Shown here: positions 1 through 48,617 of the stretch, piece by piece
Layout: each line of letters opens with the position of its first letter
How positions within the stretch are numbered: position 1 is the first letter of the stretch
From: Thermoleophilia bacterium
Lineage (GTDB): Bacteria > Actinomycetota > Thermoleophilia > Miltoncostaeales > Miltoncostaeaceae
Length of the DNA stretch: 48,617 nt
NCBI GenBank assembly: GCA_020848615.1
Contig: JADLHW010000042.1
Span: 1-48,617 of the forward strand
Reading direction: 5' to 3'
Position numbers and translations under genes: made by a program
The notes under the pieces: generated by a model
The model's database searches: none
The model's input: the letters and a program-made list of their open reading frames with translations, nothing else
Told to the model about the DNA's origin: nothing

Positions 1-36
1 CACGCCCTCCGCGTCGAACTCGACGTCGCGTCGCAT
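1..36 (-). CDS. N-terminal 12 codons of a gene running off the left edge, possibly an alpha/beta hydrolase
   Basis: On the minus strand an ATG at position 36 opens a frame reading MRRDVEFDAEGV up to the window edge. A purine-rich stretch with GACGAAGG lies directly before the ATG. The start resembles the N-terminus of alpha/beta hydrolases of the dienelactone hydrolase type, which often begin with a charged strand leading into a glycine turn. That assignment rests on 12 residues and is only a suggestion. The gene would be co-directional with the catabolic operon behind it, separated by about 200 bases in which I see no other gene. Confidence 0.35.
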   Translation of the reverse strand, partial: MRRDVEFDAEGV

Positions 37-242
37 CCTTCGTCCCCCCCGGGTCGTGTGTGCCGCGACCCTCCCAGGGCGGCGTTAGCGCGACGGGCCG
101 CCGGGCGGGTCCGGCCGTTAGGACCCGGCGCCGTTCTTCCGCGGCGCTCGGGATGTCACGGGTTCGTCCCGGGCGACCGGTGGGCCGGCCGGTGCGGACG
201 CGGAGACCCGCCACCCGTGCCGCCCCGGTGCCGGCCCAGCGG

Positions 243-1220
243 TCAGGCGCCGGCGGGGCCCCCGTCCGACGACGGCGCGCCGAGGGCGTCGTGGAGCGCG
301 GCCGCCGCCGCCGCGTCCTCGACACCGAGGCCCACCGACCGGAAGAACGCCCGTCCCCCCGGGCGCGCGGGCGCAGTGCCGGCCACAAGCTCGGCGAGGT
401 CGGCGACGATGCGGTCGGTGCTCCAGCCGGAGGCCGCCGCTGCGCGCAGTTCGCCCGCCGCCACCGGGGCGGCGCTGCGCGCGTCGCAGTAGACGGCCAT
501 GTGGGGAACGGCGCCGGCGTCGATCTCACACGCGGCGAGGCTCGATGTGACCGTCGATGTGACGAGTGCGTCGTCGCGGAGGTCGGCGAGCTCCACCACG
601 GGTGTCGATGAGGACGTGCAGAGCAGCACCACGTCCGCGTCGGCCACCGCCTCGGCGGCGGAGCCCGCGGCCCGCGCGTCGGGGGTGCACGCCGCGAGCT
701 CCGCGGTGCGGATCGGGTCGCCCGCGGCAAGACGAGCGGAGTACACGCGGATGTCGTCGAACGGCCGCAGGGGCGTGACGTAGCGCAGGTGGGCGCGGCC
801 GATCGGGCCGCAGCCGATGACGGCCAGGCACCGCGCATCGGCGGGGGCCAGGGCGTCGACGGCCAGCGCCGTGGTCGCGGCGGTCCGCTCCGTCGTCAGC
901 GCGAGCGCATCGCACAGAAGCACCGGCGCACCTGACTCGAGGGACACGAGGAGCGTCCACGCGGTCACGGCGGGCGATCTGCCGGGCAGGTAGGGCGACA
1001 CCTTCACGGCCATCAGGCCGCGGCGTTCCAGTGCTCCGGGGTACACGATGGCGTCGCCGCCGCCGGCGAATTCGATGACGGTCTGTGTCGACGCGGTCCC
1101 GGTGCCGGCGGCGAGCTCCAGGAACGCGTCGCGCACGGCGGCCATGACGTCGATGGCGGAGAGGCGCTCCCGCACCGCCTCGGCATCGAGGAACACAGGG
1201 GCAACGGACTTGCGCGTCAT
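243..1220 (-). CDS. Ornithine cyclodeaminase / mu-crystallin family protein
   Basis: 325 residues, the usual length for this NAD(P)-dependent family, which includes ornithine cyclodeaminase, alanine dehydrogenase and ketimine/pyrroline-2-carboxylate reductases. Visible are a substrate-site lysine in AVKVS (K73), the conserved LTTERTAA segment (108-115, R112), and a Rossmann nucleotide-binding loop GCGPIGRAH (136-144). The ATG at 1220 is preceded by GGAGG about ten bases upstream. It is the last gene of the tetR-hyuAB-ABC-BKACE-creatininase unit, 55 bases after the creatininase gene. In that setting it more likely reduces or deaminates an amino or imino acid made by the upstream enzymes than supplies proline. 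The exact substrate cannot be read from sequence. Confidence 0.85.
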   Translation of the reverse strand: MTRKSVAPVFLDAEAVRERLSAIDVMAAVRDAFLELAAGTGTASTQTVIEFAGGGDAIVYPGALERRGLMAVKVSPYLPGRSPAVTAWTLLVSLESGAPVLLCDALALTTERTAATTALAVDALAPADARCLAVIGCGPIGRAHLRYVTPLRPFDDIRVYSARLAAGDPIRTAELAACTPDARAAGSAAEAVADADVVLLCTSSSTPVVELADLRDDALVTSTVTSSLAACEIDAGAVPHMAVYCDARSAAPVAAGELRAAAASGWSTDRIVADLAELVAGTAPARPGGRAFFRSVGLGVEDAAAAAALHDALGAPSSDGGPAGA

Positions 1221-1275
1221 GCGGGGCGACCTCCATCGGGTGGTGTCAGCGTCCGGCCTCGGGCGGCGACCGGGG

Positions 1276-2100
1276 TCACGAGCCGGCCGTACGCGCGCGG
1301 ATCGCGCGCAGCCGTTCGTGGGGGGTGTCCTGTGCGAACGGCGGAACCTCGTCGACGAGCACTCGCAGCGCCGCGACGATGCCCTCGGTGCCGCGCTCCA
1401 GGATGTCGCGCCCCGCGTCCGCGGATGCGGACGTGGTCTCGCGCCCGACGACCCCTGACAGGCTCACGCGGTCGACGGCGTAGTCGAAGCCCAGCGCACG
1501 CTCCGGCTCGTCGACGGCCAGGTCCATGTGGACCAGATCCTCCCGGATGGCGAGGATGAGCGACGTCTCGCTCCAACCGGCGTGGATGTACTCGGGGGCG
1601 TCCGGGACGTCGCGGATCATGACGTCCTCGACCCCGCCGAGGGCCGGCCACATCACGACCTTCGTCAGGAACTCGGGGTGCTCGAGGGTGAAGGCCCGGG
1701 TGGCGACGGTGAGCGGCACGATGTTGCCGCCGTGGCCGCACAGCATGAGCATCCTGGTGAAGCCACTGTGGCGCACCCAGTGCAGGACGTCCTTGGCCAT
1801 CGCGATCAGCGTCTCGGACCGCAGCGAGATCGTCCCCGGGAACGAGCGCCCGTGGACGAGCGAGTCCCCGTAGAGCAGCGGCGGGAGCACCGGCACGCCG
1901 GTCAGGGTCGACGCGCGCGCCGCCGCCTCCTGGGCGTGGAGCGTGTCGGTGGTGACCGGCAGGTGGGGGCCGTGCTGCTCGACGGAGCCGCAGGGCCACA
2001 TGACCAGTCCCACCTCCTCGCCGAGCCGCAGGATCTCCGGCCAGGTCAGCTCCCCCCACAGCACGGGCCGTCCATTGGTCGTCGGTGCAAGCGCGGTCAT
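1276..2100 (-). CDS. Creatininase-family amidohydrolase
   Basis: 274 residues, typical of the creatininase family of binuclear metal amidohydrolases (creatinine amidohydrolase, FAPy deformylase ArfB, MftE). The first metal motif is GSVEQHGPHLPVTTD (38-52) with E41, H43 and D52. The second is CGHGGN (121-126) with H123. The third is HAGWSETS (173-180) with E178. All expected metal ligands are present, so it is probably active. It lies 40 bases after the BKACE gene and 55 before the cyclodeaminase-family gene. AAAGGA lies about 12 bases before the ATG. The family opens or cleaves cyclic or N-formyl amides, which fits a role beside HyuAB. True creatininase activity is possible but not shown. Confidence 0.88.
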   Translation of the reverse strand: MTALAPTTNGRPVLWGELTWPEILRLGEEVGLVMWPCGSVEQHGPHLPVTTDTLHAQEAAARASTLTGVPVLPPLLYGDSLVHGRSFPGTISLRSETLIAMAKDVLHWVRHSGFTRMLMLCGHGGNIVPLTVATRAFTLEHPEFLTKVVMWPALGGVEDVMIRDVPDAPEYIHAGWSETSLILAIREDLVHMDLAVDEPERALGFDYAVDRVSLSGVVGRETTSASADAGRDILERGTEGIVAALRVLVDEVPPFAQDTPHERLRAIRARTAGS

Positions 2101-2140
2101 CGCGGGTCGTGTCCTTTCGTGTGGTGTCGTGCGTGGCGGC

Positions 2141-2962
2141 TCACCGGGTGAGTCCGACGATCCTGCGGGCCTCCGCCGGGGTGGCGACGGGCCGCTCCAG
2201 CTCGGTGGCGATCCTCACGACGCGTTCCACCAGCTCGGCGTTCGTGGTGGCCCGCTGCCCCGCGCGATACCAGGGCTCGTCCTCGATGCCCGTGCGGACG
2301 TGCCCGCCCATCGCGATCGCCACCGCCGCGAGCGGAGGCCCGGTCAGGTCGACGCCCGCGGTGCTCCACACCGAACCGGGCGGCACCTGGCGGATCATGT
2401 GCATGAGCGTCTCGGGCGTCGCGGGCGCGCACCCCGGGACGCCCAGGCCAAAGATGTAGTTCACCGGGCGGGGGATCAGGCCCTCGTCGGCGAGCTGCTC
2501 GCAGGTGCCGATCATGCCCTCGTGGAACACCTCGCACTGCGGGACTGTGCCGACCTCACGCATGCGCGCGGCCATCTCGCGCAGGTACGGCATGGGGCCC
2601 CAGACGAGGTCGTCGTAGTTGCCCAGGTGGATGGTCCCGGCATCGAAGCCCGCCATCTCCGGCGCGAGATCGAGGACCGTGATGCGGTCCTCCTGGCGTA
2701 TGTCCCCGCCGGGATCGGTCGACAGGTTGACGATGACGTCGCAACGCTCGCGGACGCCGTCCATCACCTGGCGGTACAGGTCGAGATCGATACACGACTT
2801 GCCGGCTGCGTCCCGGACGTGGAGGTGGACGACGCTCGCCCCCGCCTTCCAGGCGCCGTACGCGGACTCGATGATTTCCCGCGGTGTGACCGGCAGGTAC
2901 GGGTTGGTCGCCTTCTGCTGACCCCCGCCGGTGATCCCTACGGTGATGACGAGCTTGTCCAT
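2141..2962 (-). CDS. BKACE-family beta-keto acid cleavage enzyme (3-keto-5-aminohexanoate cleavage enzyme-like, DUF849)
   Basis: 273 residues, matching the BKACE/Kce family. These zinc enzymes react a beta-keto acid with acetyl-CoA to give acetoacetate and a new CoA thioester. Diagnostic features are an N-terminal strand into TGGG (11-14), NPYLPVTPREI (20-30), the zinc motif HLH (H46, H48) followed by VRD, and GGHVRTGIED (219-228) near the C-terminus with H221 and E227. The ATG at 2962 overlaps the stop of the upstream ATPase gene by one base (TGATG), so translation is probably coupled. That overlap fixes the start; the same frame reads on upstream but only antiparallel to other genes. The partner substrate is likely a keto acid derived from the imported compound. 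Confidence 0.88.
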   Translation of the reverse strand: MDKLVITVGITGGGQQKATNPYLPVTPREIIESAYGAWKAGASVVHLHVRDAAGKSCIDLDLYRQVMDGVRERCDVIVNLSTDPGGDIRQEDRITVLDLAPEMAGFDAGTIHLGNYDDLVWGPMPYLREMAARMREVGTVPQCEVFHEGMIGTCEQLADEGLIPRPVNYIFGLGVPGCAPATPETLMHMIRQVPPGSVWSTAGVDLTGPPLAAVAIAMGGHVRTGIEDEPWYRAGQRATTNAELVERVVRIATELERPVATPAEARRIVGLTR

Positions 2963-3927
2963 CAGGTTCTGCCCCCGTGTTGGGTCTGCGTGCGCTGGAC
3001 GGGGGCCGCGGCCGGCAAGTGCGGGTGCACGCACTCCGCCCACCGGCCCCCCGGGAGATGCGGGTCGTGGCTGCGCACCGCGATGCAGTCGTCGGCGCGT
3101 CGCGGGCACCGTGGGGCGAACCGGCACGGGTGGTCCGCCACCCCGGGGTCGTGGGCGGTGCGTGCCTCGCCTCCGGACATCCCCGGGATCGAGCCCACCA
3201 GGAGGCGGGTGTAGGGGTGCGCCGGTGAGCGGAACATCTCGTGGGTGGGAGCCCGCTCGACGATCCGGCCGGCGTACATCACCGCCGCGTCCTCGGTGAG
3301 GTGCCGCACGACGGCGAGATCGTGGGAGATGAGCACGATCGCGAGGCCGCGTTCCTCGCGCAGCGCCACCAGCAGGTTGAGGATCTGCGCCTGCACGGAG
3401 ACGTCGAGGGCCGAGGTGGGCTCGTCCGCGATGAGGACGTCCGGGGCGCACGCCAGTGCGCGGGCGATGCCGACGCGCTGGCACTGGCCGCCGCTCAGCC
3501 CGCGCGGCCGGCGTCCCATCGCGTCGGCCGTGAGGCCCATGTCGGCCAACAGCTGCGACGCGCGCTCGCGCGCCTCGGCGCGTGTCGGACGGTCCCAGAA
3601 CCGGATCACCTCGGCCACCGCGTCGCGTGCGCTCAGCCAGGGGTTCAGCGCCCCGTACGGGTCCTGGAAGATCATCTGCACCCTGCGGCGCAGCTGGTCG
3701 CGGCGGTCCACGGCCGTCCACGGGCGGCCGCCGACGGCGATCTCGCCGGATGTGGGCGGCAGCACTCCCGCGAGCATCCGCGCCAGCGTGGACTTCCCGC
3801 TGCCGCTCTCGCCGACGATGCCGACGCCGGCGCCGGGTGCGACCGCCAGGTCGAGTCCGTCGACGGCCGGCGGGCCGTCGACGCCGAACCGCTTGGTGAC
3901 CGCGCGGGCCTCCAGGATGGCGGTCAA
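2962..3927 (-). CDS. ABC transporter ATP-binding protein, oligopeptide/dipeptide (DppF/OppF-like)
   Basis: 321 residues. Walker A GESGSGKS (39-46), Q-loop FQDP near 87, signature LSGGQ (144-148), Walker B VLIADE (164-169) followed by PTSALD, and the switch histidine in LISHDL. A cysteine-containing C-terminal tail (CRFAPRCPRRADDC) is the oligo_HPY extension of peptide-type ATPases. The start is taken as TTG at 3927, overlapping the stop of the previous gene in TTGA, because the other junctions in this operon use the same 1-4 base overlaps and no ATG or GTG is well placed. It forms the second nucleotide-binding subunit of the importer encoded by the genes from 3924 to 8326. Confidence 0.9.
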   Translation of the reverse strand: MTAILEARAVTKRFGVDGPPAVDGLDLAVAPGAGVGIVGESGSGKSTLARMLAGVLPPTSGEIAVGGRPWTAVDRRDQLRRRVQMIFQDPYGALNPWLSARDAVAEVIRFWDRPTRAEARERASQLLADMGLTADAMGRRPRGLSGGQCQRVGIARALACAPDVLIADEPTSALDVSVQAQILNLLVALREERGLAIVLISHDLAVVRHLTEDAAVMYAGRIVERAPTHEMFRSPAHPYTRLLVGSIPGMSGGEARTAHDPGVADHPCRFAPRCPRRADDCIAVRSHDPHLPGGRWAECVHPHLPAAAPVQRTQTQHGGRT

Positions 3928-4883
3928 CGGACCACCTCGCGGACCCTGCGGCAGGCGACGACGTGCCCGGCGGACACCGGTTCGAGCGCCAGCGTCCCGC
4001 CCAGGCACAGCCCGTCGGCGTGAGAGCACCGCGGCGCGAACGCGCATCCGTCGTGCGGGGTGCCCGCCTCGGGCGGCGCACCGGGGATCGATGCCAGCGG
4101 TCCGCCGTCGGTCAGCAGCGGCTGGGCGGCGATGAGCGCGCGGGTGTACGGGTGCGACGGCGCGGTGCAGAGCGTTCCGGCCGGTCCCGCCTCCACCGTC
4201 GCGCCGGCGTAGAGCACGGCCATGGTCTCGCACGAGGACTCCACCACCGCGAGGTCGTGGGTGACGAGCACCAGTGCCATGTCGAGCTGCCGCCGGAGGT
4301 TGCCAAGGAGCTCGAGGATCGTCCGCTGCACCGTGACGTCCAGCGCGGTCGTGACCTCGTCGGCGATCAGCAGCCGCGGCCGGCCCGCCAGGGCCAGCGC
4401 GATCATCACCCGCTGACGCATCCCGCCCGACAGCTCGTGGGGGTGGCGGCGGACGATGCGGTCCGCCCGGGGCAGCTCGACGGCTTCGAGCAGCTCGAGG
4501 CTCCGCGCCCGGGCGTCAGCGCCGGGGTCGAGCACCCGCACGGTCTCCTCGATCTGCCGGCCGATCCGCATGACCGGGTCGAGGGAGCTCATGGACGTCT
4601 GCGGCACGAAGCCGATCTGGCGCCCCCGGATGGCGCGCCAGCCGTCGCGCGACAGCGCCGTCAACTCCCGCCCCGCGAACGTGGCGGTGCCCGCGACGAC
4701 CGCGCCGCCGATGCGTCCCAGCAATCCGAGCGCGGCGCGACAGGTCATGCTCTTGCCCGAGCCGGTCTCGCCGACGATGCCGAGGCTCCCGCCGACGTCC
4801 ACCGCGATCGAGACGTCGTGGAGCACGCGGCGGCCGGCCACCTCGACCGACAGGTGCCGGACGTCCAGGAGCGGCCCGGTCAC
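3924..4883 (-). CDS. ABC transporter ATP-binding protein, oligopeptide/dipeptide (DppD/OppD-like)
   Basis: 319 residues. Walker A GETGSGKS (38-45), Q-loop region VPQTSMSSLDP (93-103), signature LSGGM (151-155), Walker B LLIADE (171-176), H-loop VTHDL, and a C-terminal oligo_HPY tail with cysteines. Walker B is followed by VTTALD where most members have PTSALD; this change lies outside the catalytic residues. The GTG start at 4883 shares GTGA with the stop of the permease gene. It should pair with the next ATPase to drive a peptide-type ABC importer at the cytoplasmic membrane. Confidence 0.9.
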   Translation of the reverse strand: MTGPLLDVRHLSVEVAGRRVLHDVSIAVDVGGSLGIVGETGSGKSMTCRAALGLLGRIGGAVVAGTATFAGRELTALSRDGWRAIRGRQIGFVPQTSMSSLDPVMRIGRQIEETVRVLDPGADARARSLELLEAVELPRADRIVRRHPHELSGGMRQRVMIALALAGRPRLLIADEVTTALDVTVQRTILELLGNLRRQLDMALVLVTHDLAVVESSCETMAVLYAGATVEAGPAGTLCTAPSHPYTRALIAAQPLLTDGGPLASIPGAPPEAGTPHDGCAFAPRCSHADGLCLGGTLALEPVSAGHVVACRRVREVVR

Positions 4884-5737
4884 CGCTCCACCTTCAGGAG
4901 GGCGTCGGCGATGAGCGTGACGGCGAGGCCGGTGACCGCCAGGACGAGCCCGGGGAAGGTCGTGATCCACCACGACGTCCCGAGGACCGCGCGCCCCTCG
5001 TACATGATGCTCCCCCACTCGGCGGTCGGGGCCTGCACGCCGGTGCCCAGGAAGGCGAGCGACGCCGTCGCGATCACGACGATGACGACGTCGGCGACCG
5101 CGTACGACGCGGTGATCCGGACGACGCCCGGCAGCAGATGGCGCCCCACGATCCGCGACTGGGGGTAGCCGAGCATCCGGCCGGCAGCCACGTGGTCGCT
5201 GCCGCGCAGGCTCATGGTCTCAGCGCGGGCCAGGCGTGCGTAGATCGACCAGTTGACCAGCAGCGACGCGATGACGATCGCCGGCGCCCCGGGTGGCAGG
5301 AACCAGAAGCTGCGCGTGCGTCCCACGACCACGATCAGCGCGAGCACGAGGATCACGAACGGGAAGGCCACGAGCGCATCGACGAAGCGCATCAGGAGGG
5401 CGTCCAGCCAGCGTCGGGGGGTGGCTCCGCTGACGATGCCCACCACGGTCCCCACCGCCAGGGAGACGCCGACCACGATCGCGGCGATGACGAGATCCAG
5501 CCGGCCGCCCACCCAGACGCGGACGAATACGTCGCGGCCGAGCGCGTCCGTGCCGAAGGGGTACTCGGCCGACGGCGCGGAGAACGGCACCGCGACGATC
5601 TCGTTCGGCCCGTGTGGGGACAGCAGGGGCGCGAGGACGCACAGGAGGACGACCGCCGACAGGACCCCGGTGCCCCACCAGAGGCTCGCGCCCCGGCGAC
5701 GCCCCCGGTCGAGGCGGGTCCGGAGGGCGACGGTCAC
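4880..5737 (-). CDS. ABC transporter permease, DppC/OppC-like
   Basis: 285 residues with an N-terminal membrane segment (about 20-42), a periplasmic loop containing the FGTDALGRDVFVRV motif typical of DppC-type permeases, and five further hydrophobic segments. The EAA-type coupling loop reads AAGRMLGYPQSRIVGRHLLPG. GTG at 5737 overlaps the stop of the first permease gene in GTGA. It forms the transmembrane channel together with the protein encoded at 5734-6747. Confidence 0.9.
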   Translation of the reverse strand: MTVALRTRLDRGRRRGASLWWGTGVLSAVVLLCVLAPLLSPHGPNEIVAVPFSAPSAEYPFGTDALGRDVFVRVWVGGRLDLVIAAIVVGVSLAVGTVVGIVSGATPRRWLDALLMRFVDALVAFPFVILVLALIVVVGRTRSFWFLPPGAPAIVIASLLVNWSIYARLARAETMSLRGSDHVAAGRMLGYPQSRIVGRHLLPGVVRITASYAVADVVIVVIATASLAFLGTGVQAPTAEWGSIMYEGRAVLGTSWWITTFPGLVLAVTGLAVTLIADALLKVER

Positions 5738-6747
5738 GCCCGCGTCGTCCGGGGATCGACCGCGGCGACGAGCAGGTCGGCGGCGAGATTGGCGGCGACG
5801 ACGAGGAGCGCGGAGACCAGCGCGATGCCCTGGATCACCGGGTAGTCACGGGCGTTGACGGCGGTCACCAGTTCCTGACCAATGCCAGGGATGCCGAAGA
5901 CCGCCTCCACGACGACCGCCCCCGCGATCATCGCGCCCGCGTTGTAACCGACGAGCGTGACGACCGGCAGCAGGCTGTTCGGCAGGACGTGGCGGAACAT
6001 GATCCGGGCGCGCGACAGGCCCCGCGTCTCGGACGCCTCCGCCCAGGGCTGGGCCAGCGCGTCGTTGGCCGCCTGCCTGGTCGTCCGGGCGACCAGCGGG
6101 ATCAGGTACCCGGCGAGCGCGAGGCTCGGCAACACCAGGTACTCCAGGTTGTCCGGCCAGGTGCCCGGCCAACCGCCCGCCGGCAGCCATGCGAGGTTGA
6201 GGCCGGCGACCAGGATCAGGATGAGCCCGAGGAAGAACGGCGGCACCGCCAGCAGCACGGTCAGGCCGGCGCGGACGGTGACGTCCGGCCAGCCGTGCCG
6301 AGTCGCCGCCAGGAGCCCGAGCGCCACGCCGACGACCAGCGAGATGACGATCGACGCGAACACGAGGTACAGCGTGATCGTCAGCGTCTCTCCGACGATC
6401 GTCGTCACCGGGCGGCCCTGCTGCACGAGCGACCGCCCCAGGTCGGCCCGCCCGAGATCCTGGACGTAGGCCGAGAACTGCTCCGGCATGGTGCGGTCGA
6501 GGTGGAGCTGCTCGCGCAGCTCGGCCTTCGTCTCCGGGCTGGCGCGCGGACCGGCGATCGTCGTCACCGCGTCGCCCGGGACGGCCCGGATCAGCAGGAA
6601 CGTGACGACGACGACGAACGCGGCGACGGCGAGCGCCCGTCCAAGGGGCCGCAACCACCGGGCGGCCGTGCGCAGCCCGGATCCCGACGGCCGGCGCGGC
6701 GCGCCGCCGGCGGTCTGCGGCGCGTCGCCGAGCGCCCTCGTCGTCAT
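5734..6747 (-). CDS. ABC transporter permease, DppB/OppB-like
   Basis: 337 residues. After a cytoplasmic N-terminus of about 35 residues there is a first membrane helix ending in FLLIRAVPGDAV, the usual DppB pattern. A loop with LGRADLGRSL and five more hydrophobic segments follow. The coupling loop contains TRGLSRARIMFRHVLPNSLLPV. The ATG at 6747 is 28 bases after the solute-binding protein gene, with GAGGAC directly upstream as ribosome binding site. This is one of three non-overlapping junctions in the operon, which would allow a separate translation level for the binding protein. Confidence 0.92.
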   Translation of the reverse strand: MTTRALGDAPQTAGGAPRRPSGSGLRTAARWLRPLGRALAVAAFVVVVTFLLIRAVPGDAVTTIAGPRASPETKAELREQLHLDRTMPEQFSAYVQDLGRADLGRSLVQQGRPVTTIVGETLTITLYLVFASIVISLVVGVALGLLAATRHGWPDVTVRAGLTVLLAVPPFFLGLILILVAGLNLAWLPAGGWPGTWPDNLEYLVLPSLALAGYLIPLVARTTRQAANDALAQPWAEASETRGLSRARIMFRHVLPNSLLPVVTLVGYNAGAMIAGAVVVEAVFGIPGIGQELVTAVNARDYPVIQGIALVSALLVVAANLAADLLVAAVDPRTTRA

Positions 6748-6775
6748 CGTCCTCGCGCCCCCCGTCCCCGCCGGT

Positions 6776-8326
6776 CTAGCGGACGTCGCCGTCTTCGCGG
6801 ACCACGCCCACCAGCGAGCTGGGCAGCACCGCGACCACCGAGGCCGGCAGGCGGGCGGCGGACACCTGGCCGCGGTCCGTCAGCGGGGTCCACGGCATGT
6901 GCTCGGTCAGCAGGTCCGATACCGCCGCCAGGGCCGCCGGCCGCGCGTCGCCCGTGGCCTCGTTGGCCCTCGCGACGACCCGGTCGACGCCCGGGAGGCC
7001 GAACCGGCTGAAGTTGGTCGCGCTGCCCTCCAGCAGGCCGTAGGTGGTGATGCCGTCGGGGATGTCCGCGAAGTCGAACAGCGGGGCCAGCCCCAGTTGC
7101 AGGCCGTCCCCGCCGAGGGCCGTGTAGTAGGTCGCGGCGTCGACGTTGTTGAGCTGCACGTCGATTCCGATGTCCTTGAGGTTCGCCTGGACGATCGGGG
7201 CCTCGAGCTGCTGCTCGGGGTACGTCTCGGAGCTGTAGGTGAGGTCGAGCTTGCAGCCCGAGGCGCAGGCGGTGCCGGCCAGCGACGCCTTCGCGCCCTC
7301 CACGTCCCGCGCCGTCGACCACGATGCGTCGTGGCCGGACATCGTGGACGGCCACAGGCCGGCGAGCGGCTTGACCGCACCGGTCCAGACCGTCTGGCTC
7401 AGCTGGCTGCGGTCGATGGCCGCTGCGATGGCCTTGCGCACCCTCACGTCGTCCAGCGGCGCCGCGGTGGTGCGCATCGTCAGCGTCTGCAGGCCGTAGA
7501 GGGGGGTCACGGCCCTGATCGCGGGCGCGGTGATCTGGGACGCCAGGTTCGGCGGCAGCGTGTAGGCGATGTCGATCTGCCCCGACTGGACCTGCGCCAG
7601 CTGGGAGTTGGCGTCGGGCACGGTCTCGAGCGTGACCGAGGCCGTCACCGGCTTCGACCCGGGGTACGCGGGGTTGGCCGACAGCTTCACCGTGTTGGAG
7701 CCGCCCCAGGAGTCCAGCACGTACGGGCCGGCCGAGACGGGGGCCTCGTAGAACGACTTCTTGCCGACGGAGCCCGCCGGGAAGATGGTGAACTGCGGGT
7801 AGGTGAGCACCTGCTCGAGCGACGGGTACGGCCGCGTGAGTCGCAGCGTCACGGTCGTGTCGTCGGGCGCCTCGACCGCCCTGATCGGTTGCCAGAGGGT
7901 GGGGTTGACGTTCGCCTTGTCGTTGCGGTTGCGGTCGAACGTGGCCTTGACATCGGCCGAGCTCAGCGGCGTGCCGTCCGAGAAGGCCAGCCCGGGCTTC
8001 AGCGTGATCGTCCACGTGAGGCCGTCGTCGGAGGGCTCGGCGGACTCCGCCAGCCCGGGGGCCGAGCCGTCGGCGGTGGCCTCGAGCAGCGTCGCTCCGA
8101 TGAGGTGCAGCGTGACGTTTCCGGTGGGGTCGAGGATCAGGTCCGGGTCCAGCGTCTGCAGCTTGGAGCCGAACGCGATCGTCAGCGAGGTGGGCGCGGC
8201 GGCCTGCGCGCCTTCCCCGCCGGTCGCGGTCGTGTCGTCATCGCCGCCGCAGGCGCCGCCGGCGACCGTCAGGCCGGCGAGGACGGCGAAGGCTCCGGCG
8301 GTCTTCCGTGCTCGTGCACCGAACAT
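6776..8326 (-). CDS. Extracellular solute-binding lipoprotein, family 5 (peptide/opine type)
   Basis: 516 residues, typical of SBP_bac_5 proteins. The N-terminus MFGARARK plus a hydrophobic stretch and a cysteine near residue 26 followed by GGDDDTT gives a lipoprotein signal, although the lipobox lacks the usual leucine at -3. The mature part shows the family pattern: the ligand-cradle start near LTIAFGSKLQTLDPD, a WTITLKPGLAFSDGTPLSSADV segment, and a C-terminal half with YPEQQLEAPIVQANLKDIGIDVQLN. GAGGAG lies eight bases before the ATG, which overlaps the hyuB stop as TGATG. It is the substrate-capture subunit of the importer. Ligand identity is unknown; the family binds peptides, opines, nickel and other small molecules. 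Confidence 0.92.
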   Translation of the reverse strand: MFGARARKTAGAFAVLAGLTVAGGACGGDDDTTATGGEGAQAAAPTSLTIAFGSKLQTLDPDLILDPTGNVTLHLIGATLLEATADGSAPGLAESAEPSDDGLTWTITLKPGLAFSDGTPLSSADVKATFDRNRNDKANVNPTLWQPIRAVEAPDDTTVTLRLTRPYPSLEQVLTYPQFTIFPAGSVGKKSFYEAPVSAGPYVLDSWGGSNTVKLSANPAYPGSKPVTASVTLETVPDANSQLAQVQSGQIDIAYTLPPNLASQITAPAIRAVTPLYGLQTLTMRTTAAPLDDVRVRKAIAAAIDRSQLSQTVWTGAVKPLAGLWPSTMSGHDASWSTARDVEGAKASLAGTACASGCKLDLTYSSETYPEQQLEAPIVQANLKDIGIDVQLNNVDAATYYTALGGDGLQLGLAPLFDFADIPDGITTYGLLEGSATNFSRFGLPGVDRVVARANEATGDARPAALAAVSDLLTEHMPWTPLTDRGQVSAARLPASVVAVLPSSLVGVVREDGDVR

Positions 8327-10029
8327 CAGCTCTCCTCGCGATCGATTGGCCTGGTGAAGGCGTGCGGGTAGTCCGCGCGGGCCCGTGCCTCGGTGATGTA
8401 GCCCTGCGCGACGTCCGTGTGGACGGCCCCGGACGGGCGCTCGGCCGGAGGGCCGTAGCCCCCGCCGCCGCCGCTGCACAGCTCCACGACGGTCCCGGCC
8501 GGCAACGCGAGGTCGGTGACCTTGCCGTGCTGCTCGCGGCGGCCGTCCGGGAACCTCACCTCCATCGCGTTCGGCAGGCCGGGGCTGCCGCCGGCGCCGC
8601 CGCGGGGCGGCGTCCGCGTCCGCTCCACGATCGCCGTCATCCGCGTGTCGCTGAGGACCCGGTAGCGGGCCCGCACACCGGGGCCACCGCGCGACCGGCC
8701 GGCGCCACCGGAGTCCGTGACCAGTTCCGTGGCCTCGACACGCAGGGGGTGGCGAGCCTCCAGCACCTCGCTGGAGGCGTTCCGGCCGCCCGAGCACGAG
8801 ATGTGGATGAGCGGCGCCGTCCCATCGCCGGCGGCTCCGGCGCCCTGACCGGTGAGGTGGTCGACGCTGCCGGTCCAGAACTCGCCGTCGTGCTCGCCCC
8901 AGAAGGCCAGCGCGCAGAGGTCGCCGCCACTCCCCGCGGGGATCGCTCCAGGGACCGCGTCCGCAAGCGCCTCGTGGATGAGGTCGATGGCGAGCTCGCC
9001 GGCGAGGAAACACAGGAAGACCGGCGCCGGCGAGACCGGGTGGAATAGCGTGCCCTCCGGTGCGCGGATCCCCAGCGCCCGCAGATGGCCCTCGTTCACG
9101 CGTTCCCCGGCGGCCGTCACCGCCATCACCGCGAACCGCGCCGCCGAGAGCGTCAGCGGCAGCGGGCAGTTGACCGGCCCGCGCTGTTGCGGCGTGGTCC
9201 CGAAGTCGACGACGAGCCGGTCGTCGTCGATCTCCACCGTGATCCGGACGGACACCGGATCCCCGCCCAGGCCGTCGGAGTCCAGGCAGCCGCTCGCCGC
9301 GTGCCGTCCGTCGGGCAGTTCGCGGAGGAAGTGGCGGACGAGCGCCTCCCCGTGGTCGAACAGGCGCTCGACGTGCCGGGTGAACGACGCGAGGCCGTGC
9401 TTGTCGACCAGGCCCGCGAGCAGGGCGGCGCCCGCGCGCGCCGCCGCGACCTCGGCGTTGAGGTCCCCCACCAGCGCCGCGGGCATCCGCGTATTGGCGA
9501 CGATCGTGCGGTGAAGGTCCTCCTGCAACTCGCCGCGGCGATACAGCCGGACGCCGGGGAGGATGACGCCTTCCTGGAAGAGGTCGACCGAGTCGGTGAC
9601 GTACGGCTCCTTCGCGCCCAGGTCCAGGTGGTGGGCTTTGATCGCCGCGTAGCCGACGACTGCGCCATCTGCGAAGACGGGCATGACGACCGCCGCGTCC
9701 TGGGCATGCGAGCCGATGTCATAGGGCGAGGAGTTGAAGAAGATGTCGCCCGGCTCGAGCCGGGCGACGCCGCCCGCGGCGGCAACGCACGCCTCGACGC
9801 ACGCGTTCATGGTGCCCAGGAAGATCGGCAGCGCGTCGGCCTGCGCCAGCAGGCGCACCTGGCGGTCGTAGAGCGCACACGCCAGGTCGAGGTTCTCGTA
9901 GATCACCGGTGAGAACGACGTGCGTTGCAGCACGATCTTCATCTGCTCGGCGGCCGAGTTCAGCTCGTTGCGCAGCACCTCCACCGTGATCGGGTCGACC
10001 TCGACGCCCGCGACGACGTGCCCGCTCAC
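8326..10029 (-). CDS. hyuB: Hydantoinase B / oxoprolinase-family subunit
   Basis: 567 residues, matching HyuB-type subunits, which work with HyuA in ATP-dependent hydrolysis of cyclic amides (5-oxoproline, N-methylhydantoin, caprolactam) or, in relatives, carboxylation of ketones. It begins with VDPITVEVLRNELNSAAEQM. The segment NSSPYDIGSHAQDAAVVMPVF stands where many HyuB proteins read NDPY-GGTHL-D, and AHHLDLGA is followed by LFQEGVILP. The C-terminus is glycine-rich (CSGGGGGYGPP), as usual. GTG at 10029 overlaps the hyuA stop in GTGA. The altered motif places it in a less-studied subgroup, so the reaction should not be copied from characterised enzymes. Confidence 0.9.
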   Translation of the reverse strand: MSGHVVAGVEVDPITVEVLRNELNSAAEQMKIVLQRTSFSPVIYENLDLACALYDRQVRLLAQADALPIFLGTMNACVEACVAAAGGVARLEPGDIFFNSSPYDIGSHAQDAAVVMPVFADGAVVGYAAIKAHHLDLGAKEPYVTDSVDLFQEGVILPGVRLYRRGELQEDLHRTIVANTRMPAALVGDLNAEVAAARAGAALLAGLVDKHGLASFTRHVERLFDHGEALVRHFLRELPDGRHAASGCLDSDGLGGDPVSVRITVEIDDDRLVVDFGTTPQQRGPVNCPLPLTLSAARFAVMAVTAAGERVNEGHLRALGIRAPEGTLFHPVSPAPVFLCFLAGELAIDLIHEALADAVPGAIPAGSGGDLCALAFWGEHDGEFWTGSVDHLTGQGAGAAGDGTAPLIHISCSGGRNASSEVLEARHPLRVEATELVTDSGGAGRSRGGPGVRARYRVLSDTRMTAIVERTRTPPRGGAGGSPGLPNAMEVRFPDGRREQHGKVTDLALPAGTVVELCSGGGGGYGPPAERPSGAVHTDVAQGYITEARARADYPHAFTRPIDREES

Positions 10030-12035
10030 CCTGGGGACCCCGTTCGGACGACGAGCGTGCCGGAGGGGTCGACCGTCGCGGTGTGGCCACGGTCCAGATA
10101 GGTGGTCGCGGTGTCCTCGAGGATGATCGCCGGCCCGTCCAGGTGGGTGCCCGGCGCGAGCGAGGTGCGCTGCACGACGCGGAACGCGGTGCGGTGCCCC
10201 AGGCCGAAGGAGTGGGCGTCGACCGACGTCGCCGCGGCGTCCGGGGCGAAGGTCGCTGCCGGCATCGCGGCCCGGAGCGCGGTGCGCAGGGCGCTCCGCA
10301 CCGCGACGATCTCGAGGTCGTGCGCCAGCGTGGTCGCGAAGATCGCGGCGTACTCGGCCTCGAAGCGGGCGGCGATCTGTGCGGGTGTCTCGTCCGGCGC
10401 GCAGGGAATGGTCAGCGTGAACTCCTGCCCGCGGTAGCGCAGGTCCAGGGCCGACTCGACCGACGACGTCCCCGGGGACGGCCCGCCGCGGCCGCGCAGG
10501 TCCGCCTGAAGTCCGTCCAGGCGCATCCGCGCACGCGCGAGCCCGTCCTCGTCCAGGGCGAGCAGCGCGGTTGCGGACGCGGAGCGCGTCATGTCCTGGT
10601 CCAGCAGCGACCACGCCGAGAAGTTGCCCGCGTACATCGGCACGATCAGCGTGGTGATGGCCAGTTCGCGTGCGATGAGCCCCGCGAACAGCGGACCGGC
10701 CCCGCCGAAGCAGACCAGCGCCGCCGAGCGGGGGTCCTGCCCGTACTCGGCGAAGATCTGCCGCAGCAGTCCGGCCATGTTGGAGCTCAGGATTGCGAGG
10801 ATCCCGCGGGCGGTCGCCTCGACGCCGAGCGCGAGCCGTTCGCCCACCGCCCCGATCGCGTCGCGTGCCGCGTCGAGGTCCAGCACGAGCCCGCCGGCGA
10901 GCTCGTCGCGACCCAGCATGCCGAGTACGGCGGCCGCGTCGGTCGCGGTCGCGACGGTGCCGCCGTGGCCGTAGCAAACGGGTCCCGGCCGTGCGCCGGC
11001 GCTCGCGGGGCCCACGCGCAGGAGGCCGCCGGCGTCCACCCGCGCCAGCGATCCGCCGCCGGCGCCGATGGAGCGCACGTCGATCCAGTCGGTCTGCAGG
11101 GGCATCCCGGCGACGACGCCCTCGTAGCGCGTGCGGGGCCGGCCGTCGACGATCAGCGCCGCGTCGAAGCTGGTTCCGCCCACATCTGCGGTGACCGCCA
11201 CCGGCACCCCGAGGCGGTCGCACAGCGCGCCCGCGCCGACCGCACCGGCGACGATGCCCGACTGGATCGTCTCGAAGGGGCGTTCGCCGGCCTCCGCGAA
11301 GCTCATCGCGCCCCCACCGCAGCGCGTCACCAGCGTTGCGCCGGCGAAGCCGCGGCCGCGGAGCTCGTCCGTGAGATCGGCGAAGTACCGCGACAGGCGC
11401 GGTCGCACGTAGGCGTCGACGACCGTGGTGGAGGTGCGCTCGTACTCGCGGTACTCGCCGGAGACGGCGTGGGACAGCGTCACCGTGCCGGTGAAGCCCG
11501 CGTTCCGCAGGGCCTCGCCGACGAGCAGCTCGTGCGCGGGGTTGGCGTACGCGTTGATGAACGTCACCGCGACGGCGTCGACGCCGGCCGCCAGCACGTC
11601 CTCCGCGGCGCGCCGCAGTCCGGCGCGGTCGATCGGCGTGATCACCGCACCGGACGGTGCGATGCGCTCGTCCACGGCGAAGCGCAGGTTGCGCGGCACC
11701 AGCGGCGCCGGCGCGCGCCAGGTGACGTCGTTCATTCGGTCGCGCGTGCCGCGACGGAGTTCCAGGACGTCGCGGAACCCCTCCGTGGTGACGAGCGCCA
11801 CACGGGCGCCCTTGCGCTCCAGGATGGCGTTCAGCGCGACGGTGGTGCCATGCAGGAACAGCTCGGCCTCGTCCAGGGCCAGCGCCGGGACCGCCCCCGC
11901 GAGCACGGCACCCACACCGCGTTCGGGAGCGTCCGGGGTCGTCGGGCCCTTGGCGACGGAGATGCATCCCGTGCGCTCGTCCAGGGCGATGAGGTCCGTG
12001 AACGTGCCGCCGACGTCGACGCCGATGCGGGTCAT
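10026..12035 (-). CDS. hyuA: Hydantoinase A / oxoprolinase-family subunit
   Basis: 669 residues, normal for HyuA. The N-terminal ATPase-like fold starts with RIGVDVGGTFTDLIAL. It continues with HGTTVALNAILERKG, a YREYERTSTTVVDAYVRP segment, DVGGTSFDAALI, and the phosphate loop IGAGGGSLARVD. Conserved downstream pieces include SAGARPGPVCYGHGG and CFGGAGPLFAG. ATG at 12035 overlaps the tetR stop as ATGA. It should form a complex with HyuB and use ATP to activate or open a cyclic amide in the cytoplasm. Being directly behind the regulator and before the importer, it is probably the first enzyme acting on the imported compound. Confidence 0.92.
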   Translation of the reverse strand: MTRIGVDVGGTFTDLIALDERTGCISVAKGPTTPDAPERGVGAVLAGAVPALALDEAELFLHGTTVALNAILERKGARVALVTTEGFRDVLELRRGTRDRMNDVTWRAPAPLVPRNLRFAVDERIAPSGAVITPIDRAGLRRAAEDVLAAGVDAVAVTFINAYANPAHELLVGEALRNAGFTGTVTLSHAVSGEYREYERTSTTVVDAYVRPRLSRYFADLTDELRGRGFAGATLVTRCGGGAMSFAEAGERPFETIQSGIVAGAVGAGALCDRLGVPVAVTADVGGTSFDAALIVDGRPRTRYEGVVAGMPLQTDWIDVRSIGAGGGSLARVDAGGLLRVGPASAGARPGPVCYGHGGTVATATDAAAVLGMLGRDELAGGLVLDLDAARDAIGAVGERLALGVEATARGILAILSSNMAGLLRQIFAEYGQDPRSAALVCFGGAGPLFAGLIARELAITTLIVPMYAGNFSAWSLLDQDMTRSASATALLALDEDGLARARMRLDGLQADLRGRGGPSPGTSSVESALDLRYRGQEFTLTIPCAPDETPAQIAARFEAEYAAIFATTLAHDLEIVAVRSALRTALRAAMPAATFAPDAAATSVDAHSFGLGHRTAFRVVQRTSLAPGTHLDGPAIILEDTATTYLDRGHTATVDPSGTLVVRTGSPG

Positions 12036-12712
12036 CGGGTCGGCGCCTCGGCCGACTCCGGTGCGTCCCGCCCGTCCCACGCCGCGACGTCGTCGAGGGC
12101 GGCGGGGTCGATGACCAGTCCCCGCATGGCGAACACGGCGATGCGCATGGCCAGTCCGGGGTCGGCCGGGAGGCGGCCACTGTAGACCTGGGTCGCGCTG
12201 ATGATGACGTTGGTGAGCGCCATGGCGGCGAACTCGACGCCGACGTCGATGAACTCGCCGTCGCGGATGCCTTGGGCGACCATCTCCTCGCGGGCGCCGC
12301 GCAGCCGGGCGCGCAGGGCGTGCCACTCGCGGAACTCGGGAAGCTCCATGACGTCGTCGTCGTTGAGCCCGCCGAGGTCGTACGGCGAGCCGACGATGTG
12401 GAGCGCGTCGAAGACCAGGTAGCGGTGCAGCCGCCCGGTCGCGGGTCCGTCCGCGGCGGCCAGCGCCTCGGCGACATCGGTGGGCCGGCCGAGGCTGTGG
12501 GCCAGGAGCTCCATCATGATCTCGGCCTTGCTCGCGAAGTGATGGAACAGCGACGGCTGACGTATGCCCACCGCCTCACCGATCTCCCGCGTGGACGTCG
12601 CGCCGTAGCCCTTACGCGCAAAGAGGAATGACGCTTCGCGCAGGATCCGTTCTCGCGTGGGCACCCGTGCGTCCCTGGCGGCGCGATCTCCCGTCGGCGG
12701 TCGAATCGACAT
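12032..12712 (-). CDS. TetR-family transcriptional regulator of the hyuAB/ABC operon
   Basis: 226 residues from ATG 12712; a GTG three bases earlier (12715) is the alternative start. The N-terminal helix-turn-helix is clear: RERILREASFLFARKGYGATSTREIGEAVGIRQPSLFHHFASKAEI, about residues 20-65. The C-terminal ligand domain is unassigned. It is the first gene of the operon and its stop overlaps hyuA, so it is expected to control itself and everything downstream. A palindrome overlapping its own promoter supports autoregulation. No Shine-Dalgarno sequence is visible, and the -10 box lies seven bases before the ATG, so the mRNA may be leaderless. Confidence 0.9.
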   Translation of the reverse strand: MSIRPPTGDRAARDARVPTRERILREASFLFARKGYGATSTREIGEAVGIRQPSLFHHFASKAEIMMELLAHSLGRPTDVAEALAAADGPATGRLHRYLVFDALHIVGSPYDLGGLNDDDVMELPEFREWHALRARLRGAREEMVAQGIRDGEFIDVGVEFAAMALTNVIISATQVYSGRLPADPGLAMRIAVFAMRGLVIDPAALDDVAAWDGRDAPESAEAPTR

Positions 12713-12719
12713 CACCGCG

Positions 12720-12749
12720 AACCTATCGATCGATAGTTCGGGACGTCAA
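12720..12749 (-). promoter_or_regulatory. Promoter of the tetR-hyuAB operon with overlapping palindromic operator
   Basis: On the minus strand TTGACG (12749-12744) is followed by an 18-base spacer and TAGGTT (12725-12720), a good housekeeping-type promoter. The perfect 14-bp palindrome CTATCGATCGATAG occupies 12723-12736 and overlaps the -10 box and spacer. That is the expected position and symmetry for a TetR operator. The predicted transcription start falls on or next to the start codon. Confidence 0.7.
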
Positions 12750-12947
12750 CGGCGCACATTCAGCGAGCCCCCGCGCCGCGTCCTTGGGGCGGACATCGCG
12801 CCGGGGATCCGGGCTCGTCATCGGGGCGGACTGGTCGTTGCCCCCGTCGCCGTTCTTCGGCTCCTCTTCGGCACGTCACAGGTCGCTCCCATGTGGGAGC
12901 GGCTCACTGGAGGTGCACCCGACGCGACCCACAGGGGGACACCGCAC

Positions 12948-13547
12948 ATGAGCTCCATCCGCGACAGCCGCATCTGGAAGCGCATCGCCGCCATCGGCGT
13001 GGCCGTCGGCCTGTCGGCCGGCGCCATCGGCGTGGGGGCCGCCACCTCCGGGGGATCCGGTTCATCCGCCTCCGGGCAGCAGGCCGGCGTCGCCCAGGCG
13101 CCGGCCGGGGGTTACGGCGCCCAGGGCACCCCGGCGCAGGGAACCGCCCCGGACGCCACCGGGGGCATGCAGGGCCCGCCCGGCGGCGGCGGGGGCCCGG
13201 ATCTCGCCGCGGCGGCGACGGCGCTGGGGACCACCGAGAGCGCCGTGCGACAGGCCATGTCGGACGGCACGAGCATCGCCGCGCAGGCGACGTCCGCCGG
13301 CGTGGACGTGGACACGGTCATCGCGGCGATGGTGACGAGCGAGACCGCGGCCCTGCAAGCGCAGGTGACCTCCGGGACGCTCACCCAGGACCAGGCCGAC
13401 CAGATGATCGCGGGCCTCACGGAGCGGGTCACGGCCCTCGTGAACGGCGAGATGTCCGGGCCGCCGCAGGACGGGCAGGGCACTCCGCCGGCGATGCCGT
13501 CGCAGGGGACGGGGTCCCAGGGGACCGGGGACGCGGTCCAGGGATGA
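12948..13547 (+). CDS. Secreted protein with Gly/Pro/Gln-rich linkers around a helical domain, function unknown
   Basis: 199 residues from ATG 12948, with GGGGGAC upstream; the frame is open further upstream without a plausible start. Residues 1-32 form a signal peptide (charged start, hydrophobic core, AAT). A low-complexity linker rich in Gly, Ala, Gln and Pro follows. A helical domain (about 85-160) reads LGTTESAVRQAMSDGTS and then a T-L-T-Q-D-Q-A-D-Q turn, and a polar Gly/Gln/Pro tail ends the protein. Similar short helical domains of the form LG-x-E-x-x-L-x-x-A-L are widespread in exported actinobacterial proteins of unknown function. A strong hairpin lies just past the stop. Confidence 0.8.
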   Translation: MSSIRDSRIWKRIAAIGVAVGLSAGAIGVGAATSGGSGSSASGQQAGVAQAPAGGYGAQGTPAQGTAPDATGGMQGPPGGGGGPDLAAAATALGTTESAVRQAMSDGTSIAAQATSAGVDVDTVIAAMVTSETAALQAQVTSGTLTQDQADQMIAGLTERVTALVNGEMSGPPQDGQGTPPAMPSQGTGSQGTGDAVQG

Positions 13548-13550
13548 GCC

Positions 13551-13588
13551 CACGCGGGCTCCCGGCGGGGCGGCCGGGAGCCCGCGTG
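13551..13588. terminator. Bidirectional terminator hairpin
   Basis: A perfect 16-bp stem (13551-13566 with 13573-13588) closes a six-base loop. It sits between the convergent genes ending at 13547 and 13593. No T-run follows on either strand, which is common for GC-rich actinobacterial terminators. Confidence 0.7.
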
Positions 13589-13592
13589 CGGG

Positions 13593-13991
13593 TCAGATCT
13601 CCGGCGAGCCGGAGGTGGGGGCGGCCGGCGTGGCGGGCGCCGGTGACGACCGCTGCGGGGTGGACTGCTGCGGGGTGGACGGCGCGCCGCCGGAGGGCCC
13701 GCGCATCCCGTCGCCGTTCCCGGACCCGTGGTGGCGTCCGCCGCCGTCCGGGCAGGGCTGCCCGTCCGGGGTGGCCGGCGTGGTGCCGTCCTGCCCGGGG
13801 GTCGTGGTGGTGTCCCCGTACTGCACGGGGATGCCGCCGCGCTCCCCGGAGGGCGCGGACGCCGGGGACCCGGAGTCGGCGCTGGCCAGGCCGATGGTTC
13901 CGGCGAGGATCGCCCCGGCGGCACCCGCGGCCAGGAGCCCGCGGTTGAGGGTGGTGCGCCGGCGTCCCGCCGGCGGAGGAGTCTCGGTCAC
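13593..13991 (-). CDS. Small secreted Ser/Pro/Gly-rich protein, function unknown
   Basis: 132 residues from GTG 13991, preceded by GAAAGG at about nine bases. The N-terminus carries an arginine cluster (GRRRTTLNRG) and a long hydrophobic stretch ending near ASA (about residue 38). This is a signal peptide that could be Tat-like, though the FLK part of the consensus is missing. The rest is low complexity, with Pro, Ser, Thr, Gly and a short His-Gly segment, and no recognisable domain. It converges with the secreted-protein gene at 12948, sharing the hairpin between them. Confidence 0.7.
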   Translation of the reverse strand: MTETPPPAGRRRTTLNRGLLAAGAAGAILAGTIGLASADSGSPASAPSGERGGIPVQYGDTTTTPGQDGTTPATPDGQPCPDGGGRHHGSGNGDGMRGPSGGAPSTPQQSTPQRSSPAPATPAAPTSGSPEI

Positions 13992-14134
13992 CGCATTGCC
14001 TTTCGTTGCAGTGGCGCGTGGGGGCCTTCGGAGGCGAGGCAACCGGGTGTTCCTGAGAGCCGCCTGTGACCGGTCGCGCCGGAACGTCCCCTGCGGCGGG
14101 GAACCGGTGAGCACGCCTGGGGGATGCCGGGCCG

Positions 14135-14600
14135 GTGAGCGCCCCCGCGCGAGTCCCCCGACCCGCTCGCCGGCCGCGTCGTCGCCGGCCGCCACGAGGT
14201 CGTGCGGCCCATCGGCGACGGCGCGATGGCCGGGGTGCACCTCGCCCGGCGGCTGCGGCCGGCGCGCCGCGTCGCGCTCAGGCGGCTGCGTCCCGGGCCG
14301 GCGGCGTCGCCGGACCTGGCCGCCCGGCTCCTGCGCGAGGCGGACATCGCCGGGACCCTCGGCCACCCCAACCTCATCACCGTCCACGAGTACCCGATGG
14401 ACGACGGCATGCCGCTGGGGGTCGTGGCCCACGAGCTGCTCACGGGCCGGCTGCCGTTCCCGATGACCGCCGAGGGCGGCGTGCCGCAGGTCCCGTGCCG
14501 GCTGGAGGACCACGGCCTCGCGTGCCGGGACGGGTCCGGCGGGTGGGGGTTCTTCCGCTCCCGCCAGACCGTCTCCGAGCCGGAGCCGCCTACGGGGTGA
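14135..14600 (+). pseudogene. Decayed Ser/Thr protein kinase with internal deletion and early frameshift
   Basis: In the frame through 14202 the DNA reads SPDPLAGRVVAGRHEVV, then RPIGDGAMAGVHLARR, a typical kinase start with glycine loop. RRVALRRLRP follows, where the VAIK lysine has become arginine, and then LLREADIAGTLGHPNLITVHEY, the alpha-C region. The sequence then jumps from DDGMP to LGVVAHELLTGRLPF, which in intact kinases lies after the activation segment. The catalytic loop (HRD), DFG and APE motifs are therefore gone, a loss of roughly 110-130 residues. Upstream, GTG at 14135 is in a different frame from the kinase start, so a frameshift is likely near 14141-14159. The tail overlaps the end of the next minus-strand gene by 11 bases. 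Translation from GTG 14202 as a 132-residue fragment is possible. Confidence 0.7.
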
Positions 14601-15492
14601 CGGCCCCCGGGGCGAGGTCCACGGCGGTGAGGGTGCCGTCCTTGAAGTCGTTCCCGTTCACGCCGGTGCGCAGGTGCGCGATGATCGCGTTCGCCCGGCG
14701 CACCGCGGCCTGCGAGATGCGCTGGTTGATGAGCACCTGCTTGCGGCTCAGGGTCACCGCCGCCGGGTTCCCGGTGGGGCCGCCCGTGATGGTGGTGACC
14801 GACGCGGGCGGCGGGGTCGCCACCGGGGTCGCCGCGATGATGCGCGTGCCCACGCGCACCTGGCCGAGGGTGAGCGAGCCGTCCCTCACGTCGCCGCCGG
14901 TGAGGCCCGCCAGCAGACGGGCCCGCAGGGCGTTCGCCCGGCGGACGGCCGCCTGGGAGATGCGCTGGTTGATGAGCAGCTGCGCTTTGGTCAGCGTCAC
15001 GCCGCCGGGGTCGCCGCCGCCGACGGCCTTGATGGCCAGCGAACGCGGCTTGGGACGCGGCGGGTTCTCGAACGGCCGGTCCGGGCGGGTCTCGATGCCC
15101 CCGAAGTCCTCCGCGCCCAGCGCGCCGCCGCAGATGTCACCCGGCACGATCCCCGCGTCCAGCCAGGTCTGGATGGCCTCGGTGCGGCGGATCGCCGCCT
15201 GGGAGATGCGCTGGTTGATGAGCAGCTGCCCGCGGGTGAGCTTCACGCCGGCGGGGTTCCCGGTGCCCGTGGCGGCGCCGGTGCCGACGCCGTAGGACGG
15301 GACGCCGCCGGTGCCGTAGCTGGGGCCGTACCCGTACTGCGGGTCGCCGTACGCGCAGTTCACGCCGGGCGGGGCGGTCTGCGGGGCCTGGCCGAGCGCC
15401 GCCGGCGCGGCGGCGAGCGCCGCGGCGGCGCCGGACGCCGCGAGCACGATGAGCCGGCCGCGGGAACGGCGGGTGAGGGTTCCTGGGGTCAT
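14590..15492 (-). CDS. Secreted protein with three copies of a 43-residue helical repeat, function unknown
   Basis: 300 residues from ATG 15492, preceded by a strong AAGGAGG. Residues 1-34 form a signal peptide ending in ALG. A Gly/Tyr-rich stretch (45-80) is followed by three units at about 83-125, 165-207 and 246-288. Each holds the core LLINQRISQAA-RR-NA (VLINQRISQAA in the third) and ends in a G-D/N-x-x-D/G-G turn. Linkers are Pro/Gly-rich, about 40 residues, giving a period near 82. The units are predicted amphipathic helices. I know no function for the motif; a wall-binding or oligomerising role is only a guess. The stop lies 11 bases inside the kinase relic. Confidence 0.85.
   Translation of the reverse strand: MTPGTLTRRSRGRLIVLAASGAAAALAAAPAALGQAPQTAPPGVNCAYGDPQYGYGPSYGTGGVPSYGVGTGAATGTGNPAGVKLTRGQLLINQRISQAAIRRTEAIQTWLDAGIVPGDICGGALGAEDFGGIETRPDRPFENPPRPKPRSLAIKAVGGGDPGGVTLTKAQLLINQRISQAAVRRANALRARLLAGLTGGDVRDGSLTLGQVRVGTRIIAATPVATPPPASVTTITGGPTGNPAAVTLSRKQVLINQRISQAAVRRANAIIAHLRTGVNGNDFKDGTLTAVDLAPGAVTP
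14629..15246 (-). repeat. Three coding repeats inside the secreted-protein gene
   Basis: Units at 15118-15246, 14872-15000 and 14629-14757, spaced 246 and 243 bases. The most conserved DNA encodes NQRISQAA in each copy. These are coding duplications, not CRISPR or mobile repeats. Confidence 0.8.
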
Positions 15493-15612
15493 TCGGACCT
15501 CCTTGAAGGGCATGGACCATCCGGCCATCCGCGGCCGCTGTCGCGTAGCCCTACCCGTCAACCGGGCCAAGGTCACATCGCGCGGTTCCCGGCGACCCGC
15601 CCCCGCAGTGGC

Positions 15613-16032
15613 TCAGAACCGCCGGTAGGACTGCTTGGAGATGAAGAACCCGTGCCCGGCGGGGTTGCGGCAGGTCACGCCCGCCCTGGCCACCGCGCAG
15701 CTGAACCCGTTGCGGTACACCGTCTGGCCGTACCGGGCGGTGCGGGCCCGCCCGGGGGGCGGCATCACGGTGTCGGAGTAGCAGAGGAACCGCGCCCCGC
15801 CCCGCTTGTTGATGGAGATCGCGCCGCCCCAGTCGAAGTCGCAGCTCGCGGGCTTCCGCGGCGGGCGGTAGGTGTAGCTCAGGATGTCGCAGCGCACGCT
15901 GGCGGCGCGCATGTCGCAGCCGATGTTGCCGCTGGGCGTGCGGAAGTTCGGGGTCACCGCCGAGGCGGTGGCGGGCAGCAGCGCCGCCAGCCCCATCGCG
16001 GCCGCCGCAAGCGCCATGTGTCGCGTCCTCAT
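15613..16032 (-). CDS. Exported six-cysteine protein, DUF6636-like
   Basis: 139 residues from ATG 16032, preceded by GGGAGGG. Residues 1-25 are a signal peptide ending in ASA. The mature part starts FRTPSGNIGCDM and carries six cysteines (39, 48, 64, 84, 112, 121), likely three disulfides. This pattern, SGNIGC then RCDI, is what I recall of the DUF6636 family of exported actinobacterial proteins. Its function is unknown. It is one of four co-directional secreted-protein genes between 13593 and 16570, each with its own ribosome binding site. Confidence 0.75.
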   Translation of the reverse strand: MRTRHMALAAAAMGLAALLPATASAVTPNFRTPSGNIGCDMRAASVRCDILSYTYRPPRKPASCDFDWGGAISINKRGGARFLCYSDTVMPPPGRARTARYGQTVYRNGFSCAVARAGVTCRNPAGHGFFISKQSYRRF

Positions 16033-16105
16033 GCCAGGTCCCTCCCCACGTGGTTGCCCGTCCATCGGTACCGACCCCCGCCAGGCCCCCGGCGTCACCG
16101 GCCGG

Positions 16106-16570
16106 TCAATCGATGACGTTCCCGACGACCACGCGGGTCACGCGTCCGCCGGACAGGAGGAACGCGGTCACCCGGCGGCCCGCCTCCTGCACCCCCAGCG
16201 TGCACGTGCGCACCCCCGCGGAGGTCTCGCACCTGAGCCCGCGGACGGCGAGGTTCAGCGCGGTCTCCGTGGACCCCACCCCCGCCCCGGTGCGCGTCCG
16301 CTCGGCGCGGGAGCGGGTGCTCACCCCGGTCACGCGGACGCGTCCCTGCAGCGTCACCGTGAGCCCCCGGTACCGCAGCTCACGGTACCGGCCGAAGTCG
16401 TTCGTGCCGTTCACGATGGACACGGGCGCCCCGCGGGTCGCCACGACCTTCGCCTGGGTGTCGCCGACGCGGACCCCGCCGATGCCGTGCTGCGGAACGA
16501 TGTTCGCGGCGGCCGGGGCGGCGGCCACCAGGAGCGCGCCCACGGCGAGCGCGAGGGATGCGGTGCGCAT
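16106..16570 (-). CDS. Small secreted protein, paralogue of the protein at 34163-34645
   Basis: 154 residues, signal peptide 1-22 (ending AAA). The mature protein begins IVPQHGIGGVRVGDTQAKVVATRGAP, has a central GVGSTETAL and a C-terminal CTLGVQEAGRR segment, with one probable disulfide between two cysteines. The order I-V-P, G-V-x-x-G-x-T, G-A-P, then a second G-V/I-x-V-G-S-T repeats in the protein at 34163. Two related half-motifs suggest a duplicated alpha-beta fold of the BamE-like type, which is inference. It lies 48 bases downstream of the efflux pump gene and may be co-transcribed with it. Confidence 0.75.
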   Translation of the reverse strand: MRTASLALAVGALLVAAAPAAANIVPQHGIGGVRVGDTQAKVVATRGAPVSIVNGTNDFGRYRELRYRGLTVTLQGRVRVTGVSTRSRAERTRTGAGVGSTETALNLAVRGLRCETSAGVRTCTLGVQEAGRRVTAFLLSGGRVTRVVVGNVID

Positions 16571-16618
16571 TGGCGCAGCATCTCCCGCCCCGCCCCGGGC
16601 CGCAAGGCTCCCGGCGCG

Positions 16619-18061
16619 TCAGTGCGCCGCCACCGGCGCCCCCTCGGCCACGGCGGCGGGGCGCAGCAGGGCGGCGGCGAGCGACGCCCCGGCGGCGGCG
16701 AACAGGGCCCCCACGAGGAACGCCAGCCGGTACCCGCCGGTGAGCGCGGCGGCGCGCGCGTCGCCGGACTCCAGCAGGGTCTCGGTGCGCGCCGCGGCGA
16801 TGCTCGCGAGGACCGCAAGGCCCAGCGCCCCGCCCATCATGAACGCGGTGTTCACGATGCCCGAGGCGGCCCCGGCCTGCGACGGCTCGGCGTCGCCCAT
16901 GGCGACCAGCAGCATGGGGTTGAAGGCCATCCCCGCGCCCACCCCCAGCAACAGCATCCCGGGCAGGACGTGGGTCGTGAACGCCCCGTCCACCGTCACC
17001 CGCGAGAACAGCGCCAGCCCGGCCGCCGAGCACGCCAGGCCGGCCGCCAGCGGCCAGCGGGTGCCGAAGCGCATCACGATCCGCGCGGACAGCCCCAGGG
17101 AGAACGCGCCCATGATCACGTTGGCCGGGAGGAACGCCAGGCCGACCTCCAGCGGGGTGTACCCCAGCACCTGCTGCAGGTGCAGGGCGGCGACGAAGAA
17201 CCAGGCGAACATCGCCGCGGCCCACAGGACCCCCACCACGTTCGCGACGGACAGGTTGCGCAGGCGGAACAGGCCCAGCGGCATGATCGGGTTCGCCGCG
17301 CGCGCCTCGATCGCCAGGAACGCGCCCAGCAGCGCCGCCGAGGTGCCCAGGAGCCCCACCGTGCGCGGCGACAGCCATCCCGCCTCGTTGCCGTTCACGA
17401 TGGCGTACACGGCCAGCATGAGGGCGGTGGTCACCGTGACCGCGCCGGCGATGTCCAGGCGCTCCGCCCCGGTCCCGCCGCCGCCGGGCAGCACGCGCCG
17501 GGCCAGCACCAGCACCAGCACCCCCACCGGGATGTTCACCAGGAACACCCAGTGCCAGCTCAGCGCGTCGGTGAGGACGCCGCCCACCAGCACGCCGATG
17601 CTGCCGCCCCCGGCGGCGACGAACCCGAACACGCCCATCGCGCGGGTCCGCTCGGCCCCGTCCTGGAACAGGGTCATGATGAGCGACAGGGCGACCGCCG
17701 ACACCACGGCCCCGGCCACGCCCTGCACGGCGCGTGCCACCACCAGCAGCGCCTGGGAGGTCGCCAGGCCGCACGCCAGGGACGCCGCCGTGAACGCCGC
17801 GACGCCGCCCAGGAACAGGCGCCGCCGGCCGAACAGGTCGCCCAGGCGCCCGCCCAGCAGCAGGAAGCCGCCGAACGTGAGCAGGTAGGCGTTCACCACC
17901 CACGCCAGCTCGGACTCGCTGAACCCGAGGTCGGCGCGGATGCTGGGCAGCGCCACGTTCACCACCGTGCTGTCCAGCACGATCATGAGGTCCCCCAGGC
18001 ACAGGATCACCAGCGCCAGCCACCTGCGCGCGTACAGCGTCTGGGCGTCCATCGGCTCCAT
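16619..18061 (-). CDS. MFS transporter, DHA2 (EmrB/QacA-like) drug:proton antiporter
   Basis: 480 residues with 13-14 hydrophobic segments. DHA2 hallmarks are the TM1 motif LDSTVVNVALPSI, loop motif GGRLGDLFGRRR, and a TM5 motif C-like region (GGGSIGVLVGGVLTDALSWHWVFLVNIPVG). The start could be ATG 18061 or ATG 18052, the latter with GGAG close upstream. It probably exports hydrophobic toxic compounds across the cytoplasmic membrane. No regulator gene adjoins it; the divergent neighbour is feoA. Confidence 0.9.
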   Translation of the reverse strand: MEPMDAQTLYARRWLALVILCLGDLMIVLDSTVVNVALPSIRADLGFSESELAWVVNAYLLTFGGFLLLGGRLGDLFGRRRLFLGGVAAFTAASLACGLATSQALLVVARAVQGVAGAVVSAVALSLIMTLFQDGAERTRAMGVFGFVAAGGGSIGVLVGGVLTDALSWHWVFLVNIPVGVLVLVLARRVLPGGGGTGAERLDIAGAVTVTTALMLAVYAIVNGNEAGWLSPRTVGLLGTSAALLGAFLAIEARAANPIMPLGLFRLRNLSVANVVGVLWAAAMFAWFFVAALHLQQVLGYTPLEVGLAFLPANVIMGAFSLGLSARIVMRFGTRWPLAAGLACSAAGLALFSRVTVDGAFTTHVLPGMLLLGVGAGMAFNPMLLVAMGDAEPSQAGAASGIVNTAFMMGGALGLAVLASIAAARTETLLESGDARAAALTGGYRLAFLVGALFAAAGASLAAALLRPAAVAEGAPVAAH

Positions 18062-18140
18062 CCCCCGTCGTTCTCCCGTCCGCCTACCGACCGCGGGCGA
18101 GGCCGCGAATCATCGGTCGCCGCGGCGCGGGCGTCCCGGT

Positions 18141-18172
18141 GACGGCCGCGCCCCCAACCGGGGGCGGCCGTC
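18141..18172. other. GC-rich hairpin in the divergent MFS-feoA region
   Basis: A 13-bp stem with a two-base bulge (18141-18155 with 18160-18172, loop AACC) lies just upstream of the feo -35 box. It resembles a terminator, but no gene on either strand ends here. It may block read-through into feo or be part of a leader of the minus-strand pump. Confidence 0.45.
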
Positions 18173-18176
18173 ACCA

Positions 18177-18205
18177 TTGATTGGGTAACGGGCGTTGCCT
18201 ATATT
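18177..18205 (+). promoter_or_regulatory. feoAB promoter with imperfect inverted repeat between the boxes
   Basis: TTGATT (18177-18182), exactly 17 bases, then TATATT (18200-18205): a strong housekeeping promoter. The spacer carries GGGTAAC-gggc-GTTGCCT (18183-18200), arms matching at 5 of 7 positions, which ends on the first base of the -10 box. A metal-dependent repressor of DtxR/IdeR type would be expected there, but the match to the known IdeR box is only partial. Confidence 0.65.
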
Positions 18206-18245
18206 CGGGTGACCGAACTTCTCGCAGAACCCGTCCCAGAGCCCG

Positions 18246-18497
18246 ATGTCCGACCGCTCAGCGATGACCATCCATGACTGCCCCCGCGACTGCCCCCTGC
18301 TGGTCACCGCGGTGCGGCTGTCCGGCGACGCGGCGTTCCGGCTGGGCGAGCTGGGGATCCGCGTGGGGACCACGGCGCGCGTCACGCACCGCGCGGCGTT
18401 CGGCGGGCGGGTCGTGGACGTCGCCGGGGCGCGCCTCGCCCTCGACGAGCTCACCGCCGCGCTCATCCACGTGACACCGGCGAAAGCCGTCGCGTGA
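18246..18497 (+). CDS. feoA: FeoA ferrous iron transport protein
   Basis: 83 residues, the usual size. This is an SH3-like small cytoplasmic protein with GDAAFRLGELGIRVGTTARVTHRAAFGG, then VVDVAGARLALDELTAALIHV, the standard FeoA barrel pattern. It supports FeoB activity. An ATG at 18264 (MTIHDC) is an alternative start. The stop overlaps feoB as GTGA. The leader from the predicted transcription start is about 35 bases. Confidence 0.92.
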   Translation: MSDRSAMTIHDCPRDCPLLVTAVRLSGDAAFRLGELGIRVGTTARVTHRAAFGGRVVDVAGARLALDELTAALIHVTPAKAVA

Positions 18498-20464
18498 GCT
18501 GCCACGGTTCCGGCGGCGATGGCGCCGCCGGAACCGTGGCAGCCCGGGTCCTCCTGGTGGGGGAGCCGAACGTCGGCAAGTCCACGCTGTTCAACACCCT
18601 CACCGGGGCGCGGCAGCGCATCGTGAACGCCCCCGGCACCACGGTCGAGCTCACCTCCGGCCTGTGGCGCGACACCGCCGGCGCCCCGGGCCGCGATCTG
18701 GTGGACCTGCCGGGGACCCACAGCCTGCTGGCCCGGTCGCTCGACGAGCGCGTCACCGCCGACGCGGTGCGGGCGATGGCGGAGGCGGACTCCGGGGACG
18801 GGGCCGTGGTCGTGGTCGCCGACGCGACGCTGCTGGAGCGGTCGCTGTACCTGGTGGCGCAGGTCGCCGAGACCGGGGTGCCGTTCGTGGTGGCCCTCAC
18901 CATGGTGGACCGGGCGGCCCGCGACGGCGGCGCCGCGCCGCGGGACCTGGCGGCGGCCCTCACCGGCGCGATCGGCGTGCCCGTCATCCCCGTCGACCCG
19001 CGCCGCCGTGGCGACGAGGCGCTGCGCGACCTGGCCGCCGCGGTGGACGCCGCTCCCGCCCTGCACCCCACCCGGCGCGCCGCTCTGCCGCCCCTCGCCC
19101 CGGCCACCGAGGGCGACCCCGCGGCGGACCTCGCGCACGCCGAGTCGCTGTTCGCATGGGTCGAGGCGGCGTCCGGCAACGTTCGCGCCGCGCTCGACGC
19201 CCCGCACGCGGCCCCGCCCGGGCGCAGCCCCAGCGACCGCCTGGATGCGGTGCTGCTCAACCCGTGGGCCGGCATCCCGGTGTTCCTGGCCGTGGTGTTC
19301 GCCCTCTTCGAGCTCACGACCCGCTTCGCGGCGCCGCTGCAGGACGCCATCGAGACCATCGCCGACCGTGTCGTGGTGTCGGGGCTCACCTCGGCGCTCT
19401 CGGCCGCCGGGTTGGGCGGCACCCGGGTGGAGGGCCTGCTGGTGGACGGCCTGCTGGCCGGCGTGGTGACCGTGCTCACGTTCCTGCCGGTGATGGGCCT
19501 CATGTTCCTCGCCCTGGGTGCGCTGGAGGGCTCCGGCTACATGGCCCGCGCCGCGCTGGTGGCCGACCGGGCGATGCGGGGCCTGGGGCTGGACGGCCGG
19601 GCGCTGCTGCCGCTGATCGTGGGCTTCGGCTGCAACCTGCCCGCCCTGGCGGCCACCCGCACGCTGCCGCACGCCCGGCAGCGGCTCCTCACCGGCCTGC
19701 TGGTGCCGCTCACCTCCTGCTCCGCCCGCCTCACCGTCTACGTTCTGCTGGCCACAACGTTCTTCCCGGACCGCGCCGGCCTGGTGATCTTCGCGATGTA
19801 CGTCGCCAGCGTGACGCTGGTGCTGGCCGCCGGCCTGGCGCTGCGCCGCACCTGGTTCCGGGACCTGCGCTCGGAGCCCTTCATGCTGGTGCTGCCCCCG
19901 TACCAGTGGCCCCACCCGCGCACCCTGTGGATGTCGGCGTGGGTGCGGGTGCGGGCCTTCGTGGTGGGCGCCGGCACCGTCATCGTCGCGACGATGCTGG
20001 CCATGTGGGTGCTCACCGCGATCCCCGCCCCGGGCGCGGCCGACGGCGCGAACCCGGTGGACGGCTCGCTGTACGGTGCGCTCGCCGACGGCATCTCCCC
20101 GGTGCTGGACCCCGCGGGCTTCGGGACCCGCACCGCCTCGGCCGCCCTCATCTCGGGGTTCGTCGCGAAGGAGGTGGTGGTGGGCTCGCTGGCCCAGTCC
20201 ACCGCGATGGACGGCGCCGACGTGAGCCCGGGCGAGTTCCACGCCGCCCTGCGCCGCACGTTCGACGCCGGCTCGGGCGGCCATGGCGGCGCGGCCGCGC
20301 TGGCCTTCATGGTGTTCGTGCTGGCCTACACGCCGTGCGTGGCGGCCCTCGCCGAGCAGCGCCGCATGTTCGGGTGGCGCCCCACGGCCACGGCGCTGGT
20401 GGCGCAGCTCGCCCTGGCATGGCTGCTCGCGGTGGCCGTGTTCCAGGCGGGAGTGGCGCTGTGA
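18494..20464 (+). CDS. feoB: FeoB ferrous iron transporter with N-terminal GTPase
   Basis: 656 residues, on the short side for FeoB. The G domain has G1 GEPNVGKS (23-30), switch-I NAPGTTVE (45-52) and G3 DLPG (71-74). G4 reads TMVD (136-139), where the base-reading asparagine of N-x-x-D is replaced by threonine. The membrane domain has the GFGCNLPALAATRTL gate motif, TSCSARLTVY and a C-terminal TPCVAAL, all typical of Fe2+ passage. Two hydrophobic gate domains are complete. GTG 18494 is fixed by overlap with feoA. Fe2+ import is expected; the unusual G4 may weaken guanine selectivity. Confidence 0.93.
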   Translation: MSCHGSGGDGAAGTVAARVLLVGEPNVGKSTLFNTLTGARQRIVNAPGTTVELTSGLWRDTAGAPGRDLVDLPGTHSLLARSLDERVTADAVRAMAEADSGDGAVVVVADATLLERSLYLVAQVAETGVPFVVALTMVDRAARDGGAAPRDLAAALTGAIGVPVIPVDPRRRGDEALRDLAAAVDAAPALHPTRRAALPPLAPATEGDPAADLAHAESLFAWVEAASGNVRAALDAPHAAPPGRSPSDRLDAVLLNPWAGIPVFLAVVFALFELTTRFAAPLQDAIETIADRVVVSGLTSALSAAGLGGTRVEGLLVDGLLAGVVTVLTFLPVMGLMFLALGALEGSGYMARAALVADRAMRGLGLDGRALLPLIVGFGCNLPALAATRTLPHARQRLLTGLLVPLTSCSARLTVYVLLATTFFPDRAGLVIFAMYVASVTLVLAAGLALRRTWFRDLRSEPFMLVLPPYQWPHPRTLWMSAWVRVRAFVVGAGTVIVATMLAMWVLTAIPAPGAADGANPVDGSLYGALADGISPVLDPAGFGTRTASAALISGFVAKEVVVGSLAQSTAMDGADVSPGEFHAALRRTFDAGSGGHGGAAALAFMVFVLAYTPCVAALAEQRRMFGWRPTATALVAQLALAWLLAVAVFQAGVAL

Positions 20465-20718
20465 GCGGCTGGACCGCCGTGCTCGGCGAGCTGGCCGCGG
20501 CCGGCGGCACCGTCCCGCAGATCGCCGCCCGCCTCGCGATCCCCGAGCCGCTGGTGGCGGCCATCGTGGCGCACGCCGCCCGGATGGGGCTGGTGCAGGT
20601 CGGCGGGGCGTGCGGCACGTCCTGCGGCACCGCGCAAACCGCGTGCGCCGGCTGCCCGGTCTCGGCGGCGGTGCCCGGCGCCCGCCCCCGAGGCGTCGCA
20701 CCGGTCACCCCGGGGTAG
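20461..20718 (+). CDS. FeoC-like winged-helix protein with four-cysteine cluster
   Basis: 85 residues from GTG 20461, overlapping the feoB stop as GTGA. Residues 1-48 look like a small helix-turn-helix (LGELAAAGGTVPQIAARLAIPEPLVAAIVAHAARMGLVQ). They are followed by cysteines 51, 55, 62 and 65 (C-x3-C-x6-C-x2-C), the arrangement expected for the iron-sulfur or iron-sensing loop of FeoC. A flexible Pro/Gly/Ala tail follows. FeoC proteins modulate FeoB stability or activity. The overlap with feoB supports that role here, although sequence similarity to known FeoC is low. Confidence 0.75.
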   Translation: MSGWTAVLGELAAAGGTVPQIAARLAIPEPLVAAIVAHAARMGLVQVGGACGTSCGTAQTACAGCPVSAAVPGARPRGVAPVTPG

Positions 20719-20758
20719 TGTGCTCCTGAGCCGGCATCGGCACGGAAGGGGATGGAGC

Positions 20759-21757
20759 ATGGAAGATCAGGCGACGCGCACGGCGGTACCCGGCGCGGAG
20801 GACCTCGAGCGGTACCGCACGGAGCTCACGGGCTACTGCTACCGGATGCTCGGCGCCGCGGACGCCGAGGACGCCGTCCAGGAGGCCATGCTGCGGGCCT
20901 GGCGGGCGCTCGACCGCTTCGAGGGCAGGTCGCAGCTGCGCTCCTGGCTGTACCGCATCGCCACGAACGTGTGCATCGACATGCTGGACGGCCGCAAGCG
21001 TCGGGCGATGCCCATGGACCTCGGTCCCGCGGCGGCACCGGAGGCCGCGAACCTCAACCCGCTGCCGGAGGCGGAGTGGATCCAGCCCATGCCGGACGCC
21101 ATGATGCTGCCCGAGTCGGACCCGGCCGAGGCCGCCGTGGCGCGGGAGACGGTCCGCGTGGCCTTCGTGGCCGCCCTCCAGGTGCTCCCGCCGCGGCAGC
21201 GCGCCGTGCTCATCCTGTGCGAGGTGCTGCGCTGGAGCGCCCAGGAGACCGCCGAGCTGCTGGAGACCAGCGTCGCGTCGGTGAACAGCGCCCTGCAGCG
21301 GGCCCGGGCGACGCTGTCGGCCCGGGACCTGGACCGCGACGCGGTGGGCGCCGCCCCGGAGGGTGCCGACGCCGAGCTGCTCGCGCGGTACGTGACGGCC
21401 TTCGAGGGCTACGACCTGGACGCCCTCACCGAGCTCATCCACGAGGACGCCGTCCAGTCAATGCCCCCTTTTGGCCTGTGGCTGCGCGGCCGCGGCGACA
21501 TGTTCACCTGGTGGTGGGGGCCCGGCATCGCATGCCGGGGGTCGCGCGTGCTGCCGGCGGGCACCGCGAACGGGCTGCCGGCATTCGCGCAGTACAAGCC
21601 CGCAGCGGACGGGAGCGGCTACGAGCCGTGGGCCCTGCAGCTGGTGCGGGCCGAGGGCGGGCGCATCGCTGAGCTCACGTTCTTCCTGGAGGTGGGGACC
21701 CTGTTCCCGTTGTTCGGCATGCCCCTCCGGCTGGACCGGGACGGCGCTCCGGCCTGA
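20759..21757 (+). CDS. SigG-like sigma-70 factor (TIGR02960 type) with C-terminal SnoaL-like domain
   Basis: 332 residues. Region 2 is visible in YCYRMLGAADAEDAVQEAMLRAW and LRSWLYRIATNVCIDML. Region 4 is in LQVLPPRQRAVLILCEVLRWSAQETAELLETSVASVNSALQRARATL. Residues about 210-330 form a SnoaL-like fold (AFEGYDLDALTELIHEDAVQSMPPF), as in SigG/SigJ-class ECF factors, which use this tail in place of a separate anti-sigma. ATG 20759 is chosen because the earlier ATG at 20752 is in another frame. The family is linked to stress and DNA damage responses; neighbouring dinB is consistent with this. The 3' end overlaps the STAS gene on the other strand by 83 bases. Confidence 0.9.
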   Translation: MEDQATRTAVPGAEDLERYRTELTGYCYRMLGAADAEDAVQEAMLRAWRALDRFEGRSQLRSWLYRIATNVCIDMLDGRKRRAMPMDLGPAAAPEAANLNPLPEAEWIQPMPDAMMLPESDPAEAAVARETVRVAFVAALQVLPPRQRAVLILCEVLRWSAQETAELLETSVASVNSALQRARATLSARDLDRDAVGAAPEGADAELLARYVTAFEGYDLDALTELIHEDAVQSMPPFGLWLRGRGDMFTWWWGPGIACRGSRVLPAGTANGLPAFAQYKPAADGSGYEPWALQLVRAEGGRIAELTFFLEVGTLFPLFGMPLRLDRDGAPA

Positions 21758-22028
21758 TCACCCCGCCCAGGCCGGCGAGGTCGATGAGGGCCGCGAGCGC
21801 GGGGGACGCCCCGGCGGCCCGCAGGCGCCGCCCGCAGCGCTGGCACACCAGGGCCAGCCGGGCGAGGGCCTCGACGGTCCGCAGGGTCGCGGGGGCGCGC
21901 GCCACATCGCACGCCACGGGGTCGGGATCGGGCCCGGCCGCCCGCAGGGCCGCCTCCAGGCGGTCGCACATGGCCGGGAGATCGTCGGGGTCGAGGGGCC
22001 AGCGCAGCCCGGGCGGTGGACCGGTCAT
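21675..22028 (-). CDS. STAS-domain protein, possible sigma/anti-sigma pathway component
   Basis: 117 residues from ATG 22028; an in-frame ATG at 22055 would add nine residues. Residues about 10-90 show a STAS-like order: WPLDPDDLPAMCDRL, a central CDVARAPATLRTVEALARLALVCQRCGRRLR, then ASPALAALIDLAGLG. This matches the strand-helix pattern VDCDV-x-VDALARL-x-A-R-LG-R-x-ASPEL-x-LL of small actinobacterial STAS proteins. The C-terminal 28 residues lie on the complement of the sigma factor's last codons and look unstructured. The serine that is phosphorylated in classical anti-anti-sigma factors is not obvious. Confidence 0.65.
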   Translation of the reverse strand: MTGPPPGLRWPLDPDDLPAMCDRLEAALRAAGPDPDPVACDVARAPATLRTVEALARLALVCQRCGRRLRAAGASPALAALIDLAGLGGVIRPERRPGPAGGACRTTGTGSPPPGRT

Positions 22029-22040
22029 CGCGCACCCCGC

Positions 22041-22069
22041 TCGACGACAGAACATGTGTTCGGTATCGT
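22041..22069 (+). promoter_or_regulatory. dinB promoter with perfect LexA (SOS) box
   Basis: GAACATGTGTTC (22050-22061) is a perfect palindrome fitting the Gram-positive/actinobacterial LexA box GAAC-N4-GTTC. It lies between TCGACG (22041-22046) and TATCGT (22064-22069), spaced 17 bases. The -10 box ends six bases before the dinB ATG, so a leaderless transcript is predicted. The box also lies 22 bases upstream of the divergent STAS gene. Confidence 0.8.
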
Positions 22070-22075
22070 CGGGCG

Positions 22076-23320
22076 ATGGACGGGCTCCCGTCGATCCTGC
22101 ACGCCGACCTGGACGCCTTCTACGCGTCGGTCGAGCAGCTGCTGGACCCCGCGCTGCGGGGGCGGCCCATCGCGGTGGGCGGCGGGGTGGTGCTCGCCGC
22201 CTCCTATGAGGCCAGGCGGTTCGGGGTGAGCGGCGGCATGTCCGGCCGCCTGGCGCGGGAGCGGTGCCCGGAGCTGGTGTTCGTGCGGGGGCGCTTCGCC
22301 GAGTACCGGCGGCTGGGGGACCGGGTCATGGAGATCCTGGGCGACTACACGCCCGCCGTGCAGCGCATCTCCGTCGACGAGGCGTTCCTCGACGTCGGCG
22401 GGTCGCGGCGCCTGTTCGGCGAGCCGGCGCACATCGCGGCCCAGATCCGGCGGCGCGTGCGGGAGGAGGTGGGCCTGCCCATCTCGGTGGGTGCGGCGTC
22501 CACCAAGCACCTGGCGAAGATCGCCTCCCAGGTCGCCAAGCCCGACGGCCTGGTGGTGGTGGACCCCGGCCGGGAGCGGGAGTTCCTGGACCCCCTGCCG
22601 GTGCGCCTGGTGTGGGGCGTGGGCCCGGCCACCGAGGCGCGGCTCCACGCCCGCGGCGTCACCACGATCGGGCAGCTCGCACGGGCGTCGCCCGAGATGG
22701 TGCGGGGCCTGCTGGGCGCGGTGCACGGGGCGTCCCTGCAGGACCGCGCAGGCAACCGCGACCCAAGGCCGGTGCGCCCCTCCGGTCGCGGCCGCTCGGT
22801 GGGCGCCCAGTCGGCGTTCCGGCGCACCGCCCCCACCCCGGACGTGCTGGGCCCCGTGCTGGGGCACCTGGCCGACCGGGTTGCCGGGCGGCTGCGGAAG
22901 GCGGACCGGGCGGGCCGCACCGTGACCGTGCGCGTGCGGTTCCGTGACCTGCGGTCCGTGAGCCGCGCCCGCACCGTGGCCGAACCGGTGTCCTGCACCC
23001 TCACCCTGCGGGAGATCGCCGAGGAGCTGGTGGCCGCGGCGCTGGTCGACCACCCCGGGGAGCGCGAGGTCACGCTGCTGGCCGTCTCGGTGTCGCGGCT
23101 GGAGGAGCACCTGGCGGTGCAGATGGAGCTGCCGGTGGAGGGCGACGACCCGCACCGGCCCGGCTCGCCGTCCGGCACGGCGCGCATGGCGGTCGACCGG
23201 TCCATGGACGCGGTGCGCCGCAGGTTCGGGCGCGGCGCCGTCGGCTACGCCGCGGTGGCCCTGTCGGACCGCACGGCGGTGCCGGACGAGTTCCGTGAGC
23301 TCGCCGAGCACGACGTGTGA
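22076..23320 (+). CDS. dinB: DNA polymerase IV (Y-family, DinB)
   Basis: 414 residues. The palm carries HADLDAFYASVE (D11, D13) and SVDEAFLDV (D101, E102), the catalytic carboxylates. ISVGAASTKHLAKIAS and a helix-hairpin-helix thumb (VWGVGPATEARLHARGVTTIGQLA) follow, and a little-finger domain starts near RSVGAQSAF. There is no C-terminal beta-clamp peptide of clear consensus. It carries out error-prone translesion synthesis. The LexA box before it indicates SOS control. No ribosome binding site is present before the ATG, in line with a leaderless mRNA. Confidence 0.95.
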   Translation: MDGLPSILHADLDAFYASVEQLLDPALRGRPIAVGGGVVLAASYEARRFGVSGGMSGRLARERCPELVFVRGRFAEYRRLGDRVMEILGDYTPAVQRISVDEAFLDVGGSRRLFGEPAHIAAQIRRRVREEVGLPISVGAASTKHLAKIASQVAKPDGLVVVDPGREREFLDPLPVRLVWGVGPATEARLHARGVTTIGQLARASPEMVRGLLGAVHGASLQDRAGNRDPRPVRPSGRGRSVGAQSAFRRTAPTPDVLGPVLGHLADRVAGRLRKADRAGRTVTVRVRFRDLRSVSRARTVAEPVSCTLTLREIAEELVAAALVDHPGEREVTLLAVSVSRLEEHLAVQMELPVEGDDPHRPGSPSGTARMAVDRSMDAVRRRFGRGAVGYAAVALSDRTAVPDEFRELAEHDV

Positions 23321-23341
23321 CCTGTCCCGGGACCGTCCCCG

Positions 23342-23704
23342 TCAGCCCATCGACGCGGAGGGATCGTCCTGCCACAGCCCGAACGCGTTGCCGTGGGGGT
23401 CGGCGCACACCGCGAACCAGCCCATCCCCGGCACGGGCATCCGGTCCCCCGCGACGCCGCCCAGCTCCCGCACCCGCGCCGTGCCGTCGCCGATGTCGTC
23501 CACGTCGAGGTAGACCACGGGGCCGCGCTCGCCCGGCCGCAGCCCGCTGATGGCCGCGCCGCCGCCATCCGTGCGGGCCACCAGGTACGGCGGGCCGCCC
23601 CCGAACGCCGGGGCGAACTCCCATCCGAACAGGCCGCCCCAGAACTCGGTCGCGCCCTCCAGGTCGTCGGCGGGGATCTCGAAGTTCACGATGCGTCCGG
23701 CCAT
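23342..23704 (-). CDS. VOC-family (glyoxalase/bleomycin-resistance-like) small protein
   Basis: 120 residues from ATG 23704 with GGAGGG upstream. It is a single VOC domain pair: IVNFEIPADDLEGATEFWGGLFGWEF, then VVYLDVDDIGDGTARVRELGG and CADPHGNAFGLWQDDP. Proteins of this short type are often annotated as hydroxylase-like or lyase; substrate and metal use are unknown. It is divergent from the YceI operon and its start is about 75 bases from the nearest MarR-type operator, so it could be co-regulated. It converges with dinB, with 21 bases between stops. Confidence 0.85.
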   Translation of the reverse strand: MAGRIVNFEIPADDLEGATEFWGGLFGWEFAPAFGGGPPYLVARTDGGGAAISGLRPGERGPVVYLDVDDIGDGTARVRELGGVAGDRMPVPGMGWFAVCADPHGNAFGLWQDDPSASMG

Positions 23705-23780
23705 GGGTTCCCTCCAGCGCGAGTGCGGGTGTCGGGGGGAGGACCGGTGCGCGGTGCGGAACTCATCGGCGTCACCAGAA

Positions 23781-23829
23781 TGCTTGACACGGCAAGCAAT
23801 GCGGGGCACAGTGTTTGCCTGAGCAAGCA
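23781..23829. promoter_or_regulatory. Two matched inverted repeats, probable MarR operators
   Basis: TGCTTG-N6-CAAGCA at 23781-23798 (perfect arms) and TGTTTG-N6-CAAGCA at 23812-23829 (5 of 6), centres 31 bases apart, about three helical turns. A TTGACA that could serve as -35 box lies inside the first copy (23784-23789). Size and symmetry fit MarR-type dimers, and a MarR gene is the third gene of the operon they precede. Confidence 0.7.
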
Positions 23830-23873
23830 ACTGGCCGCGCGGATCGCCGGCCACCGACAAGGGAGCACACCTG

Positions 23874-24428
23874 ATGTCCACCGCCGCCGCCGTCATCCCC
23901 ACGGGCACCTGGACCATCGACCCCTCGCACTCCGTGGTCGGCTTCTCCGTGAAGCACATGGGCATCGCCACCGTGCGTGGCACGTTCGAGGCGTTCTCCG
24001 GCGGCCTCGTCGTCGACGGTCCCCTGTCCGGCGCCCGCATCGAGGCGACCGTCGAGGCCGGGTCCATCAACACCCGTGAGGAGCAGCGGGACGCGCACCT
24101 GCGCTCCGCGGACTTCTTCGACGCCGAGAACCACCCGCAGCTGCGCTTCGTCTCGACGGGCGTCCGGGTGCGCGACGAGGAGACCCTCGTGGTGACCGGC
24201 GACCTCTCCATGGCCGGCCAGACCCACCCGGTGGAGCTCACCGCCGAGATCGACGGCCTCGACACCGACCCGTGGGGCAACGAGCGCGTGGGCCTGAGCC
24301 TGTCCGGCCAGCTCTCCCGCGGCAAGTGGGGCATGACCTTCAACCAGGCGCTCGGGAGTGGCAACCTGCTGGTGTCCGACAAGGTGAAGATCTCCATCGA
24401 CGTCTCCGCGATCCGGCAGGCCGCCTGA
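23874..24428 (+). CDS. YceI-family lipid/polyisoprenoid-binding-like protein
   Basis: 184 residues, no signal peptide, so this is a cytoplasmic YceI member. The beta-barrel pattern is clear: GTWTIDPSHSVVGFSVKHMGIATVRGTF, then SINTREEQRDAHLRSADFFDAENHPQLRFVS and GDLSMAGQTHPVELTAEI. YceI proteins bind long isoprenoid or amide lipids in the barrel. GGGAG stands eight bases before the ATG. It is the first gene of an operon with a VOC dioxygenase-like protein (one base gap) and a MarR regulator, a combination suggesting response to a lipophilic or quinone-like compound. Confidence 0.93.
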   Translation: MSTAAAVIPTGTWTIDPSHSVVGFSVKHMGIATVRGTFEAFSGGLVVDGPLSGARIEATVEAGSINTREEQRDAHLRSADFFDAENHPQLRFVSTGVRVRDEETLVVTGDLSMAGQTHPVELTAEIDGLDTDPWGNERVGLSLSGQLSRGKWGMTFNQALGSGNLLVSDKVKISIDVSAIRQAA

Positions 24429-24429
24429 C

Positions 24430-25341
24430 ATGTCCACCTGCCCGCTCACCGACGGCGCGACGGCCCCCGCGGGGGCCGTCGACCGCATCGCCTACGGCGC
24501 CGTCCACCTGGACGTGACCCACCGAGGGCGCGCCCTTGCCTTCTGGCGCGACGCCCTGGGCCTGGAGCTGCGGGCCGAGGACGAGGAGGGCATCCGGCTG
24601 GGCGCGGGCGGCGACACCCTCATCGTGCTGCACCCCGGCGCGGCGCGCCCATGGCGGCGCGGCCACGCCGGCCTGTACCACGTGGCCGTGCACGTGCCGG
24701 ACGTGGGCGAGTTCGCCCGGGCGATGGCCCGCCTGGCCGAGCACCGCGTCGCCCAGGCCCCCACCGACCACATCTTCTCGATGGCGACCTACGCCACCGA
24801 CCCGGACGGCCTCACGCTGGAGATCACCCTCGAGACCCCCGAGCGCTTCCGCAGCTTCCACATCACCCCGGGCTCCATCGAGATCGTCGACGACCGGGGC
24901 CGCCGGCGCGGCCCCACCGAGGCGCTCGACGTGCAGCCCGTCCTCGACCGGCTGCCCGCCCGGCCCGTCTCCGCCCCCATGGTCGCCGGCACCCGCGTGG
25001 GCCACGTGCACCTGCACGTGCCCGACATGGACGAGGCCGTGGCCTTCTACCGCGACGTCATCGGCTTCCAGGAGCACATGATCATGCCGGCGATCGGCAT
25101 GTCGGACCTCTCGGCGGGCGGGCGGTTCCCGCACCGCCTGGCGATGAACACGTGGTTCGGGCCGGGCATCTCCCAGGCCCCGGCCGGCACCGCGGGCATG
25201 CGGCACTACGAGCTGCTCGTGGACGCCCCGGCTCTGGCGGGCATCCGCGAGCGCGCCGGCGCGGTCACCGAGCTCGGCGGGGATCGCATCGCGCTGACCG
25301 ACCCGGCCGGCAACACCGTCCACGTCGGCACCCCCGCCTGA
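24430..25341 (+). CDS. Two-domain VOC protein, catechol-2,3-dioxygenase (CatE)-like
   Basis: 303 residues with two VOC halves. The first (about 18-140) has YGAVHLDVTHRGRALAFWRDALGLEL, HAGLYHVAVHVPDVGEFARA and DPDGLTLEITLETPE. The second (about 185-300) has GHVHLHVPDMDEAVAFYRDVIGFQ and RHYELLVDAP. This two-half layout matches bacterial CatE-type extradiol dioxygenase homologues. The candidate metal ligands are His in HLDV, His in HVAVH and Glu in LEITLE. Catalytic activity on catechol is unproven. It starts one base after yceI and its stop overlaps the MarR start as TGATG. Confidence 0.85.
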   Translation: MSTCPLTDGATAPAGAVDRIAYGAVHLDVTHRGRALAFWRDALGLELRAEDEEGIRLGAGGDTLIVLHPGAARPWRRGHAGLYHVAVHVPDVGEFARAMARLAEHRVAQAPTDHIFSMATYATDPDGLTLEITLETPERFRSFHITPGSIEIVDDRGRRRGPTEALDVQPVLDRLPARPVSAPMVAGTRVGHVHLHVPDMDEAVAFYRDVIGFQEHMIMPAIGMSDLSAGGRFPHRLAMNTWFGPGISQAPAGTAGMRHYELLVDAPALAGIRERAGAVTELGGDRIALTDPAGNTVHVGTPA

Positions 25342-25862
25342 TGGCGCAGCCCCGGGCCGCGGATGCGGCGGAGGCGCTCGCACCGGTGACCGCCCGGGCC
25401 GGGTGCACGATGGGCGTCCACGCCGAACGGGCGTGGGCGCCCCACCAGGCGCTCGCGTGGGAGGGCCTCCTGGAGGTGGCGCGCCTGCTGCGGCGCGACG
25501 CCGAGACCACCCTCGAGGCCGGCCACGGGCTCGGCATCAGCACGCTCGGGGTCCTGGGACGCCTGCTGCGGGCCCCGAACCGCACCCTGCGCCAGACCGA
25601 CCTGGCGGACGCCATGGGCCTGTCCCTGAGCCGCATCTCGCGGGTCATCGACACCCTGGAGCGCCGGGAGCTGGTGGTGCGCCGGCGCTGCCCGTCCGAC
25701 GCGCGCGCGGTGAACGTCACCGTCACCACCGCGGGCGGGACGCTGGCCCAGGACGCCCAGGCCGGCGTGTTCGCCGCCGTCGAAGCGGCCTTCACGAACC
25801 GCCTCACCGACGCCGAGGTCCGCGCCCTGGCCGGCATCGTCACCAAGCTGCTCACCGGCTGA
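25341..25862 (+). CDS. MarR-family transcriptional regulator
   Basis: 173 residues. The winged helix-turn-helix reads TLRQTDLADAMGLSLSRISRVIDTLERRELVVRRRCPSDARAVNVTVTTAG, with the wing D-x-R (SDARAV) typical of MarR. Helices on either side form the dimer. It is the last gene of the YceI-VOC-MarR unit, coupled by a one-base overlap, and most likely represses that unit through the two repeats at 23781-23829. The inducing ligand is unknown. An N-terminal extension of about 20 residues with a lone cysteine is not part of the fold. Confidence 0.92.
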   Translation: MAQPRAADAAEALAPVTARAGCTMGVHAERAWAPHQALAWEGLLEVARLLRRDAETTLEAGHGLGISTLGVLGRLLRAPNRTLRQTDLADAMGLSLSRISRVIDTLERRELVVRRRCPSDARAVNVTVTTAGGTLAQDAQAGVFAAVEAAFTNRLTDAEVRALAGIVTKLLTG

Positions 25863-25874
25863 CACCGCGCCCGG

Positions 25875-25904
25875 GTGACGCGGCCCGGCGTGCGCGGATA
25901 GGAT
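25875..25904 (+). promoter_or_regulatory. Promoter of the secreted-protein gene at 25911, predicted leaderless
   Basis: GTGACG (25875-25880), an 18-base spacer and TAGGAT (25899-25904). The -10 box ends six bases before the TTG start, and no ribosome binding site fits in between. Confidence 0.55.
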
Positions 25905-25910
25905 CGCCGC

Positions 25911-26900
25911 TTGCGACGCACCCCCGTGATCGCGGCGATCCTGGCGCTCGCCGTCCCCGCGGCGGCCGCCGCGGCGGACCCCCAGCCCGGCACCCCGCGG
26001 TTCGCCGCGCCCACCCGCGGCGGCATCGCCGTGATCCCCACCGACGACTCGTTCGCGACCACGTACCTGCCCTTCACGTCCCGGACGCGGCGGTTCGTGG
26101 TGTACGCGCGCCTCCCGGTGGGCGTCCGCGCTCGCGCCCTGCTCGTCACGGCCGGCCCGGCCCGCCGCCGGTGCGCCGCGACGTACCGGGCCGACCGCGG
26201 GACCCGGCTCCCCGTGACCTCCGGCGGCCCCACGCCCGGCGGTTGGGTGACGGCCCGCACCGCCCCGCGCCGCTGGGCGCGCCTGGGGCGCAGCCGGTTC
26301 TGCGCGTGGCCGGTCACCGGTCCCGGCCGCACCGCGCGGCCCCTCACCCGGGTCGTCCGGTTCTTCGGGGGCGGGATCGGCGCGGTGCAGTGGGCCGACC
26401 GCGACCCGGAGGGCACCGCGGGCGTGGTGACCGAGGTCATGTCCACGTCTTCCTTCCGTCACCGCTCGCGGGTGAACGGGTGTCCCGAGGTGCCCTTCGG
26501 CGCCGAGCGGACCTCCGGGGTCGGCCGGTGGGGCCTGGCCCGGGTCACGAGCATCAACCCGTACAGCGCCCGGTGCGACCACTCCAACGACCTGGAGGTC
26601 GCCTCGTCCGACGACGGCGCGTTCAGCCTGTCCCTGCTGGCGCGTGACGCGGAGGCGGGGGCGGTGCGGCACGCCGGCTCGCTGTGCGCGTTCCTGCCCG
26701 ACTGGAGCACGCGTCCGGACGATGCGGCCCGGCTGGTGGAGGCCCAGGGCTGCCGGGTGGGCCGGACGCTCCGGGCGCGCAGCTCCGAGGACGTCGACCG
26801 GCCGGACTGGGTGTGGGCCTTCACCGTGAACGGGGCGGAGGCCCCGCTGGTGCCGCGGGGCACCACGGTGGACCTGGTGGTGAACGCCCGCCCCCGCTGA
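25911..26900 (+). CDS. Secreted protein with PASTA-like C-terminus, function unknown
   Basis: 329 residues from TTG 25911; this start places the signal peptide (RRTPVIAAILALAVPAAAAA, cleavage near 22) at the very N-terminus. The central part is Arg-rich with scattered aromatic residues and six cysteines and has no recognised domain. Residues about 275-327 (ARLVEAQGCRVGRTLRARS, then VPRGTTVDLVVNARP) follow the PASTA pattern of helix, loop and final hydrophobic strand. PASTA domains bind cell-wall fragments. No neighbour is co-transcribed. Confidence 0.75.
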   Translation: MRRTPVIAAILALAVPAAAAAADPQPGTPRFAAPTRGGIAVIPTDDSFATTYLPFTSRTRRFVVYARLPVGVRARALLVTAGPARRRCAATYRADRGTRLPVTSGGPTPGGWVTARTAPRRWARLGRSRFCAWPVTGPGRTARPLTRVVRFFGGGIGAVQWADRDPEGTAGVVTEVMSTSSFRHRSRVNGCPEVPFGAERTSGVGRWGLARVTSINPYSARCDHSNDLEVASSDDGAFSLSLLARDAEAGAVRHAGSLCAFLPDWSTRPDDAARLVEAQGCRVGRTLRARSSEDVDRPDWVWAFTVNGAEAPLVPRGTTVDLVVNARPR

Positions 26901-27326
26901 GCCGGGGGCCCCGGCCCCATCCGCCGGAACCCGCGATTCATGCGTCGCTCTTCGACGGCGCTCACGTCCGTCTTATGCGGGGCGGGCTGAATGTGGCGGC
27001 CGCGCGGCCCGCCCCGCGCGGCACCCGAGGTCTCCGCGCGTTCATCCCCCCGGCCTCGACGACCTCCGCCACCCCATCGACGAAGAGGAGGACCACCACC
27101 ACGACGACCACACCACCGCCCCGGTCACCTTGGTCGGAGCGCGGCGGCGGATCCTCCGACGGGTAACCGGACGATCCGCCGCCCTTCCGTCCCGTGCCCG
27201 GCGCGCCCCGCGCGCCGGCGGCGCGGATGCGGGCGCCACGGGCCGGTGCGAAGCCGCGGGCAAGGGCACAGCCGCCGCACGCACCCGGCCCGACGGCGTC
27301 CCGGGCCCCCGACCCGCGCCCGGTGC
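26901..27326. other. Non-coding stretch between the secreted-protein gene and the MFS operon
   Basis: No convincing gene. One plus-strand frame near 27050-27170 encodes an acidic/His-rich run (DEEEDHHHDDH) within Arg/Pro-rich context, and its codon third positions are mixed, so it is at best a relic. The DNA around 27090-27120 is a run of CCA/CGA-like triplets. A weak GC-rich inverted repeat follows the stop at 26900. Confidence 0.4.
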
Positions 27327-27383
27327 CGTGAGACATCGCTGTCTCACGCCGTGGTAGCCTCGCTGTGAGACAGCGGTGTCTCA
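27327..27383. promoter_or_regulatory. Two TetR operators flanking the MFS-tetR promoter
   Basis: CGTGAGACA-TCGC-TGTCTCACG (27327-27348, nine-base perfect arms) and TGAGACA-GCGG-TGTCTCA (27366-27383, seven-base perfect arms), centres 37 bases apart. A -10-like TAGCCT (27355-27360) lies between them. One operator covers the -35 region and the other the transcription start, the expected layout for repression by the TetR protein encoded at 28913. Confidence 0.8.
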
Positions 27384-27422
27384 TCCCCCGCGACGTCGCC
27401 CACGCGCCGAAGGAGTCCGCCC

Positions 27423-28916
27423 ATGACCACCGCACCGGCCCCGCCCGGGCCCGCCGCCGCCACGCCGCGCCGGCGCGTCGGCGTGCACGGCGACCACCCC
27501 CAGTACCGCTGGTGGGCCCTGTCGGTGACCAGCCTCGGCATGTTCCTGGCCACCGTCAACAGCGGGACCCTGCTCATCGCCCTCCCCGACGTCGAGCGCG
27601 CCCTGGGGACGTCCCTGCTCACCCTGGTGTGGGTCATCCTGGCCTACATGGTCTCCAGCACCGTGCTGCTGCTGCCCGCGGGCCGGCTGGGCGACCAGCT
27701 GGGGCGCCGCCGGCTGTTCGTGATCGGCCTGGCCGTGTTCACGGTCACCTCCCTGGGCGCGGGGTTCGCCGACTCGGGGACCACCCTCATCCTGTGGCGC
27801 GTCGCCCAGGGCATCGGTGGGGCGTTCGTGTTCGCAAACGCCGGCGCGGTCGTCACGGACGCGTTCCCCCGGGAGCAGCTGGGCCTGGCGATGGGCACGA
27901 ACGTGATGGTCGCCGCCGTGGGGCTGGTGATCGGTCCGGTGCTCGGCGGCTGGCTGGTGGGGTTCGGGTGGGAGTGGGTGTTCTGGTTCAACGTGCCGCT
28001 CGGGCTCGCCGGCACGCTGTGGGCGTGGGCGGTGCTGCACGAGGACGGCCGGCGCGACCCCGACCGCCGGCAGGACTGGCTGGGCAACGCCGTCGGGATG
28101 GCGGGGCTCACGGGGCTGGTGCTGGGGCTGTCGGACGCCGGCCTCGACGGCTGGGGCGCGCCGATGGTGATCGCCGGGCTGGCCGCCGCCGTGGTCCTCA
28201 TCCCGCTGTTCGTGATGGTGGAGCGCAGGGTCCCGGCCCCGATGATGGACCTGTCGCTGTTCCGCATCCGCGTGTACTCGGCCGCCGCGGCCGCGGCGTT
28301 CCTGAACGGGCTGGCGCGGTTCGCCCTGATGTTCCTGTTCGTCTTCTACTTCCAGGGCCCGCAGGGCGACGACCCCATCATCGCGGGCCTCAAGCTGGCG
28401 CCGCTGGCGCTGGGGATGCTGGTCGCCTCGCCGCTGGCCGGCATGTGGGCCGACCGGCGCGGCTCCCGGGCCCCGGCGGTGCTGGGCATGGTGCTCATCG
28501 GGCTGGGCCTGGCGGGGATGACGACCCTGCACGTGGACAGCCCGTTCTGGCAGTCGGCGGTGTGGCTCACGATCGTGGGCGTCGGGTCCGGGGTGTTCAA
28601 CTCCCCCAACACCAGCGCGATGATGGCCGCGGTGCCGCCGGCCCGCCGGGGCATCGCGTCCGGTACGCGCACGATGCTGCAGAACACCGGCGCCGTCATC
28701 TCCATCGCCCTGATGCTCATGATCGTCACCTCCGTCGTCCCGACCCAGCTGCTGTTCTCGATCTTCAGCGGCCTCACGACGGGCCTGTCCGCCGACCGCC
28801 TGGAGCCGTTCATGAGCGGCATGCACCTGGCGCTGTGGATCCTCGTCGCGTTCTCGGCGCTCGGGGCCCTGGTGTCCGCGCTGCGCGGGCCCGTCCCGCA
28901 ACCGGAGGGCCCGTGA
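27423..28916 (+). CDS. MFS transporter, DHA2 (EmrB/QacA-like) drug efflux pump
   Basis: 497 residues, about 14 membrane segments. Motif A is GRLGDQLGRRRLF (after TM2). GLVIGPVLGGWLVGFGWEWVFWFNVPLG matches the TM5-TM6 antiporter motif. The cytoplasmic N-terminus is about 35 residues. AAGGAG is eight bases before the ATG. It is followed with GTGA overlap by its TetR regulator and preceded by two matching operators, so it is probably an inducible pump for a toxic organic compound. Confidence 0.93.
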   Translation: MTTAPAPPGPAAATPRRRVGVHGDHPQYRWWALSVTSLGMFLATVNSGTLLIALPDVERALGTSLLTLVWVILAYMVSSTVLLLPAGRLGDQLGRRRLFVIGLAVFTVTSLGAGFADSGTTLILWRVAQGIGGAFVFANAGAVVTDAFPREQLGLAMGTNVMVAAVGLVIGPVLGGWLVGFGWEWVFWFNVPLGLAGTLWAWAVLHEDGRRDPDRRQDWLGNAVGMAGLTGLVLGLSDAGLDGWGAPMVIAGLAAAVVLIPLFVMVERRVPAPMMDLSLFRIRVYSAAAAAAFLNGLARFALMFLFVFYFQGPQGDDPIIAGLKLAPLALGMLVASPLAGMWADRRGSRAPAVLGMVLIGLGLAGMTTLHVDSPFWQSAVWLTIVGVGSGVFNSPNTSAMMAAVPPARRGIASGTRTMLQNTGAVISIALMLMIVTSVVPTQLLFSIFSGLTTGLSADRLEPFMSGMHLALWILVAFSALGALVSALRGPVPQPEGP

Positions 28917-29458
28917 GCCGCGACGACATGCTGCTGGACGCCGCGACCGCGGTCCTCGCCCGCGATCCGGGGGCGAGCATGCAGGACGTCGCCCGCGCCG
29001 CGGGCGTGGGCCGGGCGACGCTGTACCGGCGTCATCCGTCGCGGGAGGACCTGCTGGCCGCCATCCGACTGCGGGCCCTACGGGAGTGCACCGCCGCCCT
29101 CGCCGACGTGCCCGCCGGCGGCGGCCCGTGGGAACGGCTCGCCCGGTCGGTGCGCGCCCTCACGGCCGTGGTGGACCGGTACCGCGTGCTGGCGAACGCC
29201 CCGCGCCTGGACCGTTCGGATCCCGAGCAGCGGTCGCTGGCGGACCGCATCGAGGCGCCCCTCGCGGGCATCGTGGAGGAGGGCGTCGCCCGGGGCGAGT
29301 TCCGGCTCTCGGTGCCCGCGCCCGTCGCGGCGGGGATGATCGTCGCGCTGCTGCCCGCGGCCCGCCGCGGCGTGGTGGAGGGGGGCGTCGATCCGGGGGA
29401 CGCCGAGTCGGCGGTGCTCGACGCCGTCGCCGGCATCGTGGGACGCCGGCCGCGCTGA
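28913..29458 (+). CDS. TetR-family regulator of the MFS pump
   Basis: 181 residues from GTG 28913, overlapping the pump stop as GTGA. The HTH is LLDAATAVLARDPGASMQDVARAAGVGRATLYRRHPSREDLLAAI (about 6-50). The C-terminal ligand domain (MTGM-type layout, IEAPLAGIVEEGVARGEFRLS) is short. Autorepression through the palindromes at 27327-27383 is likely. A strong hairpin follows three bases after the stop. Confidence 0.92.
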   Translation: MSRDDMLLDAATAVLARDPGASMQDVARAAGVGRATLYRRHPSREDLLAAIRLRALRECTAALADVPAGGGPWERLARSVRALTAVVDRYRVLANAPRLDRSDPEQRSLADRIEAPLAGIVEEGVARGEFRLSVPAPVAAGMIVALLPAARRGVVEGGVDPGDAESAVLDAVAGIVGRRPR

Positions 29459-29461
29459 GCG

Positions 29462-29491
29462 GGTCCCCGGGCCCGTGCGGGCCCGGGGACC
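29462..29491. terminator. Bidirectional terminator hairpin
   Basis: A perfect 13-bp stem (29462-29474 with 29479-29491) and four-base loop GTGC, between the convergent tetR (ends 29458) and LysM gene (ends 29498). Confidence 0.75.
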
Positions 29492-29497
29492 TCACGG

Positions 29498-29950
29498 TCA
29501 GTCGGGGATCACGAACGTCTGGCCGGGGTAGATGAGGTCCGGGTTGGGGATGCGGTTCACCCGGGCGATCTCCTGCCAGCTCACGCCGAAGCGGGCGCCG
29601 ATCGCGCTGAGCGTGTCGCCGCTCTTGACGGTGTAGGTGCGCTTCTGGTGCTGGGCCGGCTTCGGCTTCGCCTGGGCGTGCTGGGCGGGCTTCGGGGCCG
29701 CGTGCTGCGCGGGCCGCTGCTGCTGCTTGGGCGCCGCGGCGGGCGCGGCGGCCTGCGGCGCCTCGGCCTGCGCGGCCTCGGCGGGCGCGACCTCGGCCTG
29801 CGCCTCGGTGGCCTCCGGCGCGTCCACGGCCTCGGCGGCCTCGGTGGCGTCGGCGATCGCCCCGCCGGCGGCGCCCGCGGCGGCCTCCTTCGCCTTCTCG
29901 GCCGCGAGGGCCTCCTGGCCGGCGCGCTTGATGTCGTCCATCACACCCAT
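29498..29950 (-). CDS. LysM-domain protein without signal peptide
   Basis: 150 residues from ATG 29950 with AAAGGA at eight bases. Residues 1-35 form an Ala/Lys/Glu helix, and 36-103 an Ala/Pro/Glu then Gln/Pro/Lys/His linker. The C-terminal LysM domain (105-148) reads YTVKSGDTLSAIGARFGVSWQEIARVNRIPNPDLIYPGQTFVIP, a full match to the fold. No export signal is visible. The layout recalls cytoplasmic LysM proteins such as YgaU/Kbp, which bind other ligands, but non-classical export is not excluded. Confidence 0.88.
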   Translation of the reverse strand: MGVMDDIKRAGQEALAAEKAKEAAAGAAGGAIADATEAAEAVDAPEATEAQAEVAPAEAAQAEAPQAAAPAAAPKQQQRPAQHAAPKPAQHAQAKPKPAQHQKRTYTVKSGDTLSAIGARFGVSWQEIARVNRIPNPDLIYPGQTFVIPD

Positions 29951-30142
29951 GTCGGTGTCCTTTCGGGGGGTCCGGCGCGAGGGTGGGCCGGGTGCGAGTG
30001 AACCTACTCGAACCTGCCGGTGCCGTACATGCCCCGGTGCGGTTCGCGGCGGTCCGCCGCGGAGCCGTCGCCCCGCCCCCCGGCCCGGCGGCGCGTTCCC
30101 GCGCGGGCGATACCGTGAGGCGGACGGCCGCCGCAGCCCGAG

Positions 30143-30925
30143 GTGCCTCTGCCACTGGTCATCCTGATCGTCGTCGCCGGCCTGTCCGGACTCGCCGCCG
30201 CGGGCATCGTGCCGCGCCTCGGGATCCCGTCCGGCACCGGCCCGGCCCTCCGGTTCGCCCTGGGCACGGTCGCGGCCGCCGGCGTGGTGCTCGGCGGGCT
30301 CGCGTACCTGGTGCGCGGCGACGGCCCGCTGGTCGACGCCGACCGGGCGGTGTCGGTGTGGGCCCGGGACCACGCCACGACGTTCACGGACCATGGCGTG
30401 ACGGCCGTGACCCGGCTGGGCGGGACGTGGGTCGTGGCGGCCCTGGGGACCGTGCTGGCCGTCGCCGCGTGGCGGCGGGGGATGCGCGCGGCGGCACCGT
30501 TCCTGGCGGTCGTGATCGTGGGGAACAACCTCGCCACCAACGGCGTGAAGGCCCTGGCCGACCGCGCGCGCCCCGCCCTGGAACCCGTCGCGCAGACCCT
30601 CGGCCCGTCGTTCCCCAGCGGCCACACCAGCGCCGCCGCATCGTTCTTCGCCGCGGCGGCGCTGGTGCTGGGCGCTCGCGCGGGCCGCAACCGGCGCGCG
30701 CTGCTGGCGGGGGCGGCCGTGGCGGCCGCCACGGCGGTGGCCTGCACCCGGGTGCTGCGGGCCGTCCACTGGCTGTCGGACGTCGCCGCCGGGCTGGTGC
30801 TCGGCTGGGCGTGGTTCGCGCTGTGCGCCGCGGCGCTCGGCGGGCGCCTGCTGCGGGGCGCCGCGGATGGGCGGGAGCCGGGGACGCGGGCGCGGGCCGT
30901 CGCCGCCCCCGGGGCCGGTTCCTAG
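30143..30925 (+). CDS. PAP2-family membrane phosphatase
   Basis: 260 residues from GTG 30143, six hydrophobic segments. The three phosphatase motifs are intact: K136-x6-R143-P144 (KALADRARP), PSGH (158-161), and R203-x5-H209-x3-D213 (TRVLRAVHWLSD). Likely substrates are lipid phosphates such as undecaprenyl pyrophosphate or phosphatidic acid at the outer membrane face. The stop TAG shares CTAG (30922-30925) with the stop of the convergent GNAT gene. Confidence 0.9.
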   Translation: MPLPLVILIVVAGLSGLAAAGIVPRLGIPSGTGPALRFALGTVAAAGVVLGGLAYLVRGDGPLVDADRAVSVWARDHATTFTDHGVTAVTRLGGTWVVAALGTVLAVAAWRRGMRAAAPFLAVVIVGNNLATNGVKALADRARPALEPVAQTLGPSFPSGHTSAAASFFAAAALVLGARAGRNRRALLAGAAVAAATAVACTRVLRAVHWLSDVAAGLVLGWAWFALCAAALGGRLLRGAADGREPGTRARAVAAPGAGS

Positions 30926-31443
30926 AGCTCGGGGCGCGCGGCCCGGTACCAGCGCGCGTCGACGCCCCACACCGGGCGGATGCCCGCCGGCCGCATGCCC
31001 ACCCGCTCCATCACCCGCCACGACGCGGTGTTCGCCGGCAGGGCGAACGCGACCACCTCCTGCAGGCCGGTGTGGGCCCACGCCCAGGCCAGGGCGGCGG
31101 CCGCCCCCTCGGTGGCCAGGCCCCGGCCCCACGCGGCGCGCTCCAGCATGTACAGCAGCTCGGTGCGCCCGCCCACCTCCGGCAGGTGCCGCAGGCCCAG
31201 GTGGCCCAGCAGGCGGCCGTCGTCCCGCGCGCACGCCGCCCAGGGGCCGTACCCCACCTCGTCCCACTGCGCCGCGAACGCCGGCACCAGCCGCTCGGCG
31301 TCCCGCCGCGCGTGGGCGGCCCGCGCCGCACCCCCCATGAGGTGACGCATCACCAGGGGGTCGGACCGGATGGCGGCGTAGGCGTCCACGTCATCCGGCG
31401 TGAACGGACGCAGAAGGAGGCGTGTTGTGCGGACCTCGCGCAT
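30922..31443 (-). CDS. GNAT-family N-acetyltransferase (RimJ-like)
   Basis: 173 residues from ATG 31443. Typical RimJ/RimL order: TTRLLLRPFTPDDVDAYAAIRSDP at the start, GYGPWAACARDDGRLLGHLGLRHL, then ELLYMLERAAWGRGLATEGAAAALAWAW with the acetyl-CoA loop (RGLATE), and FALPANTASWRVMERVGMR. It transfers acetyl groups to amines of a protein N-terminus or small molecule; the target is unknown. Confidence 0.92.
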   Translation of the reverse strand: MREVRTTRLLLRPFTPDDVDAYAAIRSDPLVMRHLMGGAARAAHARRDAERLVPAFAAQWDEVGYGPWAACARDDGRLLGHLGLRHLPEVGGRTELLYMLERAAWGRGLATEGAAAALAWAWAHTGLQEVVAFALPANTASWRVMERVGMRPAGIRPVWGVDARWYRAARPEL

Positions 31444-31531
31444 CCGCCCACCCTGCCGGGCGTGCCGGCCGCCGTCCACCGCCGGCGCGACGGGCGCGCG
31501 CCGCACGGGCGACCTGTGGTGAACTGCCGCC

Positions 31532-32662
31532 ATGGGCAAGCGCCTGGTGGTGTGCTGCGACGGCACGTGGAACACGCCCGACCAGTCCGCCCCGACCAAC
31601 GTCACCAAGTTCGCGATGGGCGTCGACGTGGGCGGCCACGGCGACGACGAGCAGCGCATGCTGTACGTGCGGGGCGTCGGCACGCGGCGGTGGGACCGCC
31701 TGCGCGGCGGGGCCTTCGGCGTGGGCCTCTCCCGGAACATCCTGGAGGGGTACCGGTTCCTCGCCGAGCAGTACGAGCCGGGCGACGAGATCTTCCTGGT
31801 GGGCTTCAGCCGCGGGGCGTTCACCGCCCGGAGCCTCGCCGGACTCATCCGCACGTGCGGGGTGCTGCGCCGCGGCGAGGCGCGCCGCACCCTGGACGCG
31901 TACCGCCTGTACCGCCTGCGGGGCGGCCGCAGCCACCCCACCGGCACCGAGGCGGTGCTGTTCCGGCGCTCCTTCGCGCACGAGACGCGCATCCGGTTCA
32001 TCGGCGTGTGGGACACGGTGGGCGCGCTCGGGATCCCGCTGGGCGGCCTGCGGTGGCTCAACCCGCTCAACCGCCGCTGGCAGTTCCACGACACGGTGCT
32101 GAGCAGCTACGTGGACCACGCCTACCACGCGGTGTCGCTGGATGAGCGCCGCGGGCCGTTCCGGCCCACCATGTGGGCGCAGTCCAGCACCCACACCCGG
32201 CAGGTGCTGGAGCAGGTGTGGTTCGCCGGCGTGCACAGCGACGTGGGCGGCGGGTACCCGGTGTCCGACCTCGCCGAGGTGCCCCTGCTGTGGATGATCG
32301 GCAAGGCCCGCGCGGTGGGGCTGCGCTTCGAGGCCGGTCACTTCTCCACGGCCGCCGCGGACGCCGAGGCGCCCGACGACACGCGCCGGCTCGGCCAGTG
32401 GGTGCACCCCGACCCGCACGGTCCCGCCCACGTGAGCCGCAGGGGGATCTACCGGCTCATGCGGCAGCACGTGCGCCGCCCGGGGGCCGAGCCCAGCCCC
32501 GGCGTGCCCGTCGACCCGCGCACCGGGACCGCACCGCCGGCACCGCACCAGTGGGTGGCGGCCAGCGTCGCGGAGCGCGCCGGGCGGGATCCCTCGTACG
32601 ACCCGCCCGGGCTGCGGGAGTGGCTGGCCGGTGACGGCAACCGGCCCGTGCCCGTCCCCTAG
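31532..32662 (+). CDS. DUF2235 alpha/beta hydrolase (Tle1-phospholipase-like)
   Basis: 376 residues. The nucleophile elbow is GFSRG (91-95, S93), the acid candidate is D161 in GVWDTVGALG and the histidine is H235 in GVHSDVGGGY. The start LVVCCDGTWNT is the DUF2235 hallmark. Members include phospholipases delivered by type VI secretion, but most chromosomal copies, like this one without secretion genes nearby, have no known role. No signal peptide is present. The stop shares CTAG (32659-32662) with the convergent SGNH gene. Confidence 0.9.
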   Translation: MGKRLVVCCDGTWNTPDQSAPTNVTKFAMGVDVGGHGDDEQRMLYVRGVGTRRWDRLRGGAFGVGLSRNILEGYRFLAEQYEPGDEIFLVGFSRGAFTARSLAGLIRTCGVLRRGEARRTLDAYRLYRLRGGRSHPTGTEAVLFRRSFAHETRIRFIGVWDTVGALGIPLGGLRWLNPLNRRWQFHDTVLSSYVDHAYHAVSLDERRGPFRPTMWAQSSTHTRQVLEQVWFAGVHSDVGGGYPVSDLAEVPLLWMIGKARAVGLRFEAGHFSTAAADAEAPDDTRRLGQWVHPDPHGPAHVSRRGIYRLMRQHVRRPGAEPSPGVPVDPRTGTAPPAPHQWVAASVAERAGRDPSYDPPGLREWLAGDGNRPVPVP

Positions 32663-34158
32663 TCGCGCGGGATCCGCAGGATCTCACCGCCGCCGGCCGA
32701 CAGCAGCCACACGTAGCCGGGGGTGAACGTGATGGCGCCCGTCACGTGGCGGCGCGCGACGGCCCGCAGCCGCACCCGGCCCGTCCGCGGGACCAGTTGC
32801 TCGATGGTGCGGGCGTTGCGCCGCAGCACCCACACCTCGGCGCCGGCGGTCGCGACGGCCCGCACGGAGCGGCCCACGGCCGCGACCCGGCCGGCGCGGT
32901 CCGCGCGCAGCAGGGTCCCATCGCCCGTGGCGGCCCACGCGCCGTCCGGTGCCGCGGCGAGGCTGCGCACCGCGCCGGGCAGCGGCACCGTCCGCACGGT
33001 GCGCCCGGTCACCGGATCGCGCTGCTGCAGCACCGGGCCGCCGCCGGCGCCGGAGGTGGCCACCCACAGGGCGGAGGCGTCGGCGGCCACGGCGCGCACC
33101 GGGGCGGCCATCTCCTCCACCGCGGACCCCCGGCCGGTGCGCGGGTCGATGCGCGACAGCACCTGGGCGCCCTGGCACACGAGCTCGCCGGCCGGGCAGG
33201 TGCTCACGGCCCACAGCCACCCGCCGGCGCGGGCGAGCAGCGGCGTCATGCCCACGCCGGCGGCGGGGGCCGCGCCCCGGCCGCTCGCGCGACGGCGGGC
33301 CCGGGCGACCGTGGCGCGCACGGCGTCGGCGATCCACGCCTGCACCCCGTCGGCGGTGAGCGTCTCCGACGGCTGCAGGCGCACGGCGGCACCGGCCGGC
33401 CGGCCGGTGCCCGGGTCGATCGCCGCGAGGCCCGCGGGGGTCTGGCGCCACAGGGTGCCGCCGTCGCCGGCCACGGCCACCGCCCCGCGGGCCGGGAACG
33501 CCACCGGGGTCACGGTGGCCGGCGGCCCGGGCAGCACGGTCCCGAGGTCGCCCAGCACCCGCACCACGCGCTCGCGCAGCAGGCCGGACAGGCCCATGGC
33601 GCCCGCGGCGTTCAGGTGGATGCGGTCGGCCACGAACCAGGGCCGTCCCGTGCTCTGGGCGTTCCAGTCGGCGATCCGCACGACCGGGCCGCCCGGCGTG
33701 CGCCGCGCCCTGCGCACCATCGCCCGGATGCGGGCATTGGTGGTGGCGTAGCCGGACCGGGCCTCCCGGAGCGTGACCCAGACGACGGCCCGCACGCCGG
33801 CGCGGGTGAACGCGCGCATCACGGCGTCGATGTCGTACCCGGACGCGGAGTCGTTGTAGCCCACGTGCACCACCACCACGTCGCCCAGCGCGGGCCCCAG
33901 GGCGTTCGCCACCGTCAGCACCGACGGCGGGGACCCGCCGAAGCATCCCGCTGCGCTCAGCCTCCGGCACACCTCGGCCTGCATGCGCAGGTCGATCCCG
34001 GGGCGCAGGTGCTCCACGGCCCGCGGGGTGAACAGGAACGAGGCCTGCACGGAGTCGCCGAACACCGTCACCCGGGGCCGTGCCGCGGCCGCGGGGCCCG
34101 CGGCGATGCCCAGCAGGGCGGCGGTCAGCGCCAGCCAGGCGGCGGCGCGCCGTGCCAC
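32659..34158 (-). CDS. Secreted SGNH/GDSL hydrolase with C-terminal beta-propeller-like region
   Basis: 499 residues from GTG 34158, chosen because it gives a clean signal peptide (ARRAAAWLALTAALLGIAAG, cleavage near 26). The SGNH domain has GDS (34-36, S36), GYND (100-103) and D178-x2-H181, so the catalytic set is complete. From about residue 225 to the end, repeated strands of the form L-W-x-x-T-x-x-G-L-A-A-I-D-P-x-T-G suggest a Vgb-like propeller. The start is four bases after the small secreted gene, so all three envelope genes 32659-36441 are one operon. Likely de-acylates or acylates a cell-surface glycan. Confidence 0.85.
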   Translation of the reverse strand: MARRAAAWLALTAALLGIAAGPAAAARPRVTVFGDSVQASFLFTPRAVEHLRPGIDLRMQAEVCRRLSAAGCFGGSPPSVLTVANALGPALGDVVVVHVGYNDSASGYDIDAVMRAFTRAGVRAVVWVTLREARSGYATTNARIRAMVRRARRTPGGPVVRIADWNAQSTGRPWFVADRIHLNAAGAMGLSGLLRERVVRVLGDLGTVLPGPPATVTPVAFPARGAVAVAGDGGTLWRQTPAGLAAIDPGTGRPAGAAVRLQPSETLTADGVQAWIADAVRATVARARRRASGRGAAPAAGVGMTPLLARAGGWLWAVSTCPAGELVCQGAQVLSRIDPRTGRGSAVEEMAAPVRAVAADASALWVATSGAGGGPVLQQRDPVTGRTVRTVPLPGAVRSLAAAPDGAWAATGDGTLLRADRAGRVAAVGRSVRAVATAGAEVWVLRRNARTIEQLVPRTGRVRLRAVARRHVTGAITFTPGYVWLLSAGGGEILRIPRD

Positions 34159-34162
34159 GGTG

Positions 34163-34645
34163 TCAGGCGAAGTGGACGGCGATGGAGGTGACCTTCCCGC
34201 TGATCGTGCTGAACACCGTCTCGGTGCCACGACCGGCGAGGCGCCCGCGAAGCGTGCAGTCGAAGGCGTTGCGTCCGACGACCGCGGGGGTGCAGGCGGC
34301 CGACGGGTGCGCGGCGCGCACCGCGGCGAGGGTGGACCCCACGCGGATGCCCTTGGGGGTGGCCTGGGGGCGTTTGACCACGCGGATCTCGAAGACCCTG
34401 CCGGCGATCAGGTAGATGCCGAACCCCCGGGTCTTGACGTACCGGTAGTTCAGGGCGGTGCTGCCCCGCTCGGGTGCCCCCAGGCGGGCCTTGACCGATG
34501 CGGCGGTGGCGCCGAGGGCGACGCCGGCGACGCTCTTTCCCGGGACGATCTTGGCCTGGGCGGTGGCGGGGATCGCCAGGGCGGCGATGCCCAGGGCGAT
34601 CGCGGCGGTGCCGGCGGCGCGGCGGCGGGTGCGTGGATGGTGCAT
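34163..34645 (-). CDS. Small secreted protein, paralogue of the protein at 16106-16570
   Basis: 160 residues from ATG 34645, which has a strong AGGAGG four bases upstream. An earlier ATG at 34663 overlaps the acyltransferase stop as ATGA and would add six residues. Signal peptide about 1-31 (ending AQA). The mature part begins KIVPGKSVAGVALGATAASVKARLGAP, and a second half begins GIRVGSTLAAVRAAHP with two cysteines beyond. The layout repeats that of the protein at 16106. It sits between the two SGNH-type proteins of an envelope operon and may be their exported partner. Confidence 0.8.
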   Translation of the reverse strand: MHHPRTRRRAAGTAAIALGIAALAIPATAQAKIVPGKSVAGVALGATAASVKARLGAPERGSTALNYRYVKTRGFGIYLIAGRVFEIRVVKRPQATPKGIRVGSTLAAVRAAHPSAACTPAVVGRNAFDCTLRGRLAGRGTETVFSTISGKVTSIAVHFA

Positions 34646-34659
34646 GGTCCTCCTCGTGG

Positions 34660-36441
34660 TCATCGGGTGGTGGTGGTGGATGTGAGTGCCTCGGCGATCA
34701 GGCGGGCGTACAGGGCGCCGCCGCGGGTGTTGGTGTGGGCCCCGTCGACCAGCAGGCCGGGGGCGCCGCTCGCGGCGTGCCAGTCGATGGTCGTGACGCC
34801 GGCGGGGTGCCGCCTGCGGGCATCCGTGAGGGCGGTGTTCACCGAGTCCTGCCAGGCGAGCGGCACCCGCACGGTCATCAGGTACACCCGCCGCTGCGGG
34901 GGCTGGGAGGCCAGGAACGCCTCGAGCTGGCCGGGCTTGATGTAGCTGTTGGTCCCGAGGTGCATCACCAGCACGGTGCCCGCCGGCATCCGGGCCAGGC
35001 GCGCCCGGGCGATGCGGGCGCCCTCCGGGAAGGTGCGGCCCACCTGGGCGTCGATGACCGCCCGCGCCCCGAACCGGGCCCGCAACGCGGGGGAGGCCAC
35101 CAGCATCACCGAGTCCCCCACCAGCAGCACCGGCGGTCCGGCACCGCCGGGCCGCGGGGCGTGCTGCTGGGCGGCCGCGGAGGGCACCACCAGCCCGTCG
35201 GGCACCCCGGGCCGCGACGGGGCGAGGGCCACCAGCAGCGCGATCGCGCCGATCCCGGACGCCGCCGATGCCGCGATGGCCACGCCGGCGGCCCGGCCGA
35301 AGCGCTCCCGCACGGCGCCGATCCACCCGCGCACCGCGGCCATGCCGCCCCGGCGCAGCGGGGTCTCCACGTACCGGTACGAGAGGGCCGCCGCGGCCAG
35401 GGTGAGCCCCACCCGCACACCCAGGAGCGGCGCGCCGTCCAGCTCGACGTCCACGTTGGGGCGGGTGAGCATGATCACCGGCCAGTGCCACAGGTAGATG
35501 CCGTAGCTGCGCCGTCCCACCCACACCATCGGCCGCACCCCCAGCAGGCGGGCGATCGCCGAGCGGGCATCGGAGGCGGCGAACACCAGGGCCGCCGCGG
35601 CGAGGGCCACCAGCCCGAACCCGCCGCGGTACAGGCGCTCGTCCAGGTCCCCGAGGGTCAGGAACGCGACGACCACACCGGCGAGACCCAGGAGGCCCGC
35701 GGCCTCGAGCGGCACCCGGCCCAGCTGCGGACGCCCCCGAGCGAGCGCCACCGCCAGGGCGGCTCCCGCCAGCAGCGCGACCGCACGGGTGTCGGTGCCG
35801 TAGTAGATGCGCGAGGGGTCCGCGAAAGGCCGCCACAGCACCCAGGCGAGCACCACGGAGCCCGTCGCGCCGGCGGCCACCACCGTCAGCAGCGCCCGTC
35901 GCGGCAGACGCGGCAGGGCGACCGCCAGCAGCGGCGGCCAGAGCAGGTAGAACTGCTCCTCGATCGACAGCGACCACAGGTGCAGGAACACCGACGGCCG
36001 CCCGAACCGCGCGAAGTACGGCACGTCGGCGGCGATGAACTGCCAGTTCACGACGTACGCCAGGGCCGCCGCGACCTGGCCGCGCAGCCGCCCCACCTCG
36101 TCGTGGTGGGCGACCAGCATCACCGCCAGGACCACCACCAGCATCACGAACACCGCCGGCAGCAGCCGCCACGCGCGACGCACCCAGAACCGCCGCAACC
36201 CGATGCGCCCGGTGGCCCGGTGCTCGGCGACCAGCAGCGAGGTGATCAGGAACCCGCTGATCACGAAGAAGACGTCCACGCCCAGGTACCCGCCCGGCAG
36301 CCACCGGGCGCCGAGGTGGTACACCAGCACCGCCGCCACCGCGACGGCTCGCAGGCCGTCCACGCCCGGCATGTACCCCAGACGGCGCCCGGCGCGCGCG
36401 TCGGCGCCGGGGGGTGCGGCTGGTTGCTCGCTGGTGCCCAC
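34660..36441 (-). CDS. Membrane acyltransferase (Acyl_transf_3) with fused extracellular SGNH domain (OafA/OatA-like)
   Basis: 593 residues from GTG 36441. Residues 20-365 hold about ten membrane segments with family motifs: MPGVDGLRAVAVAAVLVYH (R31, H42), GYLGVDVFFVISGFLI and WSLSIEEQFYLLWP (156-169). A last membrane helix (about 385-410) leads to an extracellular SGNH domain with GDS (442-444, S444), LGTNSY, and D566-x2-H569. This layout is that of O-acetyltransferases acting on peptidoglycan, lipopolysaccharide or other glycans. The separate secreted SGNH protein in the same operon suggests a matched add/remove or relay pair. Confidence 0.93.
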   Translation of the reverse strand: MGTSEQPAAPPGADARAGRRLGYMPGVDGLRAVAVAAVLVYHLGARWLPGGYLGVDVFFVISGFLITSLLVAEHRATGRIGLRRFWVRRAWRLLPAVFVMLVVVLAVMLVAHHDEVGRLRGQVAAALAYVVNWQFIAADVPYFARFGRPSVFLHLWSLSIEEQFYLLWPPLLAVALPRLPRRALLTVVAAGATGSVVLAWVLWRPFADPSRIYYGTDTRAVALLAGAALAVALARGRPQLGRVPLEAAGLLGLAGVVVAFLTLGDLDERLYRGGFGLVALAAAALVFAASDARSAIARLLGVRPMVWVGRRSYGIYLWHWPVIMLTRPNVDVELDGAPLLGVRVGLTLAAAALSYRYVETPLRRGGMAAVRGWIGAVRERFGRAAGVAIAASAASGIGAIALLVALAPSRPGVPDGLVVPSAAAQQHAPRPGGAGPPVLLVGDSVMLVASPALRARFGARAVIDAQVGRTFPEGARIARARLARMPAGTVLVMHLGTNSYIKPGQLEAFLASQPPQRRVYLMTVRVPLAWQDSVNTALTDARRRHPAGVTTIDWHAASGAPGLLVDGAHTNTRGGALYARLIAEALTSTTTTR

Positions 36442-36542
36442 TCGCCTCTCGTGGAGCGTGTGACGTACCGCTCCCGCCTGGTGGGGGCGACCCGGTCAGG
36501 GAACGCCGAGAGGTCTACCGCCCCGGTGGCGGTGTTTGCAAG

Positions 36543-36579
36543 CCCGTGTGCCGGACGGCGGGCCGCCGTCCGGCACGGG
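36543..36579. other. Long GC-rich hairpin upstream of the acyltransferase operon
   Basis: Stem 36543-36559 with 36565-36579 (15 pairs, bulge at 36549-36550) and a five-base loop. It lies about 100 bases before the GTG at 36441, so it may be in that mRNA leader or end an unseen transcript. Confidence 0.45.
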
Positions 36580-36974
36580 TGTCGTGGTCAGCGCCCGCGG
36601 GATCCATCGTCCCGGGGCCGCCGCCCCGCCGGCCGGCGTTCTGCTGCGGCGCGATGCGTTCGCCGCCGGCCGCGGAGCCGTCGTGATCCGATCGCATGGG
36701 CGCGATACCGCTCGGCAGGAGGGCCGCGGCCGACGGGCACACCGCGATCACCGTCCCGTTGCGCCGCACCGGCTCCCGCAGCGCCGCGACGCGCTGCCCC
36801 GTCGTGGGTCGCGGCGCGGCCACCGGTCCGGCCGGGGTCCCGCCGCCCGCCGCGACCGCGGATCCCGCCGCTCATCCCGGGCGATCGTCCCGCCCTCCTC
36901 AGGTCCGTTTGCGCCCGCACGGTCGCACCCGCAGGGGAGCGGGCCCTGAAACATGTCCGCCTGGCGCGGGACAT

Positions 36975-36990
36975 CCGTCATCGATGACGG
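36975..36990. promoter_or_regulatory. Perfect 16-bp palindrome, possible operator
   Basis: CCGTCATCGATGACGG, every base matched, 84 bases before the ATG at 37074. Its length and dyad fit a dimeric repressor. No regulator gene adjoins, so the protein is unknown. Confidence 0.5.
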
Positions 36991-37073
36991 GCCGCGGGAT
37001 TCCGCAATGAAACGAGGAGGATCGGTCCGGACAAGTCCTCCCGAGGAGAACTCCCCCGACCCGGAGGTTCGAG

Positions 37074-37541
37074 ATGCGCACCAGGCACGCCATCACCGGT
37101 TCCCTCGCCGCGGCGCTGCTGCTCGCGGCCCCGGCCGCGGCCCAGACGCCCACGCCGGCCCTGGACGTCATCACCGCCACCGGCATGGTCCAGCAGCGCG
37201 TCGCGAAGCCCAAGGTGAAGAGCCAGAAGACCATCCAGCGGGCCGTGAGGGTCGCACAGGACGCCGCGCTGCCCCGGGCCATCGCCGCGGCCAGGCGCCA
37301 GGCGGAGCGCATCGCGCAGCTCACGGGCGTGTCGCTCGGCTCCGTGGCCGCCGTCACCGAGCAGAACTACGGATACTTCAGCGGCCCGTACTGCCGCGTG
37401 GTCCGCAAGGCCATCATCAGGAAGGACGCCGACGGCAAGCGCCGCGTCGTGGGCCGGGGCCCGCGCCGGCGGGTGTGCAGCATCCCGCCGTACGTGTACG
37501 AGGCGGTGTCGGTGACCTTCCGCATCGTCCCGGCCGCCTGA
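37074..37541 (+). CDS. Secreted SIMPL (DUF541)-like protein
   Basis: 155 residues from ATG 37074, GGAGG at six bases. Signal peptide 1-23 (ending AAA). The mature protein has ITATGMVQQRV at the start, a long helix (ALPRAIAAARRQAERIAQLTGVSLGSVAAVTEQN) and a final strand YVYEAVSVTFRIV. That is the core of a SIMPL domain, shorter than usual (full SIMPL proteins are about 230 residues). Two cysteines could form one disulfide. Function unknown. A hairpin terminator follows. Confidence 0.75.
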   Translation: MRTRHAITGSLAAALLLAAPAAAQTPTPALDVITATGMVQQRVAKPKVKSQKTIQRAVRVAQDAALPRAIAAARRQAERIAQLTGVSLGSVAAVTEQNYGYFSGPYCRVVRKAIIRKDADGKRRVVGRGPRRRVCSIPPYVYEAVSVTFRIVPAA

Positions 37542-37548
37542 TCCCGCC

Positions 37549-37582
37549 CGCCTCCCCCGGTCCGGGACCGGCGGGGGAGGCG
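37549..37582 (+). terminator. Terminator hairpin after the SIMPL-like gene
   Basis: Ten-base outer stem (37549-37558 with 37573-37582) plus a four-base inner stem, separated by a three-base bulge, eight bases past the stop at 37541. No T-run. Confidence 0.6.
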
Positions 37583-37596
37583 TCCAGCGGCTCGGC

Positions 37597-37602
37597 TACG
37601 TT
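37597..37602 (+). promoter_or_regulatory. -10 box (TACGTT) of the channel gene, predicted leaderless
   Basis: The box ends seven bases before the ATG at 37610, and no ribosome binding site fits. No -35 box is apparent. Confidence 0.4.
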
Positions 37603-37609
37603 GCGCGGC

Positions 37610-38266
37610 ATGTGGGACTTCGTGCGGCGGCAGCCGTCGGCGGTGCTGTTCGCGGTGCAGATCGGCGGGGTGCTGGTGTACCCCTTCATGGAGGGCGGCG
37701 CCGGCCGGCCGCTGCTCAGCGCCTTCGGCATCCTGGTGCTGGGCCTCGTGGTGCTCGCGGTGCGGTCGTCACCGGGCCTCACCTGGGTCGCGGTGGGGCT
37801 GGGGATCCCGGCCACGGTCCTGCTCGTCATCCAGGCCGTGTCGGGTGACGACGCGCTGCTGCCGTACTCCTCGGCGCTTGAGGCCGCGCTCTACCTGTAC
37901 GCGGCCTGGACGCTCATCGTCTACATGCTGCGCGACCCGCGCATCACCCGTGACGAGCTGTGGGCGGTGGGCGCCACGTTCACGCTGGTGGCGTGGGCGT
38001 TCGCGTACATCTACGTGGTGTGCCAGGCCGCGGTGCCCGGCAGCTTCATCGCCGCCCACGACCCGCTGGCGGACCGCACCTGGATGGAGCTGCTGTTCCT
38101 GAGCTTCACGACCCTCACCAGCACCGGGCTCAGCGACGTGGTGCCGGTGGAGCCCGTCGCCCGCAGCCTGGTGATGATCGAGCAGCTCGCGGGCCTCGGG
38201 TACGTGGCGATGGTGGTGTCCCGGCTGGTGGGGCTCACGCTGCGACGCGAGGTGCGGGGGGAGTAG
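37610..38266 (+). CDS. Small ion channel (Ion_trans_2-like) with altered selectivity filter
   Basis: 218 residues from ATG 37610. Hydrophobic segments lie at about 12-28, 33-51, 57-77, 84-106, 118-138 and 185-207. The pore region between the last two reads FLSFTTLTSTGLSDVVPVEP (164-182). It aligns with the potassium-channel TTVGYGD-x-P filter, but the GYG is GLS. RSLVMIEQLAGLGYVAMVVSRLVGL then matches the inner helix. Potassium selectivity is therefore doubtful. The stop is three bases from that of the convergent gene. Confidence 0.85.
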   Translation: MWDFVRRQPSAVLFAVQIGGVLVYPFMEGGAGRPLLSAFGILVLGLVVLAVRSSPGLTWVAVGLGIPATVLLVIQAVSGDDALLPYSSALEAALYLYAAWTLIVYMLRDPRITRDELWAVGATFTLVAWAFAYIYVVCQAAVPGSFIAAHDPLADRTWMELLFLSFTTLTSTGLSDVVPVEPVARSLVMIEQLAGLGYVAMVVSRLVGLTLRREVRGE

Positions 38267-38269
38267 CCC

Positions 38270-38836
38270 TCACCCGGGCCGCATCGCGAGGTCCACGGCG
38301 GCCTCCAGCACGCGGCGCCCCATGACCGGTGAGCCGGGCAGCCGCACCAGCGCGGCGGCGAGCACCATGCCGGGTTCGGCGCCCGTCCAGCGGGCGGCGC
38401 CGATCGCGGCGCGCACCAGGTCCGCGAGGGCCCGCTCCCGGTCGCCGCCGTGCTCGTCGCACCAGCGCTCCACCCGCCGGGCGACCGCGAGCGGCGGCAC
38501 CGGCTCCCGGCGCAGCTCCTTCATCGCCGCGCCCACGGGAGCGGCGAACGCGGCGACCTCGTCCCGGGTGGGACGCTCGGGGGCGGCGTCGGCGCCGTGG
38601 CGCGCTGCGCGCGCCTCCGTGAGGTGCACGCGGATGGCCGTGCCCAGGCACTCCGCCGGGCCGCGCGACCGCGCCAGCGCGACGGCGGCCATCGCCGCGA
38701 GCTCGCGCGTGCGCGCATCGTCGCGCACCACCGACGGCGGGATGAGCGCCAGCGCCGCCAGCGCGGCGGCGTCCGCCCTGCCCGAGGGCGACGGATCGAT
38801 GTCCGGCAGGCCGTCCACACCGGGATGGTGCCCCAC
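38270..38836 (-). CDS. Hypothetical helical protein divergent from padR
   Basis: 188 residues from GTG 38836, chosen for AAGGA eight bases upstream; GTG 38818 is an alternative. Codon third positions are almost all G/C, supporting a real gene. The sequence is Ala/Arg/Glu-rich and mainly helical, with no membrane segment, export signal or recognised motif. It shares its upstream region, and probably the symmetric operator at 38869-38900, with padR, so it could be part of the PadR response. Confidence 0.65.
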   Translation of the reverse strand: MGHHPGVDGLPDIDPSPSGRADAAALAALALIPPSVVRDDARTRELAAMAAVALARSRGPAECLGTAIRVHLTEARAARHGADAAPERPTRDEVAAFAAPVGAAMKELRREPVPPLAVARRVERWCDEHGGDRERALADLVRAAIGAARWTGAEPGMVLAAALVRLPGSPVMGRRVLEAAVDLAMRPG

Positions 38837-38868
38837 CCGCCGCGTCCTTGACCATCCCGTCGCCGTGA

Positions 38869-38900
38869 GTGCATACTGGGTATGCATACGCGGTATGCAC
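38869..38900. promoter_or_regulatory. Composite symmetric PadR operator
   Basis: Outer arms GTGCATAC (38869-38876) and GTATGCAC (38893-38900) enclose the perfect palindrome GTATGCATAC (38880-38889), all on one centre (38884.5). Only the three-base spacers break the symmetry. The TGCATAC half-site therefore occurs four times. It lies between the divergent 38836 and 38929 starts. Confidence 0.75.
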
Positions 38901-38928
38901 CCACCCCCGCATCCGACCCAGGGACGCG

Positions 38929-39474
38929 ATGTCGATCCGCGAGAGCCTGCTTGCGCTGCTGGCCGCCGGCCCTCGGCACGGCTACCAGCTGCGCGGTGAG
39001 TTCGAGGCCGCCACCGGAGGCGTGTGGCCCCTCAACGTCGGGCAGGTCTACACCACCCTCGAGCGCCTGGAGCGCGACGGGCTGGTGGCCGGCGGCGAGC
39101 CCGACGCGGAGGGACGGCGGTTGTTCGCGCTCACCCCGGCGGGTCGTGCGGCGATCGACGGGTTCATGCGCACCCCCGGCGGTCGCGACGCCCCGTCCCG
39201 CGACGGGCTGATGATGAAGGTGCTCATCGCCGTCGCGGCCCCCGGCGTGGACGCCCTCGAGGTGATCGGCGCCGAGCGGTCCTCCCGGATGGCCGCGCTG
39301 CAGGAGCGGCGCCGCGGCGCCCGTGAGGCGGGCCTCAACGGGGACCTCGCGCCCCGGCTCGCGCTCGACGCCCTGGTGGCGCTCACCGAATCCGAGCTGC
39401 GGTGGCTCGACCTGTGCGAGGAGCGCATCCTCGCCGCCGCCCGCACGTCCCCAGACACCCCCGAGGAGTCCTGA
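38929..39474 (+). CDS. PadR-family transcriptional regulator
   Basis: 181 residues from ATG 38929 (AGGGAC upstream). The winged helix is RESLLALLAAGPRHGYQLRGEFEAATGGVWPLNVGQVYTTLERLERDGLVAGGEPDAEGRRLFALTPAGRAAI, the PadR signature. The C-terminal helices (about 95-170) form the dimer arm. It is coupled to the ABC genes by TGATG and probably represses the operon through the operator upstream, responding to a drug-like or cell-wall-active compound. Confidence 0.93.
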   Translation: MSIRESLLALLAAGPRHGYQLRGEFEAATGGVWPLNVGQVYTTLERLERDGLVAGGEPDAEGRRLFALTPAGRAAIDGFMRTPGGRDAPSRDGLMMKVLIAVAAPGVDALEVIGAERSSRMAALQERRRGAREAGLNGDLAPRLALDALVALTESELRWLDLCEERILAAARTSPDTPEES

Positions 39475-40181
39475 TGTCCGCCGTCCTCTGCATGCACGAC
39501 GTCCGTCGCAGGTATGGCGCCGGAGCCACCGAGGTCGTCGCCCTGGACGGCGTGAGCCTCACGGTGGCGGCCGGGGAGTTCGTGGCGATCATGGGTCCCA
39601 GCGGCAGCGGCAAGTCCACGCTGCTCAACATGGCCGGCGGCCTCGACCACCCCACCTCCGGCGAGGTGCTGGTGGACGGCACCGACCTCGCGCTGCTCGA
39701 CCCGGCGGGCCTCGCGGCGGTGCGGCGGCGCAGCATCGGGTTCGTGTTCCAGGAGTTCAACCTGGTGCCGCAGCTCACCGCCGAGGAGAACGTGATGCTC
39801 CCGATGGAGCTCGACGGGACCTCGGTGAAGGCCGCCCGGCGGGCCGCCCGCGAGGCGCTCGCCGCGGTGGACCTGGACGGCAGGTGGCGGCGGTTCCCCG
39901 ACGACCTGTCCGGCGGGGAGCAGCAGCGCGTCGCGATCGCCCGTGCGATGACCGGCGACCGGCGGCTCATCCTCGCCGACGAGCCCACCGGGGCGCTGGA
40001 CACCACGACCGGTGAGGCGGTGGCCGAGCTCATCGCCGGGTACGCCGCGGACGGCGGCGCGGTGGTGCTGGTGACCCACGAGCCGCGGATCGCGTCGTTC
40101 GCGGACCGCATCGTGTGGCTGCGCGACGGCCGCGTGGTGGACGAGGTGGATGCCCGCCACGGGGCGAGGGTGACCCGGTGA
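39474..40181 (+). CDS. ABC transporter ATP-binding protein (MacB/LolD type)
   Basis: 235 residues. Walker A GPSGSGKST, Q-loop FQEFNLVPQLTAEENV, signature LSGGEQQR, Walker B LILADEPTGALD and H-loop VTHEP: all intact and in the MacB/LolD/BceA style. GAGGAG is five bases before the ATG. Its permease is the next gene (GTGA overlap). Such pairs act in export or sensing of antimicrobial peptides and similar molecules, by mechanical force on the membrane subunit. Confidence 0.95.
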   Translation: MSAVLCMHDVRRRYGAGATEVVALDGVSLTVAAGEFVAIMGPSGSGKSTLLNMAGGLDHPTSGEVLVDGTDLALLDPAGLAAVRRRSIGFVFQEFNLVPQLTAEENVMLPMELDGTSVKAARRAAREALAAVDLDGRWRRFPDDLSGGEQQRVAIARAMTGDRRLILADEPTGALDTTTGEAVAELIAGYAADGGAVVLVTHEPRIASFADRIVWLRDGRVVDEVDARHGARVTR

Positions 40182-42622
40182 GCGCCCTCCGTCCGCTGGC
40201 GCGGCTCGCGGTGCGCGACGCCCGGCACCACCCGTGGCGGTCGGCGCTCATCGTCCTGCTCATCGCCCTCCCGGTCGCCGGGTTCCTGTTCGCCATGATC
40301 GGCATGCGCACCGTCCCCGACACCGCGGCCGAGCTGCGCGCCGAGACGATGGGCTCGGCGGATGCGCTTGTGCGTCCGGACGCCGGGCACGCCCCCGCGG
40401 CCGTCGCACGGCTCAGGGCCGCGGGGCTCCACGTCACCCCCTGGACCCAGGCCTCCGGCGTCCTCCGCGCCGACGGGCCGCGGGGAACCGTGCGCATGAG
40501 GGCGGGGCTGGAGTCGATCGACCTCGCGGACCCCCTCGCGCGCGGGCTGTGGGATCTCCGCACCGGCCGCCTGCCGGCGCGGCCGGGTGAGGTGCTGCTC
40601 AGCACGGCCGCCGCGTCGCGTCTCGGCACCCGCGTGGGTGACCGGATCACCCTGGAGCAGGGGCGCCGGTCGCTCCTGGTCACCGGCATCGCACTCGAGC
40701 CCACGATGGATCAGCGTCAGGTGATCGGCCCCGCGCTCCTGGACACCGTCCCCCCGGCCGGCCGGGCGCCCCCGGCGCTGCTGGTGGGCGGTCTCGGCTC
40801 CGCGGCCGGCGGGCGGGATGCGCTCGCGGAGGTTGCGGGCGCGAACAGCGTCCTGGAGTCATCCTTCTGGGACGACATCGACGCCGGGGGGATCCGGGAG
40901 GACGCGCAGGTCCTGGTCTTCATGCTCGGTTCGCTCGGCCTCATGGCCTTCGGGCTGGTGGTCGCCTCCGCGATGGCCGTCGGCGCCCGCCGGCAGCTGC
41001 GCGTGCTGGGTCTGCTGGGCGCGGCGGGCGCGTCACCCGGCCAGCGGTCCGGGTGGACGTTGCTGCAGGGCGTCGCCCTCGGGGTCCTCGGGATCGCGGT
41101 CGGCCTGGGGACCGGCCTCGGCGCATGGGCGCTGGCGCGGGACACCGTCCAGGAACGGTACGGGGACCGCATCGGCGCGACCGTCGTCGGCACCGGCGAC
41201 GTGGTGCTCATCGTGGCGGTCGCGCTCGCGGTCGCGGCGGGCGCCTCCCTGCTGCCTGCCCGCGTCGCCTCCGGCACCTCGGTGCTGCAGGCCCTGGGTG
41301 GCCGGCGCCCCACGCCCCGCGTGCCCGTGCGGATGCCCGTCGCCGGCGTGGTCGTCAGCGGGACCGGGCTCGCACTGGTCGCCCACGGCCTCAACAATCG
41401 CCCCGACAGCGGGATCCCGCTGGTCGCCACGGCGGGCGTCGCCCTCACGGTCATCGGCACCACGATCACGGTGCCCTTCCTGGTGGGGCTCCTGGAGCGC
41501 GCGGCCGGCGGGCTGCGCGGCACCGGCCGCCTGGCGGTGCGGGACGTCGCCCGCCACCGCGGCCGCACCGGCCCGGTCGTGGCGGCGGTCATGGCGACCG
41601 GTGCGCTCGCCGTCGCCGGCGGGGTGCTCGCCCGCTCGGAGGCCGACCGGCCCACCGCGACGTACACCGACCCGCGGACCGTGGTGCTCACGGTGTCCGA
41701 CTCGGGCGGCGGCGCCGCCTCGATCCCGGGCTGCGACCGGCTCCCCGCGCTGGCCGCCCCGGTCGCGAAGGTCCTGCCGGGCGCCGCCACCGCCTGCATG
41801 CAGCAGTTCACGGACGGCACGAGCGTGCCGTTCCGCACCGTGGCCCCCGTCGAGCTGGCCGCGCTCGGCCTCGCCGCGTACCGGGGGGACCTGGGCGCCG
41901 GCCGCGTGCTGTGGGTCCCGGTCCCGGATGTCCCGTCCCAGCCGCCGCCCATGGTCGTGACCACCCCGGACGGCCCGGTGCGGCCCACGGGGATCCGGGT
42001 GCGCGTGGGCCGCGGGGTCGCGGCGTTCGTCGGCGGGGGCTACCTGGTGGACGCCGGCCTCGCGCGTCGCTGGCTGCCGCGGTCCGCCGTGAACGACACG
42101 GCGCTGGTCTACCGGCTGCCCGCCCCGATCACCGACGTGCAGCGCGCGGCGCTCACCCGGCTGCAGGACGACCTGGGGCTGTCTCTGGACGACCGGTCGA
42201 CCCTCGGGGCGTACCTGGCCTTCGACACCGAGGGCGGGTTCTCGGTGGACCGGATCATCTACTGGGTCATCCTCCCGGCCGCGCTGGTGCTGTCGGTATT
42301 GGTGGTGCTGGTGGGCCTGGCGCTGGTCGCCTCCGACGGCCGCGACGAACGCACCACGCTGGTCGCCGTGGGCGCGGGACCCGGCCACCGGCGGCGCTTG
42401 CAGGCGGTGCGCGCGTTCGTGCTGGCCGGGATGGGGCAGGCCCTGGCCCTGCCCGTGGGCGTCGCGTGCGCGTGGGTGGTGCTGCGCACCATGGGCATCG
42501 CGTTCGTGACGCCCTGGCCGCTCGTGGTCGCCCTGCTGGTGGTCCTCCCCGTCGCGGCCGCCGCGATGGGGGCGGCGCTCATCCGCCGCGACGTCCCCGC
42601 GGTGCAGCGCCGCGGGTCGTGA
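40178..42622 (+). CDS. FtsX-family ABC permease (large, two FtsX halves)
   Basis: 814 residues from GTG 40178. There is an N-terminal membrane helix (about 20-45), an extracellular domain (about 50-265), three helices with the FtsX pattern (AMAVGARRQLRVLGLLGAAGASPGQ) near 270-390, then a fourth near 420-445. A second half starts at GRLAVRDVARHRGRTGPVVAAVMATGALAVAGGV, with another extracellular part and three C-terminal helices. This duplicated layout is common in actinobacterial MacB-like exporters. It works with the ATPase encoded at 39474. Confidence 0.93.
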   Translation: MSALRPLARLAVRDARHHPWRSALIVLLIALPVAGFLFAMIGMRTVPDTAAELRAETMGSADALVRPDAGHAPAAVARLRAAGLHVTPWTQASGVLRADGPRGTVRMRAGLESIDLADPLARGLWDLRTGRLPARPGEVLLSTAAASRLGTRVGDRITLEQGRRSLLVTGIALEPTMDQRQVIGPALLDTVPPAGRAPPALLVGGLGSAAGGRDALAEVAGANSVLESSFWDDIDAGGIREDAQVLVFMLGSLGLMAFGLVVASAMAVGARRQLRVLGLLGAAGASPGQRSGWTLLQGVALGVLGIAVGLGTGLGAWALARDTVQERYGDRIGATVVGTGDVVLIVAVALAVAAGASLLPARVASGTSVLQALGGRRPTPRVPVRMPVAGVVVSGTGLALVAHGLNNRPDSGIPLVATAGVALTVIGTTITVPFLVGLLERAAGGLRGTGRLAVRDVARHRGRTGPVVAAVMATGALAVAGGVLARSEADRPTATYTDPRTVVLTVSDSGGGAASIPGCDRLPALAAPVAKVLPGAATACMQQFTDGTSVPFRTVAPVELAALGLAAYRGDLGAGRVLWVPVPDVPSQPPPMVVTTPDGPVRPTGIRVRVGRGVAAFVGGGYLVDAGLARRWLPRSAVNDTALVYRLPAPITDVQRAALTRLQDDLGLSLDDRSTLGAYLAFDTEGGFSVDRIIYWVILPAALVLSVLVVLVGLALVASDGRDERTTLVAVGAGPGHRRRLQAVRAFVLAGMGQALALPVGVACAWVVLRTMGIAFVTPWPLVVALLVVLPVAAAAMGAALIRRDVPAVQRRGS

Positions 42623-42666
42623 CGGACCGGCCTCCCGCACCGCCGGGGAGGTCACCCCGTCACGAC
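42616..42666. terminator. Nested bidirectional terminator
   Basis: Outer ten-base stem (42616-42625 with 42657-42666) and an inner CCTCCC/GGGAGG stem. It spans the stops of the convergent FtsX gene (42622) and membrane protein gene (42652). Confidence 0.6.
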
Positions 42667-44553
42667 CGCGCGGCCGGCGGGCCCGCTGAACACGATGCGC
42701 TGCCCGAACGGCTTCCCGCCCTCCGTGACCGCCATGCCGTTCACCACGGGGAAGCTGCGGCCGTCCAGTTCGGCCCGGTCGTACCCGTCCCGGACGACGA
42801 AGATCCGGCGGATCCCGGCCGTGGTCCGCTCGGTTGAGACGTCCACGGCGGGCCCCGCGGCGTCCCTCGCGGCCGGGAAGCGGTCGCAGCTGGACACCGA
42901 GGTGGGCGCCGGTGCCCGGTGGCGGACCGGGGCCACGACGACGACCTGCGCCGGCGCAGCCTGCAGACCTGAACTCGCCGACACCGAGATCCAGAGGCGC
43001 AGGCCCCCGGCCGGTCCGAACGCCCACACGCGCTCGCGCTCGGCGGCGCATGACCCGGCGACGGGCACGGCTCCCGGCACGTCGGCGGGGTCGAGGGGCT
43101 CCCGCGTGGTGAGCCACCACGCCTGGCGGGGGATCTCGAGCGGCGGCATGCCGGCGCTCCGCGGCTCGAGTTGCAGCGCGTACGTGATCGCGTCGATGTC
43201 GAGCCGCGCATCCGGCAGGGGGCCGCTCGGCAGGCGGCCGGACCGCACGGCGACGCGTCCCTCGCGATCCAGGACCACCGTCGCAGGTGCGCGGACGCCC
43301 AGCGCGGCCTGCAGCGATCCGTCCGGGTCGATCGCCAGGGAGGCGGACGTATCGCGGCGCAGGACGCGTGCCGCCGCGGCTCGGCCGCCGTCGACCACGA
43401 CGATCGTCCCGGACCCGTACACGGCCGTGGGCGGGACCCAGCGTGCCGATGACGCCTCGGCCCGGGTCCGCACGAACAGCAGCACGCGCACGGTGCCGCG
43501 CAGGGCGCCCAGCGTGGCGCGTTCGAACGCCAGCGTCCCGGGGCCCGCGGGGAACTCGGTGAGCGCGAGGGCCGTCGCGGGGGACGGCGACGTCCGGGTA
43601 CCGCCGGGTGACCCGAGCACGATGTCCACCCGCGCATCGGTCGGGGCGGTGGTCCCCGGGGCCGGCGACTGCCGCAGGACGCGGCCCGCGGGCACCGCGT
43701 CGCTGGGCTCGGCGGTCGTCGACCCCGCGGTGAGCAGCGATGCCTCCAGGAGCCGGCCGGCGTCGCCTCCGCGGGCGCCGGGGAGGTCCGGCACGGTGAC
43801 CGTTGCGATGGCGCGGCGGTCGGCGGGGGCCAGCGGCATCGTCGTCTGTCCGTCGGTCCGCAGACGGCGGCGGGTGCCATCGGCGTAGGTCGCGGTGACC
43901 GCGGCCGTCCCCACGGGGGCCACGGCCACGTTCCGCGTCACGGGGATCGCGCCGCGCGGTCCGCGCAGCCGCACCCCGTCGGGCACCAGGATCACGGGCC
44001 GTTGCCGTCCGGTCCAGGTGACCTGGACCAGCGCCGACCGCTCGACCGCCGCGGGCAGGCCGCACGCCGTCCAGGCCCGGACGTGCGTGACGATGGCCTG
44101 GCCGGGCTTCGCCGCCGGGGTGGGGCCGGGTTCGGGCCCCACCAGCGACAGGCACACGAGGCCGTCCCGGTTCCGCCCGGCGAGGATCGTGGTGTCGCCG
44201 ACCCGTCGGACCGTGCGCAGCGTCGATGCCGCCAGGCCGGGGAAGTTCAGGTCTTCGACGGTCACGCCCAGCGCCGTGAGGTCGCTGGGACTGCCACCCT
44301 TCAGCACCGCGAAGGCGGCGGGCGGCAGGGGTGCGGGGCGCTTTGCGCCGCGCGGCAGGATGAGCACCAGGAACACCGCGAACCCGGCGATCATGGCGGC
44401 GGCGGCGAGGCCGCCGCCCCACGAGCGACGACCTGGCCGGCGGCGCCGGCCGGGAGCGGCCATCAGGCGGTTCAGCATCCGCTCCCGCGACCCCGTGGGA
44501 GGGTCGTCCGGCCGGAGCACCTCGCGCAGGCGCGCCTCGAGGTCAGCGGGCAT
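42652..44553 (-). CDS. Anti-sigma-like membrane protein with PASTA and cysteine-less thioredoxin-like domains
   Basis: 633 residues. The cytoplasmic N-terminus (1-45) is short and Arg-rich with no zinc-site histidines or cysteines. TM helix 46-67. The outer part has a beta-rich segment (80-245), a PASTA domain (252-314: VTVPDLPGARGGDAGRLLEASLLTAG and LRQSPAPGTTAPTDARVDIVLG), and a redoxin-like stretch (335-462). In that stretch LRGTVRVLLFVRT takes the place of the strand before CXXC, and LQAALGVRAPATVVLDREGRVAVRSG matches the cis-Pro and C-terminal strands. The region after 470 is unassigned. The start overlaps the ECF sigma gene by 11 bases, so it is the likely partner anti-sigma or sensor. 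Confidence 0.75.
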   Translation of the reverse strand: MPADLEARLREVLRPDDPPTGSRERMLNRLMAAPGRRRRPGRRSWGGGLAAAAMIAGFAVFLVLILPRGAKRPAPLPPAAFAVLKGGSPSDLTALGVTVEDLNFPGLAASTLRTVRRVGDTTILAGRNRDGLVCLSLVGPEPGPTPAAKPGQAIVTHVRAWTACGLPAAVERSALVQVTWTGRQRPVILVPDGVRLRGPRGAIPVTRNVAVAPVGTAAVTATYADGTRRRLRTDGQTTMPLAPADRRAIATVTVPDLPGARGGDAGRLLEASLLTAGSTTAEPSDAVPAGRVLRQSPAPGTTAPTDARVDIVLGSPGGTRTSPSPATALALTEFPAGPGTLAFERATLGALRGTVRVLLFVRTRAEASSARWVPPTAVYGSGTIVVVDGGRAAAARVLRRDTSASLAIDPDGSLQAALGVRAPATVVLDREGRVAVRSGRLPSGPLPDARLDIDAITYALQLEPRSAGMPPLEIPRQAWWLTTREPLDPADVPGAVPVAGSCAAERERVWAFGPAGGLRLWISVSASSGLQAAPAQVVVVAPVRHRAPAPTSVSSCDRFPAARDAAGPAVDVSTERTTAGIRRIFVVRDGYDRAELDGRSFPVVNGMAVTEGGKPFGQRIVFSGPAGRAVVTG

Positions 44554-45058
44554 CGGTCACCTCCAGTTGCGCGCGCAGGCCGGCCAGTCCCCGTGCGAGC
44601 CGGGAATGCACCGTGCCGACGGGCAACGACATGGCGTCGGCGATCTCGGCCGGGGTCAGGTCCATGCCGTAGCGCAGCGCCACCACGGCGCGCCGGTCGG
44701 CCGGCAGGCTCCGCACCGCGGCCAGCAACCCCGGCTCCCAGCCCTCCCGTCCGCTCTCGACGGGCGGGGCATCGTCGATGGGGACGAGCCGCCGGTCACG
44801 GCGGATGGCGTTGAGCGCCTGATTCACCACGATCCGCCGCAGCCACGCGCCGAACGGTCGCCGTCCGTCGTAGCGGTCCAGCTGGGCGAGGGCCCGCAGC
44901 ATCGCGTCCTGGGCGACGTCCTCCGCCCGATGGCCGTCGCCGCAGATCGCCCTCGCGGTGCGCCACGCCTCGTCCCAGTGCCGGCCGAACAGGTCGGCCC
45001 GCGCCTGCGGTGAGCCGGCACGTGCCGCCTCCACCAGATCGTGTTCGTCGCTCGTCAT
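44543..45058 (-). CDS. ECF-family RNA polymerase sigma factor
   Basis: 171 residues. Region 2: RHWDEAWRTARAICGDGHRAEDVAQDAMLRALAQLDRYDGRRPFGAWLRRIVVNQALNAIRRDRR. Region 4: LLAAVRSLPADRRAVVALRYGMDLTPAEIADAMSLPVGTVHSRLARGLAGLRAQL. Both are typical. The short size and coupling to a membrane protein gene fit ECF regulation by an envelope sensor. ATG 45058 has GGGGTGA upstream. No consensus ECF -35 (GGAAC) is seen at a proper distance, so autoregulation is not established. Confidence 0.94.
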   Translation of the reverse strand: MTSDEHDLVEAARAGSPQARADLFGRHWDEAWRTARAICGDGHRAEDVAQDAMLRALAQLDRYDGRRPFGAWLRRIVVNQALNAIRRDRRLVPIDDAPPVESGREGWEPGLLAAVRSLPADRRAVVALRYGMDLTPAEIADAMSLPVGTVHSRLARGLAGLRAQLEVTDAR

Positions 45059-45369
45059 TCACCCCGTCAACATGCGAATCGCAGGAGCGCGTCCCGGCAT
45101 CTTCGCGGAGGTCCCGGGCGGTCCGGCGGTGCTCATCCGGACGGACGTCGTCCCGCGGCGAAACCCGGACCGGGGGGACATCGATCGCCCATGCGGCGGG
45201 ACGACGGTCATCGGGGAACCCCATCGGCTCGGCCGCCGGAGCCGCCGCGGGTAGCCTGCCGGTACCCCCGAAGGACTGGGGCCAGGGCCTGGGCCGGTAC
45301 TCCTCTCCACCGTCCCAGGCCCGCCGGCTCCCGCGATCCTGGATGCGCCATGGCGACCCTCCTCGCGCG
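45059..45369. other. 311-base divergent region between ECF sigma and DUF1801 genes
   Basis: It holds an 11-bp perfect inverted repeat (45146-45156 with 45196-45206, 39-base spacer), a -10-like TAGCCT (45252-45257) toward the plus strand, and a GGGGAACCCC run near 45213. No further gene is evident. Confidence 0.4.
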
Positions 45370-45822
45370 ATGAACGGCAGCGGCACCCCCGCCGGCGACG
45401 CGCCGGGGCCGCGGCTGCTGTCCGGCGGGAACCCCCAGATCCCCAAGGCAGACGGGGACGCCCCCGTGCGGGCGTACATCGCGGCGATGCCGGGGTGGAA
45501 GCGCGCCGTGGGGGAGCACCTCGACGCGCTGGTGGCGGAGGTCGTGCCGGGGGTGCGCCGCGCCGTCCGGTGGAACTCGCCGTTCTACGGGGTGGAGGGC
45601 CGCGGCTGGTTCCTCAGCGCCCATTGCTTCACGCGGTACGTGAAGGTCACGTTCCTGAACGGCGCGCACCTCGACCCGCCGCCGCCGGAGCCCTCCAAGG
45701 ACCCGGGCACGCGGTACCTCCACATCGGGGAGGGCGGGGTGGACGACGAGGGCCGCCTGCGGGAATGGATCCGCCAGGCCGCCGCGCTGCCCGGCTGGGA
45801 CGGCTTCTCAAGCGATCCCTGA
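45370..45822 (+). CDS. DUF1801-family protein (YdhG-like)
   Basis: 150 residues from ATG 45370; ATG 45343 in frame would add nine residues, and neither has a good ribosome binding site. Family pattern: LLSGGNPQIPKADGDAPVRAYIAAMPGWKRAVGEHLDALVAEVVPGVRRAVRWNSPFYG, then FLSAHCFTRYVKVTFLNGAHLDPPP and RLREWIRQAA at the end. These small cytoplasmic proteins have no settled function (some are linked to iron or heme handling). Confidence 0.88.
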   Translation: MNGSGTPAGDAPGPRLLSGGNPQIPKADGDAPVRAYIAAMPGWKRAVGEHLDALVAEVVPGVRRAVRWNSPFYGVEGRGWFLSAHCFTRYVKVTFLNGAHLDPPPPEPSKDPGTRYLHIGEGGVDDEGRLREWIRQAAALPGWDGFSSDP

Positions 45823-45823
45823 C

Positions 45824-45852
45824 CGGGGCATCGGGGCCCGCATGCCGCCCCG
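45824..45852 (+). terminator. Weak terminator-like hairpin after the DUF1801 gene
   Basis: CGGGG pairs with CCCCG (45824-45828 with 45848-45852) with further GCAT/ATGC pairing inside after a bulge. It begins two bases after the stop. Confidence 0.35.
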
Positions 45853-45895
45853 CCGTCCGTTTCGCCTCCGGGACCACGGGGTAGCGAGTCGTGAA

Positions 45896-48617
45896 ATGGA
45901 CGACGGGCATACCCCGAGACCGGCGCACCCTCATGCCCATGCGGATGGGGCGGTGGCGTCGGTGATCGCGCGACACGACTGGGGAGCCACGTCCCTGGGG
46001 CCCATGGACACCTGGTCCGGCGAGCTGCGCTCACTCCTGCGCGTGCTGCTCACCTCGCGGTTCTCCATGTGGTTGGGCTGGGGCCCGGACCTGGCGTTCT
46101 TCTACAACGACGCGTACCGGCGCGACACGCTCGGCATGAAACATCCATGGGCCCTCGGGCGGCCGGCGCGCGAGGTCTGGGCGGAGGCATGGGACGAGCT
46201 GTCGCCGCGCATCGACCACGTGATGGCGGAGGGCCTGGCCACCTGGGACGAGGCGCTGGAGCTGCGCCTGGAGCGCGGCGGCTACCCGGAGGAGACCTAC
46301 CACACGTTCTCCTACAGCCCCATCCCCGCCGATGACGGCTCGGTGCAGGGGCTGCTGTGCGTGGTGACCGAGGAGACCCACCGGGTGGTGGTGGGACGCC
46401 GGATGGCGACGCTGCGGCGGCTCGCCTCGGACCTGTCCGCCCACCTGTCCGAGGACGAGATGCTCGCCGCCCTGGGCGACGGCCTCCAGACGAACCTGAG
46501 GGACCTGCCGTTCGCCTGCGTGTACCTGGAGGACGCCCCCGGCACGGCACGGCTGGCCTGCACCAGCGGCATCGCACCCGGAGCCGCCGGAGCACCGGGC
46601 ACCCTCGCCGGGCGCGACGACGCATGGCCGCTCCCCGCCGACGGCGGGGCGCTGGTGCTCGACGACGTGGAGCGCCGCTTCGGCGACCTGCCCGCCGGGG
46701 CGTGGGACCGGCCCCCGGCGCACGCCGTGGTGGTCCCGCTCGCCGGGCGGGCGGGGGAGGGCCCGAAGGGGTGGTTCGTCGCGGGGCTCAACCCGCTGCG
46801 GCCGGTCGAGCAGGAGTACGTGGGCTGGGTGGAGTTGCTGGCGGGGCAGATCGCCGCGAGCCTGGCCACGGCCCGGGCGTACGAGGACGAGCGGCGCCGG
46901 GCCGAGGCCCTCGCCGAGCTCGACCGGGCGAAGACCACGTTCTTCAGTGACATCAGCCATGAGCTGCGGACCCCGCTCACCCTCATGTCCGGCCCCCTGC
47001 AGGAGGCCGTCGACCGTCCCGACCTGCCCGCCGACCTGCGGGAGCACCTGGGGTTCGCCCACCGGGGCAGCGGCCGGCTGCTGAAGCTGGTGAACACGCT
47101 GCTGGAGTTCGCCCGCATCGAGGCGGGCCGCGTGGAGGCGCGGTTCGAGCCGATGGACCTCGCGGAGTTCACCGGTGACATCGCCAGCGCCTTCCGGTCC
47201 GGCGCGCAGGCCATGGGCCTGCGCATGACCGTCGACTGCCCGCCGCTGCCGGAGCCGGTCTACGTGGACCCGGAGATGTGGGAGAAGATCGTCTCCAACC
47301 TCCTCAGCAACGCCCTGAAGTTCACGCACGCGGGGGAGGTGCGCCTGCGGCTGGAGCTCCGGGACGGCCACGCGGTGCTGCGCGTGCGTGACACGGGCAT
47401 CGGCATCGACGAGGACCACCTGCCGCAGCTGTTCCAGCGGTTCCACCGGGTGCGCGGGGCGGCGGGCCGCACCCATGAGGGCAGCGGCATCGGCCTGGCC
47501 CTGGTGTCGGAGCTCGCGCAGCTGCACGGCGGCGACGCGTCGGTGACCAGCGAGCCGGGTGCCGGCAGCGAGTTCACCGTGCGGGTGCCGCGGGGCCGTG
47601 CGCACATCGACGAGGACCACCTGGCCGACGGCCCGGGCCGCCGCGACGGCGCCACCACGCGGCTGTTCCTGCAGGAGGTGATGTCCTGGACCGGGCAGGT
47701 GGAGGACTCCCCGGAGCCGCCCGCCGACACCGACAACCCCCTGGCCGCCGCGACCGGGCGCATCCTGCTGGCCGACGACAACGCCGACATGCGGGCGTAC
47801 CTGTCGCGGCTGCTGGGGGCGCGGTACCGGGTGGACGCCGTCGCCGACGGGGAGCAGGCCCTGCGGTCGGTGGCCGCCGACCCGCCCGACCTCATCGTGA
47901 GCGACGTGATGATGCCCCGCGTCGACGGCCTGGAGCTGGTGCGCCGCCTGCGCGCCGACCCGGCCACCGCCCGCGTGCCGGTGATGCTGTTGTCCGCGCG
48001 GGCCGGCGAGGAGGCCTCCGCGGAGGGCCTGGCCGCCGGCGCCGACGACTACCTGCTCAAGCCGTTCACCGCCCGTGAGCTGCTCGCCCGCGTGGGCGCC
48101 CACGTGGCCCTGGGGCGGGCGCGCCGGGAGGCCGAGGACCGCGAGCGCGCCGCGCGGGAGCGCATCGAGGCGCTGCAGGCCCGCACCGCCCGCGACGAGC
48201 AGCGCCTGCGGCTGCTCGCGACGGCGTCGACGACCTGCCTGTGGGCCACCGACCGGGGCGGCGTGGTGCGCGAGCCCAGCTCCTCGTGGGAGGAGTTCAC
48301 CGGCCAGGCCACGGACGCCTACCTGGGGCCGGACCGGGGATGGCTCGACGCCTTCGCCGCCGCGGACCGCGACCGGCTGGTCGCGTGGTTCACCGAGGAG
48401 GCCGCGCCCGTGGAGGCCGTCGCCCGGCTGCGACGCGGCGACGGCACCGGGCGCCGCGTGCGGCTCAACGCCGTGCCCGTGGTGCTCGACGACGGGTCCG
48501 TCGCGGAGTGGGTCGCCAGCGCCACCGACGTCGAGGACGAGCTGCGCCTGCGTGAGGAGCACGAGCGCCAGCACCGGGAGCTGCGGGTCGCCCAGACCCA
48601 GATCGCCCAGGCCACCG
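45896..48617 (+). CDS. Hybrid sensor histidine kinase with receiver and PAS domains, truncated by window end
   Basis: At least 907 codons from ATG 45896; no stop before the edge. Order: PAS-like N-terminus (about 20-160, DWGATSLGPMDTW then WLGWGPDLAFFYNDAYR), GAF-like region (160-330), HisKA with phospho-acceptor H355 in ISHELRTPL, HATPase_c with N-box SNLLSNALKF, G1 DTGIGID and G2 GSGIGLAL, receiver (about 622-740) with D670 in VSDVMMPR and K in LLKPF, a coiled coil (745-775), and another PAS (from about 775). Enzymes of this kind usually end in a second kinase module or PP2C, which would lie beyond the window. No membrane segment is present, so it senses a cytoplasmic signal. No ribosome binding site is visible; TAGCGA (45882-45887) eight bases upstream could make it leaderless. 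Confidence 0.92.
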   Translation, partial: MDDGHTPRPAHPHAHADGAVASVIARHDWGATSLGPMDTWSGELRSLLRVLLTSRFSMWLGWGPDLAFFYNDAYRRDTLGMKHPWALGRPAREVWAEAWDELSPRIDHVMAEGLATWDEALELRLERGGYPEETYHTFSYSPIPADDGSVQGLLCVVTEETHRVVVGRRMATLRRLASDLSAHLSEDEMLAALGDGLQTNLRDLPFACVYLEDAPGTARLACTSGIAPGAAGAPGTLAGRDDAWPLPADGGALVLDDVERRFGDLPAGAWDRPPAHAVVVPLAGRAGEGPKGWFVAGLNPLRPVEQEYVGWVELLAGQIAASLATARAYEDERRRAEALAELDRAKTTFFSDISHELRTPLTLMSGPLQEAVDRPDLPADLREHLGFAHRGSGRLLKLVNTLLEFARIEAGRVEARFEPMDLAEFTGDIASAFRSGAQAMGLRMTVDCPPLPEPVYVDPEMWEKIVSNLLSNALKFTHAGEVRLRLELRDGHAVLRVRDTGIGIDEDHLPQLFQRFHRVRGAAGRTHEGSGIGLALVSELAQLHGGDASVTSEPGAGSEFTVRVPRGRAHIDEDHLADGPGRRDGATTRLFLQEVMSWTGQVEDSPEPPADTDNPLAAATGRILLADDNADMRAYLSRLLGARYRVDAVADGEQALRSVAADPPDLIVSDVMMPRVDGLELVRRLRADPATARVPVMLLSARAGEEASAEGLAAGADDYLLKPFTARELLARVGAHVALGRARREAEDRERAARERIEALQARTARDEQRLRLLATASTTCLWATDRGGVVREPSSSWEEFTGQATDAYLGPDRGWLDAFAAADRDRLVAWFTEEAAPVEAVARLRRGDGTGRRVRLNAVPVVLDDGSVAEWVASATDVEDELRLREEHERQHRELRVAQTQIAQAT

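Follow-up and report, generated by a model that had tools for sequence, protein, structure and literature searches.

How an ECF sigma factor can be coupled to a membrane protein that carries a PASTA domain next to a thioredoxin-like fold without cysteines, and where such an exported part comes from, are the questions raised by a gene pair found in a Thermoleophilia bacterium. To our knowledge, signal recognition by most membrane anti-sigma factors is unknown. We analysed the pair within a 48,617-nt stretch of DNA (the window) and searched for its relatives among 399 genomes of the class.

The sigma/partner operon

The operon, its promoter and the sigma-facing end of the partner were placed in the window as follows.

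45067..45095, minus strand: predicted ECF-type promoter of the operon (-35 GGGACGC at 45089-45095, N16, -10 TGTTGA at 45067-45072)
44543..45058, minus strand: ECF sigma gene, 171 aa, regions 2 and 4 only
42652..44553, minus strand: membrane partner, probable anti-sigma factor, 633 aa, overlapping the sigma gene by 11 nt
44410..44553, minus strand: cytoplasmic N-terminus of the partner (residues 1-48), the putative sigma-binding part, with two predicted helices and a basic stretch before the membrane
44356..44409, minus strand: transmembrane helix of the partner (residues 49-66), from hydropathy and alignment

The sigma protein matched the Pfam families Sigma70_r2 (6.9e-17 at residues 23-90) and Sigma70_r4_2 (1e-12 at 111-159) and lacked region 3, as expected of an ECF (group 4) factor. 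The partner start codon lies 11 nt inside the 3′ end of the sigma gene; this overlap, together with regions 2 and 4, bore out the first-pass annotation, which had described an ECF sigma coupled to a membrane protein. On one side, convergent with the pair, is an ABC transporter whose permease is FtsX-like; on the other are a DUF1801 gene, which is divergent, and a hybrid sensor kinase. The pair looks like an operon of its own. Elsewhere in the window, a 430-aa frame at 20465-21754 (+) gave a weak match to the sigma profile (5.5e-11, at 20858-21046) and is possibly a second, diverged sigma factor.

Besides the window, full-length copies of the partner occurred, among the 399 genomes, only in Actinobacteria bacterium Ga0077560 (G001), the nearest relative in the same genus, with three copies, two of them in tandem, and in KLAP93 (G004), with two. 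Each stands directly behind a sigma gene, with an overlap of 4, 8 or 11 nt. A single-protein search of genome contigs with the partner gave no match. By sigma profile, close members of the sigma family numbered eight in the bacterium's own genome (the window's included), ten in G001 and four in G004; relatives were 43-85% identical to the window sigma, and a homolog at E <= 1e-38 was present in 109 of the 399 genomes. Of 40 class-wide sigma loci that we fetched, two were truncated at contig ends. All 38 testable loci had a downstream gene that overlaps the sigma gene and encodes a protein with a membrane helix behind a short cytoplasmic segment; this count leans towards the finding, because partners were accepted in the search only if they had a hydrophobic stretch close to the N-terminus. 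The pair is thus conserved both in the six full-length cases and in these class-wide homologs, a check that the first-pass annotation had proposed.

Three further loci were noted. One G001 contig (L031:4842-11226, C115) carries a tandem of two closely similar sigma/partner pairs, both partners being 632 aa long; here the window-type switch was recently duplicated. At a contig end immediately before the L034 sigma gene (L034:7365-7490; G004:C24:109364-109489) lie the 43 C-terminal residues of a further partner of the window type, so that the assembly has probably interrupted a tandem pair. At L076:2640-3200 (G000:C135, about 64640-65200, minus strand), the frame of a sigma paralog ends in PVTITFG, the final residues of an L066-type partner; most of the partner has apparently been deleted, which joined the sigma's end to the partner tail.

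We found a two-block motif upstream of the sigma genes that is common to the paralogs and whose distance from the start codon is short and almost constant. Its leave-one-out score over 16 non-orthologous genes was 121.5; 40 dinucleotide shuffles gave 102.5 ± 3.2 and at most 109.7, and a control region lying farther from the sigma genes on the upstream side gave 109.0. The motif scored above all 40 shuffles, and the predicted promoter before the sigma factor's own operon is of the GGAAC-like/CGT-like ECF kind. Its -35 letters tend to track the sigma clade. Because this shared motif sits before the sigma gene, the operon is probably autoregulated. In the window the motif ends 8 nt before the sigma ATG, and the sequence suggests that the operon message is nearly leaderless. 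A search of the bacterium's own genome for the exact promoter returned three sites, one being that of the operon itself and the other two resembling coding sequence; when one mismatch was allowed, 12 sites were obtained, against 4 for the reversed pattern. An exact match to GGGACGC-N16-TGTTGA was present upstream of a homolog in G007 (L207:1487-2833), which has this window-type promoter pattern, yet a partner with a different, nameless exported part.

At the other end of the coupling, residues 1-48 of the partner are assigned to the cytoplasm because a basic stretch precedes the membrane helix. The helix is directly followed by a PRG motif (67-69), kept in most paralogs of the genus. The closest NCBIfam resemblances of the pair were to the actinobacterial SigE family for the sigma (TIGR02983, 2.8e-31) and, for the partner N-terminus, to the CU044_5270 family (NF038083, 8.6e-6) and an anti-sigma factor model (NF052375, 2.7e-5), all under their curated cut-offs; the literature searched yielded no study on CU044_5270. 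When the first 110 residues of 60 partners were scanned (E <= 1), CU044_5270 was matched in 41 and the NCBIfam anti-sigma factor in 25. These family matches are the best evidence at the sequence level for a putative anti-sigma domain.

The type of that domain was then considered. The class I anti-sigma domain averages 101 aa in four helices, often with an Hx3Cx2C motif, which about 44% of class I domains lack (PMC7406223). The partner has about 48 aa before the membrane and zero Cys or His in residues 1-48, and so does not fall into class I (ASDI). The first-pass annotation had remarked on the missing zinc site: the absence itself was confirmed, but we rejected it as a special sign, because about 44% of class I domains also do without the motif and the cytoplasmic part is shorter than their mean. 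RsgI_N was not matched in Pfam or NCBIfam. Two short helices were predicted at residues 3-12 and 22-31, where the structural model is of low confidence (pLDDT <60), and they would fit the class II type. Like CnrY-type class II factors (PMC7406223), the partner has a short cytoplasmic stretch with two predicted helices and then a membrane span, a likeness of length and helix count only.

Instead of inhibiting the sigma, the partner could also act positively, as a co-factor or scaffold by which the sigma is recruited to the membrane or activated there, given that family resemblance is what speaks for inhibition and that the cytoplasmic part is short and without the class I signature. We consider this improbable, since anti-sigma models, though below cut-off, are matched across the family and anti-sigma factors are usually encoded in just such operons, in which the genes for a sigma and a membrane partner overlap (PMC7406223, PMC4711584).

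The exported part of the partner

Beyond the membrane helix, four domains were delimited.

43834..44319, minus strand: exported domain D1 (residues 79-240); 6 of 6 full-length copies conserve Cys134 and Cys164
43612..43800, minus strand: PASTA domain (residues 252-314), Pfam 2e-11
43150..43602, minus strand: redoxin (DsbE/CcmG/ResA-like) fold without cysteines (residues 318-468), from predicted structure
43450..43461, minus strand: lost CXXC position (residues 365-368, AEAS), from alignment with intact CEPC and CGPC relatives
42655..43146, minus strand: C-terminal all-beta domain (residues 470-633), which recurs, sometimes twice, in paralogous partners

The PASTA domain (PF03793) scored 44.1 bits against a gathering score of 23.2, was present in all six full-length copies and, using a profile, matched the PknB PASTA in the PDB at 2.2e-6, which upheld the first-pass reading of a PASTA outside the membrane. 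PknB-type kinases likewise carry PASTA outside a single membrane span; unlike them, the partner has one PASTA only and no kinase, and its cytoplasmic part is an anti-sigma-like stretch. The sensing of wall fragments, to which the PASTA domain alone points, is plausible at best.

The segment behind PASTA was below threshold by sequence, with Pfam Redoxin matched in three of six members (best E 0.0017), and was recognized by structure. AlphaFold, run with six sequences, gave a mean pLDDT of 60.8 for the whole partner and about 70-88 over most of this segment. The model of residues 318-468 aligned with DsbE, CcmG, ResA and peroxiredoxins (best Z 13.6, 2.6 Å over 131 residues, 3gl3), and the same superfamily dominated the Foldseek list. 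The thioredoxin-like fold that had been proposed for residues 335-462 was therefore recovered, with its start moved to about 318 by the structural placement.

The positions of the CXXC cysteines are A365 and S368 in the window protein, the string LLFVRTRAEASS quoted by the first-pass annotation being present at residues 358-369, and there is no cysteine anywhere in 318-468. Both positions are non-Cys in all six full-length copies and in a shorter paralog, L064. As a control, a profile of the cysteine-less domains was searched against related genomes and picked out stand-alone thioredoxins (1e-7 to 1e-8), every one of which has a CXXC (WCGPC/CEPC). The loss is therefore common to this lineage rather than an artefact of sequencing. 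Most of the cis-Pro strand and of the LDRxGR motif is retained, so the domain resembles the DsbE/CcmG/ResA/TlpA thiol-disulfide oxidoreductases in fold, strand and motif and differs from them in that the seven partner-type copies lack the catalytic CXXC and are attached to an ECF partner.

The G019 partner L234 has, by contrast, an intact redoxin with CEPC (AhpC-TSA 8.7e-17, dsbE 1.4e-15). The earlier idea that a redox enzyme had become a binding module thus held for the loss of catalysis relative to an intact relative and in part for the wider interpretation; on evolutionary grounds, the alignments support the view that a redox enzyme became a putative sensing module. Alternatively, the redoxin may be a passive structural spacer without a ligand, sensing being left to PASTA or the beta domains. 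We regard this as possible although somewhat doubtful: there is no cysteine and no other obvious active-site residue, only R362 being invariant near the old site, but the domain is kept in seven diverged copies, one of which (L064) has it without PASTA, and the intact redoxin of L234 sits on another scaffold.

The C-terminal domain has no Pfam name. A nine-sequence model of residues 466-633 was all-beta and confident (pLDDT 83.3, pTM 0.82); a convincing match in the PDB was not obtained, with no Foldseek match at E <0.001 and a best VIA Z of 4.4. Compared by hhalign, D1 and the C-terminal domain matched weakly (probability 20%, E 0.0012), the C-terminal profile matched the D1 region of L032 (2e-4), and the C-terminal beta domain occurs twice in each of the L068, L070 and L071 partners. 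D1 and the C-terminal domain are likely to be an internal duplication.

Exchange of exported modules across the sigma family

Comparison of sequences across the class indicated that the partners of this ECF family keep the N-terminus and membrane helix and exchange exported modules, among them PASTA, redoxin, an MreC barrel, SecD P1 and beta-propellers. An MreC barrel was found in partners of G001 (L078, 3e-19) and G025 (L223, 2.9e-23), and the SecD P1 domain in those of G000 (L065) and G001 (L067) (1.3e-9; TIGR01129 2.1e-8); PASTA in the L032:953 partner fell just under the gathering score. Other partners have beta-propellers or nameless domains. Propeller-like repeats of the PD40/WD40/BNR type, several of them matched only weakly, are a common exported part (L242, L212, L226, L235 and other class-wide partners).

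The clearest exchange is between the redoxin-type L234 and the MreC-type L223, which are 48% identical over residues 1-285 and unrelated beyond, while their sigmas are sisters (support 100/98). The redoxin module stands behind sigmas of three clades and MreC behind those of two. Furthermore, L034 has a window-type ectodomain, yet its sigma groups with the sigmas that precede propeller-like partners (support 100/99); its short N-terminus is closer to that of the propeller-like partners than to the window's and does not follow the ectodomain, a comparison that is short and suggestive only. Similarity of sigmas correlated weakly with that of both the cytoplasmic part (Mantel r 0.30) and the ectodomain (0.23) of the partners. 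Linked genes correlate in any case.

These modules also allow the exported parts to be read as copies of envelope machine subunits (MreC, SecD, DsbE or a PASTA protein), each of which would compete for the free partner or substrate of its machine and thereby report on the loading of that machine. The MreC barrels and SecD P1 domains, the intact and cysteine-less redoxins and PASTA in partners of one family speak for such a reading, but many partners carry propellers or nameless domains that are not machine parts, and we think it rather unlikely. Only tentatively would we go further and suppose that the ECF family turned pieces of envelope machines (MreC, SecD, a DsbE-like redoxin, PASTA) into interchangeable anti-sigma sensors reporting on those machines, the window protein being a two-part version with its redox part disabled.

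A proposed switch and its precedents

The gene coupling, architecture, fold, cysteine loss, common promoter motif and module exchange, as read from the sequences, are in our judgement best explained, with good probability, by an autoregulated switch of an ECF sigma and a membrane anti-sigma factor whose sensor is exchangeable and derived from the envelope. For sigma binding, the direction of the signal, the ligand and proteolysis, we infer the following course. The short partner N-terminus would hold the sigma at the membrane, and exported D1, PASTA, the cysteine-less redoxin and the C-terminal beta domain would sense the state of the envelope, most likely through a PASTA-peptidoglycan contact and a protein contact made by the redoxin scaffold. 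An envelope signal would then release the sigma, probably by proteolysis with a site-2 protease, and the released sigma would transcribe its own operon and a further regulon. A site-2 protease homolog was found in the genome (E 1e-60) and also in 14 of 14 control genomes. Nearly all bacteria have such a protease, and because it is near universal, release by proteolysis is what we infer. A sensor that combines PASTA with two beta domains and a disabled redoxin is the best-supported account of the window protein, and it would be one of several exchangeable exported modules, many of which resemble envelope machine parts.

Clostridium thermocellum offers a precedent in its biomass-sensing SigI/RsgI pairs, where the GH10 enzyme domain of RsgI6 is barely active and works as a binding module (PMC4711584). 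The principle by which an anti-sigma factor turns an enzyme domain into a sensor that binds is therefore already known. Both systems consist of paralogous sigma/membrane anti-sigma pairs with exchangeable exported modules, but SigI is not an ECF factor, RsgI_N has about 165 aa and RsgI modules bind plant polysaccharides (PMC4711584), whereas several modules of the window family resemble envelope machine parts. In the literature searched, no anti-sigma factor was described as having an MreC, SecD or redoxin domain, although such a report may exist elsewhere, and an ECF family that uses parts of envelope machines appears to be new within that literature. The family offers near-ready natural swaps, in which the same sigma-facing scaffold bears either MreC or a redoxin and the same kind of redoxin occurs with or without its cysteines. 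With these swaps one can ask directly if the choice of signal depends on the exported module alone, and if cells keep watch on an envelope machine by means of a decoy of one of its parts.
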